Assembly: GCF_050947875.1 (NCBI RefSeq)
Contig: NC_134576.1
Coordinates: 55,060,255-55,124,254 of the forward strand
Length of the DNA stretch: 64,000 nucleotides
Reading direction: 5' to 3'
Origin: Dermacentor variabilis
Taxonomy: Eukaryota; Arthropoda; Arachnida; Ixodida; Ixodidae
The notes beneath the pieces are model-generated. The model was not told the origin of the DNA, ran no database searches, and was given only the letters and a program-made list of their open reading frames with translations. Positions 1-64,000 of this stretch are shown in pieces (position 1 is the first letter of the stretch; every line of letters starts with the position of its first letter). The position numbers were made by a program, and so were the translations under genes.

Positions 1-1
1 T

Positions 2-2380
2 GTAACAAAAAAGGACGTGTACCCACTCCCACGTATTGATGACGCAATAGACTGCCTTCATTCCGCCTCTTACTTTTCCTCAGTAGATTTACGATCCGGC
101 TATTGGCAAATTCCGATGCATCCTGACGACAAGGAGAAGACTGCCTTTGTAACCCCTGACGGGCTCTTCGAATTTAATGTGATGCCATTTGGATTGTGCA
201 ACGCTCCGGCAACTTTCGAGAGATTTATGGACACTGTTTTGCGTGGCTTGAAGTGGAACATCTGCATGTGCTATCTCGACGACGTCGTCATCTTTGGCCG
301 CACCTTCAGCGAACACAACTCGCGTCTGGATATTGTCCTGAACTGCATCAGAAACGCTGGTCTAGTTTTAAACTCTAAGAAATGCCACTTCGGAGACCGC
401 CAAACCCTTGTGCTTGGGCACCTCGTCGACAAGGATGGCATCCGCCCTGATCCCCAGAAAACAGCAGCCGTTGAAGCGTTCAGTGCACCGCGCTGTGTCA
501 AGGAGCTCCGTAGTTTTCTGGGGCTTTGTTCCTATTTCCGCCGATTTATTCCTAAATTCGCCGACGTTACGTATCCGCTGACATGCCTGCTACGAAAGGA
601 CACCCCCTTTGAGTGGACTCCGGAGTGCGACTCTTCTTTTCGTCAGTTGAAGTTCCTGCTGACGTCACGACCGGTTCTTCAACACTTCAGTCCTTCAGCT
701 CCGACAGAACTCCATACGGATGCCAGTGGCATAGGTATTGGTGCCGTCCTAGTTCAACGCTGCGGTGACCGCGAACACGTGATCGCATATGCAAGCCGCT
801 CATTAAGTAGGCCCGAGCAGAATTACACTGTGACGGAACAAGAATGCCTCGCGGTAATATTTGCGGTTCAGCGGTTTCGTTCTTACCTGTATGGACGCCC
901 CTTTACAGTGGTCACCGACCACCACTCGTTGTGTTGGCTTGTGAATCTTCGTGACCCTTGTGGCCGCCTTGCGCGCTGGGCGCTCCGACTGCAAGAGTAC
1001 AGCTTCACCGTCTCTTATAAGAGTGGTCGACGACACGCTGATGCGGACTGTCTCTCGCGTATGCCACTTAGTACTACGGACTGTGACGCCGATGACTTCG
1101 ATCACCTCGTGGCTTCTGTGTCGCCGCGTTTTCCAGACTTCGACTGTTTCAAAACCGAACAGCGAAAAGACGATAAATTAACACCGCTCTTCACCGCTAC
1201 GACCGCCTCGACGACAGCAAACCATTTCTGTGTACGTGATGGACTCCTCTATAAGAAGAACTTTTCCAGCACTGGCGCACGTTTTCTCCTAGTGGTGCCG
1301 GAGAGCCTTCGCACAGCGATTCTGCGTGCTATGCACGACGACCCTACGTCTGGCCATCTGGGTTCGGCGAGGACGCTTTACCGGATTCAGGAACGCTTTT
1401 ATTGGCCTGGAATGCGACAATCTGTTGAGACGTATGTGGCCAGCTGCATGCAGTGTCAGCGCCACAAACGGCCATCTACTGCTCCGGCAGGTCTTCTGCA
1501 GCCGATCCCGCCTCCAAGCACGCCTTTCCAACAAGTGGGCATTGACTTCGTAGGCCCATTTCCCAAATCAGCCAAGGGAAACCGCTGGATAGTTGTTTGC
1601 GTCGACTACCTCACACGCTACTGCGAGACGGCGGCCGTGCCCTCCGCAACTGCCACTGACGTTTCAACATTCCTGCTGCAATATGTGATCCTGCGACATG
1701 GTCCGCCCCGCGTGATCATCAGCGACCGTGGACGACAATTCACAGCGGACGTCGTAGAGGAGCTGCTTCGTTTGTGTGATTCCCACTTGCGTCACTCGAC
1801 ACCATACCATCCACAGACGAATGGGCTTACGGAGCGTACCAACCGAACAATTGTAAACTTGCTATCTATGTACGTTTCATCCGACCACAAGAACTGGGAT
1901 GACGTACTGCCTTTTATCACGTACGCATTCAACACCGCCAAGCACGAGACCACCGGCTATAGCCCTTTCTTCCTGCTGTACGCTCGGCCACCCCGGTACA
2001 CAATCGACACTGTTTTCCCCTTCTGCAGTCACGAAAATTCCACTGTCGCCGAGACTCTCTGCCTCGCCGAAGAAGCTCGTCGTATTGCTCGTTTGCGCAC
2101 TTTGGCATCGCAGGACAGATCAAAAGTACGCTACGACATTCGCCACCGTCCGGTAACCTATCGCCCTGGTGATTTAGTCTGGCTGTGGACTCCAGTACGG
2201 AAACGCGGGTTATGCCAAAAGCTTTTGGCCACCTACGATGGACCGTTTGTGATTATTAGCAGACTCACGGAAGTCACGTATAACATAGCTCGCCTCACGG
2301 CGAGTGGTAGAAGAGCTGCCAAGACACAAGTGGTCCATGTCGCCCGCTTGAAATTGTTCACGTCAAGACACATGGATTGA
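2..2380 (+). CDS. pol: Ty3/gypsy Pol polyprotein (RT-RNase H-integrase), 5' partial
   Basis: This is the C-terminal ~790 residues of a retrotransposon polyprotein that copies element RNA and integrates the cDNA. The frame is open to the left edge (VTKKDVYPLPRIDDAID), so the true start is outside the window. Domains in order: reverse transcriptase with the catalytic YLDD at about residues 91-94; RNase H beginning at TELHTDASG (~235-245); an integrase HHCC zinc finger (H...H...CMQCQ, ~445-490); and the integrase DDE core, with D in GIDFVGPF, D in ISDRGRQF and E in GLTERTNR. The C-terminal tail ending near VVHVARLKLF resembles the chromodomain-like GPY/F region of gypsy integrases. There are no stops or frameshifts in 2.4 kb. 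The family within Ty3/gypsy was not determined. Confidence 0.93.
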   Translation, partial: VTKKDVYPLPRIDDAIDCLHSASYFSSVDLRSGYWQIPMHPDDKEKTAFVTPDGLFEFNVMPFGLCNAPATFERFMDTVLRGLKWNICMCYLDDVVIFGRTFSEHNSRLDIVLNCIRNAGLVLNSKKCHFGDRQTLVLGHLVDKDGIRPDPQKTAAVEAFSAPRCVKELRSFLGLCSYFRRFIPKFADVTYPLTCLLRKDTPFEWTPECDSSFRQLKFLLTSRPVLQHFSPSAPTELHTDASGIGIGAVLVQRCGDREHVIAYASRSLSRPEQNYTVTEQECLAVIFAVQRFRSYLYGRPFTVVTDHHSLCWLVNLRDPCGRLARWALRLQEYSFTVSYKSGRRHADADCLSRMPLSTTDCDADDFDHLVASVSPRFPDFDCFKTEQRKDDKLTPLFTATTASTTANHFCVRDGLLYKKNFSSTGARFLLVVPESLRTAILRAMHDDPTSGHLGSARTLYRIQERFYWPGMRQSVETYVASCMQCQRHKRPSTAPAGLLQPIPPPSTPFQQVGIDFVGPFPKSAKGNRWIVVCVDYLTRYCETAAVPSATATDVSTFLLQYVILRHGPPRVIISDRGRQFTADVVEELLRLCDSHLRHSTPYHPQTNGLTERTNRTIVNLLSMYVSSDHKNWDDVLPFITYAFNTAKHETTGYSPFFLLYARPPRYTIDTVFPFCSHENSTVAETLCLAEEARRIARLRTLASQDRSKVRYDIRHRPVTYRPGDLVWLWTPVRKRGLCQKLLATYDGPFVIISRLTEVTYNIARLTASGRRAAKTQVVHVARLKLFTSRHMD

Positions 2381-2405
2381 CTCGCCCGGCGGGCTTCGTC
2401 TGCGA

Positions 2406-2414
2406 CGAGAGGAA
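2406..2414 (+). promoter_or_regulatory. Polypurine tract (plus-strand primer)
   Basis: A purine-only run (gagaggaa) lies directly before the first base of the LTR. That is where LTR retrotransposons prime plus-strand DNA synthesis, and its abutment with TGTTACGC supports the LTR boundary. Confidence 0.7.
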
Positions 2415-2591
2415 TGTTACGCATGAAGAAAACGAAGACCAGTGAACGTGCTGGCGGTCCCGAGTGGAAGAAGAAAGAAGAGAACGACGCTCAGTGGATA
2501 AACCAGCTGACCGCTCTTGCGCTCACCTTCGCGACCTAAAGTAAACGGTCCCCTTCATCCATCAGGGTTATAAACGGTCTCCTTCGCGCGT

Positions 2592-2595
<4 letters not shown>
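2415..2595 (+). repeat. 3' long terminal repeat of the gypsy element
   Basis: A 181-bp segment begins TGTTACGC and ends GCGTAACA, a perfect 8-bp terminal inverted repeat with the canonical TG...CA ends. It starts immediately after the polypurine tract and 34 bp after the pol stop. The length is short but within the range of gypsy LTRs. The 5' LTR is outside the window, so LTR identity (age) cannot be assessed. Confidence 0.85.

Positions 2596-2641
<46 letters not shown>
2596..2641. repeat. (TA)n microsatellite abutting the LTR
   Basis: About 23 uninterrupted TA units begin at the first base after the LTR end. Either the element integrated into a TA tract or a TA-rich target duplication expanded afterwards. 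Confidence 0.95.
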
Positions 2642-2644
<3 letters not shown>

Positions 2645-2816
2645 TCTGTGAATATGTATATATTGAACCTGCCACAAGTATGTACTACGAATATCTTGCC
2701 ATGTTGCTGCCTGTTGTTCATGGGAAGGTATGACTAGTCAAGCTGCCGTTATGCAGCTTTTATCCTGCCCTCCCTACCGCTTTGTATATATCCTGTGTAC
2801 CTATGTGGTAAAATAA

Positions 2817-2847
<31 letters not shown>

Positions 2848-2860
2848 CTTCTTCTTCTTC
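2642..2860 (+). repeat. LINE-like 3' end with (CTT)n tail
   Basis: The sequence ends in a polyadenylation-like hexamer (aataaa at ~2812) followed at once by a 43-bp CTT tract (2818-2860). A short-repeat tail right after AATAAA is typical of the 3' ends of the non-LTR elements in this window. No coding portion is attached, so the class is a guess. Confidence 0.35.
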
Positions 2861-2961
2861 AACATGGCACCTAAGTCTGGACAATATTATACATATTAAG
2901 AAAGAAGAACTGCCTGTCTGTAAGTTATCGTAAGCGTGTGATCCACATCTTTCAGACTCAC

Positions 2962-3285
2962 TTGTTTTCGCGGTATCGTTCGGCACTTGCCATGGGCGCT
3001 GAGCTTGAGCAAGCGTTCCTCAAGGTATTCGACCTCGGACTCCAGCCTTCGAAAAACAGTCTGCCGTAGTTTTTCCAAAAAATCTGATGTGCTCAAACAG
3101 AGGCCCTCTCACGTGATTTTCATGATGACCAGGGGCTCTGGATTCACACGAACATCGCTGAAAAATGCGGAGCGGATGGGTGGCGCGGTATCGTCATCTG
3201 GCTCACCCGCTTTCCCGGTGACGCCCCGCCTTTCTGGCTTGTCAGATTTTTTGCTGTTTTTAGGTGTTTCGTCGCCGATGGACAT
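2962..3285 (-). other. Candidate coding exon remnant, minus strand
   Basis: On the minus strand an ATG at 3285 opens a 58-codon frame beginning MSIGDETPKNSKKSDKPE and stopping at 3109. A second open stretch in another frame follows (STSDFLEKLRQTVFRRLE, then a helical Glu/Leu-rich run). Two good splice-donor matches occur: ATCAC|GTGAGA at 3113/3112 and CAA|GTGAGT at 2962/2961. The charged composition and the two adjacent protein-like segments suggest an exon or a frameshifted relic. I do not recognise the protein, and it could be part of an unannotated transposon. Confidence 0.22.
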
Positions 3286-3482
3286 CGTTTCAGCAGGATA
3301 TGCACCAATCTGCCTTCGACTTACAAGCAGGCAGGTGAACCGCGAATGTTACGTTCCTGGCAGCGAATTGCTTACATCCGGTTAAACCTGGCACAGGGTG
3401 TGCGGCGTCTCCAACTACAAGAGCAAGTAATTCTATAAAATGGTCGTTCACAGGTTTATATCACTAGTAGTACGAAACTCTA

Positions 3483-3662
3483 CAAAAAAATTAAATTATG
3501 GGATTCTACTTGCCGAAACCACTTTCTGATTATGAGGCACGCCGTAGTGGGGCACTCAGGAAATTTCGACCACCTGGCATTTCGCATTTCGCCCTCATCG
3601 AAATGCGGCCGCCGTGGCCGGCATTCGATCACGCGACCTCGTGCTTAGCAGCCCAACAGAGC
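3483..3662 (-). mobile_element. tRNA-derived SINE (Ruka-like), 5'-truncated
   Basis: The minus-strand copy matches the full SINE at 33709-33943: the B-box-like segment, 'GGCCGCATTTCGATG', 'CCACTACGGCGTGCCTC' and 'TGGTTTTGGCA' blocks are recognisable in reverse complement. An 11-bp direct repeat acgaaactcta flanks it (3472-3482 and 3663-3673), which gives both boundaries. The tRNA head is incomplete. Confidence 0.8.
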
Positions 3663-3773
3663 ACGAAACTCTAAGCCATAACCTACACTATGGTGTACTG
3701 GGACAGGGCAGTGTGTCGTCCAGCGGCGAAAATGTGCCTCTCTTTGCGATGACAGCCGGGCGTGCCGGAGCTC

Positions 3774-6700
3774 GGATGGATGGATGCATGTTATGAGCGT
3801 CCCCTTTGAGACAGGGCGCTGGGTTGCGCCACCAAGTTCTTGCTATTATACTGCCTAACGTCCTACCTGCAGGGCTAAACAAGAAAAAAAACAATATGAG
3901 TTCTCACAACCAAATTTTCTGGCTACATGTTGCGAACTTTCCTTTTGCACGTCTCCGTTTTCTGTCGTTTCCCTACTTTTCTTCCCCCAATCTTCCAATT
4001 GCCTCTTTCTAATCTCCATTGCGGACATGCTTACTTTTGCCCTGCTTTCGCTTAACCCAAGGGCTTCAAGGAGGCGACTGGTGCCTAAATCGACCGCTGG
4101 GCAGATGTCTTCACATTCTAATAAAACATGCTCCATCGTTTCCATAGCTTTACCGCAGTAAGCACATGCGTGTTCTTCCTTCTTATATCTCGCTTTATAG
4201 GTGCGTGTTCTAAGGCATCCAGATCTCGCTTCGGAGAGTAATGAGCTCCCCTTTGAGTGATCATAAATTGTTTCTTTCCTGATTTCGTTTTTTTTCTTTT
4301 AAGTAGTTACCCATGTCAGGTTTCTTTTCCATTGCCGCCACCCGTGGGATTATTTCAGCCTCTCTGACTATCCGCTTGGCGTTTTCTGTTGCTGTGTTGC
4401 CCACCCTACAGGCCGCATACTTGCTGGTAAGCTTCCTATTTCTTTTCCTCCACTGTATAAATCAATGTTTTTCCTGTACAGATACCTAAACACTCCCCCC
4501 GCCCATTTACTTTCTTCCAAATTCCTCAGTCGTTCTCGATATTCAATTTTACTGTGAGCTTCCCTCACTTCAAAGGTAGTCCCGCCCATATCACCCTGCA
4601 CAGCCTCATTTGTAGTCTTCCCGTGAGCGCCCAATGCGAGGCGACCCACTGACATTTGGTTCCCATCGAGTCCTGATTGTACCCCTGATTTCAAGCAAAC
4701 AACCGCATTTCCAAAAGTAAGTCCGGGAACGATTACACATTTCCACATACCCCGAAACACCTCGTACCTATTGCATCCCCATAGCGCTCCGTGCTTCATT
4801 ATGGCTGCATTTCTCTTCCCCTTTACTGTTGTTGTTTTTTCTTGTGTTTCCATATGTCTATTGCCTTCGTTTATCCATATACCAAGGTATTTATACTCTC
4901 TTACGCGAGATATTTCCTGGCCCTGTATTGCCACTCTCTGTTCACTGTTTTATTGAATACCAGAACACCTGATTTTCTAACGCTAAATTTCAAACGTAAA
5001 TTCTCGCCTTCCTGTCCACAGATATTAGCCAGACGTTGCAAATCACTTTGCTTGTTAGCTAGCAACACAATGTCGTCCGCATAAAATAAACCTGGAAGCT
5101 GCTGCTCTACTACTGTACTCGCCTGATTGTATGAGAGATTAAACCCGGCAGTACTTCCTTCTAGCGCCCTCTCCATCCTCACCATGTACATCATAATCAG
5201 CAGCGGGGACAAAGGGCACCCCTGCCTCAGTCCATTGTTCGTATCAACTTTCTCCTCGCTCCTCATCCCTTCCCATTCAACGCAAACGGTATTTTCTAGG
5301 TAAATCTCTCTCAAGCTACAGACAATCGTCACCTAGACCTTCCCCTTCCAAAATATCCCACAAAATGTTGCGGTCTACATTGTCATACGCACCCGCAATG
5401 TCTAAAAAAGCCAAATATAACGGTCTGCTTTCTACTCTTGATATTTCAATACACTCAGTAAGAACAAATAAGCTATCATCCATACGCCTACCTATTCTGA
5501 AGCCATTCTGAAGTTCTCCCATAATGCCATTATTCTCTGCCCATGATTGCAGCTTTAATTTGATTGCCTGCATTGCTAGCCTGTAGATTACCGATGTAAT
5601 GGTCAACGGTCTATACGAGTGAAATTTATCTTTGTCCCCCTTGCCTTTATAAATTAAATTCAGTCTACTTTGTCGCCAACTGTCTGGTATTCTTCTATCT
5701 TTTAAAGTTTTTTCCACTGTTTTCACCTGAGCTTCCTCACTTTTTAGTCCTAGCTCATTAATCAGCCTAACGGGAACCTCGTCTAGCCCTGTGGCTGTGC
5801 GCTTAGGAATTTTCTCTTCGGCTTTCTTCCAGTTGAAATTTGCCAGCACCAGCCCTTTTCCATCTGGTTCTCTTTCATTCTCTTTTGTTCTTCGAATACA
5901 ACCTCGTAATTGCTTTGTAAAGATTCGGCTGTTACTTTTCGGGTGTAATTTAAAGCCACTTCCCCTTCCAGTTTGTTTCCATCTTCGTCTAGTATATGCT
6001 GTTGTATTGTTGTGGACTTCCTGCCTAATTTTATGTGGTTCCAAAATACTGTAGGTGCGGCCTTCTTTTTCTCACGTATTTCTGACTAACTGAATAACGT
6101 TCACTCTCACCTATTATCTTGGCTTGCACCAATATTTGAATCAGACACTTTTTCTCCCGGTATATTTCCCATTTACTGCTTACTTCATCCTTCGGCTATT
6201 GCGCCTTCTTTGCCTGCCTGTGCTCTTGGGATGCTCTCTGTCGTTCGGCGATCGCTTCTCGTATCTCCCTGTTCCACCAGCTTTTTGGTTTCTTTTTTTC
6301 TTTTCGACGAACATGTTCTTTCTATTTCCGTATTTCTGTCGTTATTACACTTTGAAGCTCACTGTATTCCTACTCTTGGCCATTTGCCCAATTCTTCCTC
6401 AACTCTAGTGACTATATTTCTTATTTATTCAGTGCTCAAATTTGTACGGGCCATTTTGCACTCCTTGCTCTCTTTCCCAACTATATATCCCATTTTCAAA
6501 ATGATGCGTTTATGTTCACGCCCTCTACTGCTATACCCTTCCTCATCAATGACCATTTCTCTCAAATTATCATTAATTTATTCTGTCATCAGAGAGTAAT
6601 CAATGGTTGATTGCCGAATTCCCACTTCCCACGTGATCTGCCCTTCTCACTTAGGCCCTGTATTCACGATAACGAGGTTATGTTGCTCACGAAGGGCTAG

Positions 6701-6900
6701 CATTGACTTCTTGTTGGCGGTATAGCCATCTAAGTCGTGTATGTGGGCAATCATGTCACCTAATAGGATAATTTCAACATCATTCCCTAAATCCTCAATA
6801 TCAGCACTTATATGCATTCCACCAACTCTTTATTCTTCTCTGTGCAATTATTTCCGGTCCACAAATACGTAACGCCCAGCCAAGTTTTTTCCTGCTTATT
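3774..6900 (-). mobile_element. Non-LTR retrotransposon (LINE), degraded
   Basis: Minus-strand remnants of one LINE run in order from about 6900 down to 3774: endonuclease motifs, reverse transcriptase, a thumb/C-terminal region and a Cys/His-type tail segment. The minus-strand 3' end is a (CATC)n-type tail near 3774-3790. The left limit is set by that tail. The right limit is where recognisable endonuclease coding ends, so it is approximate. The clade was not determined. Confidence 0.8.
3855..6890 (-). pseudogene. LINE ORF2 pseudogene (EN-RT), frameshifted
   Basis: This would encode the endonuclease/reverse transcriptase of the LINE. On the minus strand, 6890-6590 reads as an endonuclease fragment (EIILLGDM, then STIDYSLMT). 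6044-5316 carries the RT fingers (KRTATGLDEVPVRLIN, YRPLTITSVIYRLAMQ, LAFLDIAGAYDNVDR). 5332-4901 carries NGLRQGCPLSPLL and the catalytic LFYADDIVLLAN. 4934-4368 carries the post-RT region (REYKYLGIWINE). 4145-3855 carries a C-terminal piece (METMEHVLLECEDIC). Neighbouring pieces lie in different frames and the endonuclease has internal stops, so the protein cannot be made. The order and spacing fit a single insertion. Confidence 0.82.
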
Positions 6901-7099
6901 GTACCTGATAACCAAAGCTGATCTCGACATTTTGATAACTCTTGACAGCTCTTGATGCTCTCGACAGCTCGCCTGTCTACTGTAGCGTCACCTGTCGCTG
7001 CAGCCTTGAGTCAATGCTGGCAAGATGAGAAATAATGACGCAACACAGGGCCTCCGGGATCAGTAGTTATGGTTGTCGCGGAGATGAGGCATATACGTA

Positions 7100-7225
7100 C
7101 GGATCCATGAATACTTTGTTTAGCGCAAAACAACAGACAGAAGAAAGACGACAGGACAAGGCGCCTTTTCCTGTCGTCTTTCTTCTGTCTGCTGTTTTGC
7201 GCTAAACAAAGTATTCATGGATCCG
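7100..7225. repeat. Near-perfect 57-bp inverted repeat (hairpin)
   Basis: Arm 7100-7156 is the reverse complement of arm 7169-7225 with a single mismatch (caacag / cagcag), around a 12-nt loop. The larger insert 7104-7265 is bracketed by the 10-bp direct repeat tacgtacgga (7094-7103 and 7256-7265). The paralogous locus near 58845 lacks it, so it is an insertion. Similar 'agaagaaa..gacaggaca' half-motifs recur at 27380 and 53644. Confidence 0.9.
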
Positions 7226-7375
7226 CACCAACTAGCCCGCCAACGCATGGTGATGTACGTACGGAGCTCGCTGATTGCTTGCTGAGGTTTTTCCTGTCGC
7301 GGTCGCGCATTGTTTATGTGCACGGGAAGCGCTGGATTTGTAAATGTCTTTGTGTGTGTGTGTCTGTATGTGCGC

Positions 7376-7452
7376 GTTTGTTTGTTTGTTTGTTTGTTTG
7401 TTTGTTTGTTTGTTTGTTTGTTTGTTTGTTTGTTTGTTTGTTTGTTTGTTTT
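7376..7452. repeat. (GTTT)n tetranucleotide microsatellite
   Basis: About 19 GTTT units, directly preceded by a short GT tract. The open frames across it (FVCL or NKQT repeats) are artefacts of the repeat. The paralogous position in copy 2 holds a GT-rich tract instead. Confidence 0.97.
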
Positions 7453-8331
7453 CTTCAGTGAAACCTGGGGTCCACCTTTCTGGCTGATGCAACTTGAAAG
7501 GAACCCCGTGCCAGGCACAGGCACAATCCCAGACACAGTGCAGGTGCTCCTTCCGGGCTTCTTATCGTCGTGTGTTTCGAAATACTACAAGCATATGCGT
7601 GCTTACCGAACGGAACGAGTAGACAAGTGTTTGTCTTCTGCAACCGAAACGCTGAGCATACGATCAGGAACAGTACATGATCTGTGGTTGGAAACGTTCA
7701 AGCTTAGTCGGCGTTACTGATGTATCCTAGCAGTTTGTAGTATTCATTTTTTGTGAGTTATATTAACTTCAATTGATTCGAGGCCGTTTTAGTTTATAAT
7801 GCGGGGTTTTGCACAGCATGTTTAAATTTCCCGCGCTAGGCACGCCAATCAATCGCACCGCCTTACTGATGGCGTCATCGCAGAAGCGTCCCCGGTTCTC
7901 CCATTGTTCTGTTGCACACACGATACACCGGCCTATTCCAATACACCATACCTGCACTAGAGGCCGTGGACCCATGGCGCCGTAGTTGTCGCTGGCCCAC
8001 GGGATTCCGGGATTCCCGCTATAGAAACAAAGCCACGTGACCATAGCGAGACACCAAAGTTATCATTTTAGCCACAGGATGGCGCCACAAACCTAACGGG
8101 CAGTCAGGCATGGTACGTAGACTGTTGTTTCAAATTGGAAACGTTATAAGTAAAATCTATTGCGATTTAAAATAAAAGCTACATTGCGTACCTGTTATGC
8201 ATATAGGGAACCGTATTCTTTTATTGTAAAATTCGGCCAGGTATTTGAGAAATGCAGTTCTCCTTCGCACTTCGCTCGCTCCATATTGTAGGTTTGTTTC
8301 AAGCGGGTTACATGGAGACGTGAGCCATAGC
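7453..8331 (+). promoter_or_regulatory. U2 5' flank, shared between both U2 loci (promoter candidate)
   Basis: The ~880 bp upstream of U2 are recognisably the same in copy 2 (58920-59788). This includes the last ~65 bp before the RNA start, where an snRNA proximal sequence element would sit (around 8265-8295: cgcacttcgct.gctccat.ttgta in both copies). I do not know the tick PSE consensus, so the site is inferred from position and conservation only. No convincing protein gene is present. A minus-strand frame at 7769-8044 is only partly preserved in copy 2. Confidence 0.35.
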
Positions 8332-8370
8332 ATCGCTTCTCGGCCTATCGGCTAAGATCAAGTGTAGTAT
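8332..8370 (+). ncRNA. U2: U2 snRNA, 5' segment (nt 1-39), interrupted
   Basis: These 39 nt are the universally conserved U2 5' end: ATCGCTTCTCGGCC, then GGCTAAGATCAAGTG and the branch-point-recognition sequence GTAGTA, ending ...GTAGTAT. U2 pairs with the intron branch site in the spliceosome. The sequence stops exactly here and a LINE begins. The rest of U2 resumes at 13719. Compared with copy 2 this segment has the canonical G at position 31. As it stands the locus cannot make a normal U2 RNA. Confidence 0.93.
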
Positions 8371-8444
8371 ATCAAGTGCTTTTCACGTTGTATCATCAGC
8401 CTGGGCACCACGCATTGCGTCGTGGTTGCTTAGGTGAATCAGCC

Positions 8445-9692
8445 ATGGACAGACCAGCGCCTGCCCAACGCCCAACGAAAGCCCAGTGCTTTATCTTCAA
8501 TGTACCGGTTTCGACGCCGGTTGATGCCATCATCGACTCCATCGAAGAAGTCGTAGGTGCCGGAGGGTTGCAGTATCTGCAACATCACGGCGGCAACAAG
8601 TTCTTGGCAGCTGTCCGCTCCGCGGCTCAGGCAGCCAAGATGGCGGCAAAAGGTTCCCTGCTGCTCGCCAACAAGGTCGTACCGCTGGAACGCATGGGCA
8701 CTCCAGTGGTTTATGTGACGGTCTACCGTCTCCCACCCTGTGTCAGTGACGACGCACTGATTGCTGCACTTGCACCATATGGGAAGTGCCGAGGCATTTC
8801 CGACGTCGTTTTCAAGGACAGGACGGACATCAGCAATGGCAGCCGACTGGTCAAGCTCGAGATGGTCAAACCTCCACCGAATTTCATCATGGTGACTGGC
8901 TTTCGGGTAATGCTGGAATACAAAGGTATGAAGAGAGTGTGCTCCAAGTGCGGAGCAGAAGGTCATTTTGGGGCCACCTGCACATCAGCTCGATGCGCCC
9001 GATGTGCCATTTTCGGCCATGCGACTGCAACGTGCAACGCGCCATGCAGACGTTGTAATGGCGAGCACGCCACTGTTGACTGTGTGTTGCCACGTTCGTA
9101 CGCTGCTGCAGTGACACCAGTGACGCCCGCCCAGCCAGGACTGGGCGAGAATACTTCTGAAGAGGCAGCACAGACGCAAGCCACCGATCAACCAGGAAAA
9201 GAGCGTGCCCCAGAGGCGCCGACGCCAGCGTCCCCCGATGCCAGCGACGCTGCGTCTTCTCCCTCTACTGACGAAGAGAGCAACGAGACGCCACCTGCCA
9301 CAATGGCGTCGTCTGCCACCGAAGACGATGAAGAGCCTACATTAGACGCCCAGTCTACGCTATCACAGCGGGAACGGCTCCTTGCATGTGCTCCAACACC
9401 GAACGCTAGCGGGAACGCGGCTGGACGCCATCGCGGCCTCCCCGAAGTCGCGGCCGGTCCGTCGAGGATCACACCGGTTGGCAAGACAACGACCGCACTT
9501 GCGAGTGGTACTAGTACAGCGATGAATGAGAGACGCACGCGCTCGCAAATAGTGTCTGAAGAAGCCAAGAGAGTGCTCTCTTCAGAGAGTTCTACGTCAT
9601 CAGAACCAATGGCAACACCCTCCAAGAAATGCAAGAAAATGCCACGGGACACCACTACCATGGACGTTGTCTCCGATTCGGAGACGTACTAA
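8445..9692 (+). CDS. ORF1 protein of the U2-targeted LINE (RNA-binding, CCHC)
   Basis: This 415-residue protein would bind element RNA and form the ribonucleoprotein for retrotransposition. The start is the ATG at 8445, in good Kozak context (cagccATGG) and with the first plausible methionine (MDRPAPAQRPTKAQ). The frame is technically open further upstream but without an ATG. An N-terminal ~150-residue region (FIFNVPVSTPVDAIIDSIEE onward) looks like an RRM-type fold. It is followed at ~residues 165-215 by three zinc knuckles: CSKCGAEGHFGATC, CARCAIFGHATATC and CRRCNGEHATVDC. The C-terminal ~200 residues are low-complexity Ala/Thr/Pro/Ser/Glu-rich. It ends 348 nt before ORF2. ORF1 of Tx1-group elements typically carries CCHC knuckles. 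No disabling lesion is seen. Confidence 0.88.
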   Translation: MDRPAPAQRPTKAQCFIFNVPVSTPVDAIIDSIEEVVGAGGLQYLQHHGGNKFLAAVRSAAQAAKMAAKGSLLLANKVVPLERMGTPVVYVTVYRLPPCVSDDALIAALAPYGKCRGISDVVFKDRTDISNGSRLVKLEMVKPPPNFIMVTGFRVMLEYKGMKRVCSKCGAEGHFGATCTSARCARCAIFGHATATCNAPCRRCNGEHATVDCVLPRSYAAAVTPVTPAQPGLGENTSEEAAQTQATDQPGKERAPEAPTPASPDASDAASSPSTDEESNETPPATMASSATEDDEEPTLDAQSTLSQRERLLACAPTPNASGNAAGRHRGLPEVAAGPSRITPVGKTTTALASGTSTAMNERRTRSQIVSEEAKRVLSSESSTSSEPMATPSKKCKKMPRDTTTMDVVSDSETY

Positions 9693-10040
9693 CAATGGCG
9701 CCTTACACTGCATCTGCTGCCCGTAAGGGCTGCTTTTCCTTTCCTCCCCGCTACGAAGCTCACGCGGCGTTGACGGAACGGTGTTTGGCGCAGACATCGC
9801 GTTTCCGTCCCTGTGCGAACGTCTGCAACCTCGGTATTTTAGTACTCAGCTTGCTTCCGGCTAACTTGTGTGAAGAACGTGAACAGTGCCCGTGTCGCTT
9901 TCGCCGCTGTGATACTCCTAAGTCATTGCTGACTTTGCCGTGTTTTGGCTGTTGCACTGGTGTACGACGCCGATTCAGTTCGCAACTAGCTTGTGGTAAG
10001 CCATTTGTATTAGTCTATTTCTGTACGCAACCAACTCACC

Positions 10041-13000
10041 ATGTATTTGCACTTAATGACACTTAACGCACAAGGATTTCGTAGCATAGATAAGCAAAGG
10101 GAAGTAATCCATTTCGCTCGCGAGAAAAAAGTCGACCTCCTGTTTCTTCAGGAGTGTAACTTGAGAAACAAGCAGGAAGTTAAAAGATTTTGCGATGAAT
10201 TTTCTGTTAAAGCTTATTTTTCATATAGCCCCGGGAGATGTCGCGGTGTAGGAGTGGTGGTTTTTCGTAGGGTGCTTCTACATGGAAGTCACCGCCTTTT
10301 TGACTTGGAAGGTCGTGTAATAGCTTTTGATTTTTTCTGGGGTGAGAGGAAAGTTCGAGCATTGAATGTCTATGGACCCGCCGTATGGTCAGACCGCAAT
10401 GACTTCTTCGCGAGACTCTCCCCCTTTTTGTTAGACAACCACCCATTCTTTATCGTTGGCGATTTTAACTGTGTGCTCGACCCCATGCGCGACTCACGAG
10501 GGCCACGACAATACGCTTCCAATGCGCACGCAGCTGAATTATCTCGTATAGTGAAAGACTACAATTTATCGGATGCCTGGGTCCATATGCATGGCGGAAG
10601 CTTTGGCGCCACATGGCAGCAAAGGCAATCACAATGTCGTCTAGATCGAATGTATTTCCCCCCTGAATTAACAACGCAAATTGTCCAGTGCAGCATCCTC
10701 GATCTCCCCGCGGACGCCGGGCACATTTCAGATCATCGCCCTTTCGCTGTCATATTGAACCTCGAGGGAAGGCCAGGTGAACGCACTGACATGTGGAGAC
10801 TAGACATTGCTTCTTTGCGTGACCAGGCGACTCTAACCGAACTAAAAGCGTCAGTGGCTACAGCAGTTTGCGATTATGAATGCAATATCGAAGCCTGGGA
10901 TACTTTAAAGGAAAGGTGGAGGTCAGTATGCATAGCAGCTAGCAGGAAAAGGAAAAGAAAAGAGACCGAGCAGCTTTGTGAGTGCCTGAGAAGGATAAGA
11001 ATAGTACGAGACGGTACTTCACAAACACAGTTAATGCGCGAATACCTAGAATTTCAGCGTGAACGCTACCATAGACTTATGAGCTGGTACTCTCGCACCT
11101 CTGCAAAGGCGTGGATGACCAACAGGCCAATTTCCGACCCTGAGGTACTGCGGCTGGCTCGTGCGTCCAGCAGGAGGCAGAATGGCAGCTCTTTCATTGA
11201 AAGAGTTATTATAGAAGATGGCACAGAGAGTGGTGCGAGGCGAGATATCGAAAGAATTTTTTGGAACTGGTTCTCAGACGCATTTTCATCGGAAAAGATT
11301 TATAATGCAGAGCTATTGAGTGAAGAAATTTTAGACTTTTGCGCTGACCTACCTCAAGTAGAAGATACAGAAGGCCAGAATTTATTGTCTCCAACAAATC
11401 TGCAAGAAGTTTTTGATGTCATACGATCTATGAACAGCGGATCAACACCCGGTCCAGATGGCTTACCAGTCGAATTTTACCGATCTTGCTGGGAGGAAGT
11501 TGGCACTGCCTTAGTGTCGCTCCTTAACGGCATTCTTGCACGGGAAGGTATTCCTAAATCGTTTAATCGGGGACGCGTAATGCTCTTGCCAAAGCCAGAC
11601 TCCAACCTTGCAGAACCCTCATCCTGGAGGCCTATAACGCTGCTCAACACAGACTATAAAATATTGACAACCCTTCTTGTAAATCGCATGAAGATATTAT
11701 TGCCGAAAATAGTCAGTGTACATCAAACCTGTTCCGTGCCGGGTCGGAGTATATTTTCGTCTCTCAACTTAACACGTGATATCATACAATACACAACAGC
11801 GCGTGAAGCTTCAGGAGTATTAGTAAGCTTGGACCAAGCCAAAGCGTTTGACCGCTTAGAACGCCAGTACTTATTTGCGGCTTTGCGATGCTATAACTTC
11901 CCTGAAGAGTTTGTAAACATCCTGCGGATGTTGTATTCGCGAACAACAGCTGAGCTACTGCTTAACGGCATTCTAACACCTAGATTTGATGTGACAAGGG
12001 GAGTGCGGCAGGGTTGTCCTTTGTCACCCATATTGTTTGTGCTTGCGATTGACCCGTTGTTGAGGCGGTTTAGCGAGAGCCCGCTCATAAGAGGTCTTCC
12101 CATGCCGGGATCCGGGTGCATAAAAGTATCGGCGTATGCGGATGACATCACTTTGTTTTTACGGGATGGGGACAGTCTTGTAGAGGTACTTCGTATTTAT
12201 AATCAATATGCTTCAATGTCAGGGGGCAAAATAAATATGAGAAAATGTGAAGCATTAAATTTAGGTCGTGGCGCAATAACGCTACCAGGGGACATTAAAC
12301 AGACCGAGCATATGCAAATACTAGGTATCAAATTTTGTACAAGTGGTGTTTCACCTCACACGTGGCGAGAAATTGTCAGCTCCATTAAAGAACAGTCAGA
12401 AGCAGTGACTGCGTCGCCACTGCCGCTGGCAGAAAGGGCTTTCTTCATCAAGAACGTATTGTGCAGTAAACTATGGTTTGCTGCAAGGGTAGCTCTCCCG
12501 CCGTCACCAACAGTTCGAGTAGTAAACTCACTTATTTTCTCATGGTTCTGGCTAAACAAGACTCAATACGTAGCGCAGCAATTTTTGCGTCTGCCAAAAT
12601 CCAGCGGAGGATGGAGCTTGCCGTGCATAGTCACATTCGGTAGGCTGTTGTGCACTAAGTGTACATGTGATCTACTTGATGATGATGAGTACCCTGGTAG
12701 GCCACTGCTCCTTTATTGGCTGGGCCATTACCGTCGAACGCTTATGCCGCAGAGTACAGGCAACTTGCTTCCGACGGCAGTAACGCCAGCACCGCAGTAT
12801 GCGGCGGCTGCGCGCTTGCAAAGCCAGCTTGTAGAACTAAGAATTACAAAGTGGCGTGCGACACCAGTTTCCAGGCTTTGTGAAATGTTGTGTGAGACAG
12901 CTGTACCTCCACGGACAGCTACTACACAAACATGGACAGCTGTGCTTTCACCTGATTTGCCCTCTCAAGTGAAGGACTTTCATTGGCAATATCAGTGGGG

Positions 13001-13424
13001 CATTCTACCTACAAAAGACAGGCTTGAACGCTGGCATATGGTAGCGAATGATAAATGCATATATTGCGCACAAACAGAGACCAACGCGCATGTAGTTAAG
13101 GACTGCGTTGTAGCACGCACCTTCTGGAAGCTAGTTGCAAGAATGTTCGGAATATCCATCGTGCGGCCACCACAACGCCGAGATCGGTTTTCGAGTCTCG
13201 TGTACTACAGCGCTAGCTACATTTTGTGGTGCTTCCGTAACATCGCAGAACGATCTCGACAGGCACATAGAGCAATGTACCCCAGAATGCTGAAACTGCG
13301 GGTGTTAATATGGGGTCATCTTGAAGAACAGTTGTTCAAACTCGGTGAAGTCGAGTTTCTTCGCCGCTGGTCTACGCGGTACATAACCGTCTCCCGAGGC
13401 AAAGTCTTTCTACAGCCAGAATAA
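10041..13424 (+). CDS. ORF2 protein of the U2-targeted LINE (APE endonuclease-RT)
   Basis: This 1127-residue intact protein would nick U2 DNA and reverse-transcribe element RNA at the nick. An N-terminal APE-type endonuclease (~1-235) shows the catalytic Asn in LNAQGF, Glu in FLQEC, VGDFNC, and the terminal SDHRPF with the catalytic His. The RT (~450-760) shows SWRPITLLNTDYKIL, LVSLDQAKAFDRLE, RQGCPLSPILF and the catalytic YADD at residues 699-702. Near residue 1010 there is a Cys/His cluster, CIYCAQTETNAHVVKDC (CX2CX7HX4C), as in L1/Tx1 ORF2. There is no RNase H domain. Start ATG 10041 sits in context caccATGT. An L1/Tx1-type ORF2 with a U2 insertion site points to a Keno-like element; exact clade placement needs a tree. 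Confidence 0.92.
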   Translation: MYLHLMTLNAQGFRSIDKQREVIHFAREKKVDLLFLQECNLRNKQEVKRFCDEFSVKAYFSYSPGRCRGVGVVVFRRVLLHGSHRLFDLEGRVIAFDFFWGERKVRALNVYGPAVWSDRNDFFARLSPFLLDNHPFFIVGDFNCVLDPMRDSRGPRQYASNAHAAELSRIVKDYNLSDAWVHMHGGSFGATWQQRQSQCRLDRMYFPPELTTQIVQCSILDLPADAGHISDHRPFAVILNLEGRPGERTDMWRLDIASLRDQATLTELKASVATAVCDYECNIEAWDTLKERWRSVCIAASRKRKRKETEQLCECLRRIRIVRDGTSQTQLMREYLEFQRERYHRLMSWYSRTSAKAWMTNRPISDPEVLRLARASSRRQNGSSFIERVIIEDGTESGARRDIERIFWNWFSDAFSSEKIYNAELLSEEILDFCADLPQVEDTEGQNLLSPTNLQEVFDVIRSMNSGSTPGPDGLPVEFYRSCWEEVGTALVSLLNGILAREGIPKSFNRGRVMLLPKPDSNLAEPSSWRPITLLNTDYKILTTLLVNRMKILLPKIVSVHQTCSVPGRSIFSSLNLTRDIIQYTTAREASGVLVSLDQAKAFDRLERQYLFAALRCYNFPEEFVNILRMLYSRTTAELLLNGILTPRFDVTRGVRQGCPLSPILFVLAIDPLLRRFSESPLIRGLPMPGSGCIKVSAYADDITLFLRDGDSLVEVLRIYNQYASMSGGKINMRKCEALNLGRGAITLPGDIKQTEHMQILGIKFCTSGVSPHTWREIVSSIKEQSEAVTASPLPLAERAFFIKNVLCSKLWFAARVALPPSPTVRVVNSLIFSWFWLNKTQYVAQQFLRLPKSSGGWSLPCIVTFGRLLCTKCTCDLLDDDEYPGRPLLLYWLGHYRRTLMPQSTGNLLPTAVTPAPQYAAAARLQSQLVELRITKWRATPVSRLCEMLCETAVPPRTATTQTWTAVLSPDLPSQVKDFHWQYQWGILPTKDRLERWHMVANDKCIYCAQTETNAHVVKDCVVARTFWKLVARMFGISIVRPPQRRDRFSSLVYYSASYILWCFRNIAERSRQAHRAMYPRMLKLRVLIWGHLEEQLFKLGEVEFLRRWSTRYITVSRGKVFLQPE

Positions 13425-13716
13425 TGCTCAATTCGGTTGCCCAAGTTCAAACTGTGTCTGTATGTGCCCCGAGTACCTTTCATAAATTCGAGGCCGACAA
13501 TAATGCTTTTGCGTGGATGCGGTAATGAGTTTTGTTGTTGTTGTTGTTGTTGTGTGTGACAAAGCCAGTGTCAAGAAGACACCATTTATTATTTCATTTG
13601 TTAATCTTTTTTGTTTACAACAAGTATGATGTATTACATGTGATGTACCTCATATTGTACTTTTCGTTCCTGCCACAGCTGTAATTGTGCCTACGGGTGA
13701 ATAAATTTCCTTGTCA
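13425..13716 (+). other. 3' UTR of the U2-targeted LINE
   Basis: This 292-nt 3' UTR has a (GTT)n run at 13531-13553 and AATAAA near 13700. It ends ...AAATTTCCTTGTCA directly before U2 nt 38-40, without a poly(A) or simple-repeat tail. The last ~27 nt, including the small cctacgggtg hairpin, are identical to the 3' end of the truncated copy at 28241. Confidence 0.85.
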
Positions 13717-13718
13717 AT

Positions 13719-13863
13719 CTGTTCTTATCAGCTTAATATCTGATACGGCCCTATTATGGGTCTAACGATATTAATCCTATTTTTGTAAGGCGGCGCTAGG
13801 ACGGGGCTTGCCCCTCTAGTGCCACGGGTTGTCCTGGTATTGCACTGCAGCCGGGTACAGCCC
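13719..13863 (+). ncRNA. U2: U2 snRNA, 3' segment (nt 40 to end), interrupted
   Basis: The segment resumes U2 at CTGTTCTTATCAGCTTAATA. It then shows the stem IIb sequence (GGCCC...GGGTC), an Sm-type ATTTTTG, stem-loop III (GGCGCT...AGTGCC, one G-T pair) and stem-loop IV (CCTGGTATTGCA...CCGGG). It differs from copy 2 at only a few positions, each keeping pairing or falling in loops, so the locus looked functional when invaded. The LINE now separates it from its promoter and 5' end. Confidence 0.92.
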
Positions 13864-13877
13864 ACACCATAGAATCT

Positions 13878-13886
13878 AAAATCAGA
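13878..13886 (+). promoter_or_regulatory. snRNA 3' box (3'-end formation signal)
   Basis: AAAATCAGA fits the AAARNNAGA core of the metazoan Pol II snRNA 3' box and lies 15 nt after the inferred U2 3' end. The equivalent in copy 2 is AAAATAAGA at 59987. Conservation at both loci at the right distance supports the call. Confidence 0.55.
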
Positions 13887-15142
13887 ACCAATGTTGCTGT
13901 GCACTTTTGGAGTGCATGATTCACACCCCGTCTAGGGCGTGGCTATGCGACCAAGATATGCTCTCGCGTAGCTGCCGCCCCCTCCCCCGTTGAGTTAGAG
14001 GAAAGACGGCGCACATCGAGCCACTATGCTTCGTGGTAACCCGCTCGCGCTTTCCCTCGCATTCGGTGCATACCGGCGGGATGGGTCGTGCATTTAATCC
14101 TAGTACAGCTTCTCGTGTTTCTCACTTGTGTGCCCACACTAACGAGGGACGACTGGTCACAACAAAATGTCGCAGCTTCGCCTGAAAGGCGAAACATTGT
14201 GATAGCAAAGTATGATTCACCTAGGTGAAGCAAGTTTCGTAGTTTTATCCGCCGTATAAATTGCAGTGAACATTCGCTCACTACTGTTAGAATTAAGTTT
14301 ACAAGCATGCTGTCGAGAGCGTACGGTGAAACACGAACACATCCCCGTAGGTGACCGCGGGCACTCACTGTCACAACTGGGGTGTGGTGAAGGACGCCAG
14401 CAGCAGCGGCGAGTGAATTCACTTTCGTGCTGCGTGTCACTTCAGCGCAAGCCCGGCACTCGAGAACACAGCGCACCCGAAGCCATCAGCGATTTCGTGT
14501 CGGCTAGCCTTTTGCTTCCACCGCAGATTAATTTCCACATAGGGCGCGTGCGGCCGCTTTCAGCCTTGCCATGTGCAAACGCGTCCGGAGTAGGAGACGC
14601 GAATTAATCAGCCCCCTTGCGCGCTCATCTCTCCACTCTGCTACTTAGCGCTCGCAAGAACACGGCGTGCAACCTCTTCCCCCTCCCCCCGCGCACTCAT
14701 GAAGACGCCTCACATCAAGGCACCAGCTTCCCCTCACCCTCGCTCACTTTCCCGTGCGTCTATCGCAAGCATACGGCGGGCGGCCGCGATCTTATCGCAC
14801 GTGGACTCGATAAGGGACCTGACGGCGACGTCGACGACGGCGGAAATTAATTAGCCTCGACTGTCCATATTATTGTCATACCAACGAAACACTGCATAGC
14901 ACGCTCCAGCAAGGCAGGCTCCGAATAGAAAACTACGCGGTGCATAATATGTCGATACGAATGCGCGATATGCTGCGCCGACACCGCGCAAGCCAGGTGA
15001 AATCGCCGCTGAATTTTCCGCTAGATGTGACGACCCTGCTCCGCTTCGGAGGCCATTCTCATTAGCGCGGGGCACGAAATGTGAGGAGGTGCAACCTTCT
15101 TCGCAAACAACCGCATGTAATTTAACCTTCTGCGCCCATGGC
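13887..15142. other. U2 3' flank, duplicated, no gene recognised
   Basis: 13887-13945 and 13951-14297 align with copy 2, where a P-like transposon splits the block at CCAAGAT. About 14298-15080 has no counterpart in copy 2, and 15081-15142 aligns again (62452-62508). A minus-strand frame at 14851-15171 and frames around 14024-14476 have no recognisable domains and are not called genes. Confidence 0.7.
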
Positions 15143-18100
15143 AGACTCCATTTACTGGCTCGGTATTCCATCGCGCGTTGAAAGTAAAGTTAGGGTATAT
15201 TGAAATCGCGCTTGTAAATTAAACACACAGCGTCATGTTGAGGTTTAGCTTACGTGCTCATCTGTAGACAAGAAGTTACATCAAGTTGTACTTATTTATA
15301 TCGAGAGTTTTGTTATATTGGAGTAAATTATATCGGGGTTTAAGATACATGATCGCGTTGGGTCAAAACTAAGGCGCCAAGAGCTTTTATTTATTGAAGC
15401 CACATTGTGTTAACATTGTATTTCATTTTTTCATTATTTTCGCTATGACCATAGGGACATTTGGCGTTGCTGAAATCTTTATTAAAAGCCTGAATGGCAA
15501 AACAAGAAACTTGACAAAGCCACACAGGCCGTGCCTTATATACATAAAATCTTGCACTTTAATCATGTGGCGAGCAGCACAGAATTCACGTGGTACTTCG
15601 TGCCCGCAACTAGCCGGCCCATCTTTGCCCTTTATGAGCCACAGCAGCTGACATGTAATACACATTTCAAAAGAACCACACTCATGCATTCGTGACGGCG
15701 ACTTGCACGGTTGTAGTATATAGCACATTATTATTTGTTTTGAACACATATATACAATTAACAGGAAAGGGAAAGCGAAATAAAGGACATGTCACTATCC
15801 TCTGGAAAGCACACATCACTAAACAGAATGGTGCGTAAATGACCATTTCAGACACACCATTTGAATACATTTACGCCATTATTGTGCCCCCACTTTTTTC
15901 TTGTCTGTATATCATTATCGTGTCATGTCTTCAATGCATGTGCGTGGTCATCATCGTGGGTTGCGCCTGGGTCTTTTTCGAGTCTCTTGATTGGGTTCTA
16001 GAAAGATTGGTATAACGGCTGTCTCATAATATTGCAAGTGAATAAATAAATAAATAAATTACTCATACATTTGGTTGTGTACGTGGGCTCTTGTGGTTAT
16101 AAGGGCATTGTTTTCACGCGGAGATACTGGGCGAAAGGTGGAGTGAGCATGCCTCTTCATTACAGGGGGGCCTGAGTCACCATTCTGTTTCTATTGAATG
16201 CGAAATAGATGTGACTTTTTAAAGCAATCAGAACCAGCACATAGTCAACTTTATTCCATCTTTTGCAACCAGTGATATGTATCTATGAGGTCGTTCTGAA
16301 ACATACAGTTGACAGTAGTGCCTGTCCATATATATTGTGATGTGTATGAACTATATACTACAGCAACATGCCCAAAAAGCACCACTCTAAGTAATTTTAC
16401 GCCTTGCAGGACTTACTTCGCATCACATTGCAGCATCAACTCCTCAGGTCAACAGCAAAAGACAAAGGGAATAGCCTTGCAAATGGCTTGAGCTGTGTAG
16501 GAATCTCAGCTGATCAGCCATAGAAGCGCACAGTCATATGTGTACTCCACCAGTATATATATTGTACTGAAAACGAACAATGGCCAGTGGCGGGGTCATG
16601 TTACTCGTGCAATATCCTAGGTATTTATAAAACCGCATCATCGGCCTATGAATATTTTGCCATGTAGGTTACATTTGGACAAGTTAAAAATGTCGTTCGA
16701 ATCATATATCGCGAAACAGGAAGATGTCATTTTCCTACTGGTCCAAATGCTCTGCTCAATAGACCATGCAGTACCCTGTGAGCCAAGTCGGCGGTAAATT
16801 GATTAGAGACCCTAGCTGGAGACCAAGAAGTGAGTGAAGTAGCTGAAGAATCCTGTTCGGGTTAAAATGTTAATTGAGAAGTTGTAGAGCCTATTGAGAA
16901 AATTTTAAAAAATGCCATTTTCGCCTGAAGGCCGAAGCGCTTGCAGTGATGGCAGGGTCCTTCATACTTTACCCTGGTCACAGCATGGTTAACGCGGTGC
17001 TTGAACTTTCAGGATTCTCTCCTAACAATGCGCGGGTGCGCCAATATTTCTGCGACCCTCAAAGCGGTACTGACATGGTATTTCTGACTATTCATTTTTT
17101 CCCCTAAATGACGGTACTACACCTAAACACTAAAAAAAATTGTAACTAGGCTACCATGAATAATTTAACATAACACTTTCTCAACAGCCAGTTTCGGCTT
17201 CGTTTCCCATGAGGATACTGTGTCACTACGCTATTACATGGGCCCTCACAACAATGAGTAGGAGTACAAGAGGCAACCAAGTGAGAAGTGAGTGTTGGAA
17301 TGAACTGCTATGACATACTGTGTCGTGACATCCCGGTACAGCATGCTCCTGGAAGCGAAACTGAGACCCTTTGTAGCGACGCTGTTATGTTAAATTATTA
17401 AAGGCGCTCTGATGTATGTCACTACATTTTCTAAGGCTTGGATGTCTAGGACTTTCATTTACCCCAAAAAATGAATGAACGAAAAAAGATGCCAGTACCT
17501 CCTTTAAAAGCTTCGAGTGTAGGGCCTGTAATGCCATCGCACAGGCTCCACTGGGCTGTCTGTAAATAACGACGCCAGTAAAATCACATCGTTTTAAATT
17601 TATGAGCAATAATTGTGAAATATTTTGTGACTGACTTTTGCTTGCAGCCTGCAAGATATAAATATATGAGAAATAATTCATTCAGGAACATAGCCTCAGT
17701 AACTTTGGCCGTTGGCCACCTAGCGGACACTTTCGAAACCAGGCTAGGGAGCAGTAGCAGACGACAACCCTTTGCCACACGGATGGCTGAAGCTCGCGGC
17801 TAAGATTTCTCCTCTCCGGTGACAGTTGCAGGAAAGGCGCGGGCATCTCTGAGAACTGACATATACACAATGTTAACGGAGTTTAGGACAACCCAGTCTG
17901 CACACGTGTCAGGCGCGTCTAGCAGACGAACGTAACAAAGGCCTGTTACCGAGATGAGCTCGGGTTAAGTAGCCGTTTCGTTGTGTTGACTAATGCGATG
18001 TCTCCATAGTATTCTTTTATTTAGCAATTCTACCCTTGCCGCATTACTGTTTCTGTACCTCAATAAGAAGCATACGTCGTTGAGGCAGACATACCTGAAA

Positions 18101-20135
18101 TGATTCCGCACGTCAGGATGCCGGTACACTTACAGCAGCAACTTACAGCAGTTCTCGCCCTTAGCTTCCTCTTTCGAAGGTGTCCTCGTGCGAAAAGAAC
18201 CAAGCTGTTGAAGAGAAACTTGCCTCTTCTCATTCTGATAAAACCGCGATTTAACTCGGTATAAACCAGGTGACGTGAAAAACCCGTAGCTAAATAAATG
18301 AAGAGCAGTTGTTCGTAAATGAACTAGAAATAGTTCAATATTCGCGAATATACACACAAAATAGACATACAGACGTGAATTGCGTGAAAGCCGGCGCGGC
18401 AACCAAACGGGACGCATAAAGCCAACAAAGTCAATGCTTGCCAGCCGCAGCAGCTTTAGTGCACAGCGCAATGGACACAGAAATTGAGTGGCGCCATTTT
18501 CAAAGCACGGTGGCGCCACCTGCGGCTCCAACGACTCCGAGCTGCCAAGCGAGGCGACCGCAGGTAGACGCAGTGCTTGCGCTGCCTGCACTTTGACATT
18601 TCTTTGATGTTGTCACGAAGGACGGGATGGTGAAATTTAGCCAGCGCATTTAGTTAGTCAACTTCAGCTTCTCGGAAAGGTTGTGCTGCAAATCGGAATG
18701 GCTGTGGCAAGCGCAACGTGCGCAGCTGGAGCGGATCGTCCGGGTGGTCCGTGGTACCTTTGCGTGCAGAGACATTGGTTCTGCGGCTATTCCAATTTGA
18801 CTTGTACGCCTGACAATACGTCATGCACTAGTAAAAGCCTCGCAGTACGCGATATACTTTATCTCCGCGTTGTAGTGCCTGTAAAAATCTCGCGGATCGC
18901 ACCTTGAAAGCAGGCGGCATGTCGCAAGTTCGAGTAAGCGTATAGCGCACGTGCGCGGATGCCTAGATGTGTCCGTTTTTTTGTCTCGGGAGGGCGGAAG
19001 AATGAATTAACATTAGTTCAGCCGTGTCGGATCTACTGTGCAGTGCATACATACTTTTTTAAGAAACATCGCCGCCCTTGCCCTCTAGCCAGTAGTTGAG
19101 GTAAGCAACACAAACCAGCTCTCACACGCAAAGGTTTCGAATAGTTGCTGAAAGGTATTGCGAAATTTCGTGGCCACTAACGCCAGTGCACGGAATTCAA
19201 TCTGTTACGCCCATGAGTTCGATTGTTATGAGCGTCAAACATTTTTAGCGGTGTCAACAATTTCGCGTCATTTACTTATGAATCAGGTGCGGAGTTCTAT
19301 GGCGAGAGCAGCTGTACGAAGCCCACCTCAGGCCTTTGTGTAATCGAGGCCCGTAGACAGACACATACACATAGAGAGACACGCACAGATACACACATAC
19401 AGAGACAAAAAAGACATGCACGGGCAGACCCACACAGACATAGACGTACATGGAAACAGACAGATACCGAAGCACGCACGCACGCACACACACTTGATCT
19501 CACTTTACATAAAGAAATGCAATGTTCCCTTGACGAAAGTTGACAAAAGAAGAATTAAAAATAAAGATATCTCGCTAATGGAACACACAAACTTCCAGTA
19601 CACAGCAAAAGTTGGCTGCAGCCTTTAAGCAATGCGGAAACAACATGTGTGTGCGGCATACTTCGCAAAGTATGGAAAGCAAACGTGGCCCAGGCAACGC
19701 CACACGTTTGTAGGCTAACTGCGTTCTGTAGCAAAGAGCGAAGAGCACAAAATTTCCAGTAAAAATTACCAGCGTGGGCTCTATTTCCGTTTCAAAAACA
19801 TGCTGCCGTTGTATCATCCCTGACGCAAAAAAATGTCATTTCTGTCAAGCGAGTATCGCCGTGACGCGATTTCAACGATACAGAGTAGGCCGGCGCCGCT
19901 AACATATGCACGCGGCAAACTCGTGCGAACAAGTCGCGTTTACCTTCTTAGCGTAGCCAAGACGAAGCATTGACACAGGATTCCGCTCAGTTGGCCGCTT
20001 GTCGATGAAATGGTCCGAGCACACCTGCATTATCTCATACTGCAGTTACCGGGTGCCAATGTATTCGCAAATGAAGCGCGGCAGTGAGCCTGTCGCACCG
20101 AGGCGTTCAAAAAAAAAAAAATAGTCTACTCTAAC
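15143..20135. other. No gene recognised; scattered simple repeats
   Basis: About 5 kb with no coding or RNA gene I can support. It holds an (AATA)n run near 16039-16060 after an AATAAA, which could be a transposon tail, and a CA-rich stretch at about 19360-19492. A GC-rich block at 18510-18570 (gtggcgccacctgcgg) looks repetitive. Short open frames here are low-complexity or unconvincing. Confidence 0.6.
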
Positions 20136-20388
20136 CTTCACCCTTGGCCCGTAATTTTTCCTGTGCACCGCACTAATCCACCTGTGACGAACCTGGGCGA
20201 TTTTTTGTGGCTGACAGAAAGCGGTGCAGGTTGAATATACCACAGCGGCACAGCTCTCGACGTACATCGTGTTCGTCGCAAACGGTGTTTTGCAATCTGC
20301 TTCGTTTTCGCTGGTTATTTGCACATCCATATATGACGCAGTGACGCCCCGATGATGTTCTGTACTTGTATGTTGTGGGCACAGACAT
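20136..20388 (-). pseudogene. THAP zinc-finger exon, frameshifted
   Basis: On the minus strand an ATG at 20388 (MSVPTTYKYRTSSGRH) leads into a THAP-like C2CH segment: GRHCVIYGCANNQ, then CDEHDVRRELCRCGIFNLHRF. The second half of the domain (RHRWISAVHRKNYGPRVK) continues in another frame and ends at a plausible splice donor (GTGAAG|GTTAG, 20136/20135). THAP domains are DNA-binding modules found in P-element-type transposases and derived genes. The frame change in the middle suggests a dead exon. No transposase core is attached. Confidence 0.5.
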
Positions 20389-20537
20389 ATTTACACATTG
20401 AACACCCCGTAACACACACACGCACGCTACATGCACGCGAACGCGTCTTGGCAACTCAGGGAAGACGGCAGCTGTCCGCCGGGTTCCGGGGTATGCGCTA
20501 TGCCCTCCCGGTTCGAGACTATCGTGTCCTGGTATCA

Positions 20538-21145
20538 CGGAGGAGAGGCCCTGACGTCACTCTTCGAGAAGCTAAAGTGAAGCCGGAAGCTGGCGTTGCT
20601 CATGGCGTTGCTCCGCCTATCGGGCCAGCTCTCCTCTCTTGTTTACATTCCTCGCGAAACCACACCGCGCTGCGCGAAACCGTGCTGCTCGGACCCGCGC
20701 ACTCCGCAGCAATGCTAAGCAATCGTTAGCCCGTTATCATGATTCCGCGAAAAAGGGCAAAATTTCACGCGGATATTCCTTCGTCCGTAGCCATTGCCGT
20801 GGCGCGGTACATTACAACGTTGCATGCGTGTTCACTTCACGAATTTTAGTTCCTCCTGTCCACCTGGCCACAGCAACATCCGGGAGAGCTCGGTCCAGAT
20901 AACGCAGCGCAGCAAAACACGAAGACCAACGCAAACCTGCCCGCACGGCGCCTTTGCCACGGTACGAAACCTACGGAGCAACACGTGTGAGCGCACAGAA
21001 CCAAAACAAAGCCGCCATTGTGGCCCGAAAGGCGTGGCCGCTACGGCAAAGAAATAAAAAATCAGCAAGAAAGAGGAGAACCTACTACGTCATTTCCTCC
21101 ACACTTTTCTCCTAGCGCGCGGAGGGGGTAGGGCCTCTCCTCAGT
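20538..21145. mobile_element. MITE-like element with short inverted ends
   Basis: The segment begins with gaggagaggccctgacgtca (20540) and ends with the inverse agggcctctcctc (~21128-21143), an inverted terminal repeat of about 13 bp. The interior is CpG-rich and non-coding. It lies immediately upstream, on the minus strand, of the THAP exon relic, so it could instead be the 5' region of that element or gene. No target duplication was confirmed. Confidence 0.4.
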
Positions 21146-21889
21146 TTCCTTCCTCCATGTCTAGTATATAGGGGGTAAGCACTTCACGTCATCATCCGCG
21201 AAGAGCGCTGGAATCATCCACGGTTTGCACCATATTGCCGGCCGCTACTTTGAGCGTTCGCGTGTTTTGTGTGTGTGTCACATTGTGTTGAAGCGGACGT
21301 ACCGTCCTTTGCTCTCGTGTGGCATTTACGGCGAAGCTGTGTGTAGCTGCCCTCCGGCGGTGGTCGATGTCCGTCCGTCTACGCGTCGCGTCGACACGAA
21401 AAATAATTCCGGCTCCAGTTTCTCGCGAATGCTCTGTGGCTCTCAATATAATGTAGGTATCTTGGAAAAAATCATACTGAAGTTGGCCGATGAAATAACG
21501 ATATCATTACGCAGAGTCTTGTCTTATTTACTTGTCGTAATTGGGTAGTTCACAGTGAGGTTGTAAAGGTTACATAATTCCCGTCTGATGTGAATAGATG
21601 GCCGTTTACAGACGGAGTATGGTCACAGAAAACAGCTCTAACTTGTTTTATCGAAACTGTCCCGAAAGAAATTATGTGACAATTAACCGCTAAGACGACT
21701 CTAACGTTAAGCTGAGTTTCATCGACTTTTCATAATCACGTAGTTCACAGTGAAGTTCTAAATATTGTGGAATTCCTGTCTGTGCTTCGCCATCGTCATC
21801 ATCCCTTATGTCGATAACGAAAGACTCTTCTGCAGTCCGATGTTGCGGAAGAATTAAACGCTTTTTTTCTGTTCGGTTTTCACATCAGA
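21146..21889. other. No gene recognised
   Basis: I see no domain, RNA gene or clear repeat in this ~740-bp stretch. Open frames at 21225-21548 (+) and 21192-21446 (-) overlap each other and carry no motif. Confidence 0.55.
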
Positions 21890-22530
21890 AGAACCAGTGC
21901 CACCAGATCTGAACTGTTTCAGCTTAAATACTTCAATGAATGACCTCATAGTAACTCGCGAAGGTGTAGAAGCCGGTATAGATCATCTACCAGTTAATTC
22001 GGCACCGGGACCGGATGACATCTGCGCACTATTGCTAAAGCCTACAAAACGAGCTGTATCACGTATCTTGGTTGCTGTTTTTCAACAGTCTGTTGATACA
22101 GGATGCGTGCCTGACGCCTGGAGGTGTGCACGTGAGATTCCCATTTTTAAATCTGGTGATCCCTCCTTAGTCTCAAACTACAGGCCCATTTCACTAACAA
22201 TCATATGTTGTAAATACTAGAGCCCATTATATCACCCACCGTCATGAGATTTCTAACACATCACACTTTCTTCTCTAGCAATCAGTATGCTTTCCTTCAT
22301 GGCCGTTCCTGTGAAACTCAACTATTCGAATTGGTAACTGACCTACACGAAACCGTTCATGGTGGACCAAAAAATAGATGCTATATTTGTTGATTTTTCA
22401 AAATCATTTGACAAAGTTCCACACATCCGCTTATTAATGAAGCTAACGAATCCTAACATAAACTGTAGGATTATATTTGGGATAGCTAATTTTCTAACCA
22501 ATCGAAGTCAATCAGTATACGTGAGCGGCA
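21890..22530 (+). pseudogene. LINE reverse-transcriptase fragment
   Basis: Plus-strand coding debris of a non-LTR RT. NSAPGPDDICALLLK, WRCAREIPIFKSGDPSLVS and NYRPISLTIICCK are the N-terminal RT motifs. After a stop and frame changes, GRSCETQLFELVTDLH and DFSKSFDKVPH-type motifs follow to ~22440. The catalytic box is absent because the fragment is cut off at ~22530 by another repeat. Motif style fits the jockey/CR1/L2 range. Confidence 0.75.
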
Positions 22531-23110
22531 GCGGCGTAGCCAGGGGGGGGGGGAGACTTATGGGGCTTCAGCCCACCCCCCCCGAAATTTTTTCGTGCCG
22601 TCCCTGCACCGCCGCCCAAAGCAATCCCCGGCGCCGGAAATCATTCTGGATTTTGTCTAGAGCGAGTTTTTCACGCTCGAAAAGCCATTTCACCGCGAAA
22701 ATTGGGAACTCGGACTGGATTTCGCGGCAACGTCCATGCATCGGGATTCACACAACGCAAGTAGCCCCATCCGAGAACAAAGTTTCAAGGATATCTTGAT
22801 GGCGAAAGGGCTCGCCGCGGCATCTCGCGGAGGCCGTGGAATCTACACTTTTACGGAGCGCGTGGATGTCCTTTCCGAAACTTTATGGGTATGAAGTTCT
22901 GATAAACTTTTGATGTGAAAAGTGCATTGACATTTCCAAACGTGTGCTTTAGATTTTCACTTGAGGAATTTTGTAAGTTTAATGCTCCCATAAATATTTG
23001 ACGCCAAAGGTGCATTGACTTTTCCAAAGTCGTACATCGGGCCGTACAACACGACAAGATAAATCAACATACTATCAGACAAGTTGACAAAGCCCGTAGC
23101 GAGGCCTGAT
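22531..23110. repeat. Unclassified repeat beginning 'gcggcgtagccaggggg'
   Basis: The segment opens with a G10 run and a complementary C8 run (22545-22581) and truncates the LINE fragment. Internally two imperfect direct repeats are visible (gtgcattgacatttccaaa near 22921 and gtgcattgacttttccaaa near 23009). A similar G-run/C-run block occurs at 29209-29275. It is probably the end of a DNA transposon, with no transposase visible. Confidence 0.4.
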
Positions 23111-24356
23111 GAGAGGAAGCGTTATGGTGGTTCATTCGTGCCGTCATGTCACGTAAAAAATATCAACATTTTTTCTCACATGCGCCAACGCATCCAGTGA
23201 AGACACTAAAGCCAGCCAAGTTAACTACTTTCCTATTTATTTTTCTACTTTGACTTTTAATAGCGAGGACACATTGAGCCTCTTAAATTTTTTTGTTCTT
23301 CCTCCCCTACCCACGCGCTGCCAGAGCCAGCCAGAGCGCATGCGTTTTTCTCGTGTTGCCCCGACCACCGCGCGGCGCACTTCGGTGCGTGTTCGGTTTT
23401 CTCTAGCCGAGTGCATTTTCGCCTGGCAGAGCTTTAGACGCTTTCTAGCTAGCAGACGAGAAAAGAAACAATGGTCACTAACCGCCATCATTGTGAGGAC
23501 TCGACTTGATTGCACCGCGTTCGCTTGAACGCAACCTCTCCAGAAAGACTTCTCTCGCCGGTGTAGGATACCGAGCAGTATGCGCATGGTTCTTGGTGGA
23601 CCAAGCGTCTCGTGTTTTCTTCGATATTACTCGAATAGCCACATTAGTTGCCCAGAGTAGGCATTCGATTGTGACAAACATAATGTGCGTTTTTTTTCCA
23701 TTACGGTGCCCCCGCCCCACAAAAGAAAAAAAAAAGCGTTGTTGCGGTGCATGCAGCGAATTGTCGCATGGTGAAAGTTCTATTTTGTTACTTCTTTTGC
23801 GGAAAGTAATGGGGCATGGGACGCTTCAGTTGCCGGATACTCCTATATTATTGCGATGGCAATTATATGGGCACTCTAGGCGCATTCCTGCCGTCGCCGT
23901 CGCCCTCATGTTCCGCATAAAGTCCAAGGGCAATTTCATCCGCGCCGCATGCTGATTGTGCGAGCGAAAGCGTGTGGGGGGTGGGGGGAGGGAATGAGTG
24001 AGCCGACGATGGTGGCTCAGTCTTGTGTGCGCAAGGGAGATAAGTGAGGAGCAAGCGCGCCGCCTTCCGTCGCGCGCGATGCATCGGGGGGAGGCCATGG
24101 AATGGGGGCAGGGTCTAGGATTCTTTGAATCTGATTGCGCAACGTGTTTATTTGCCCTATTTTACGCATTATATACAGTTATCTTTTCTTAGATACGTAG
24201 CTTTATTGGAGACTTACTTATGCGTATGTTTAAATATCTTGTTGCGAGGTTTTGTGTATACGTGCAGTGAACTTTGTTTCCAGTGGCACTTTTTGCCCTT
24301 TATCAAGCTGTATCTTCGCATTTTTTATATTCCGTTGTATGTTCGCATATTTAATG
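23111..24356. other. No gene recognised
   Basis: GC-rich patches (for example 23890-24110) but no domain-bearing frame and no RNA gene. Overlapping frames on both strands lack motifs. Confidence 0.55.
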
Positions 24357-24358
24357 TA

Positions 24359-25646
24359 CGAGGGTGAGTCAAATGAAAGTCAGACTACCCACACCACGCA
24401 ATTATGGTTCTGTTCATTATCTAGAAGGCCTGCTCGTAGCACACAGGCATCTCTAATTTACAAAAGTGACACGCAGGCGTGAGGATAAATGTTCTTTAAT
24501 GCTCTCATACACTGGGTTGAACATGGTTGCGTGCCGTAATGGACGCTCCAGAAGTTGAGCAGCGTGGTGCCGTGAGGTGTTTGACAGCTGAAGGTGTTTC
24601 TCAAAAAGAAATTAGTCGCCGAATGGCTGCCGTGTACATTGAACAATGCATTTCATTGGCCACTGTGAAGCGTTGGAACAAACAGTTCAAAGAAGGACGT
24701 GAAAGTTGCAAAGACGATCCCAGACCGGGCCAAAGCGATCGTGCAATCACCCCTAACAATATTGCAAAGGTTGATCAGCTGATGAGACAAGAACGGAGGA
24801 TAAGCATCGATGAACTGGCAGAGCGGGTGAACATCAGTCACGGTTTCGTTCACACCATAATTCATAAACATCTCGGTTATCGGATCTAGTGTGCGCAATG
24901 GATGCGCAAGATTTTGAACCACGGCCAGAATACGGAGAAGATCGGCGCTGCCTTTACTCATCTGATCTGGCATCACAATAATGGTGATGATTTCTTGTCT
25001 GCTATTGTGATCGGAGACGAACCATCATGCCACAACTACGAGCCTGAAACACGACGGCAAAACTTACGATGGCAACATTCGAGTTCACCATCCCCCAAGC
25101 AAGCAAACGCTGTCATTTCCACCGGAAATGTGTTGACTTTTATTTTTCGATCGTCAGGGGGCATTACTGATAAAATTTGCTAAATCTTGAGAGATTATCG
25201 ATTGTTTCCGATATTGTGAAACGCCGGATCGGCTGCGTTTCGCAATCAAGAGCAAACTACGTGGAAAATTGACGAATGGGGTCATCTTGTTCCACGACAA
25301 TGCCCATCCCCGCGTCGCTGATGTCGTTAATACAAAACTGGCGAAGTTCAAGCGGGAAACGCTGCAACATACGCCATACAGCTCAGACCTGTCGCCTTGC
25401 GACTTCCATATCTTGGGGCAACCAAAAAAAAAACAGCTCAAGGGAACCAGATTCGCCTCGGACGATGACGTGAAAGTCAATTGCAGACGTTTTGAAGCAG
25501 CAACCAAAGGAGCTTTATGAGACGGGAATTGTGCGTCTCGATAGTCAATAGGACAAATGTCTAAATGCTCATGGTGGCTACTTTTAATTAAAGTACCCCG
25601 TTTGTCATATATTCGCATTTGCTCACTTTCATTTCACTCGCCCTCG
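24359..25646 (+). mobile_element. mariner transposon with intact TIRs
   Basis: A 1288-bp element begins CGAGGGTGAGTCAAATGAAAGT and ends with its inverse (acTTTCATTTCACTCGCCCTCG), differing at two positions. TA dinucleotides flank it (24357-24358 and 25647-25648), the target used by Tc1/mariner elements. Length and the single transposase gene fit a complete mariner. Confidence 0.9.
24539..25520 (+). pseudogene. mariner transposase pseudogene
   Basis: This would encode the cut-and-paste transposase. The start is ATG 24539 (MDAPEVEQRGAVRCLTAEG). The N-terminal helix-turn-helix DNA-binding region covers ~1-115. A stop at 24887-24889 interrupts it after HLGYRI, and the same frame resumes (CAQWMRKIL) with the first catalytic Asp in VIGDE and YEPETRRQ. 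A second stop at 25181 and a frame change precede VILFHDNAHPRVADVV (second Asp) and YSSDLSPCDFHIL (third Asp), spaced as in DD34D mariners. With one in-frame stop plus at least one frameshift it cannot be functional. Confidence 0.9.
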
Positions 25647-25969
25647 TATATTCTGCAGAACTCCTGCTTTACATGCGTGCTCTCTGTTGCGACTATAATT
25701 TCGGGACATTTACTCACGATACATGACCAGTCACAGCTGCTGCGTAGTAATACATTAGTACAAATGACAGGGTCATTGAGATTTTTCACTGGCCGTTGCA
25801 TATGTACAAGAATGTAAATGGAAAGAAGTCCTCGCCCCCAATATAACGAAGAAACGCTGTGTAAATATGAAACAGGGTGCGTTTATACAAAGTGTGTTTG
25901 GTCTCTTTCGTCGTCTCTATTTGTACTACGCATTATGTAAAATACGCAGACTTGTAACAAATTGTTCGA

Positions 25970-25972
<3 letters not shown>

Positions 25973-26057
<85 letters not shown>
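25973..26057. repeat. (TA)n microsatellite, ~85 bp
   Basis: An uninterrupted TA tract. The 'IYIYIY' open frames on both strands are artefacts of it. The flanks (25649-25972 and 26058-26357) show nothing recognisable. Confidence 0.97.
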
Positions 26058-26059
<2 letters not shown>

Positions 26060-26357
26060 GTGCAACTTCTGCTTACCTACGTAGCATCAAGTTAAAGTTT
26101 AATGGTATAATGTAGCGCTAGGACATAACCACGAACACAGACACATTCGCATACATCACAGGTGCTTGTGACCTTTGCATATCGTTCTTTGTGGTTGTCC
26201 CCTTGGCGTTGCATTATGTCAGTAAACAAGAACCAACTATCCCCAAAATATGTCCACCTGCAAGTGAAAATTTTCCTCACATACTACAACATAAAACCGA
26301 TGTAGCAGGACAAAAAAGGGCACCTAGGCAAATAAAGCTCAGTGCACACAGCCGCTG

Positions 26358-26526
26358 CAGCGCCGCATTTCTGTGGTGGGTGAAATGCAAGGGTGCTCGT
26401 GTACCAAGCTTTGGGTGCACATTAAAGAACCCCGGGTGGTAAAAAATAATGCGGAATTGCTCACTACGGTGTGCCTCAGAATCAAATCATCGTTTGGCAC
26501 TTAAAACCACAGAATTTAGTTTTTTC
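26358..26526 (+). mobile_element. tRNA-derived SINE (Ruka-like), 5'-truncated and diverged
   Basis: Plus-strand match to the 3' two-thirds of the SINE at 33709: cgccgcatttc, gaaatgcaagggtgctcgtgt, gtgcacattaaagaacccc, ctcactacggtgtgcctcaga and ttggcacttaaaaccac follow in the right order. The tRNA head is missing and several positions differ, which suggests an older copy. Confidence 0.7.
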
Positions 26527-28149
26527 AAAACTACGTGCATATCACCTTGAACCAGTAGTAAACATAAAATAAATTTGTTCAAATCAGAAAACGTGCACGG
26601 CACCACGCACAAAAAAAGGTGCAAGCAGAGCCGTTTGTGGTGTGCCAGGCTGCACCCACTTTCTGCAGGGTGCAAGGGCACAATGCATTGTGCCGGCACC
26701 TTGCCTTGCGCCCCGTGCAATGGAGTTCAGGGCTGCAGAGTGCGCCACTCTACCTTAGACAATTGAGGGCCAAGGTGCAGCGCACCATAAATAGGTACAG
26801 AAAGCGCAAAGAAACTTGGCTGAATCGAATTGACCTAACGCTGTTTTGCACAGTCACCGGGCATGATTTCGCAATTTATTCTCTTATATACCTTGACATG
26901 GTGCGATACAACCGCATCATTTGTTCACAATGAGGAATTGGGGCAAGATGCTCAAGAATCTCGCTTTGCGAACGTTCGCTTTGCTTCCTGCGTCAACGAG
27001 TAGGCGGTGTTCAATTGGGGCTCCCGCCTGACCGAGCAGACGACCGCGGACGAAAGCGCGGCTCCGGCGAATCACGAGGCCGCAGGAAAACGCTTGGAAA
27101 GCGAGATGCTTGCGTGATCTCGCCCCTGGTCAAGACAATGGATTGATCTGCAACGCTTAAACAAGGGTTGTCTGTGCAGCCAACATTTGGCCAAGTGTTG
27201 AGTCCCCTTAGCCAGTCCCTGTTTCAAAATGTAGGCTTCAAAGCGATCCGTTGTTTGGCCATTGTTGATCACTTCAAGCCTCCATTTCCTGTGTATCTCT
27301 TGGTAGTGTAGTTTGCTGGGCCAGTTGGTGCATGGTGAACGCATAAGGGGTTCCAGCAAGCATGGACGCTAGCACAAGCAAGAAGAAACGGACAGGACAA
27401 CGCTGGACTTACAAATGAAGTTTAGTGAGAATACACTCCACAAATCTCCGCCACGCATGTCTATACACACAAGAACCGTAACAAGATTTATAGTCAAATA
27501 TCAACAAAAGATACAGACGTACACTGAAGCCAAGTCACATCCATTCCCGAAAAGGGAAACAACACTTTGATTAACATGATAAATTTAAATATTGAAGTTC
27601 TTGAGTAAAGTTGTAAAGTTGCCGCATGGTATGCTCCACTCATCGAGCTGGAGCAGGTTGGTTTCCGGCGCAGTTGCAAAATATGAAGTTGTTGAATCAT
27701 TAACATGGAGACGGTTCCCGTGTACCACTCGTCATCTTGCAATGGCTCACTCCATGGCGGTACAATCGTTTTTACTCCGCGATTGGTTTTGGATTTAGCT
27801 AGAATTTCAACGGAGCATCACATCGCTTTTGCCAAAGCCTTTATTTGCTTTTTGCAGTTTACATAAATATCGGCAGCATCGTGACTTCATCATAATGTCT
27901 ATAATTCATGTTAGTGTGAGGCTCTGCTGCTATTAATGAAATGTCATCTGGAAGGGCACAAGTGCCAATTAAATTATACTGAGGACGTTTTTCAATAAAA
28001 CTACTGACTCGACAGGACTAAGTACCATTACCGAAGCTTGTCATATAGGCAACTTCTGAGTTGATTCAGATTTGTGTGGTTCCTTAAGATCACCGAGCAA
28101 AATTAACGAATAGTTTTTTTAGAGCACCCTCTTACGCGTTGGTACCACT
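26527..28149. other. No gene recognised; repeat half-motif near 27380
   Basis: No convincing gene. At 27371-27404 a sequence of the form agcacaagcaagaagaaacg / gacaggacaacgc resembles one arm of the hairpins at 7100 and 53644. The rest shows no domain or structured RNA. Confidence 0.5.
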
Positions 28150-28241
28150 GCTCGCGCATTCGTTGTCGTCTTCTACCACAGCTGGCTCATACTACAATTG
28201 TGTAGTTGTATTCACCTACGGGTGAATAAATTTCCTTGTCA
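28150..28241 (+). mobile_element. 5'-truncated copy of the U2-targeted LINE (3' end only)
   Basis: The 3'-terminal ~27 nt (cctacgggtgaataaa through ccttgtca) are identical to the end of the full LINE at 13690-13716. A looser match upstream (ccacagct, attgtgta) covers the end of the 3' UTR. The 5' limit is uncertain. Directly after it lies a decayed U2-like sequence in the same register as at the intact insertion. Confidence 0.65.
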
Positions 28242-28360
28242 GCTGGCTTTGAGCACAGCTTAATACGTCTTTTCATTTCGCGATATATTAAGACCAATAA
28301 TTTGATACAGAACAGACATTTTTGTAAGGGCGACAGCGTCTGTTGGGCTTGTCGAACGGA
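28242..28360 (+). pseudogene. U2: Decayed U2 snRNA 3' segment
   Basis: After the LINE 3' end comes gCTGgctTT..., then CAGCTTAATA, ATATATTAA, ATTTTTGTAAGG and GGGCTTG in the order of U2 nt 40 onward, with extra bases between blocks. The 12-nt tttttgtaagg block and gggcttg match the intact loci. The match is partial, so this is a probable, strongly diverged U2 pseudogene. Confidence 0.45.
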
Positions 28361-29734
28361 TCGATGAACTTCTGCTTACGTACCTGCCAGCTCGTAAGTT
28401 CCTGTTCGTGGTTGAGAAACCACACTTATGTCGGGCCCGCCAGGTAAACTATTATGATCGCTATAGCATCATGGTCGGGTCCCAGTTATTGCTAGTGCTC
28501 ACCCGTTCGTACAGTTGAAGCCAATCTTCGACGTCGGTGTTCTCAGAGCCGGAAAAGAAGCTGGGTCACGCTGTTGTGTGAAGACGACGTTGCGGTTGGC
28601 GGCAGATGGTTGAGACACGGTTGCTGACCGGCCCGAAGCATACTCGTCCCCAGCTTGCGCCGGCATTGTAGATGCTGCCAAGGAGCGCTCGTTGCGTAAA
28701 TACGTCTTGAAACTTGAAAAACGCGCACCTTCACCAAAATGTTACGGGGAGAAAAGACGCTTGACCACATATTTAGGAGACATATACAACGGGCAGAAGG
28801 CAGAAATATAAGACGGAGGTATAGCGCGCGCAATTATCGGTCATCGTAGCCTTCGTCAGTCTTCTCATCATCGTTCGCTACAGCAGCGCATCGTAGCACT
28901 ATTTAAATATGTTCTGTCTCTGCACGGTGCTTACGGAGGAAATAAAAAAAAACTGAAGTGCGCAAATACGAATGAGGTAGCGGCCGCTGGTGATTTTAAT
29001 TCGCTTTTCCTCCTATTGCCAGGATTTGTGGAAATTAAGCGTTAGTATGAATTAAAAACCGTGCACATCCTCGCCAACAATGACGCAGTAATTTTTTAGC
29101 CGCAAAGGAATATTAAGTGAAAAGGCAAAGGCAACTCAAAAGAAACCTCAAATTATGTGGGTGACAAAACTCCGGTAATGACACTTTAGTGGGAAGGCTA
29201 CGGAAGCACCAGGACAGGGGGGGCTTGCGCCTCCCCCCCCATGAAAAATTTGTGAGGGGGTTCGGGCCCCGGAGCCCTTCCGTAGTCGTCTCCTATGCGC
29301 CCGAGCTATTCCTGGAAGTTCATTTACACGAGGTGCAAGGGTTCCCATGGCAGTGTCCACGGTATGTCGACAGCTTTGCTTCAACCCTTAGAGCAATCCC
29401 AAAAAACCGCATAGTAAGTCAGTTTTAGTAATGTCCTGGTGAATGTGGGTTCATATTTATTTATGTTCATGTCCATGCCACCGTACTGTGGTAATTGGAA
29501 CGGGGGTGACAATAATAAGAAGAGCAAATGTTTTAGCAGGTGCTGAATTTAATTGAAAGAAAAGGTCATTTCCTGCATCAGAAGTAACCGATATGTTGGC
29601 ATAAGGAAACAGCAGAAGATGAAACCTCCAAACAAGTTTAGCGTAAGATGCAAAAAGAAATAAAAGTAGGAAATTCACATATTCTGCTCTGTCCATGTCA
29701 CAGATTTTGAATAAATATTGATTCGATAGCATTT
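28361..29734. other. No gene recognised; G-run/C-run repeat at ~29209
   Basis: At 29209-29275 a G7 run, gggcttgcgcc, a C8 run and a downstream g-rich gttcgggccccgg resemble the repeat opening at 22541. The rest has no coding domain or RNA gene. Confidence 0.5.
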
Positions 29735-31004
29735 GAGGGAGATAGAGATAAACTTTTACTTTCTGGAGCGGTAATTTGAGTCAGGACCAAGTTCACCCTA
29801 GGTCAGAGGATTCCATGAACCCTCTGGCTTGGGCGACGAGAAAGCGCGGGTCGTCCAGGTAGTCAGACCAAAGCTTGGCCTCCCACGCTTGAGCGGTGGT
29901 ATAGAAGTGCGTTGGGTTGAGGTGCTCTTGCTCTTCTATGGGCAGGAAACTGTGCAAATAGGTGCGTACGGGTATTTTTCCGTATAGGCGGCGGACGACT
30001 CCTCCCGCTTTGCTCAGGTTCCTGTGGAATGAAGTGTGTGTTCTTTTGCTTAGTCGGTGGTGTTACACAAGGTTAGAATAGCTTAGGGCGATGTCATCAA
30101 CGTTTGTGGCCGGCCTGGTCTTGGATGGCAGGAAATCCCGGCTGGTATACTTGGGGGTAGCGGCGTGTTCAGCCTCATTTCCTGCCACGTCCTGGTGTCC
30201 TGGAACCCAGTTGATGCGAGGGTCGGGGAGCGGGGCGCTTGCGATGAGATTCTTAAGTATTTTGAGTGTCTTTTCTGATACGCGTCTTCTTTGATAGTTG
30301 CGAGCTGCTGCTAGGGAGTGTGTGCGGACTACTGCTACTACTTCAGGGCAAGTTGTTATCGCCAGAGCGATTTCCGTTTTCTCTGCCGTCTCGTCGATTT
30401 AACTGCGAGCTCTTTGTCTTGGCGATCGGTGACACATATATGGCGAAGGCATTTCATTTAGTATACCGGGCAGCCCCCCATCGGTGCACCTCTTATCCGG
30501 GTGTTTCACGCATTTCTTGCTGAGCACGCGGCTGGTCCTTTTCCAGCGCTCCTTGTGGCAAGTCGGATGTATACTGTGCGGGATACGTGCAACGCAGTGC
30601 CGGTGTGATTCTTGCTTTCTTGTCTTTTTCGGTAATGTTGCTTTTACTGTAGGACGCGCAGAACTGCATGGCCGGTGGGTGTGAGTCTGAGCCGCTCTGG
30701 TTCCTTGATTTTATGAGCCTCGGCGAGGTCTTCCCACGTGTTGTGCACGTCGAGCTTGGGAAGCTTCTTCGTTGATGCCATGGGTGCGAGGGTGAAGGCG
30801 GCTTTGATTGCCTTTCGAATGACGATATTTAGTTTCTCGATTTCTGCCGGCTTGAGTGTCAGGTAGACAGTTTCATAGGTTATACGGTCAATTAGAAGAA
30901 CTTAGATTCTCCTTAGCGTGTATTACTCCTTGTGCCCGCTCCATTGGCTTGTGATCCTCTTGACAAAGTGTGTAACTTGTGACGGTGCGCGCTGGAGACT
31001 GGCG
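29735..31004 (-). pseudogene. I-type LINE, 3' half (RT end, RNase H), degraded
   Basis: On the minus strand from ~31000 downward: HFVKRITSQ, LLIDRITYETVYLTLKPAEIEKLN, RKAIKAAFTLAPMASTKKLP, then an RNase H remnant around INWVPGHQDVAGNEAEHAA. A C-terminal segment follows (GGVVRRLYGKIPVRTYLHS, then KLWSDYLDDPRFLVAQARG), and the tail is tttatctctatctccct at ~29740. Several stops and frame changes are present. The RT-end motifs resemble those of the LINE at 62509-64000 (LSKSEIEKLEALIRKAYK), so the two belong to related families. The RNase H domain points to the I group. Confidence 0.78.
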
Positions 31005-31013
31005 GAATATAAA

Positions 31014-31253
31014 AATAAATTATTGGGTGCCACGTGCCAACACAACGATATGATTATGAGACACGCCGTAGTGGTGGAGTCGGGAGTATTTTGACCACCT
31101 GGGAATGTTTAACGTCAGCCCAATGCAGACTACACGGGTGTTTTTGCATTTCGACTCCATCGAAATGAGGCTGCCGCGGCCGGGATTTGATCCCGCACCC
31201 TCGAGCTTAACAGCACAACGATGTGAGCGCCATGCCAACACGGCTGATTTGAA
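31014..31253 (-). mobile_element. tRNA-derived SINE (Ruka-like), near full length
   Basis: A minus-strand copy including the tRNA-like head with B box (ggatttgatcccgca in reverse) and the body blocks seen at 33709. A 9-bp direct repeat gaatataaa (31005-31013 and 31254-31262) flanks it. It inserted at the edge of the LINE relic 29735-31004. Confidence 0.78.
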
Positions 31254-31262
31254 GAATATAAA

Positions 31263-33695
31263 TTGCTGAAAGCATCATGAACACTTTCACTTATCACTTT
31301 TAAGTGATCCCCGCTGCCCAGTGTCGTGGGCCGGGAACTAGCATTAAGCGCAAGGTGTGTTGCCGGTTTGTCAAAGTAAATCAACAACCGCCCAATTCTT
31401 GGCTGAAGCCACACGACGAGTATGTGTCATCTGTGCAGAAGAACAACAGATCAGCAGCCTTCGCCCCTTCAGCTTGCGACGACAGAGTAAATCGGGGAGC
31501 TTGTCTTGTCCTGTATCCTAAACTGTGGCGCATACCACTATGGGAGGATTGGCCAAGAAGGAGGCGGTTTTCCGCATGCTTAGAAGTAAAGCGAAACTAG
31601 ATTTGAATAGTGGAGCGTGGGACTACAGAACTGCCATTTAGAAGTGTAATGAAAATTGGTGAGTGCTTGCCGCTGCGCGAAGACGAAGAAGTCGAAGGTG
31701 GGACTCGTGCAGCGCCGCGTGATGTCGACGGTTGAGGTTCCTGTTCGAGCGGGCTCCGACCGAGGCCGGGGTGACGGCGACCGCCAGCCGGAAGCACCGC
31801 AGGTGGCCGTCGTCGCCTCCTGGCGCAACCTGGTCCGCCTCGATCAAGAGCACGATGACGCTGCGAGGAACGAGCAGGTCAGCTGCGGCACTTACCGTTT
31901 TGTGCGAGCCCTGTAATGCCCACCATTTCAATAGGGTCTGAATATTCGCGCACATTCCTCTTGTGCGAGTTTGAAGATGCAATGTGAAAACCTTATCGGA
32001 TGCTTTGACCCCAATGTGTTTGCGATTGAAGAAAGCTAACTGGGCAGGGAAAATACAGCGATTCTATTAAGATTATTGTGCCATAATCGCATTTCGCCGG
32101 TGTTCCTAGCCACGCTCCTTATTACCGGGACTATTTGTTAGTTGGTCGGCAGCAGAGGTTCACAACCGAGTCGACCAGTTGTGCGCAACGACCCAGTTCC
32201 GCAATAGCGCTGCAGCTGTTCACGAAATCTCCAAAGAGAGACTTTCACTAACTTTTGTGTGACAGAAATACTGCATATGTAATGCAGATCATTACTGCCT
32301 GACTTGCGCTGACGTTGTGCTTCTCGCGCTTCATCTTGTCTAAATGAGCACCCGAAAATGTCCCTCTTACCGCATTGAGAACAGTTGCTCAGCCAGGAAA
32401 CGGGGAAGAACAAAAGACGAGTGACGGCTCCACATTGACTTTCCCGCATTAACTACCTGTGACGAAAGGGATTTAGACAGCGCCTACTCACAAGTAATTA
32501 AGATTCTGTCAATGAAGAATTGCACTGCATAAGAAATAAGCTGAAGAGTGAACTTAGCGAGTTTCATTAATATTCTCTACACAAGAACCGGACAAACATG
32601 AGACAATACTTTTAAGTCTATGACACTAAAATACGGGTGCTGTATTATGCGTGCGACATCCAAAAGGAAAAACTATGGCCTTATTTTCTCTACTAAAAAG
32701 AATCGATCTTTATTTACTAAATATTGAAGTCATTCTTGAAGAGATATACACGACAATTGTGAAAAAATGTTGTGCTGTCATTAACGTGCCTTTCCCTAAC
32801 CAGCTGGTTGTAGCGCTATACATGTTGTGCGTGAAAACAACCGCTAGGTAGTCGCACTGCTTTTTAAACTGCTACACTATCGAAGCTGTACTCCTGATGT
32901 GAAATAAAATGGCTGTTATTAAATAATATTAGTACCGTTATTCAAAATTTAAGGTGAATCTCTGCCAAATAGCGAAACGGGTAAAAAACTCCCGAATTAA
33001 GATGCGATCATCGCGAGAAGAAATTATCTGGTATACGACTTGGCCGTACGTGTTAATATACGGTCTTGCTTTGACATTACAGGGTAGATATTAATTCGCC
33101 TGTAGTAATCGCTGCACTACAAGGCCTGATAGGTGTTTTTCTATACACCTATCATAAACAGTTCAACACCTATATGTAGAAGAATGGTGTTAGAATTTTG
33201 GTCGATTCGGGGGTGACAATTGTGGGCTTTCAAGAAAGCCTCGACGTCAATCTGCTAGGTTGTCTCCGGATTAAAGCAGCCGCATACATTTAGTAAGTGT
33301 ACCTAGAGAATATATGAACGTGAGATGTCAAGAAGACAAAGGGGGAGCTGGTGCGAATAGGGTGCGCTTATAATTATAACTTCAGCAGTTATTTCACTGG
33401 AAATGTGGACACGACATGCATATCTTATGTGCATTCGCACCCCTCCTGCTCAAAGCATCACGCTGTTCCTCCTGTCTTTATCAGATAAATTGACAGACGT
33501 TGCTCTCATGCATTTTTTACTTGTAAAAGCTTCGGTTCTTATTATTTCACATAATTACTAGTTTAGGTTTTTGTCTAGCTAGAATTACGCATCACTTAAA
33601 CAAAGTACTAGTGATATTTTACACAGGTTTGATCGTCTTTGTATTTATTTACATTGAGAATAGGCTACCCCAGTTTTTAATACAACAGTCATCGC
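31263..33695. other. No gene recognised; one possible exon at 31722-31877
   Basis: The only coding hint is a CpG-rich plus-strand stretch. ATG 31722 (MSTVEVPVRAGSDRGRGDGD) runs open to a donor-like GAGCAG|GTCAGC at 31877/31878. The minus strand is also open there, so the evidence is weak. The rest is AT-rich and featureless. Confidence 0.4.
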
Positions 33696-33708
33696 TTTGT
33701 CTCATACC

Positions 33709-33943
33709 CGCCGTGGTTGCTCAGTGGCTATGGTGTCAGGCTGCTGAGCACGAGGTCGCGAGGTCGAATCCCGGCCACGGCGGCCGCATTTCGATGGAGG
33801 CGAAATGCGAAAACACCAGTGTACTTAGATTGAGGTGCACGTTAAAAAACCTCAGGTGGTCAAAATTTCTGGAGCCCTCCACTACGGCGTGCCTCAAAAT
33901 CAGAAAGTGGTTTTGGCACGTAAAACCGCATAATTTAATTTAA
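33709..33943 (+). mobile_element. tRNA-derived SINE (Ruka-like), full length with 13-bp TSD
   Basis: The reference copy in this window. It starts cgccgtggttgctcagtgg with an A-box-like gctcagtggctatgg and B-box-like aggtcgaatcccgg. The body follows (ggccgcatttcgatggagg, ccactacggcgtgcctc) and the end is (aattt)n at ~33930. Perfect 13-bp direct repeats tttgtctcatacc lie at 33696-33708 and 33944-33956, so the insertion is recent. Ruka is the SINE family reported from ixodid ticks. The identification is from memory of its features, not a database hit. Confidence 0.85.
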
Positions 33944-33956
33944 TTTGTCTCATACC

Positions 33957-36900
33957 TTTGCTTTCATATAAGGTAATGGGAGATATTAGACAACCGATTG
34001 CTCACATTCAAGAAAGTGATTGCGATGCTTGTACGACCAGGTAAGCACAATCTTGCGGTATATGGGTCCATCAAATAACACCCCTTACATAGCCTATCTG
34101 TTGCAAAAAAAAAAAAATACAGAAAAAGCTTTTGCGACCGCTGATCTAGAAATATTGAGACAATGTGCCGTTCAATGCAAATACGATCGATATATATCTC
34201 TTATCAGGCCCATATTCTCACTATCGCTAGTGTTAATTTCTGCACGAGTAAATAAAGCGAACGTGTCGGCTAGTCGGTTGAAGATCTTGAACTGGGGAAC
34301 AGGGCTACATTTGACCGACTGCCTCTTCTTCGCCCTCGACTTTCGCGCTATTCACTAGTTTAAGTCATCCCGTCTGAAGCTTTGTCAAGAAGACTTCTGC
34401 AGCCAAAGCTTGCAAGGCTTCCGGATACCGAGCTCCAGGCAACCGTTCTTACTACTTCGTTAAGCTTCTGTGCGTTTTATTCCGGTACGAATTTTGGACA
34501 TTGCTCAGAAACGAGTTAGCATCTTATCTTTGAGTACGGTTTGCAATCGCAGCTCTGTGGTAACACGGGTTTATGGACTCTACGAGGATATGGTCGCGTT
34601 GTAGCGACGGCGAGAATGCAGACAGCAGCGAGAACTGTGATTTACGAAACTAACTCCTCAGCGAGCGCACTCGTGCCCCGAAAAACGAGGGACACTCAAA
34701 GCACAAAGAGAACGATGAGTATACAGTCGGCGATGGATCTTAAGATTCGTTAGGCGGCTCAAGCACGTCAGCTATTTTATACGCGACTCGTCAGAGATTA
34801 CAACGTACAAATTGCTGGTGCTGACGTGCCTCTCAGAACGCACAGCACTGTCGCGTCGCGCATGCAATATGATCACACTAATCGCGGCGGCAGCAGTTGA
34901 GCATGTTCTGATATATATGCCGGCGCGCTCTGCACTGACCGATAATGTTAAAGGCCAAACTCAACGAAAACTTGCCGGCGCGCGAAAGCTCGCGTCCACA
35001 GGCCTATACGGGTGCGCAGACAGTGCGGGGCAGATAACACGCGTCAAAGTGCAGCGCGAGCACAGATACCTTCTCAAAATCAAAACGAAACAAAAAAGCT
35101 TTGTTGGACGATTAAGCTTCGCCTTTAAGAGTGGAACGCGATAGTATTCAGAGCTCCCTGACTGCTTCTCACGCTTCCATGCACTTGCAGCTTATGTAAC
35201 CGTAATGTTTACCGGGAAACGCTGGCGGTGAACGCTATGCAGGAAGGCGAGCTTTCCGGTAGAAACGCGGCCTCTTGCATGGGCTGATCCGGGAGGCAGT
35301 GCACAGCTGCACAATAAATTACGTCATTTTCACGTTTCTGTTAGTGTTTCGCACTTTTAGTATTTAAGTCTGAGAGGATTTAACAGAAAAGGCGTGAGCT
35401 GTCGGTGTTTTGTTCCACGAGGTTTATTTTGTGGGTTGTGATTCTGAAACTTCCGAGGAATAACTTCCGAATAACTTTCCGAGGAATAAGACACGGTATC
35501 AGCAACTTTAATGACAGAATGGCGAAGGAATATAAACCTCATATAGTCCCTGTGATATAACAAGGCGTGTCATAACATATACATAAATATACACGAAGAT
35601 TTGTCGCTCACGGACAACTCCGCCGGCGCCGACACGAGATTTTCTGCGACACGCAGCTCTTCACGCTATTGCGTTAAAATACGAAACGTTGTCTGCCACG
35701 ATGAATACAGTGAAATTACTGAAGCAAGCGGGAGCGCGCTTGTAAGTTCAAAACGTCATTGCGAGCGAGGCGGGTGAATTCGCGCGCGCCGAATTCGAAC
35801 TTTTGCGCGCTGGCAAGTGTACGCGGATTTGGACCTTAGCAGTTGTTAGCAGGTTGAAGAGCGGTCACCTGAAAAAGGATTAAGAATGTGTGCGTGTCAT
35901 TCCAATTTTTTCCAACAAACATGGCGATCACTGAAGTCAGGGCTGACACGTCGAAGATGAAGGCGATGTGAATCAGCTTGCAATTCGAACTTCAGAGATA
36001 GAGGGTGAAGGGTTGCGGAATAAAGCTGTAAAAGGTCGTTCTCCCTGGTGCAAAAGTTCAGGCAGAATAAAATCACAAGCGTTATTGGTACCTCAACATA
36101 CTAAGAATGTTGAAGCCGTTCAATGTGTCTCCTAAGACTCCAGGATGGTGGAGTAAGAAGCATAAGGCTAAGTAAAATCTTCAGAACAGGTTTCAACGCA
36201 TGGCACTTGCTTTTGAATAAAAATGTCATTGTTCCATTCTACATATGGCAATTTAAAATATGAGCTAACGTGAAAACCCGCAAGAGTAAAAGCAACGGAG
36301 TTCTGAAGCTCAACTGCGCCGTAATTCGGCAAGGCAAGGAATCGATTTCTTTTTCCAGTGGGCTAGCGCGGACATTCTTCGCAACCGTTCGCAGTTAAAC
36401 AGCAAAATATAGCGAGTTCTCTAGGAAGAGGCAACATTGCCATGTATTGTAACGTGCACTTATTTATCCTATTCTCGAGGACTGCACTTCGCCCGCTAGC
36501 AAATTGAAGTTATCGCTTGGCGCAAGACGCGCCTGCATGATTTGGAAACTACTCGAACGTTATCGTTGAGTCTATCAGTTGCGTATGTTCGCGCCGCACC
36601 TTGTATAATCCGATTGTACGCGAGACACGAATTCTGTAGAACTCTCTGGGAGGCACGCGGACACCAGTGAATGCCTTAGAACCTTTGACGCGTCGTGTGG
36701 CAAAACCGACGCGCTAGACCGGCAGGTCAGATGTTCGACGATCGCCGACTGGACTCGCCGTTGTCGTTGTGGTTTTAGTGTAACCTGTTTTATGGGCACA
36801 GATTCCCCCAACAGAGAGTTCGTGTCGTGATTCACAGTTTATTGCTACTGTGTTTTTCACCGTCACTTCAACGTGACAACTTAGAGGCAGAGGTTTTTGT

Positions 36901-37372
36901 GTTCGCAGATGATGCCTGAAGCTGGATATGCGCTCCCGTTTGCGATTGCGAACAGAATGAGCACCGATATTGTAAGCAATTTTATCCCTTTGTAAAGTGG
37001 GAATAATGCGATTCTTAATTGGGAGGAGCGATTTCTCTAGTAATTCAATTGAAGGCTTGGCTAAGCTATGTTCAAATTGCGTAAAGTAATTCCGGCACAT
37101 TTTGACCTGTATGAAATAATACGCCACAGAACGTTCTTTGTAGGGGGCGTGAAAGTGCGCGAGGGGTTTCTAAACGTGTCAGCCTCTCTGCAAGTGATGT
37201 CTCAAAGAATATCACATTTTTTCTGACTTGAAAATGTGCAAATCAGTGTAGCAGAATTATGCATATCTGATTATTCAGCAGTCTAGTACAAGGAAACTTT
37301 ACGTTGTCATTGCCCTGTAGGTAACGATGCAATGCTATGCGGGCAGCGCCGAAGAGTCAAAGGACAAAAGAA
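33957..37372. other. No gene recognised
   Basis: About 3.4 kb without a supportable gene. A CpG-rich patch at 35610-35830 (ccggcgccgacacgagattttctgcg read in pieces, and gaattcgcgcgcgccgaatt) looks repeat-like. Frames at 34541, 34812, 36575 and 36714 carry no known domain. Confidence 0.55.
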
Positions 37373-37394
37373 AACACACACACACAGACACACA

Positions 37395-37427
<33 letters not shown>

Positions 37428-37452
37428 GCACGCACGCACGCACACACACACG
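37373..37452. repeat. Alternating purine-pyrimidine tract (CA)n-(CG)n-(CACG)n
   Basis: 80 bp of almost uninterrupted alternating purine-pyrimidine sequence with a (CG)8-like core, the classic composition for Z-DNA. It ends 173 bp before the start codon of the M13-like gene. Confidence 0.95.
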
Positions 37453-37625
37453 CTGCGAATTCCATCTCCTAGCCAATTTAGTTCCAATGGCGAAATGCAA
37501 CCGATTATTTACAAAACTTAGTTGCAAGTTGGCTGGCGTTCCTAGTTCGTATCTTCGTAAGTTTTGCCCGCCCGTAACCGCAGGAATTTCATTATGTGCA
37601 GCCCGGTGAAAGGCTGCTGCACAGG

Positions 37626-39494
37626 ATGGTGAACCACAGCATCACGCTGTTGCGGGGAGCTCGCAAGGCGGCCACATTTCTGGCCATCCTCTTGGGCGCC
37701 GCCATGTTGATCAAGTTGATGACTCTGGCCGACGAGACGGTCGCCGCACGTCGCAGCCTGGTGCGCGGCAATTACGACCTGCTGTCGACGTTGCGCGCAG
37801 TGTGCGACAGCCACGCCTGCCAGAAGTACGGCTGGGAGGTGCAGGCGTCGCTGGACGCGTCCCGCGATCCTTGCCGCAGCTTGTACGACTTCGTGTGCGG
37901 CCGCTGGCGACGAGGAGCCGCCGTCCCGTCCGTGCGCGAGATGGTCGAAGCAAGACTGCTCAAGGAGGCACTGAACACCGTCCTCTCCACGAGCTCGGTC
38001 ACGCCTTCGGTCAGACCGCACACCGTCTCCGACAGGGTGGCTGGCCTCGTCAGTTCCTGCTTGCGGGCCGAACGGGATCCGAGCGAACTGCGAACGTTCC
38101 TGACGAAGCGCGGCGTTCTGCCTCATCGGTGGCGTAGCAGCCCTCACGCGGTGCTCCGCACACTGGTAGACCTGTCTGCAAACTGGGACATTCACGTGTG
38201 GTTCCAATTGCGCATTGATTCGTACGAAAACGAGCCGGCCACAGTTTTCATTGGCCGGAGCAAGAGCCTGCGAAAATGGGCAGATGTTTTCAGAAGGACC
38301 GGAAAAAACAAGAAATACAGAGCGGGAGTCGTGGGGGCCTTCAGAGTGCTAGGTCTGCTGGACAAAGAAGTAGCCGCGGACATGGCGCAGAAGGGGTCTA
38401 TCGACGCGCTGGTGAGCAATCTTCTCAAGAACGCCGAGATGATCCCCGAAAGAGGGCCGCTGGACTTGCACCTTGAGACGATGGCAGAAACGTTGACGCC
38501 AGCAGTTTCTGCTAAGGCGTGGGTCGATGCGCTCCGTGCGGCCGTGCCTACAGCAGCGAACATCTCGGAAAAGACATTTGTCCGTGTTGAGAGCACGAGG
38601 GTCCTCCGCACTTTGAACAGCCTGCTCGAATTTGGGGGTCGGAGGCCAAATGATGTGGCACAACACATCGCCTATCGGACATTCACGAAGATTGGCTGGA
38701 TGGTCGATGGCAGCAACTCCACCGTCCGTGACCGCCCGCTTCGTTTCATGCCGGCCAGGATGACGAACCGGTGTCTGCGCGAGGTGGAGCGGATGACGGG
38801 ACTCGCTTGGTTCAGCCTGCTTAGGGCCCCGCACGTGGAAGGACACTTCACTCGCGAACCACTGGCCTTGATTCTCCCCGGGAGGGCATCGCCAACCAGC
38901 ATCGGCAGCCCTGCGGACGCCTCCGTGGAGCTGGGCGACCTTCCAGCCCCTCAGCATTCGTTCTTCGCCGAATGGGTGGCGTTCAAAGAGGCGAGGCGCG
39001 AGCTGACAGCTTCGGGACTCTACGACATCCTCAGAATAGACGGCGTGCAAGGTGACTTGTGGCATGGGGAGCGGAACCTGACGGTGGAGCCACTCGTCTT
39101 CTCTTACCCGTTCTTCCACTCCCAGCTGCATCCCGTGCTGAACTACGGGGGAGCCGGAAGGCTAATAGCGCGGGCTCTCCTCGGCCTTGTTTCGCCTAAC
39201 GCTTCGGCGAAAGCGACCGAAGAGCTGGCCGTGTCAATGGCTCTGCGCGCCCTTCGCGGTACTCTGGGTGGTCACGTGGACACATTCACCAACAGCGCCG
39301 CAGTAGAACAACTGTTTTTCATGGCTTCGTGCTATGCCGTCTGCGACGCAGAAGATGCAGCGGGAACGGCACGTCGCATGTGCGACGCTCCCGTCATGAA
39401 ACTGCGGGCGTACCGCACAGCTTTCGGGTGTAGCCCTCCGCGAGGGAGAAAATCGCGGACTGCGCATAAAATGTTTATCGACTTCGGTCGCTAG
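37626..39494 (+). CDS. Neprilysin-like M13 family protein, catalytically dead, single exon
   Basis: A 622-residue type II membrane protein of the M13 (neprilysin/endothelin-converting-enzyme) fold. Start is ATG 37626 (MVNHSITLLRG; context caggATGG). A hydrophobic anchor covers ~14-34 (KAATFLAILLGAAMLIKLM). The family's N-terminal cysteine pattern is present: VCDSHAC at 59-65, DPCRSLYDFVCGRW at 81-94. The long middle matches M13_N in general layout. At the active site the NYG of M13 is kept (LNYGGAGRL, ~505-513), but the zinc motif HExxH is replaced by RLIAR (512-516). A C-terminal FTNSAAVEQLFFMASCYAVC and AFGCSPP echo M13, but the terminal Cys-x-x-Trp is missing. M13 proteins act outside the cell on peptides. 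This one probably cannot hydrolyse anything. Intronless, open over 1.9 kb, so either a retained pseudoenzyme gene or a young retrocopy. Confidence 0.8.
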   Translation: MVNHSITLLRGARKAATFLAILLGAAMLIKLMTLADETVAARRSLVRGNYDLLSTLRAVCDSHACQKYGWEVQASLDASRDPCRSLYDFVCGRWRRGAAVPSVREMVEARLLKEALNTVLSTSSVTPSVRPHTVSDRVAGLVSSCLRAERDPSELRTFLTKRGVLPHRWRSSPHAVLRTLVDLSANWDIHVWFQLRIDSYENEPATVFIGRSKSLRKWADVFRRTGKNKKYRAGVVGAFRVLGLLDKEVAADMAQKGSIDALVSNLLKNAEMIPERGPLDLHLETMAETLTPAVSAKAWVDALRAAVPTAANISEKTFVRVESTRVLRTLNSLLEFGGRRPNDVAQHIAYRTFTKIGWMVDGSNSTVRDRPLRFMPARMTNRCLREVERMTGLAWFSLLRAPHVEGHFTREPLALILPGRASPTSIGSPADASVELGDLPAPQHSFFAEWVAFKEARRELTASGLYDILRIDGVQGDLWHGERNLTVEPLVFSYPFFHSQLHPVLNYGGAGRLIARALLGLVSPNASAKATEELAVSMALRALRGTLGGHVDTFTNSAAVEQLFFMASCYAVCDAEDAAGTARRMCDAPVMKLRAYRTAFGCSPPRGRKSRTAHKMFIDFGR

Positions 39495-40434
39495 ACACCT
39501 CACCGCGTGCTGCTATCCTTATGTTTATGTCGCTAGCGTCACGTTTCCGTTTCGTAAAACGAAGAAAGAACGCGTAATATATGTACGAGTAAAATTCGTA
39601 AAATGACTAAAAGATTCCTAAGGCACAGTTTTTGAAACTTCAAAGTTTACTTTCTCTTAGAAGTAGCACACAGGTACTATAGAGGAATGTTCCAAGTGTG
39701 ATAACGCAACGCGCTTTCGTCGACTGTTTCGTGCACCCCCTGGCGACGTACTCAAGTTTTATGTAGGTGACCAAGGCGCGACATTTCGCAGTAATAACGT
39801 CGTAACGCTAATTCGGGCCTTTTGAAAGTTGGCTTACTGGTGTTGTCTACGTAACAGGATTGAAAGCTGTACGCTTCTGATATGCTACGCAACAACTAAA
39901 AATGCGTTGTAAGTCGATAAACAATTAGAAAGCATACAAAGACGGAGTACAAAACTGAACTCGCTAGTAATTTTGCGTTTATCCGTAAGGCAGTCGCACA
40001 GGCCGTGAAGAATGCGCGTGTTACAACTTCTATATAAAGAAGTTCAAAATCAAACCTTATTAGGATTGCCAAATTGGGCAAGTTGGATGCATTCATCTCT
40101 TTTACAGACCCACTCTTTGACATGGACAGGTGAAGTGACACGGGGCGTGTGCTGACTACCAACTAATGTTATTACGGTGAATATCAACTTTTTAAAGATA
40201 AAATTGTGGTAAATACAAAGCTAAATATATTCCGTTGGTAGTCAGCACATGGTTTGTATAACTTCGCCTATCCGTGTAAGAGAGTAGTCTGTAAACGTGA
40301 GCGGCGTGCAATAACAAGGTTGCTATGACTACCAACTGGGCTAGTGCAGAGTAGGGTATAACCCCGGGTCGACGCTTGGCCAGCGTCACGACGCGTTAAA
40401 CCGTCGTTTGCCGGCAGGTTGTTAAAGTTATCCC
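39495..40434. other. No gene recognised (3' flank of M13-like gene)
   Basis: No clear AATAAA directly after the stop and no coding domain. A short phrase about 'ctaccaact' recurs (40158, 40329 and inverted near 40236), which may be weak repeat structure. Confidence 0.5.
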
Positions 40435-41090
40435 TATCCTACCCTATGACTACCATCGCAAACTTCCACAGATTGCAGGAGAAAGCAGTGCGAATAACCG
40501 TAAATGTTCCTATCACTCCCACACTAAGCCTATTTTTGATTACCTGAGATTGCTTCCTGCATTTGATTTATATAAATTCATTCTTATGAAATGCTACAAT
40601 GTAGGCGTTGAACAGAATCTCCCATTTATCCTAGAACTTGCAAATTTAACTAAGCGAACAAATATACATAATACACGCACCCTTGGGAACTGGAGAGCAT
40701 ATCCTTCTCAAGGACCACCTATAGTAAGCAAACGATAAAGTGCATGTTACCAACTAAACTAAACAATTTGTAATTCACAAAGAAAATTGATCACGTATTC
40801 GTCTAGTTTCTTGTTTATTAATGTGTGCTAATTTTCGTCTTTCTGAGTGGACTTTTTCCTTAATTTTTGTACTTTAAATGCTAAATGTACCAAAGATATA
40901 TTCTACAGGAACTTAATTTGTGAGTAGATTGTAACCGGACACTCTCACTTGCAGCATCCTGCTGCCGGTGTCCTTTAAATGGCGTCTAGGTCTCTGTCGA
41001 TCCTTCTGTGGCCCTTCGCCTATACGGCGCTCAGCGTCGTTGTACTTTTTTAGTGCTGGGTGTTGAAGAAAAGTGAACTTGACTTTGACT
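40435..41090 (+). pseudogene. LINE RT C-terminal fragment and 3' end
   Basis: Plus-strand debris: LQEKAVRI-type segment (40475), then MLPAFDLYKFILMKCYNVG at 40550 and LELANLTKRTNIHNTRTLGN, typical of the region after the RT in jockey/CR1/L2-like LINEs. A 3' UTR-like stretch follows to a tail of gaaaagtgaacttgactttg (41068-41087). Frame changes and a stop at ~40736 show it is dead. The 5' part is missing. Confidence 0.65.
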
Positions 41091-42210
41091 TAGTCGAGAA
41101 TGTGTTGTGAGTGCGTGGAAGTGTGGCTGTAGTTGGAGATCGCCCTAGTGTGTGAGCTAACCAGCGGGCTAGATCAACCCACAACCAGGCCTGAATAGCC
41201 GATAACTCAGCGCCACAAGAACTCTTAATACAAGGCGCTTCGTGGACACCCGTATGGTGGAGGGATCGAGTGTGATGAAAGGGAAAGCTGCCATCCACAC
41301 AGGATGAAGGCGGAGGCTGCAAAGCGCTAAGATGTGTGATCTGCTGTCCCTCTGGTTTGTTCAAAGGTAAAGTGAAGAATGCTGAAGGCTTAGCAGAACA
41401 ATGTACAATCCCATAGACCAATATAGGGGACGCGGAACGGTACTGCCTGCGCTCTTCTGCCCACTGATGCTTCGGTGGGAAATGGTGTGCCCATGCGCAG
41501 CAGTCGTGATGTGACACTCACGAAAGACGCGGTAGGTGGCATCCTTATTGTTTCACTTCCTGTTACGACTTTCGTGCGCACTGACGCGTGCTCTGTGGGG
41601 AAGCGTCGAGATACATATTGCAATTTAAACTTTTTGTCTGGGCAGGTCATTGGTAACGACAGCTTTCGGTAGTTACATTTTTCCTTGATAGTTTTTCTTT
41701 GCCTGCCATTTTCTGGTTCCGCCTCGGTCGGTCGGCCGCTGGTCGGGCTCTCGCTGAAAAGATTCACATTCAATTAAAGAAAGTAAACGCGTTAGGCGGC
41801 ACAATTACAACTTAGGCCTCACAGCGGAGCTACCTGATGCTCTAACCATTAGGCCACGATGAATAGCTTGCTTCTCACGTTCCAAAGTCAGCCAGCTCTT
41901 TGCAACATTTGGCGCGTGTTGCCTGTGTCACTTGTCTTCCTTTTTTGTGTGCGTGAGAGCTTGCGTTTTGAGGTGCCGCGTTAGATTTGCACTATCTTCG
42001 GGACAGGCATGCTGTCCTCGTAGTAGCTTACGCTATCTAGAAACTACGTTACATTGGACCGACTTCATGACCGCCCAAGGCCTTAACGTTTTTCCTGTGG
42101 AGTACAAATGCCGTCGTCGTTTTGACATAGACCACATGACATGGCTATAGGGACGTTCGATTGTATAACCCCTATATATATACATCTCAATTTGTTTTAA
42201 TAAAGTCTTT
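41091..42210. other. Unassigned; possible tRNA-like fragment and LINE-type tail
   Basis: On the minus strand at 41866-41822 a tRNA-like A-box phrase (gtggcctaatggttagagca) is visible without a B box, probably a SINE head. At 42199-42210 aataaagtcttt precedes the (ACTC)n tract, like a LINE 3' end. Nothing else is supported. Confidence 0.4.
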
Positions 42211-42226
42211 ACTCACTCACTCACTC
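42211..42226. repeat. (ACTC)n, 5' flank of the I-type LINE
   Basis: Four ACTC units directly before the LINE 5' end. The same repeat resumes directly after its 3' end (48120), so the element sits inside an ACTC tract. Confidence 0.9.
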
Positions 42227-42702
42227 CCACGTACCCGAGCACACGAGGGTTGGACCCTCCCGCGTGTAGCCGTGCGCGGCTTAGCCGTGTCCGGGGAAAG
42301 GGGGATCCTGGAGGTTGAGCCGATGCCGGGTGTTCGGACCTTTAAGGCCCCCCGGCGGAGGCAACACACCTCTTTGGCCTCTGCTTCACGTAGACGGCAC
42401 CCCCGGACTGACCCACCCGGGGGAAATCGGTAGTCGCCTTTTCCTGTCTCTCTCTCCTGAAACCTTCGTCTTTCCCTTCCACTTTTAGTACTTTCCTGTC
42501 TCCTTCTCTCTTCTATTTACTTCCTTCTTCTTGGCGGCAAGGGTTAACCTTGTGTGGCTATCGAACCTTGGGTACACCATATTTGGTTATAGTGGCGGCG
42601 TACGACTGGCGTCGTGCAGACTTGTATGCAAGCTCTGCCGCGTCCCCGCGTTGGGCTCCGTGGTGGGCGGTCGGCGCTGTTGCCGAATTTTTATATATCT
42701 TC

Positions 42703-43989
42703 ATGGAAACTGGTTTCCCTAAACTTCCTGATCGCCCTCAGAAACGAGGGCGTACCGAAGATGTATTTAAGTTTTTTGGCAATCGTACACAGAACTTTCC
42801 CCGCTTTCATGTCATCCACTCCGATAAGCCTGCAAGAATGATCTCACCTTTCGTTGTCTCGAAATCCCTGACAGAAGTTTTTGGTCCCGGATACAAAGCA
42901 TCGAAAATGGCTAGCGGTGATCTTCTCCTAGAGCTCCGCGATCAGAAACAATTTGAAAAACTGTCCAAACTTGTATCTTTTGGGGGTGTTCCAGTCACAG
43001 TGACCCCACACCGTACCATGAATACTACCCGTGGCGTTGTATCGGATGATGATCTGCTTGAATTGTCTGAAGCTGAACTTCTAGAGGGTTGGAATGATCA
43101 GAACGTAATCAATGTTAAGAGAATTAAAATAAGACGTGACGGAAAAGAAATCAATACCATGCACCTAATACTTACATTTGGCTCAAGCAACCTACCAGAC
43201 ACTATCGAGACAGGCTATGTGAAAATCCGAGTGAGACCGTACATTCCGAATCCCCTACGATGCTTTAAGTGCCAGCGATTCGGCCACAGCTCACAGAACT
43301 GCCGAGGCCGCCAGACATGTGCAAAATGTAGTTCCCGTGACCATGCCTCTGAAACGTGCGAAAACGCTCCACACTGCGTGAACTGTGATGGCGAGCATGC
43401 CGCATACTCGCGGTCATGCCCGTCTTGGAAAAAAGAAAAAGAAATAGTCACTATCAAAGTAAAAGAAAACATATCATTCAAAGATGCACGCAGGCGGGTT
43501 GCATACCTTCCTAAGGCCAGCTTTGCCGAAGTGGCGCGTCAGGGGGCAGCGTCACAACGGCCTCCGGCGGCTGTCCGACCCACAAGCAGTGAGTCGGCAG
43601 TCACGCCATCTGCCCCCGCGGCGGTTGCAGCTGGCGCTGCTCCGTCAACCGAGGAGAAGGGACCATCCACCCCGAAGGTGGGTGCAGCCGAGGCTGCCCC
43701 AACCTCCGAGGCCCCTTCCAGCGCTGGCAACGGCCAGCGCAGCCAAATCCCTCAGGGAGTCCCATCGACCTCCGGGCTGGTGGGCGCAGGGGTCTTGCCC
43801 TCCAAGGCGGGACTCCCTCTGAAAACCTCTCGCTCGCAAGAGCTCTTGTCCGGCGTCTCACACGAGGCAATGGACACTACACCTGTCCCCAAGGCGCACC
43901 AAACGCCTAAGGAGCGTCGAGAATCGCTTGAACGCTTCAAAAAGAACAAAACACCTATTACAGGGCCTCGAAAGGGCTCTGTAATCTAA
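42703..43989 (+). CDS. ORF1 (Gag-like, CCHC) of the I-type LINE
   Basis: A 428-residue nucleic-acid-binding protein that packages LINE RNA. I chose ATG 42703 (METGFPKLPDRPQKRGR). The frame is open further upstream to ~42550, but that portion overlaps the GC-rich 5' UTR and is not protein-like. A gag-like region spans ~20-190. Three zinc knuckles follow at ~195-245: CFKCQRFGHSSQNC, CAKCSSRDHASETC and CVNCDGEHAAYSRSC. Then a basic segment (SWKKEKEIVTIKVKEN) and an Ala/Pro/Ser-rich tail with a basic C-terminus. The stop lies 45 nt before the ORF2 ATG, so both are probably read from one RNA. Confidence 0.88.
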   Translation: METGFPKLPDRPQKRGRTEDVFKFFGNRTQNFPRFHVIHSDKPARMISPFVVSKSLTEVFGPGYKASKMASGDLLLELRDQKQFEKLSKLVSFGGVPVTVTPHRTMNTTRGVVSDDDLLELSEAELLEGWNDQNVINVKRIKIRRDGKEINTMHLILTFGSSNLPDTIETGYVKIRVRPYIPNPLRCFKCQRFGHSSQNCRGRQTCAKCSSRDHASETCENAPHCVNCDGEHAAYSRSCPSWKKEKEIVTIKVKENISFKDARRRVAYLPKASFAEVARQGAASQRPPAAVRPTSSESAVTPSAPAAVAAGAAPSTEEKGPSTPKVGAAEAAPTSEAPSSAGNGQRSQIPQGVPSTSGLVGAGVLPSKAGLPLKTSRSQELLSGVSHEAMDTTPVPKAHQTPKERRESLERFKKNKTPITGPRKGSVI

Positions 43990-44034
43990 GGCATCTTTCC
44001 GTTTCCGTACACACAGCACTAATTTACATTAAAT

Positions 44035-47000
44035 ATGGATACACAAATCATACAATGGAACGTCAGAGGTCTCGTTAGAAACGATGATTTGCAAGAACTC
44101 ATCCACACACATAATCCAAAAGTGCTGTGTTTACAGGAAACACACTTAAAATCAAAATACACAAACTTTCTTCGACAATATGTTACTTTTCGGAAAGATC
44201 GCGATGATGCTGTCGCATCATCGGGCGGTGTCGCAATTATAATTCAAAAAAGCGTAGCGTGCCAACATTTACAGCTACGAACGGCCCTTGAGGCAGTGGC
44301 GGTTCGAGCTGTTTTCCTTAATAAACTCGTCACCATTTGCTCGCTTTACGTACCCCCACAGTACAAATTAAACAAACATGAATTTCAGTCATTTATAGAC
44401 GAATTGCCAGAACCTTATGTTGTTCTTGGCGATTTCAATGCGCACAGCTGCCTGTGGGGCGACTCTCGTACAGATGCGCGAGGTCGTCTTGTTGAACAGT
44501 TCCTTTTTTCTTCCGGAGCGTGCCTTCTCAATAAGAAAGAACCCACATATTACTCTCTTGCAAACCGATCCTTTTCGTCAATAGATCTTACTATAGTCTC
44601 CCCGTCTGTACTGCCTGAACTTGAATGGGAAGTTACCGACAACCCTTACGGTAGCGACCACTTCCCTATACTGCTAAGATCACATAAAGAAAACGAATAT
44701 CCACCACACGCTCCTAGGTGGAAGATTGAGACAGCTGATTGGGAGAAATTTCGATCTCTAACTAGTATCCCATGGGCTGACCTGTCTTCGTTAGGAATTG
44801 ACGCTGCAGTCGAGGTTTTTACAGCATTCATAATCGATGTCGCATTTAACTGCATATCAGAAGTAAAAGGCTTGGCCTGCAAACGGCGTGTCCCATGGTG
44901 GAACGACGATTGTAGGATCGCTCGTAAAAAACAGAACAGGGCGTGGGGGTTGCTACGCGCTTCTCCTACTGCAGAGAATCTAGTCAACTTTAAAAAAGTA
45001 AAATCCGAAGGTAGGCGAACCCGCCGACAGGCCAGACGAGAAAGTTGGCAGAAGTTTCTATCGAGTATTAACTCGTACAGAGATGAGGCGAAAGCCTGGA
45101 ACAGGGTCAATAGGATAAGAGGGCGACAAGCACATGCACTCCCTTTGGTAAACACAGAAGGCGATACCCTACAAGATCAGGCGGACTCACTTGGGGAGCA
45201 CTTTGAGAGCGTGTCAAGTGCCAACCATTACTCGCAATCCTTTCGGAAATATAAACAAATAGAAGAAAGTAAGCCACTCATGAGAAAATGTCAACAGAAT
45301 GAACCATACAACTGTCCTTTTAGCATTGCCGAGTTGAGAGCTGCCTTGAGCGCATGCAAGAGCTCTGCACCGGGATCTGACAGAATCATGTATGAAATGA
45401 TCAAAAACTTACACAATGACACGCAATTTACACTACTCACACTTTTCAACACCATTTGGGATGCAGGGTACCTTCCAACCGCGTGGAAGGAAGCCATTGT
45501 GATCCCGGTTTTGAAACAAGGCAAAGATCCTTCCTCAGTGGCAAGTTACCGCCCGATAGCCCTGACAAGTTGCCTTTGTAAGGTATTCGAAAAAATGATT
45601 AATCGGCGACTCGTTCATTTCCTTGAACAGAGCAAAATGCTTGATCCTTATCAGTGTGGCTTCCGAGAAGGGCGCTCCACAACTGACCATCTCGTACGTG
45701 TAGAAGCAAATATCCGAGACGCATTTGTTCGCAAACAGTTTTTCTTATCCACATTCCTCGATATGGAGAAGGCGTACGATACGACGTGGCGTTACGGAAT
45801 CTTAAGAGACTTGTCAGAAATGGGCATCCACGGTAATATGCATAATATAATAGAAAGCTATCTGTCAAATCGTACCTCCCGGGTAAAAGTCGGCAATGCA
45901 TTCTCACGCCCTTTTACGCAAGAAACGGGTGTACCCCAAGGAGGCGTGCTGAGCTGCACGCTCTTTATCGTGAAGATGAACACGCTTCGTGTTTCATTAC
46001 CACCTGCCATCTTTTACTCTGTCTACGTGGACGACATTCAAATAGCTTTCAAATCGTGTAACCCCGCAGTCTGCGAGAGACAGGTACAGCATGGCCTGAA
46101 CAAAGTCTCAGTGTGGGCAGACAAGAATGGATTTAAGATCAATCCTAACGAAAGCTCTTGCGTTCTTTTTACAAGAAAGAGAGGCCTGGTTCCGGATCCT
46201 TCCTTAGAACTGTGTGGACAACGAATACCTATCAGCAAGGAGCACAAATTCCTAGGTGTCATACTTGACTACAGACTCACTTTCGTCCCCCACATTAAAC
46301 ATCTTAAAGAAAAATGTCTGAAAACAATGAACATAATCAAACTTCTATCCCAGACTACATGGGGTAGTGGCAGAAAGTGTTTAATGAATATCTATAACAG
46401 CCTCATTCGATCACGACTAGACTATGGTGCCGTGATCTATCATTCTGCAGCCCCGAGCGCGCTAAAGATCCTAGATCCGGTCCACCATCAAGGAATCCGA
46501 CTGGCCACTGGCGCTTTCAGAACGAGTCCCATACAAAGTTTATATGTAGAATCAAATGAGTGGTCACTTCATCTGCAGAGAACATACATCAGCCAAACAT
46601 ATTTTCTGAATGTCCACTCAAATCCACAACATCCCTGTTTTAATACCATTAATGACATGACATATGCTACACTCTTTCGCAATCGTCCCTCCGTAAGACA
46701 GCCTTTCTCGCTGCGTGCGAGGGAGCTTAGTGAAGAAATGCACGTTCCACTCCTCGAGCTTCCCCTAATGCATCCAGCCAAGCTGCTGCCTCCGTGGGAG
46801 TGGCAGCTCATACAATGTGATATATCTTTCGTGGAAGTCACAAAGCATGCTCCAGAGATTGAAATCCAAATGCATTTCCGGGAACTCCAGTACAAATACT
46901 CCTGCACTGAGTTCTACACAGATGCATCGAAGTCACGCGACGGGGTGTCCTATGCAGCCGTCGGTCCATCCTTCTCGGAATCCGATTTACTGCATCCGGA

Positions 47001-47751
47001 AACTAGTATCTTCACGGCTGAGGCCTACGCAATACTGTCGACCGTGAAGCATATAAGGAAATCAAAACTCAAAAAGTCAATTATATATACGGACTCCCTA
47101 AGTGTTGTGAAGTCTTTGATATCATTCTGTAAGCACAAAAATCCTATAATCATTGACCTCTATTCCGCCCTAAGTAAAGCATATGTGTCTAACCAGCATG
47201 TGATAATATGCTGGGTGCCTGGACATAGGGGCATCCAGGGTAACGAGTTAGTGGACCAAATGGCCACATCAATTGCATCACACACTGTAAATTCTGCCGC
47301 TACAGTTCCTGTCGCAGACCTGAAGCCTTTCTTGAGAAGGAAACTGCGAAACTACTGGCAGCGCTTGTGGGACCTGGAAACAAATAATAAGCTGCATGTA
47401 ATAAAGCCACAACTAGGTTTCTGGCCTCCTGTAACAAAATCACGCCGGACAGATGTCCTATTCTGTCGTCTAAGAATAGGACACACTTTTGGCACGTATA
47501 ACTTTTTACTTACTGGAAATGAGCCCCCAACCTGTGGGAGATGTGGGGAGAGGCTGACCGTCCTCCATGTCCTCCTGGAGTGTCGGAAAGCCGAATCTGA
47601 GAGAAAGAAACATTTTCCATTAGCATACCGGCAGCACATTCCCCTTCATCCTGTAATGTTACTCGGCCCAGAACCACTCTTTGACACTAACGCAGTCCTA
47701 GACTTCCTGAAAGATGTTGTGTTACATGTAATTAGCCCTATACGTTCATAG
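44035..47751 (+). CDS. ORF2 (APE endonuclease-RT-RNase H) of the I-type LINE
   Basis: A 1238-residue intact enzyme for target-primed reverse transcription. Endonuclease ~1-220: Asn in IQWNVRGL, Glu in CLQETHL, VLGDFNAHS, and NPYGSDHFPILL. RT ~430-740: SYRPIALTSCLCK, TFLDMEKAYDTTW, GVPQGGVLSCTLF and the catalytic YVDD at 664-667 (46024). RNase H ~960-1085: EFYTDASKSRDG, FTAEAYAIL, IIYTDSLSVV and GHRGIQGNELVDQMA. A C-terminal CGRCGERLTVLHVLLEC zinc cluster follows. The RNase H domain places it in the I group rather than L1/Tx1. No stops in 3.7 kb. Confidence 0.93.
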   Translation: MDTQIIQWNVRGLVRNDDLQELIHTHNPKVLCLQETHLKSKYTNFLRQYVTFRKDRDDAVASSGGVAIIIQKSVACQHLQLRTALEAVAVRAVFLNKLVTICSLYVPPQYKLNKHEFQSFIDELPEPYVVLGDFNAHSCLWGDSRTDARGRLVEQFLFSSGACLLNKKEPTYYSLANRSFSSIDLTIVSPSVLPELEWEVTDNPYGSDHFPILLRSHKENEYPPHAPRWKIETADWEKFRSLTSIPWADLSSLGIDAAVEVFTAFIIDVAFNCISEVKGLACKRRVPWWNDDCRIARKKQNRAWGLLRASPTAENLVNFKKVKSEGRRTRRQARRESWQKFLSSINSYRDEAKAWNRVNRIRGRQAHALPLVNTEGDTLQDQADSLGEHFESVSSANHYSQSFRKYKQIEESKPLMRKCQQNEPYNCPFSIAELRAALSACKSSAPGSDRIMYEMIKNLHNDTQFTLLTLFNTIWDAGYLPTAWKEAIVIPVLKQGKDPSSVASYRPIALTSCLCKVFEKMINRRLVHFLEQSKMLDPYQCGFREGRSTTDHLVRVEANIRDAFVRKQFFLSTFLDMEKAYDTTWRYGILRDLSEMGIHGNMHNIIESYLSNRTSRVKVGNAFSRPFTQETGVPQGGVLSCTLFIVKMNTLRVSLPPAIFYSVYVDDIQIAFKSCNPAVCERQVQHGLNKVSVWADKNGFKINPNESSCVLFTRKRGLVPDPSLELCGQRIPISKEHKFLGVILDYRLTFVPHIKHLKEKCLKTMNIIKLLSQTTWGSGRKCLMNIYNSLIRSRLDYGAVIYHSAAPSALKILDPVHHQGIRLATGAFRTSPIQSLYVESNEWSLHLQRTYISQTYFLNVHSNPQHPCFNTINDMTYATLFRNRPSVRQPFSLRARELSEEMHVPLLELPLMHPAKLLPPWEWQLIQCDISFVEVTKHAPEIEIQMHFRELQYKYSCTEFYTDASKSRDGVSYAAVGPSFSESDLLHPETSIFTAEAYAILSTVKHIRKSKLKKSIIYTDSLSVVKSLISFCKHKNPIIIDLYSALSKAYVSNQHVIICWVPGHRGIQGNELVDQMATSIASHTVNSAATVPVADLKPFLRRKLRNYWQRLWDLETNNKLHVIKPQLGFWPPVTKSRRTDVLFCRLRIGHTFGTYNFLLTGNEPPTCGRCGERLTVLHVLLECRKAESERKKHFPLAYRQHIPLHPVMLLGPEPLFDTNAVLDFLKDVVLHVISPIRS

Positions 47752-48119
47752 CGTCTCCTCTCTCCAGAGGATGCCGCTGTGATAGCTATTTTGTATAGCA
47801 CATGCCTCTCGGCCCTTGCGTTTGAAGGGCTCTGGCGAGGCAGTAGTGCTCTTAGACAATTCTAGTCTCTCGCATATTTTATATAATGCATCGTTCTTTT
47901 TAATGTATTTTAGTGATCATAGTACATGTCTTTAATCATTGCCATAATTTTATTACAGGTAATTTTTATGCAATTTACACAAACTCTTTTAGGCCCCTCT
48001 ACAGCCAAGTCACATTAAATTCACAGAGCCCATCAGACCACGACATAGTCATTACCACTAGCATGGCGCTCTTTGGCCATACCTGGCCCTTGCGCCATTA
48101 AACCTCAAACATCATCATC

Positions 48120-48179
48120 ACTCACTCACTCACTCACTCACTCAATGACTCACTCACTCACTCAATCACTCACTCACTC
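48120..48179. repeat. (ACTC)n, 3' flank of the I-type LINE
   Basis: Sixty bases of ACTC repeats with two irregular units (aatg and aatc), immediately after the LINE's (ATC)n tail. Confidence 0.92.
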
Positions 48180-48429
48180 TCGCTTACGCTGGTTCGCTAC
48201 GTATGTAGAACTCAATGAGCACAATGCCGTAAGCTCGCGTCAAACGACCGCCGTAGAAATCACGCACAAGATGTCACTCCACAACCATCATACACCTTGT
48301 CCGAAACATCAAAAATAAGAAAATTTTCCTGAAATTTACATCGCGAGCAGCTACAACCATCCTCGAGAAGAAATCGGCTACATAAGGGAGCCATTGAAAT
48401 GTGCCCATGTACCTAGTTTTGGCACCTAG

Positions 48430-49330
48430 TACGGAGACACTTCAACATCGCACATACTGCTTGGGGTACACAAAAAAACACACCTCGGCAAACCGCCTCC
48501 AAGAACACATACAAGACACAAAATTCCCATTATGTACTAAGCAACCAACTCGTCGACCGTACATAGCAACATGGTTGAGAAGGACACCACACCCGACCTC
48601 ACACTCAGCAAAGGGTCATTGTCAGCTTCATGACACAATACGTATGGCACGCTCATGAGCGACCATACTCTATTCTGGAGAAAAGACGGGGAATGCGGGA
48701 GATGGCAATTCAAGACGATGAGCAAAACGTGAACAAGGTGAATGCAGGAGCCAACGTTTCGACAAGTGGACTTGTCTTCTTCAAGGCGACATATGCTTTT
48801 CTTGCCACTGTATATATAGGTGGGGTTCTTCTAAAGGGGAGGGGGTGTGAGGCGGAGCCAACGTTTCGACAAGTGGACTTGTCTTCTTCAAGGCGACATA
48901 TGCTTTCCTCGCCACAGTATATATAGGTGGGGTTCTTCTAACCTTGGCCCCTGCATTCACCTTGTTCACGTTTTGCTCATCATACTCTATTCTGCATCAT
49001 GGTCGACACGATATGGTTTGCCGAGAGGGTTAGAAAGCAGTGGGTCGCGGAATGGGACAAGGTGAGGCACGAGAGGCCGGCGGTCAGGGAGCACAGCTCC
49101 CAACAGGAGTGGATCGATATATGTTACACCAAAAAACGCAGAAACACATTTCACTCATACAAGAAGACGCCAAGCATCCACACATGGATAAGCACCTGCT
49201 ACATCTCTGGAAGGCTAGGCACGGCCTTCTCAAAAGATTGAAACACCTTAAGATAGACAGCAGAAAACTCAGGAGTGATATCGACAAGATAAACACAGAA
49301 ATATCTACTGCTCAGCACAATTCATGATAC
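48430..49330 (+). pseudogene. LINE endonuclease fragment, split by a Penelope-like insert
   Basis: 48430-48677 reads, across two frames, as the end of an APE-type endonuclease: NRLQEHIQDTKFPLC, then DTTPDLTLSKGSL and TLMSDHTLFW (the SDH catalytic motif). After the 303-bp insert the same LINE continues (HHGRHDMVC / WVAEWDKV) into the EN-RT linker, HLLHLWKARHGLLKRLKHLK, near 49190-49250. Stops and frame changes show it is dead. The RT part is missing. Confidence 0.62.
48678..48980. mobile_element. Penelope-like terminal-repeat fragment with tandem and inverted repeats
   Basis: A 303-bp insert flanked by the 14-bp direct repeat catactctattctg (48664-48677 and 48981-48994). It contains an inverted repeat (48717-48754 with 48944-48981, at most two or three mismatches) enclosing two tandem 107-bp units (from 48748 and 48855). 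Each unit holds gccaacgtttcgacaagtg followed by its hairpin partner acttgtcttcttcaagg. Read on the minus strand this gives a CGAAACGTTGGC box next to a stem, as in the hammerhead-containing pseudo-LTRs of Penelope-like elements. No coding part remains. Confidence 0.55.
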
Positions 49331-52300
49331 GGCAACATATATGTAAGCCTCGCCTCAATTTCACACTTTCCGAAGGAGGTGACTTTCCTATCTCATTGAT
49401 TACAATTTATTGCACCTGCGCATGCTGAATTTCTCTCTTTAGTGTATTTTTGTTTTCTCTTCGCGAAAGTTGTAGAGTACATGTGTGCTGACTGAAAAAA
49501 GACAGTTGGTTGTTAGTCAGCGCTGTTGTCTGTGTCCTTCTCTTTGTCCTGCGGTTTAGCATTGATTTTTGATCGTAATCCATTTAACCTGCATTTTCGG
49601 GCACTTCTTGGGCAATTCAATGCTCCAGACTGCATTTTGCCCGGTTTTCTTTTGAATTGACAGCCGTAACTGCACTATAGCTACCAAAAGTAATTAAAAT
49701 GGCAAACCAGTAAAACAACTGGGAAATCAGCCAATAGTAAATCAACAGAAATGTCAGGACATCTCAGCTGTTATTTGGCAGGTCTCGTCAATGATTTTGG
49801 TTTTGACATTATTGCATATTTGCTGCGCAGGTGAAAGTTGTTCGTTTCCAGTGACTTCTTAGGACATCGCAGTAGGCATGTGTTTGCATGTCTGTGTGCG
49901 CGGTCGGTGTATATTGTCTGGATCGCTTGGCTGTCACTGTATCGTTGTGGAGGAAGCTACCTGTGCTCCAGGCATCAGCTGCGTTCAGGCACAGCACCAG
50001 ATTATTTTGGCTGTCTAATACATGTGTACTAAGCACAGTAGCATCACTGACTGCCGCCGTTTCAGTGCAATTGCGGATTCATGTAAATTCTCCATGGCAA
50101 GCGCAAATTGTGGCGACAAATAAAGTCAGTCAGATAGAAAACTGGACTTTGTTTTGCTGTTCTAAGCTATAGTTAGCCAATATTTTGAATTTATGAAACT
50201 GTGTAGGCTCTCTCTTTAGCTTTTGGGTGGTACTATTGTTTGATTGTGAGGCAGTTTACGTGTGCATTGAAGAGAAAGCCAGGCTGCTATATGTATTGTA
50301 TAAGAATTCCATAATGGTTGAGTTTGTCCTAGAATGCTGAATAAGTAACAACAGGTCAGTGTAACATATAAAACAGATAATTTTAGCACACACGTATCAC
50401 TCGCATACCTAATTATACATCGTAGAGAAACTGCAGCTTAAAAGCATGAAAAATAAAGAAACACCAGCAGAATAGAACAATTTTAAGACCAAGAATGAAG
50501 GATCAGGAGTTCTTTAAATTTATCTTTGCTTGCATGACCGTGCAGTCAAAAGTGAATCGAGCAATCGAATGACTTATGGTAACATCGAGAAATTAGACGA
50601 ATCTGGGTTTCCAAACATGTGAGTAAACCTTAATTATTGAGTCTTAATATGCAACATGCTTGTTGCGGCAGCAAGGTTGCGACTACATTCTATGAACATA
50701 ATTATGGAGCACTGACAAAAGTGCCCTGTCACAATGACTGCTAAGTGTACGAAGCGCAAGGTCAAGTTTTACTTACGCCGGAATAAGGACTGAAGTTGCA
50801 TGAAATTGTCGCACTAGCTTGATTTTGTATGGCTTCTAACATGCAGATTAAGTGCTCATGATGACACGACCATTTTGAAGGTGCAAACTCAAAGTTTGGA
50901 CAGACAAATGTTAGGAATACTAATTTGTGGAGTTATGCAAGTTACGATGAATGTAACCTAGTGATCTTGAATCATTCGTTCATAAGGTTGGCATCTGAGA
51001 GGCCCATACTGTAACGGGCATTTCAAGATAGTGATGGCATACTGTGGGAACGCAGTATGCCATATTTGTATTTTGTGCGAAAACAGCAGACCTAGTAGTT
51101 TCATAGGACTCACTGGTAATCTTTGATATTGGTGTGTAAGCACTGCAGACACGAGGATATATCACCACTTGTGAAAATTCTGGTTCTTTTGTTTTACCAT
51201 CTTCTAAATCCTTATACAGATTTCACTTGAGAGGATTGTTATCTGCTTTATATTGATTGAGCCCAAATGAATATTTCTTGGACATAATTGAAGGCTTGGA
51301 TATGCTTGGTACGCCAAACATTTAACAACAATCCGGTCACTGTTTTGTTGAGGGGTAGTGCTTTTCTAAGAAAGCTGAGAAAAGCACTAGATACATCATT
51401 ATTATGATATGGCACTTTTACATGTGGGGCCTGTTGATGTGCGTCAGCCGGAAAACTGCCTTTACTTGTACAGGTGATCTGTGGTCCTTGTTTCTGTGAT
51501 TGTATAATAATGAAGCAAGCGCTGTGTTCCAACTTCCCATCCATCATTGTTTTCCTCAGAATTCCGTATTTATTCGTGTTTTCTTCTCTTGATAGTTGTG
51601 CATTTGGTGCATCCCCGTGACACTGCACGATCTTGCTTTGACCTCTACAGCATCACATTTGCTTGACAAACTTTTTTACACATTTTGTTATCAAGTTGAT
51701 GCGACTTTTTGTGATGTAGATGTACATATTTGTTTACGTCTATGTCTGCACATTGGCCGAATGCTGCAAACGTCTTGAGGCCACTCCTCTCTGAATAAGG
51801 TTGTACCAGTTTATACACGCGACTGTCTTTACACGAAAGCACGTTTCCTTTGACAAATTGCTTTTGTAGCTTGTGGATGTAGTGCACGGATATTTAGTAG
51901 CTGATGGTGCAGTAAGAATCCTAACATGTTGCTTCAGTTGTACACCTCAAGAAGGTCTTTTGACATGCTCCTCGTTTCACTCTTCTGCACTGCTTGCGTG
52001 TTCATTGCTTCCAAAATGTCAATTAAAAAGTGCCATGCAGAAAATTTGTTGTTTTATTTGAACACCACCTAATTCTAAGCACACGTCCAGAAAGGCTAAT
52101 ACAGTTACGGACCCAGCACATCTTTTGAAAGGAATAAAAGCTATGTACCAGGAGATAGCAGAAATATTTCAGTCGAGAATAAAAATAATAATTCCAAGTG
52201 TTTTATATTATTTTAACACTGCTTTCAAGGTAGTTCAATAAGGCAATATCCTTCATCAATTATTGAGTGGTTTTAAGTTTGACAACCGCAGAATCCTCGT

Positions 52301-53643
52301 ATTACATAGCGCATGTCGATGTCAGGCATTGCCTTCACAATAACAGCTTCTCGCAAGCTTTTAACTATTTGTGGCTGTAGTTAGTCTACCTTTTAATGGC
52401 AATGCCCGTATATAGCAGCGTAGCAGGTTTTTCTTAGATATTAGGTATGGCCACATAGAGGTTTACAGCCGCAGACGTTCCGAGCCAGCCACTCTTGGAT
52501 TGTGTAGGCCCTGCTGGAGCTAGCTAGGAGTTGTGCATGAAAACTTGGCTGTTCATTCTGGTACTTGAAGCTGCTCGGCTGGCTGCCAAAGAAACTCAAC
52601 TGGCTGAATGGTGCCTTCACATCTATCAGTGCTCTTTTCTGTGACTAAATTGATAATTGGTTATCAGCTTCTGTCTCATGACAAAAAAGAAAGGATTTGG
52701 ACATATTAAAGAAAGTGGCAATCTCCAAGTCGCTGTGGCCTGATTGTAAAGGCAATTAGGACAGCGTGTTGCTGCATCTCCAGTGTCGGAACAGGAAGCT
52801 GATATTTTGAAGTAGGCTAGATAGGTGAAAGAGCGGTTCGTGATGATGAATCTATCTGCCTAGACAGAAAGAATGAGGACGTTAATGTCTATGAAGATTT
52901 GAAGCTGAATTCTCCAATACCTCGCGTCTGCGGTATACTGTACTCGCTATATATACTATGGCAACCTGCACGTCACTTTTGCAGGTCCTCAAACCACTGT
53001 GACATACTGGCAACAGGACAGGCTATGTGCAGCTGTCAAAATAGCCAGCCTTTGGTCTATCCAGCTTATATTAGTGTTGATTTCATCTATAAGCCTGAGA
53101 TCAGCTCTGTTGGTCATTTCCGAATCTTTTCAGGTGCCTTTCAAGTCTTATTCTGAAGGATGTGGAAGGTTCCCAGACACTGATCTGATGTTTATGATCA
53201 TTTCGCTTAGAAAAATAGGCCACTTCTGCTTTCAACAGCATGCGAAAGGGAAATGATCTAAGTATACATATTGATTTAAAGCTTTCGTCTTGTTCACTAC
53301 ATTTTACAAAATAAGTATGGTTTTCCAAAGGGATGAAAGTGCTGCCACGTGCATGAACGCTGCAGTGGCTCCAAATTTACAAACGACGTGCAAAAAACAC
53401 TTGTGCCTGAAGATGTGCTCAAGCCATATGGAGCAATTCACCAAGACAAAACCTTTTTATCTTCTTCCTCCTGCTTGGGCCGTGATGGGCCTGCGGAATG
53501 CTCCAAAAAAAAGAGGCATACAATAAAACTGCTTGTCCTGTATACTCAGATTGTGACGTTACTCCGAGAGCCACAAGAGAACTTCTTGTTGGGCAAGTTG
53601 ATATCTATTCGCTATAACTATTTTAAAGCGCCACATAACATGT
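49331..53643. other. No gene recognised (4.3 kb)
   Basis: A long, base-balanced stretch with only short unconvincing frames on both strands. No tRNA, snRNA, SINE or LINE motif was found. Old unrecognisable repeats or non-coding RNA cannot be excluded. Confidence 0.55.
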
Positions 53644-53701
53644 AGCACACAAGAGAAGACAACGAGGAGATGCTCTGTCCCGTTGTTTCCTCTTGTGTGC
53701 T
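53644..53701. repeat. Short hairpin repeat (agcacacaagagaagacaac type)
   Basis: Arm 53644-53668 pairs with 53678-53701 (reverse complement with few mismatches). The arm sequence resembles the hairpin at 7100-7225 and the half-motif at 27371, which suggests a dispersed hairpin-bearing repeat family. Confidence 0.6.
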
Positions 53702-55092
53702 GTTTTTTATTGGGTGCCTTAACATAGTTATCTGAGAGCCACATGAGCAGTGCTGCCATCAGTAATCCGATAAACAAACCATCACAATTATTGTACAAAT
53801 ATTCAAGAGTGCACATTGCTGTAACATGATAGTCATTTTGCTGTATGGATGTGCCATACGCTTGAGGTGTTTTATACTCCAAGGACATCATGAACAGTGT
53901 TGAGCTTGCTGAGAAGTACAAACTATGCAAGCACAGTCGAAGGCTTTCCTCGACAAAAAATATTAGAGCAATAAATTTTTACCCCAAGCACCTCTTTTTT
54001 CTATAGTAACTGGCAGCGGCAAAAAGAAAGATCTAGTTTTTGCTTCAGAGTGGCTGTTTTCTCTTCACTCTTCCACAGTAATCCAGAATGCAAAAAAATA
54101 CAGTATTATGCCATACACAACGTTGCATTCGGTAGAGTGGAGTCATGTTTACTTGCAGTGATTGCACATTTATTGGTACACAAAGTCTGGCCTGATTGTG
54201 TAATCGGAAGGGACTGAAATGCTGCACGCACATGTCAACTTCACTGTTTTAACATTCATCTAATGAAAATTTGCCATGTAATGCATAGTGTCATACTGCA
54301 GGAGGAAGCAACTGCAATCCCATTCTTTTCGCAAGCACTAGGCTGTGACATGCTCAGTGTCTGAGCCAAGTTACATCACCAGTTGTTCAGAAACTTCCCA
54401 GTATGTGGGACTATTTAGCCATTTTGCAATTACAGGAGCTGTGTCTACCAGAGCATCTATGCATAATGTGACCAGATTCCTCGAGCGCCAAAGCGAGACA
54501 GAGGAGGAGGAGGGGAGGGTACATCGGAGATAAAAACAAGATTCTGCATTTATTTCAAGTTGTTATTGTATGAATGGGAACTCTTTTTGAAGCTATTCGG
54601 CAAATTTTCACTTGCGTTGTGGATATTATTCCACGTGCTTCCAATACATCGTATGACAAGCACGACTGCATGAAGCACTTTGACTTCCACCGCTTGTTAG
54701 CCAACACATTGAGCCGTTTATTGTAGCACTGTTATAAGTGGTTGTGCATTATAGGTGGGGTGAATTCTTAACAGCTCAGAAGGATTGCGCTCCCCCCCTT
54801 GTGTCTGCCATGTGACAGCAACGTTGCATGAGAGCTGTGCCTGTTGTGATGAATACTACTCGGAATGCTGCCTGCACATGCCTATTTTTGAAAGGTAGGC
54901 TTTATTCTTAAAGATAGCTTAGTTCTTATTAAAGAGATATTAAAGACAGCATGAAGTGCAACAAAAAGAAAGTCTTGTTAAAGCCTGCTTAGAAACTTAG
55001 TGCTGCATTCACCCTGGACTGGAGACAATTTTTATCAGTTGCACAATGAAAGAATACCATGGACATATTCACTTGGTTGCCACAAATATGTT
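53702..55092. other. No gene recognised
   Basis: No domain-bearing frame or RNA gene. A purine-rich gaggaggaggaggggaggg-like run near 54501-54518 is the only notable composition feature. Confidence 0.55.
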
Positions 55093-55321
55093 AAAGTTTA
55101 AATTCTGAGGTTTTAGGTGCCAGAACCCCAATTTGATTATGAGGCCTGGTATAATTTATAATGGGGGGGGTGATCCGGATTATGTCTGACCACCTGAGAT
55201 TTTTAACATGCACCCATAGCACGGCGCATAAGCGGAAAGCGGGCGCCCGCAGCCAGGATTCGACCCCGCGCCCTCAGGCTTAGCAGCGCAACACTATAGC
55301 GACTATGCCACCGTAGCGAGT
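55093..55321 (-). mobile_element. tRNA-derived SINE (Ruka-like)
   Basis: A minus-strand copy: aggttttaggtgccagaacc (tail side), gaccacctgagatttttaac and the tRNA-like head with B box (ggattcgaccccgcgccc) and cttagcagcgcaac. Flanking direct repeats cacaaatatgtt (55081-55092) and cacaagtatgtt (55322-55333) differ at one position. A G8 run at 55163 is a local expansion. Confidence 0.78.
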
Positions 55322-55333
55322 CACAAGTATGTT

Positions 55334-58300
55334 GACCTAAAAAGAAGATGCATCCTGAGTTTTATGATATTTGCCAGTGTACAGAACGCACTTTGTTGAA
55401 TACTGACAAAAATTTTCATATAGTAATGCAACCAAGATAAAAACAGCATTTATTAAAAGCTGGACATTGAATTATTAAAATTCTTTTGAAGTCTTTAATT
55501 TCATTACGGTAAAAAATATGCGGCAGATCAGATGACACGAAAGTAGATCTCAGCTGCTCTGCCAATGCTACAGCGGAAAATACTGCACATGGAAGGCATG
55601 GTTGCATCTATTATTGGCAAATCCCATGTTCTGTCATGTTTGTAGCAGCAGAAGGGTGAAGTTGTGAACTTGCAAGGCAGCATTTGGCATTGTTGTGAGA
55701 TGAAGGAGTGGGGCACTGCAGGGCTTGATGTGAAGTGTTGGAGTACTCGTACTCGGTAGCATTTATTGAAGGGCATGGCAGCAAAACTAAGGGTGGATGT
55801 GGAGTGATCGGTCATGTTGACTGACCCATGGAGAGGAGGTGCAGCCTTGAGGAGAGTGCTTGAGGTGTCAAGCAATCAAGGCAAAGCAGTCGGCACAGTG
55901 CCACCAGTGGCAAGGCCTGTGGCATTGGCCACTATAGGGAGCACCTATAGTTGGCACCTTGTGTTTAAAAGAACAGCAGAAAGCTTCAGAAAGTGGTTAA
56001 ATAGATAGAGCCTTTTAGTTCCGAAGGGCAGACTGGTAGCCAGCACGAAATCCCAATCAAGTGAACATGATATTCAGCAAGGCCACTGGAGTGTTGTATA
56101 GCAGCAGCAGCAGGTTAAATGCATCAAACTTGCAGGATGGTTGCCTGCAGGGTGTCTAAAGGCCAATGTTAAAGCAGCACAGAGGAGATGCAAATGTTTG
56201 CTGGCAGCATCTCCCATAGCACATAGTGTTTTAAGGGCTGCGTCATAATGCTATTGAAGTAAACTACTGACAAAAAAATTGTGGACACCAGATAATTAGT
56301 TAAAAAACTAAATCTTTCCTGATCTTTGACATCGAACCTAAAACTGCAGTTGAAAATTGGCATTACAAACGTTGCACTGGATCCATAAATTTAATGTTAC
56401 AAGTCGGAGTAGTTAAGGAATTCCTTTATCCACAGAACACCTTGTCTTCCTAATTTTGATCGCAGATGTATGTTACAATTTCCAAGCTGTTCCAACAAGG
56501 TGTCAACACTGTAGGACAAAGCATGCAAGATGAGGGCTGATATATGGTCCAGCAAGCCCTTCAAAAACCTGACTGCTGGGAGAGTGCCTGCTGAGTACTT
56601 GTAGCAGGCAAAGTTGTTTCAAGTCCTTTCAGTATGTGTTGCACAGGGTCATGGTCCTCCAGCAAACCTCGGCATTGCAAGTCGTATAACTCTGCAGAAG
56701 TTGGCTTCAGAGAAAGGCCATTATGTGCAGGAGCAAAGAGCCATTCAAGCGAGCCGTGTGACAACACGAGTGTCCCAGCTTTATGTTGCCTTTCCTCTTG
56801 GCTAGAGCTGTGTTCCTAGCTCAGAGAATGCTTTTCACGTTCTACAGAAGGATATTTGTCTGCAGTGTTGAAGATTAACACTGAATACTTGACCTTTGCA
56901 GATAATTTTATTTGTGCTTGCTTTAGTAATATAGACCGATGACAATCGCATTACACCAAGCATTTTGTGCTACAAACATTACTGATGCCGCGCTTCTGCC
57001 TTGTTGCTGTGGATAGTAGATGGAAGAAACAAGTGCAGTAGCTGTTGTGGCAAGATTGATCAGCTGAGGAAAGTGTCTACAAAATGGCAAGATTAGCAGC
57101 ACCCAGCTGGGCACCGAATCGCAAGTGGCAATTTGTACAGACGGACATGCCAGCTATTAGAAGATTACTTGTACCATTAAATATGTTGGAGGTTGGCCTC
57201 AACACCTTTAGCATTTAGTCATCTCTTCCAGGTTCAGGAACGAATAAATGGCAGATGAAAAGGTGTTCAAATGCAAAACGGCAAGATTACTTGATGAAGG
57301 TTTGCTTCAAATATAGCACCTACATCGACCAGAAGCAGCAATAAGAATGTTGACAAAGTTTCAGCGAATCATAAGAGCAAGGGCAGTAAATTCATGCAAA
57401 AACAACGCGATTCCACTAGAATCATGATCAGCAATGCAACCTCGACTGCAAACATTCTTTTCTCTCCTTTTTTTCTCCTATGCCACATACGTTGCTGATT
57501 GAAACTGAGTTACACCGTTATTCATTTTTTTGCAATGTATTTGCCAATAGCCGAGGTCAAATTATTATGAATCAATATGAATTTGCACAACTAGCCCGAA
57601 TGTTCCTGCGGACCTTTTTACAGCATTCTGGAGCCACCAAATTATACGAAAGTTGGCACAGTTTTCAACACTTCATACTTTATTTGCAATTGAACTTTAA
57701 GGTACAGGTCCTGCGAAAGGGCAAGGGCATGCAAACGAGAATGTGCCCACCGATAAAACGATCTGCACTCAAGATATGGAACAATGTAGAAGGAAATGAT
57801 AGCTTAAGGGGGCTGGAAATCTGGACATTTGTTCATAAGTTAACGATGTGCACTACACACTCTTAAAGACGTTTGCATTAAGGCTTATCTGGTCCCACAA
57901 AGATAATCATCATCAGCGTTTCGTGCGTTTCATTTCTTAAGAACTATAAATTCGCTACTTTCCTATCAAGAAGTCATGTTGAAAACGTGCGCATATATCC
58001 GTGCCAGGCAAGCAGCGTAGAAGAAAGTAAAGGCGCGCAAGATCCCGATTGTTGTTATGGGACAAGATAAAACCTCATAGGCTGCAAGCTGTCACGAGAG
58101 TTCATGCGCGGTGAGGGCATTGACAAAGGGATCCGTACATGTGGCATCCGAGGGAAGCGCGCAGCACCCGGGCATAGTTGAGGCGAGGGCGCGTAACACC
58201 CACTTACGCGTTTCAATTGCGAGCATGATGTTGCTTTGCGGTATGCGAAATGACCTGAGCTAGTTTTACGATACATTCACAGGGTGCAGATTTCCGGCTG

Positions 58301-58733
58301 AGAATCACAAGCGATGCTTCCGCCCTAAAGTCATCCATAAATACTGGTAGCCCGTCGTTATTTGAAACGTTTCACTCACCACCTTGCGATTATACCATTT
58401 TCATATGCACTCACTGTGACAGAGAAAACATGATTTATTACCGCAGAGCACGGCAGAGCAGCGAATGCAGCAGGTCGCAACTTCAGTGCAGCGCACGTTT
58501 CAAGTTGTGCAGAGAGCGTTGTCTAGGGACGAATGGATCTAGGGGCGTTTCCTGCGTTCGTACCTAGGTAAATGACATTCTTAGGGAACAAAAGCGCCCA
58601 GAGGCGCGGCGCCGCCGTGGTTCGCGTTCCCCCGAGCGGCGGCACCATAGTCGAGGGCCCTGCTGCCCTGGAAAAATGAATTAAGCGTGCGAATTGTGCG
58701 GGTGTAAATGCGCCGCCGAGATTGCTTGAGCAC
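55334..58733. other. No gene recognised (3.4 kb)
   Basis: A plus-strand frame of 128 codons at 57480-57866 and smaller ones carry no recognisable motif and lack coding-like composition. No RNA gene seen. Confidence 0.5.
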
Positions 58734-58857
58734 GCCGGTCTACTGCAGCGCCATCTGTCACTGCAGCCTGGAGTCATCGCTGGCAAAAGGAAAAATAAAG
58801 GTGCAACACAGGGCCCCCGGTATCAGCAGTTATGGTTGTCGTGGAGGTCACGCGTGC

Positions 58858-58916
58858 GTCCGTGTATGTGTGGGTGTGAGTGTGAGTGCGTGTGTGCGTG
58901 CGTGCGTGTGTGTTTC
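58858..58916. repeat. GT-rich microsatellite
   Basis: Imperfect (GT)n/(GTGC)n tract at the position where copy 1 carries the hairpin insert and the GTTT tract. Confidence 0.9.
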
Positions 58917-59788
58917 TTTTCTTCAGTGAAACCTGGCGATAGCCTTTATGGCTGATGCAACTTGAAAGGAATCCCGTGCAACCTACCAGGCACAGTGCAG
59001 GTGTCCTTCCGGGCTTCTTATCGCCGTGTGTTTCGAAATACTAAAAGTATATGCGTGCTTACCGAACGGAACGAGTAGACAAGTGTAGACTAGAGTAGAC
59101 AACTGAAACGCTGAGCATACGATCAGGAACACTACAAGATCTGTGCTTGGAAACGTGCAACCTTAGTCGGCGTTATTGAAGTATCCCATCGGTTCGTAGT
59201 ATTTATTTTTTGTGAGTTATATTAACTTCAATTGGTTTCAGACCGTTTTAATTTATAAAGGCGTGGTTTCGCACAGCATGTATAATTTCCCGCTTTAGGC
59301 ACGCCGGTCGATCGCAGCGCCGTACTGATGGCGTCATCGCATAAGCGTCCCCGGTTCTCCCATTGTTCTGTTGCATGCACGATACACCCGCCTATTCCAA
59401 TACACCATACCTCCACTAGAGGCCGTGGACCCATGGCGCCGTAGTTGTCGCTGGCCCACGGGATTCCGGGATTCCCGCTATATAAACAAAGCCACTTGAC
59501 TAGCGAGACACCTAAGTTATCATTTTAGCCACAGGATGGCGCCACAAACCAAACGGGCAGTCAGGCATGGTACGTAGATTGTTGTTTCAAATTGGAAACG
59601 TTATAAGTAAAATCTATTGCGATTTAAAATAAAAGTTATGTTGCGTTCCTATTATTCATATAGGGAACCGTATTTTTTTATTGTCAAAGTTGGCCAGTTA
59701 TTTGAGAAATGCAGTTCTCTCTCGCACTTCGCTGGCTCCATGTTGTACGTTTGTTTGAAGTGGGTTACATCGAGACGTCATCTATGGC

Positions 59789-59972
59789 ATCGCTTCTCGG
59801 CCTATCGGCTAAGATCAAATGTAGTATCTGTTCTTATCAGCTTAATATCTGATACGGCCCTATTATGGGTCTTACGATATTAATCCTATTTTTGTAAGGC
59901 GGCGCTAGGACGGGGCTTGCCCCTCCAGCGCCACGGGTTGTCCTGGTATTGCACTGCAGCCAGGTACAGCCC
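59789..59972 (+). ncRNA. U2: U2 snRNA, uninterrupted copy
   Basis: A 184-nt U2 snRNA, close to the usual metazoan length. Landmarks: ATCGCTTCTCGGCC 5' stem-loop, GTAGTA branch-point recognition (nt 33-38 region), CTGTTCTTATCAGCTTAATA, stem IIb GGCCC...GGGTC, Sm-type ATTTTTG, stem-loop III with perfectly pairing GGCGCT...AGCGCC, and stem-loop IV CCTGG...CCAGG. It differs from canonical U2 by A instead of G at nt 31 (ATCAAATGTAGTA), next to the branch-point-recognition bases, so it may be a variant or early pseudogene. A 3' box follows at 59987. The flanks match the U2 locus at 8332-13863, giving the empty site for the LINE. Confidence 0.93.
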
Positions 59973-59986
59973 ACACTATAATATCT

Positions 59987-59995
59987 AAAATAAGA
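59987..59995 (+). promoter_or_regulatory. snRNA 3' box
   Basis: AAAATAAGA fits the AAARNNAGA core of the Pol II snRNA 3' box, 15 nt after the inferred U2 end, and mirrors AAAATCAGA in copy 1. Confidence 0.55.
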
Positions 59996-60067
59996 ACCAC
60001 TGCTTGCTGTGCACTTTTAGCGTGCATGTTTCGCATCCCGCCTAGGGCGTGGTTGTGCGTCCAAGAT

Positions 60068-62103
60068 TAGAGTCGTTGGAAAAATTTTCAGAGTACCGCA
60101 TTCGTTTTCCCCGCGCCGCCGGCGCGTTCATTGGCCCAACCGTACCATGTGACTTTGGGGGGCTATATACCTTCCAAGCGCCGGGCGGGCCGGCTGAGTT
60201 AAGCGCAGGTTCCCTACGTTTTCTTTTTTGTGTGTGCGTGTGTGTTCCGATTGTCGCGCTCGCGTTTGACTGCAAGGAAATCGTGCCTGGCTGCTGCGCC
60301 TTCGGATGCAGCAACCGAACCGAGTCTGGAAATTCTTTTTACCCGATTCCGACCGGGAAAACTGACCGAGAGCGTCGTTCTGCGTGGTTACACATAATCG
60401 GCCGGGGGAATTTCAAGCCTACAAAAAAACAACCACGTGTGCGAGGTATAAGTACACCTTGCTTGTGCTTTTCGGCACTGTCTTAGAAGAAATTTAAGCG
60501 AAGCGCACGCGGTGTTAGTGATGCTACGAAAATAGGAGTTCATTGCAGGGATCGTTCGCGTCTTGCACGCTTGATGCGGGTACACGTGCACGCGTTTGTT
60601 GCTCAACACACGCGCTTATTCCGCGCTCGTGGCACGCGAAGGCACACTTGTCGCGCGAGAAATCCGCGTCCGCACGTGCACCAGGTACTCGCGTGATTTC
60701 TCCGCGCACGTGAGCGCGCTCTCGCCTACAGTCACTCGACCCATATGGCACTTGTTTTTCGCAGATCGTGACGATCGCAGTCAATAAAAACATCGTCAAT
60801 GCGAGGCCCATGATACTTCCTTTTTTTCCACTTATCCTTTGCTCATATATACGTACGCATTTCGAGCTTGAAACCAATGGCCAGGTGATATTCACAACAC
60901 TTGCTTCAAATTTTGAGCTTGTAAGCCGAGCACATGCAATGAACTGGAGTCAGCATGCATATTATGTTTTATGTTGAAATGCTACTGTGCATACCCAAAT
61001 AATGTTGTGCTTGATGCATAACAAGAAATACAAAACAAGAGAACACACAGTAGCTTTAGTTTCACTCTGTCACTATGCTTGTTACACAAACCTCTCTAAA
61101 AGCACAAGAATTTTATACATCGCCTATGTAATTTAGAATAAAAAAGTACTGTGTCACCAGCGGGCGTTCCTGCTTTTTTTTTTTTTTTACACAGGCAACA
61201 AATCTTCGCAGTCTAAGAAAACAGTCATAAATTAATGGAGAAGAGTAGCCGCTCATGAACGGACTAGACAGCCGCGTTCATAAATCGCAATGTAGCCAAC
61301 CCTCGCTCATTATCAGTGTACAGAAGTACATATACGTTGCTGTAATCACGCAAATGTCTCATATTGGCCTTCCACAAGATTTAGTGCGCAAAATGGTCAT
61401 CGAAGTTGGTTTTTACGCCTGCTGTGCACATATTGTCTTACCATCACGGCCAAACACCGGTGCGCACACGGCAGTCGCAGCGTGTCGGGCGCATACGGCG
61501 GACGAAGTCGCCCGGCAGAGTCGAGAACGCGCAGTAGCCGATTACAAACTAAATTAAATGTATCCGATTTATCTTGTGAAATTATACAATGAACGTACGT
61601 GCCTGTGACACTGTCAGGTGTTAGTTTCGTCCTGCTTGGAAACATTCAATAGAAGGCGACGGCGGTCCACGATGTTCACGCCTAAAAGCACAAGCTTGCC
61701 TCATTGCGGCTCGAAGTGACGAAATGTTTCCTCCGTAGATCGCTCCGAGGAAGGGGAAAAAAAATACGCGTGCATAAGCTCCCCATAGCAGCGCTAAGAT
61801 GCTGCCCACAATCGTAGCACAGTTCCAGCAGTAAACACGATCGGCATGCAAAACAACCACTGGCTGCATTACTTCGCACAAAATAACTGTTTATTTTCGT
61901 TCTTAGCAACCATTATCTCCGGGCACAAAGTATTTGTACTTCAGTAAACACTCAACCCGTTGTGTCACCGAATGTCAAGCTCTTCCAACGCGGCGGCCTT
62001 CCCGCGACGCAGTCGGCTTGGAAGGTATATGGCGGTTTCCGCTCAGTGTTGCCAGCCAAATCCCGACCTTTGCGGTACTCCGAAATTTTTTCCAGTGACT
62101 GTA
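60068..62103 (+). mobile_element. P-like DNA transposon, internally reduced
   Basis: A 2036-bp insert whose ends are inverted repeats over 33 nt (TAGAGTCGTTGGAAAAA... versus TACAGTCACTGGAAAAA..., both continuing to GAGTACCGCA; 28 of 33 positions equal). It is flanked by 8-bp repeats tccaagat (60060-60067) and accaagat (62104-62111). Copy 1 at ~13943-13950 has a single accaagat, the empty site. An 8-bp duplication and a THAP exon fit the P superfamily. No transposase core is visible, so it is a deletion derivative or carries only the first exon. Confidence 0.78.
60280..60445 (+). pseudogene. THAP-domain exon inside the P-like transposon
   Basis: A C2CH THAP zinc finger segment: VPGCCAFGCSNRTESGNSFY, then RRSAWLHIIGRGNFKPTKK, ending at a strong donor (GCGAG|GTATAAGT, 60445/60446). 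The codon where an initiator ATG is expected reads ATC (60280). Near the end the usual RVCE-type sequence reads RVRG, consistent with a 2-nt loss. THAP domains bind the transposon ends in P transposases. This copy looks inactivated. Confidence 0.6.
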
Positions 62104-62508
62104 ACCAAGATGCTCTCGCGTAGCTGCCGCCCCCTCCCCCGTTGAGTTAGAGGAAAGACGGCGCACATCGAGCCACTGTGCTTCTTGGTAACCCGCCCGT
62201 ATTTTACCTCGCATTCGGTGCATACCGGCGGGAGGTTCGTGCATTTAGTCCTAGTACATCTTCTCGTGTTTCTCACTTGTGTGCCCACACTAACGAGGGA
62301 CGACTGGTCACAACAAAAAGTCGCACCTTCGCCTGAAAGGCGAAACATTGTGATAGCAAAGTATGATTTACCTAGGTGAAGCAAGTTTCGTAGTTTTATC
62401 CGCCGTATAAATTGCAGTGAACATTCGCTCACTACTGTTAGAATTAAGTTTGTGATGAGGTGCTTTCGCAAACAACCGCATGTAATTTAGCCTTCTCCGC
62501 CCCTGGCC

Positions 62509-64000
62509 CATTTCATTCATTGCCTCGTACAGGTACAAGAGGGCGTCCTGGGTCGATAGGTGAGGGCGAAAGCCGAATTGAGTGTTAGGTAGGAGATTGT
62601 TCTCCTCTAAGTATCTACTGAGTCTCGTGTTGATGACTCTCTCTATGAGCTTGCCCAAACACGAGGTCAGCGATATCGGTCTTGAGACACCACCCAAGTC
62701 ACAGACAAGGGTCATCCTGGCACTTGATTTGAAAGGAGCGTTTGACAACGTTCTGCATAAAAATATTCTTCAAAGCCTCGCCGACACCAACTGTGGCGCC
62801 AGAACCTACAACTATGTCAAAAACTTCTTATCAGCAAGGCAAGCCACTATAAACTTCGGTGGAATAAAATCAGATCCCATCACTCTAGGCCCTAGAGGAA
62901 CTCCGCAAGGAGCGGTACTGTCACCCCTTTTGTTCAATTTGGCTATGAAAGATCTACCAGGCCTTCTCTCCGAAATCCCGGGTATCAAACACACATTGTA
63001 TGCGGATGATATCACTGTCTGGTGCAACTCGGGGAGTGACGCCGAGACCGAGGAGCGTCTTCAAGCAGCAGCGGACACGGTGGACCAGTACGCCAGGGAA
63101 AGAGGCCTCCAGTGTGCGCCGGAAAAGTCCGAGTTGCTCATCCTGAAGAACCCGAGGACACCCCTGGCACAGAACATCACGGTGTTTATAGACAACCACT
63201 CAGTACCGAAACCCACGGAGATCAAGATCCTAGGGCTGTATATCCCGCAGGGGCGACAGAATACCAGCACTATGAAGAAGCTTACAACATCCACCGAGCA
63301 AATCCTCCGGATGATGCATCGTATCAGAAATACGCACCATGGCATGAAGGAAAGGGACGCCATCCGCTTGGTGCAGGCTTTCGTGATTTCTCGGATAATG
63401 TACGGGACGGCATTCCTTAACCTCTCCAAGTCGGAAATTGAAAAGTTGGAGGCACTGATCCGGAAGGCCTACAAGACGGCACTGGGGCTACCAAACTCCA
63501 CGCCAACGGCAAAGCTCATGGCTCTAGGAGTACATAATACCCTCAAAGAGATGTGGGAAGCACAATACCTCTCACAACTCAATAGGCTCGCACTCACAAA
63601 ACCAGGTAGAGATCTCCTCGAAAAGATCCATATTAATCTGCCCTATACGATAGACCAAAGGGAAGAGGTACCACGTGATGTGAGGAGACGCATCAACGTG
63701 TACCCCATTCCGCGGAACATGCATCCCGCATATAACATCGAAAGGAGAAAAGCAAGAGGGGAAGCCCTGCAGAAGAAATGGGACGAGCAACCTAACACCT
63801 TCTATGTGGACGCCGCAGGGCCAAAGAATGGAGTGATGACTGTTGTGGTCTCAACGCCTTCAGGATTGATGGTGAATTGCGCCTCGATGAAAACATCCAA
63901 CCCCACTCACGCAGAGGAAGCAGCTATTGCATTAGCTATAGCATCTAACCCCAACGCCGATGTGCTCACTGACTCCCAGAACGCCTGTCGCAACTTCAAT
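62509..64000 (+). mobile_element. I-type LINE with 5' inversion, continues off the right edge
   Basis: 62510-62688 is the RT N-terminal part in reverse orientation (minus strand: RPISLTSCLGKLIERVIN, then FGFRPHLSTQDALLYLYEA). 62684-64000 continues the same protein in forward orientation from ETPPKSQTRVILALDLKGAF. Joined conceptually, the inverted piece ends where the forward piece begins, the signature of twin priming. It inserted in the duplicated U2 flank, at copy-1 position ~15142. The 3' end lies outside the window. Confidence 0.85.
62684..64000 (+). CDS. LINE ORF2 fragment (RT-RNase H), open to the window edge
   Basis: About 439 codons without a stop. RT boxes: VILALDLKGAFDNV, RGTPQGAVLSPLLFNLAM and the catalytic YADD in HTLYADDITVW (~62998-63009). 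The post-RT region includes IKILGLYIPQG and SEIEKLEALIRKAYK. An RNase H domain begins with NTFYVDAAGPKNG, THAEEAAIALAIAS and VLTDSQNACRN, cut by the right edge. RNase H after the RT fits the I group. The frame lacks its own endonuclease and the N-terminal RT motifs, which lie inverted just upstream, so no full enzyme can be made from this copy. Codon integrity suggests a recent insertion. Confidence 0.88.

Follow-up and report, generated by a model that had tools for sequence, protein, structure and literature searches.

A two-ORF LINE inside a U2 snRNA gene of the tick Dermacentor variabilis, and its U2-headed relatives

The split U2 gene and the LINE within it

The DNA studied here (the window) is a stretch of 64,000 nucleotides from the tick Dermacentor variabilis (NC_134576.1, positions 55,060,255 to 55,124,254), and positions below are those of the window. 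A U2 snRNA gene on the forward strand is interrupted after nt 39 by a 5.35 kb two-ORF LINE of the APE type. The 5' part of the gene (nt 1-39; 8332..8370, + strand) taken alone scores 40.8 bits against the Rfam U2 family (E 5e-07), below the gathering score of 46, and is 97.5% identical to the intact U2 at 59788-59827. The 3' part, from nt 38 to the end, lies at 13717..~13870 (+ strand; Rfam U2 106.5 bits, 92% to the intact copy); U2 resumes at 13717 with nt 38, nt 40 is at 13719, and nt 38-39 (AT) are found on both flanks of the LINE. The intact gene used as the empty-site comparison (59789..59979, + strand; Rfam U2 167.7 bits) is located 51 kb from the split one, within the same window. The segments 8132-8370, which includes upstream DNA, and 13717-13957 are 90% and 92% identical to the intact locus, and 7439-8370 aligns with 58907-59827 at 88.7% over 937 bp. 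As some 900 bp of upstream DNA and the downstream DNA both match the intact locus, the split gene belongs to a genuine U2 unit rather than being a captured fragment. The initial annotation, which had placed U2 nt 1-39 at 8332-8370, a LINE after it and nt 40 at 13719, is thus correct in its coordinates according to both Rfam and this comparison.

The LINE body (8371..13716, + strand) starts with ATCAAGTGCTTTTCACG and ends with TTGTCA, the 3' end being the same in 29 of 30 genomic copies fetched (L023 has GTGTCA) and the 5' junction recurring in one other copy, L033. ORF1 (8445..9692 from ATG to stop, + strand) encodes 415 aa with three CCHC-type knuckles recognised by eye, and gave no match in Pfam at E 1e-3; a protein of Dermacentor andersoni shares 95% identity with it, and one of D. 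silvarum 85% along its full length, which points to a Dermacentor-like tick as the host. ORF2 (10041..13424, + strand; 1127 aa) carries an APE endonuclease (PF03372, residues 6-232), a reverse transcriptase (PF00078, 517-764) and a zf-RVT domain (PF13966, 958-1029), and its best match among solved proteins is human L1 ORF2p (E 7.6e-68). Both frames are open, as had been annotated for this element of ~5.35 kb. The 3' UTR (13425..13716, + strand) contains a GTT microsatellite and ends with AATAAATTTCCTTGTCA, with no poly(A) tail.

This domain content bears on whether the LINE could be Utopia, a U2-targeting group with a restriction-like endonuclease, which shares the U2 site and which a survey lists for Ixodes scapularis (PMC4640811). 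ORF2 has an N-terminal APE domain, no other endonuclease was found in Pfam at E 1e-3, and the element has two ORFs; the APE domain rules out a Utopia identity, whose remaining probability we consider vanishingly small.

A search for relatives of ORF2, with 7,990 candidates scored, gave 99 relatives. Among the matches listed, the closest with a name belong to Ixodes, Haemaphysalis and Rhipicephalus, at 36-52% identity; the best match overall, which is not one of these, is at 48%. None of the 99 is named Dermacentor, although the ORF1 search gave Dermacentor proteins. The reverse transcriptase tree places the LINE in a clade of 26 rows (support 100/99) whose named members are hard ticks, with a soft-tick row (P0024) and fish rows outside this clade. 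No relatives of ORF2 were found in viral contigs.

Genomic copies and their insertion sites

Copies were collected using the 3' UTR as a genome query (41 rows; 40 of 359 candidates scored), from which 30 copies were fetched; all counts are lower bounds, and the query ranks copies by their likeness to the window copy and so favours the subfamily of the latter. This subfamily, A, comprises 12 of the 30 copies including the window copy, with a split support of 0.998 and a mean identity of 0.979 across the final portion of the LINE. The 18 others were called subfamily B, with a B-B identity of 0.954 and an A-B identity of 0.934, i.e. about 6.6% diverged (unrooted tree).

Three of the 12 subfamily-A copies (L001, which is the window copy, L004 and L005) are joined to U2 at the identical base, TTGTCA|ATCTGTTCTTATCAG, and no U2 was found at the 3' side of any of the 18 subfamily-B copies read. 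The initial annotation had asked for a majority of copies joining at U2 nt 39/40, a demand that may not be a strict one; this expectation failed, the 3' flank of the nine other subfamily-A copies read not being U2. Both U2 halves around a full-length LINE are seen only in the window copy, L004 being 5'-truncated at q501 and fused to another LINE, and L005 being fragmented and without the U2 5' half.

The sites outside U2 resemble the U2 site. ATCT, the word at the U2 cut site, stands next to the LINE in six of the nine off-target A copies (probability by chance 3e-13, assuming uniform base use), and at least three of its four letters are matched in eight of them. Clear target duplications are present in only one or two of these nine copies; a candidate in L002 measures 13 bp with one mismatch and lies 22 bp away from the LINE.

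That two further copies join U2 at exactly the same base as the window copy argues that the site is not a matter of chance, and this repeated junction rules out random insertion into U2. A generalist L1-like element found in U2 by accident would account for the nine of 12 subfamily-A copies read that lie outside U2, but it would have had to hit the same base three times in a gene whose scored matches, at least 46, total ~9 kb of a 2.48 Gb genome (46 of 92,623 candidates were scored and the 3' half of the window's own U2 was not among them, which makes this a lower bound). The ATCT bias and the U2 heads on off-target copies described below also speak against such an element, which we regard as extremely improbable. 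The specificity for U2 is real but leaky, and we are highly confident that this is a U2-targeting, APE-type LINE of a tick.

Subfamily A is young. Its copies are ~97-99% identical to the window copy (one fragment of L040 is at 95.9%), pN/pS against the window ORF2 is 0.22-0.33 over the best-aligned stretch (nine comparisons with eight elements, L003 and L033 being one element), and the off-target copy L033 has both ORFs open, the other copies examined having interrupted or truncated ORFs. These data uphold the earlier suggestion that a U2-associated LINE has recently been active in this genome.

U2 heads and the proposed cycle

Among the off-target A copies found, only L033 and L035 reach the 5' end, the others being 5'-truncated (e.g. 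L037 at q129 and L036 at q307), and both begin with U2 sequence although they are located outside U2. The initial annotation had held that full-length copies in unrelated sequence, with only one in U2, would make the site a coincidence: two such copies do exist, but both carry a piece of U2 at their 5' end and two damaged copies also sit in U2, which together disfavour coincidence. The head of L033 consists of U2 nt 11-39 and is followed by the same U2/LINE junction as in the window copy, GTAGTAT|ATCAAGTGC, which indicates that it derives from a U2-LINE junction. Its target duplication is 9-12 bp long and begins with ATCTG, the last three bases also fitting the head, and its pre-insertion site, GAAGT^ATCTG, resembles the GTAGT^ATCTG of U2. 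The head of L035 extends from nt 11 to about nt 34, has TTTTGG and not TATCGG, and is linked to the LINE differently from that of the window copy. The variant GGCCTATCGGCT in the L033 head is that of the two U2 genes of the window (C9), and GGCCTTTTGGCT in the L035 head is that of the C7 and C3 U2 genes read; such different variants point to different source genes.

We consider that these heads are best read as traces of transcripts that began in a host U2 gene and ran on into the LINE, much as R2 is transcribed together with 28S rRNA, and we think it probable that the LINE is propagated by such a cycle. A LINE residing in a U2 gene would be transcribed from the snRNA promoter of that gene, giving an RNA that starts with U2 sequence. 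ORF2p would then nick the bottom strand of another U2 gene, presumably between nt 37 and 38 (GTAGT^ATCTG), and reverse transcription would be primed at this nick. On a true target, the U2 head terminating the cDNA could pair with the upstream U2 DNA, and an exact U2-LINE-U2 arrangement would be restored without a second head; where the site is wrong, most often an ATCT-like one, such pairing would be impossible and the head would stay as visible extra sequence. The window copy, which landed on U2, has a single head, as annealing of the head to the target would predict. The observations behind this cycle are the anatomy, three U2 insertions at one base, the off-target ATCT bias and two U2-headed off-target copies.

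Several points count against it. Heads are seen in only two off-target copies, and both start at nt 11 and not at nt 1, the transcript start, which needs processing, drop-off of the reverse transcriptase or trimming of the end. The L035 head already ends at about nt 34, short of the insertion site, which lowers our confidence; since its variant is the common U2 form, this head may also be an old one. The head of L033 differs from that of the window copy. Among the three insertions in U2, the window copy alone combines an upstream U2 half with a full-length body. Clear target duplications are few, and an alignment of upstream regions revealed no promoter element. No match to an HDV-like ribozyme was obtained at the junction: in Rfam searches down to E 10, positions 8250-8600 of the window matched U2 and, weakly, two snoRNA families, and L032:380-720 likewise gave U2 with weak unrelated matches. 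The predicted fold of 8332-8450 is unremarkable (z -1.82).

The head could instead be a fixed piece of the 5' UTR, captured once and inherited, with nothing taken anew from the surrounding U2 gene whenever the element is transcribed. The window copy and L033 have almost the same head and junction (the two heads show two differences), and the first letters of the LINE itself, ATCAAGTG, resemble U2 nt 26-33, as would be the case had it retained an earlier head. Such a fixed head is nevertheless unlikely to be the explanation, considering that L035 has another U2 variant with a different junction and that the 39 nt of the window copy are continuous with ~900 bp of true U2 upstream DNA. U6/L1 chimeras produced by template switching of the reverse transcriptase are known, and U2-headed off-target copies could in the same way stem from a switch onto free U2 snRNA; the L035 head, ending at about nt 34 and so away from the insertion site, would suit this. 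However, a switch to free U2 RNA should yield a join at the 3' end of U2 or close to it, and L033 shows precisely the junction present in the DNA of the window copy, at U2 nt 39, which is the insertion site. We judge template switching very unlikely, and transcription through the LINE from a host U2 gene remains our preferred reading.

A 5' genome query (41 rows, 30 read) gave U2 heads in 3/30 copies (window copy, L033 and L035). A TTTTGTTCTCGCAAC-like head, with up to two differences, precedes the element in 14/30; six of these are on C8, 186-191 kb apart, and are likely to represent one duplicated locus. In 5/30 copies a LINE 3' end is joined to a LINE 5' end via a GCAA-type sequence, one more has an inverted neighbour, and the remaining 7/30 were classed as other.

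Subfamily B shows a constant head or site of its own, which we call X, TGATCTCGTTTTGTTCTC^GCAACTTGTCTG. L044 and L026, which are differently truncated, join the same position of X, and L044, L026, L048 and L047 have upstream pieces in common (72-404 bp at 68-89%); on these grounds X is probably the target of subfamily B. But three B copies (L057, L063 and L072) have X-like heads in flanks that look unrelated by eye, as is the case for the U2 heads in A, so that X may instead be the subfamily's own 5' end. Rfam searches with L044, L048, L026 and L047 gave no convincing family for X. The constant head or site of B, as opposed to that of A, possibly reflects a target switch.

At C7:103.5 Mb, a second, related LINE family is preceded by ~3.4 kb containing 97 tandem matches to a ~36-bp unit (spacing of 36 in 54 of 96 gaps), which by eye corresponds to U2 nt 4-38 plus one extra T. 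The last unit is genuine U2 ending in GTAGT, the cut site, and is followed by the LINE. This LINE, whose ORF1 is open and ORF2 broken, has no nucleotide match to the window LINE. Joined to it is a LINE of the window type, truncated at its 5' end, which continues into the 3' half of a U2 gene; no U2 upstream region was found before the array in the aligned upstream regions. The array, a single locus, fits a duplication of the head at the same U2 site followed by expansion at the DNA level. The idea that 97 units represent 97 rounds of retrotransposition was dropped: units of a given variant reappear at irregular distances, in multiples of ~36 bp, a pattern compatible with block duplication at the DNA level.

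A broader proposal, for and against which we find the balance about even, is that this tick lineage is driven by U2 promoters and copies the front of its RNA from the gene in which the source copy resides; heads would then record the source gene, could pile up, as in the array of 97 units, and would change with the target, subfamily B, whose constant head and site differ at a divergence of only ~6.6%, being a target switch caught early.

Comparison with known systems

As far as the open-access literature shows, this kind of U2 LINE is known, and what is new is the tick lineage, its U2-headed escapees, a sister subfamily with another site and the array of U2 heads. Among the open-access papers listed by the literature search, none was seen to describe a U2 LINE of the APE type in ticks, or LINE copies with U2 heads. 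The findings bear on two open questions: how a LINE can persist within an essential gene of low copy number, and how LINEs with site specificity come to switch target. Escaped copies seem to bear the sequence of the source gene at their 5' end, which allows the source and the cycle to be followed from sequence, and the two sister subfamilies, which differ in their sites, can be compared directly.

The closest likeness is with Keno, a U2-specific APE element of the Tx1 clade reported from frogs, fish, lancelet and hydra, ticks not being named there (PMC4640811). Both have APE and reverse transcriptase in ORF2 and a separate ORF1, and the U2 3' flank of the tick LINE starts at nt 38/39 in three copies (AT being on both sides) as against about nt 39; according to the same source, Keno and Utopia have the U2 sequence of their 3' flank in common, its first base being nt 39 in the case of Phytophthora Utopia (PMC4640811). 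The tick LINE differs in that most copies read are off target, two of them with U2 heads. It is Keno-like in anatomy and site, and membership of Keno/Tx1, which the initial annotation favoured, is plausible.

Utopia shares with the tick LINE the U2 site and its leakiness, leaky families inserting at U2-like words such as TGTAGTATCTG (PMC4640811). It has a restriction-like endonuclease where the tick LINE has APE, and, on the same source, generally one protein (PMC4640811) as opposed to two ORFs.

R2 differs in its endonuclease, in its host gene (28S rRNA) and in its HDV-like ribozyme, none having been matched at the tick LINE junction. By analogy, the cycle suggested here would work alike: R2 is co-transcribed with its host gene, upstream target sequence on the RNA anneals to the target in a proposed heteroduplex model, and tandem duplications of upstream target sequence occur at 5' junctions (PMC3774820).

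U2 genes and U2-like matches

The window carries, at 59789-59979, a second U2 gene that is intact, and its two U2 units have flanks in common (13950-14300 versus 62104-62451), the intact unit having about 2 kb of other sequence 3' of the gene before the shared flank is found again. Across the host tick genome we recorded at least 46 U2 matches. Among the 46 listed, 25 score 93-140 bits, far under intact U2, and all but one of these (24/25) have a length of 165-189 nt, many being exactly 180 nt; part of this lower-scoring set may represent further U2 genes that have been interrupted, or else a repeat derived from U2. The U2 copy on C3 at 69.84 Mb (fetched stretch L040, 4500-5100) is altered around the branch-point-binding region (GATCATCCGTAGTATCTTTTC) and is possibly a decayed gene.

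A U2-derived tandem array

On C7, at about 103.5085-103.512 Mb (L039:6040 to L032:490, in fetched stretches), lies a tandem array of 97 matches, the unit of which, about 36 bp, derives from U2 nt 4-38. This array is placed before a second, different LINE family, whose adjoining copy has an open ORF1 and a broken ORF2.

The head or site of subfamily B

In the sister LINE subfamily, B, the head or site is constant and is not U2; it reads TGATCTCGTTTTGTTCTC^GCAACTTGTCTG and is found in L056, L058, L063, L067, L070, L072, L044, L026 and other fetched stretches. Six near-identical subfamily B 5' ends occur on C8 at 87.18-88.12 Mb, 186-191 kb from one to the next, a pattern that suggests a large tandem segmental duplication.
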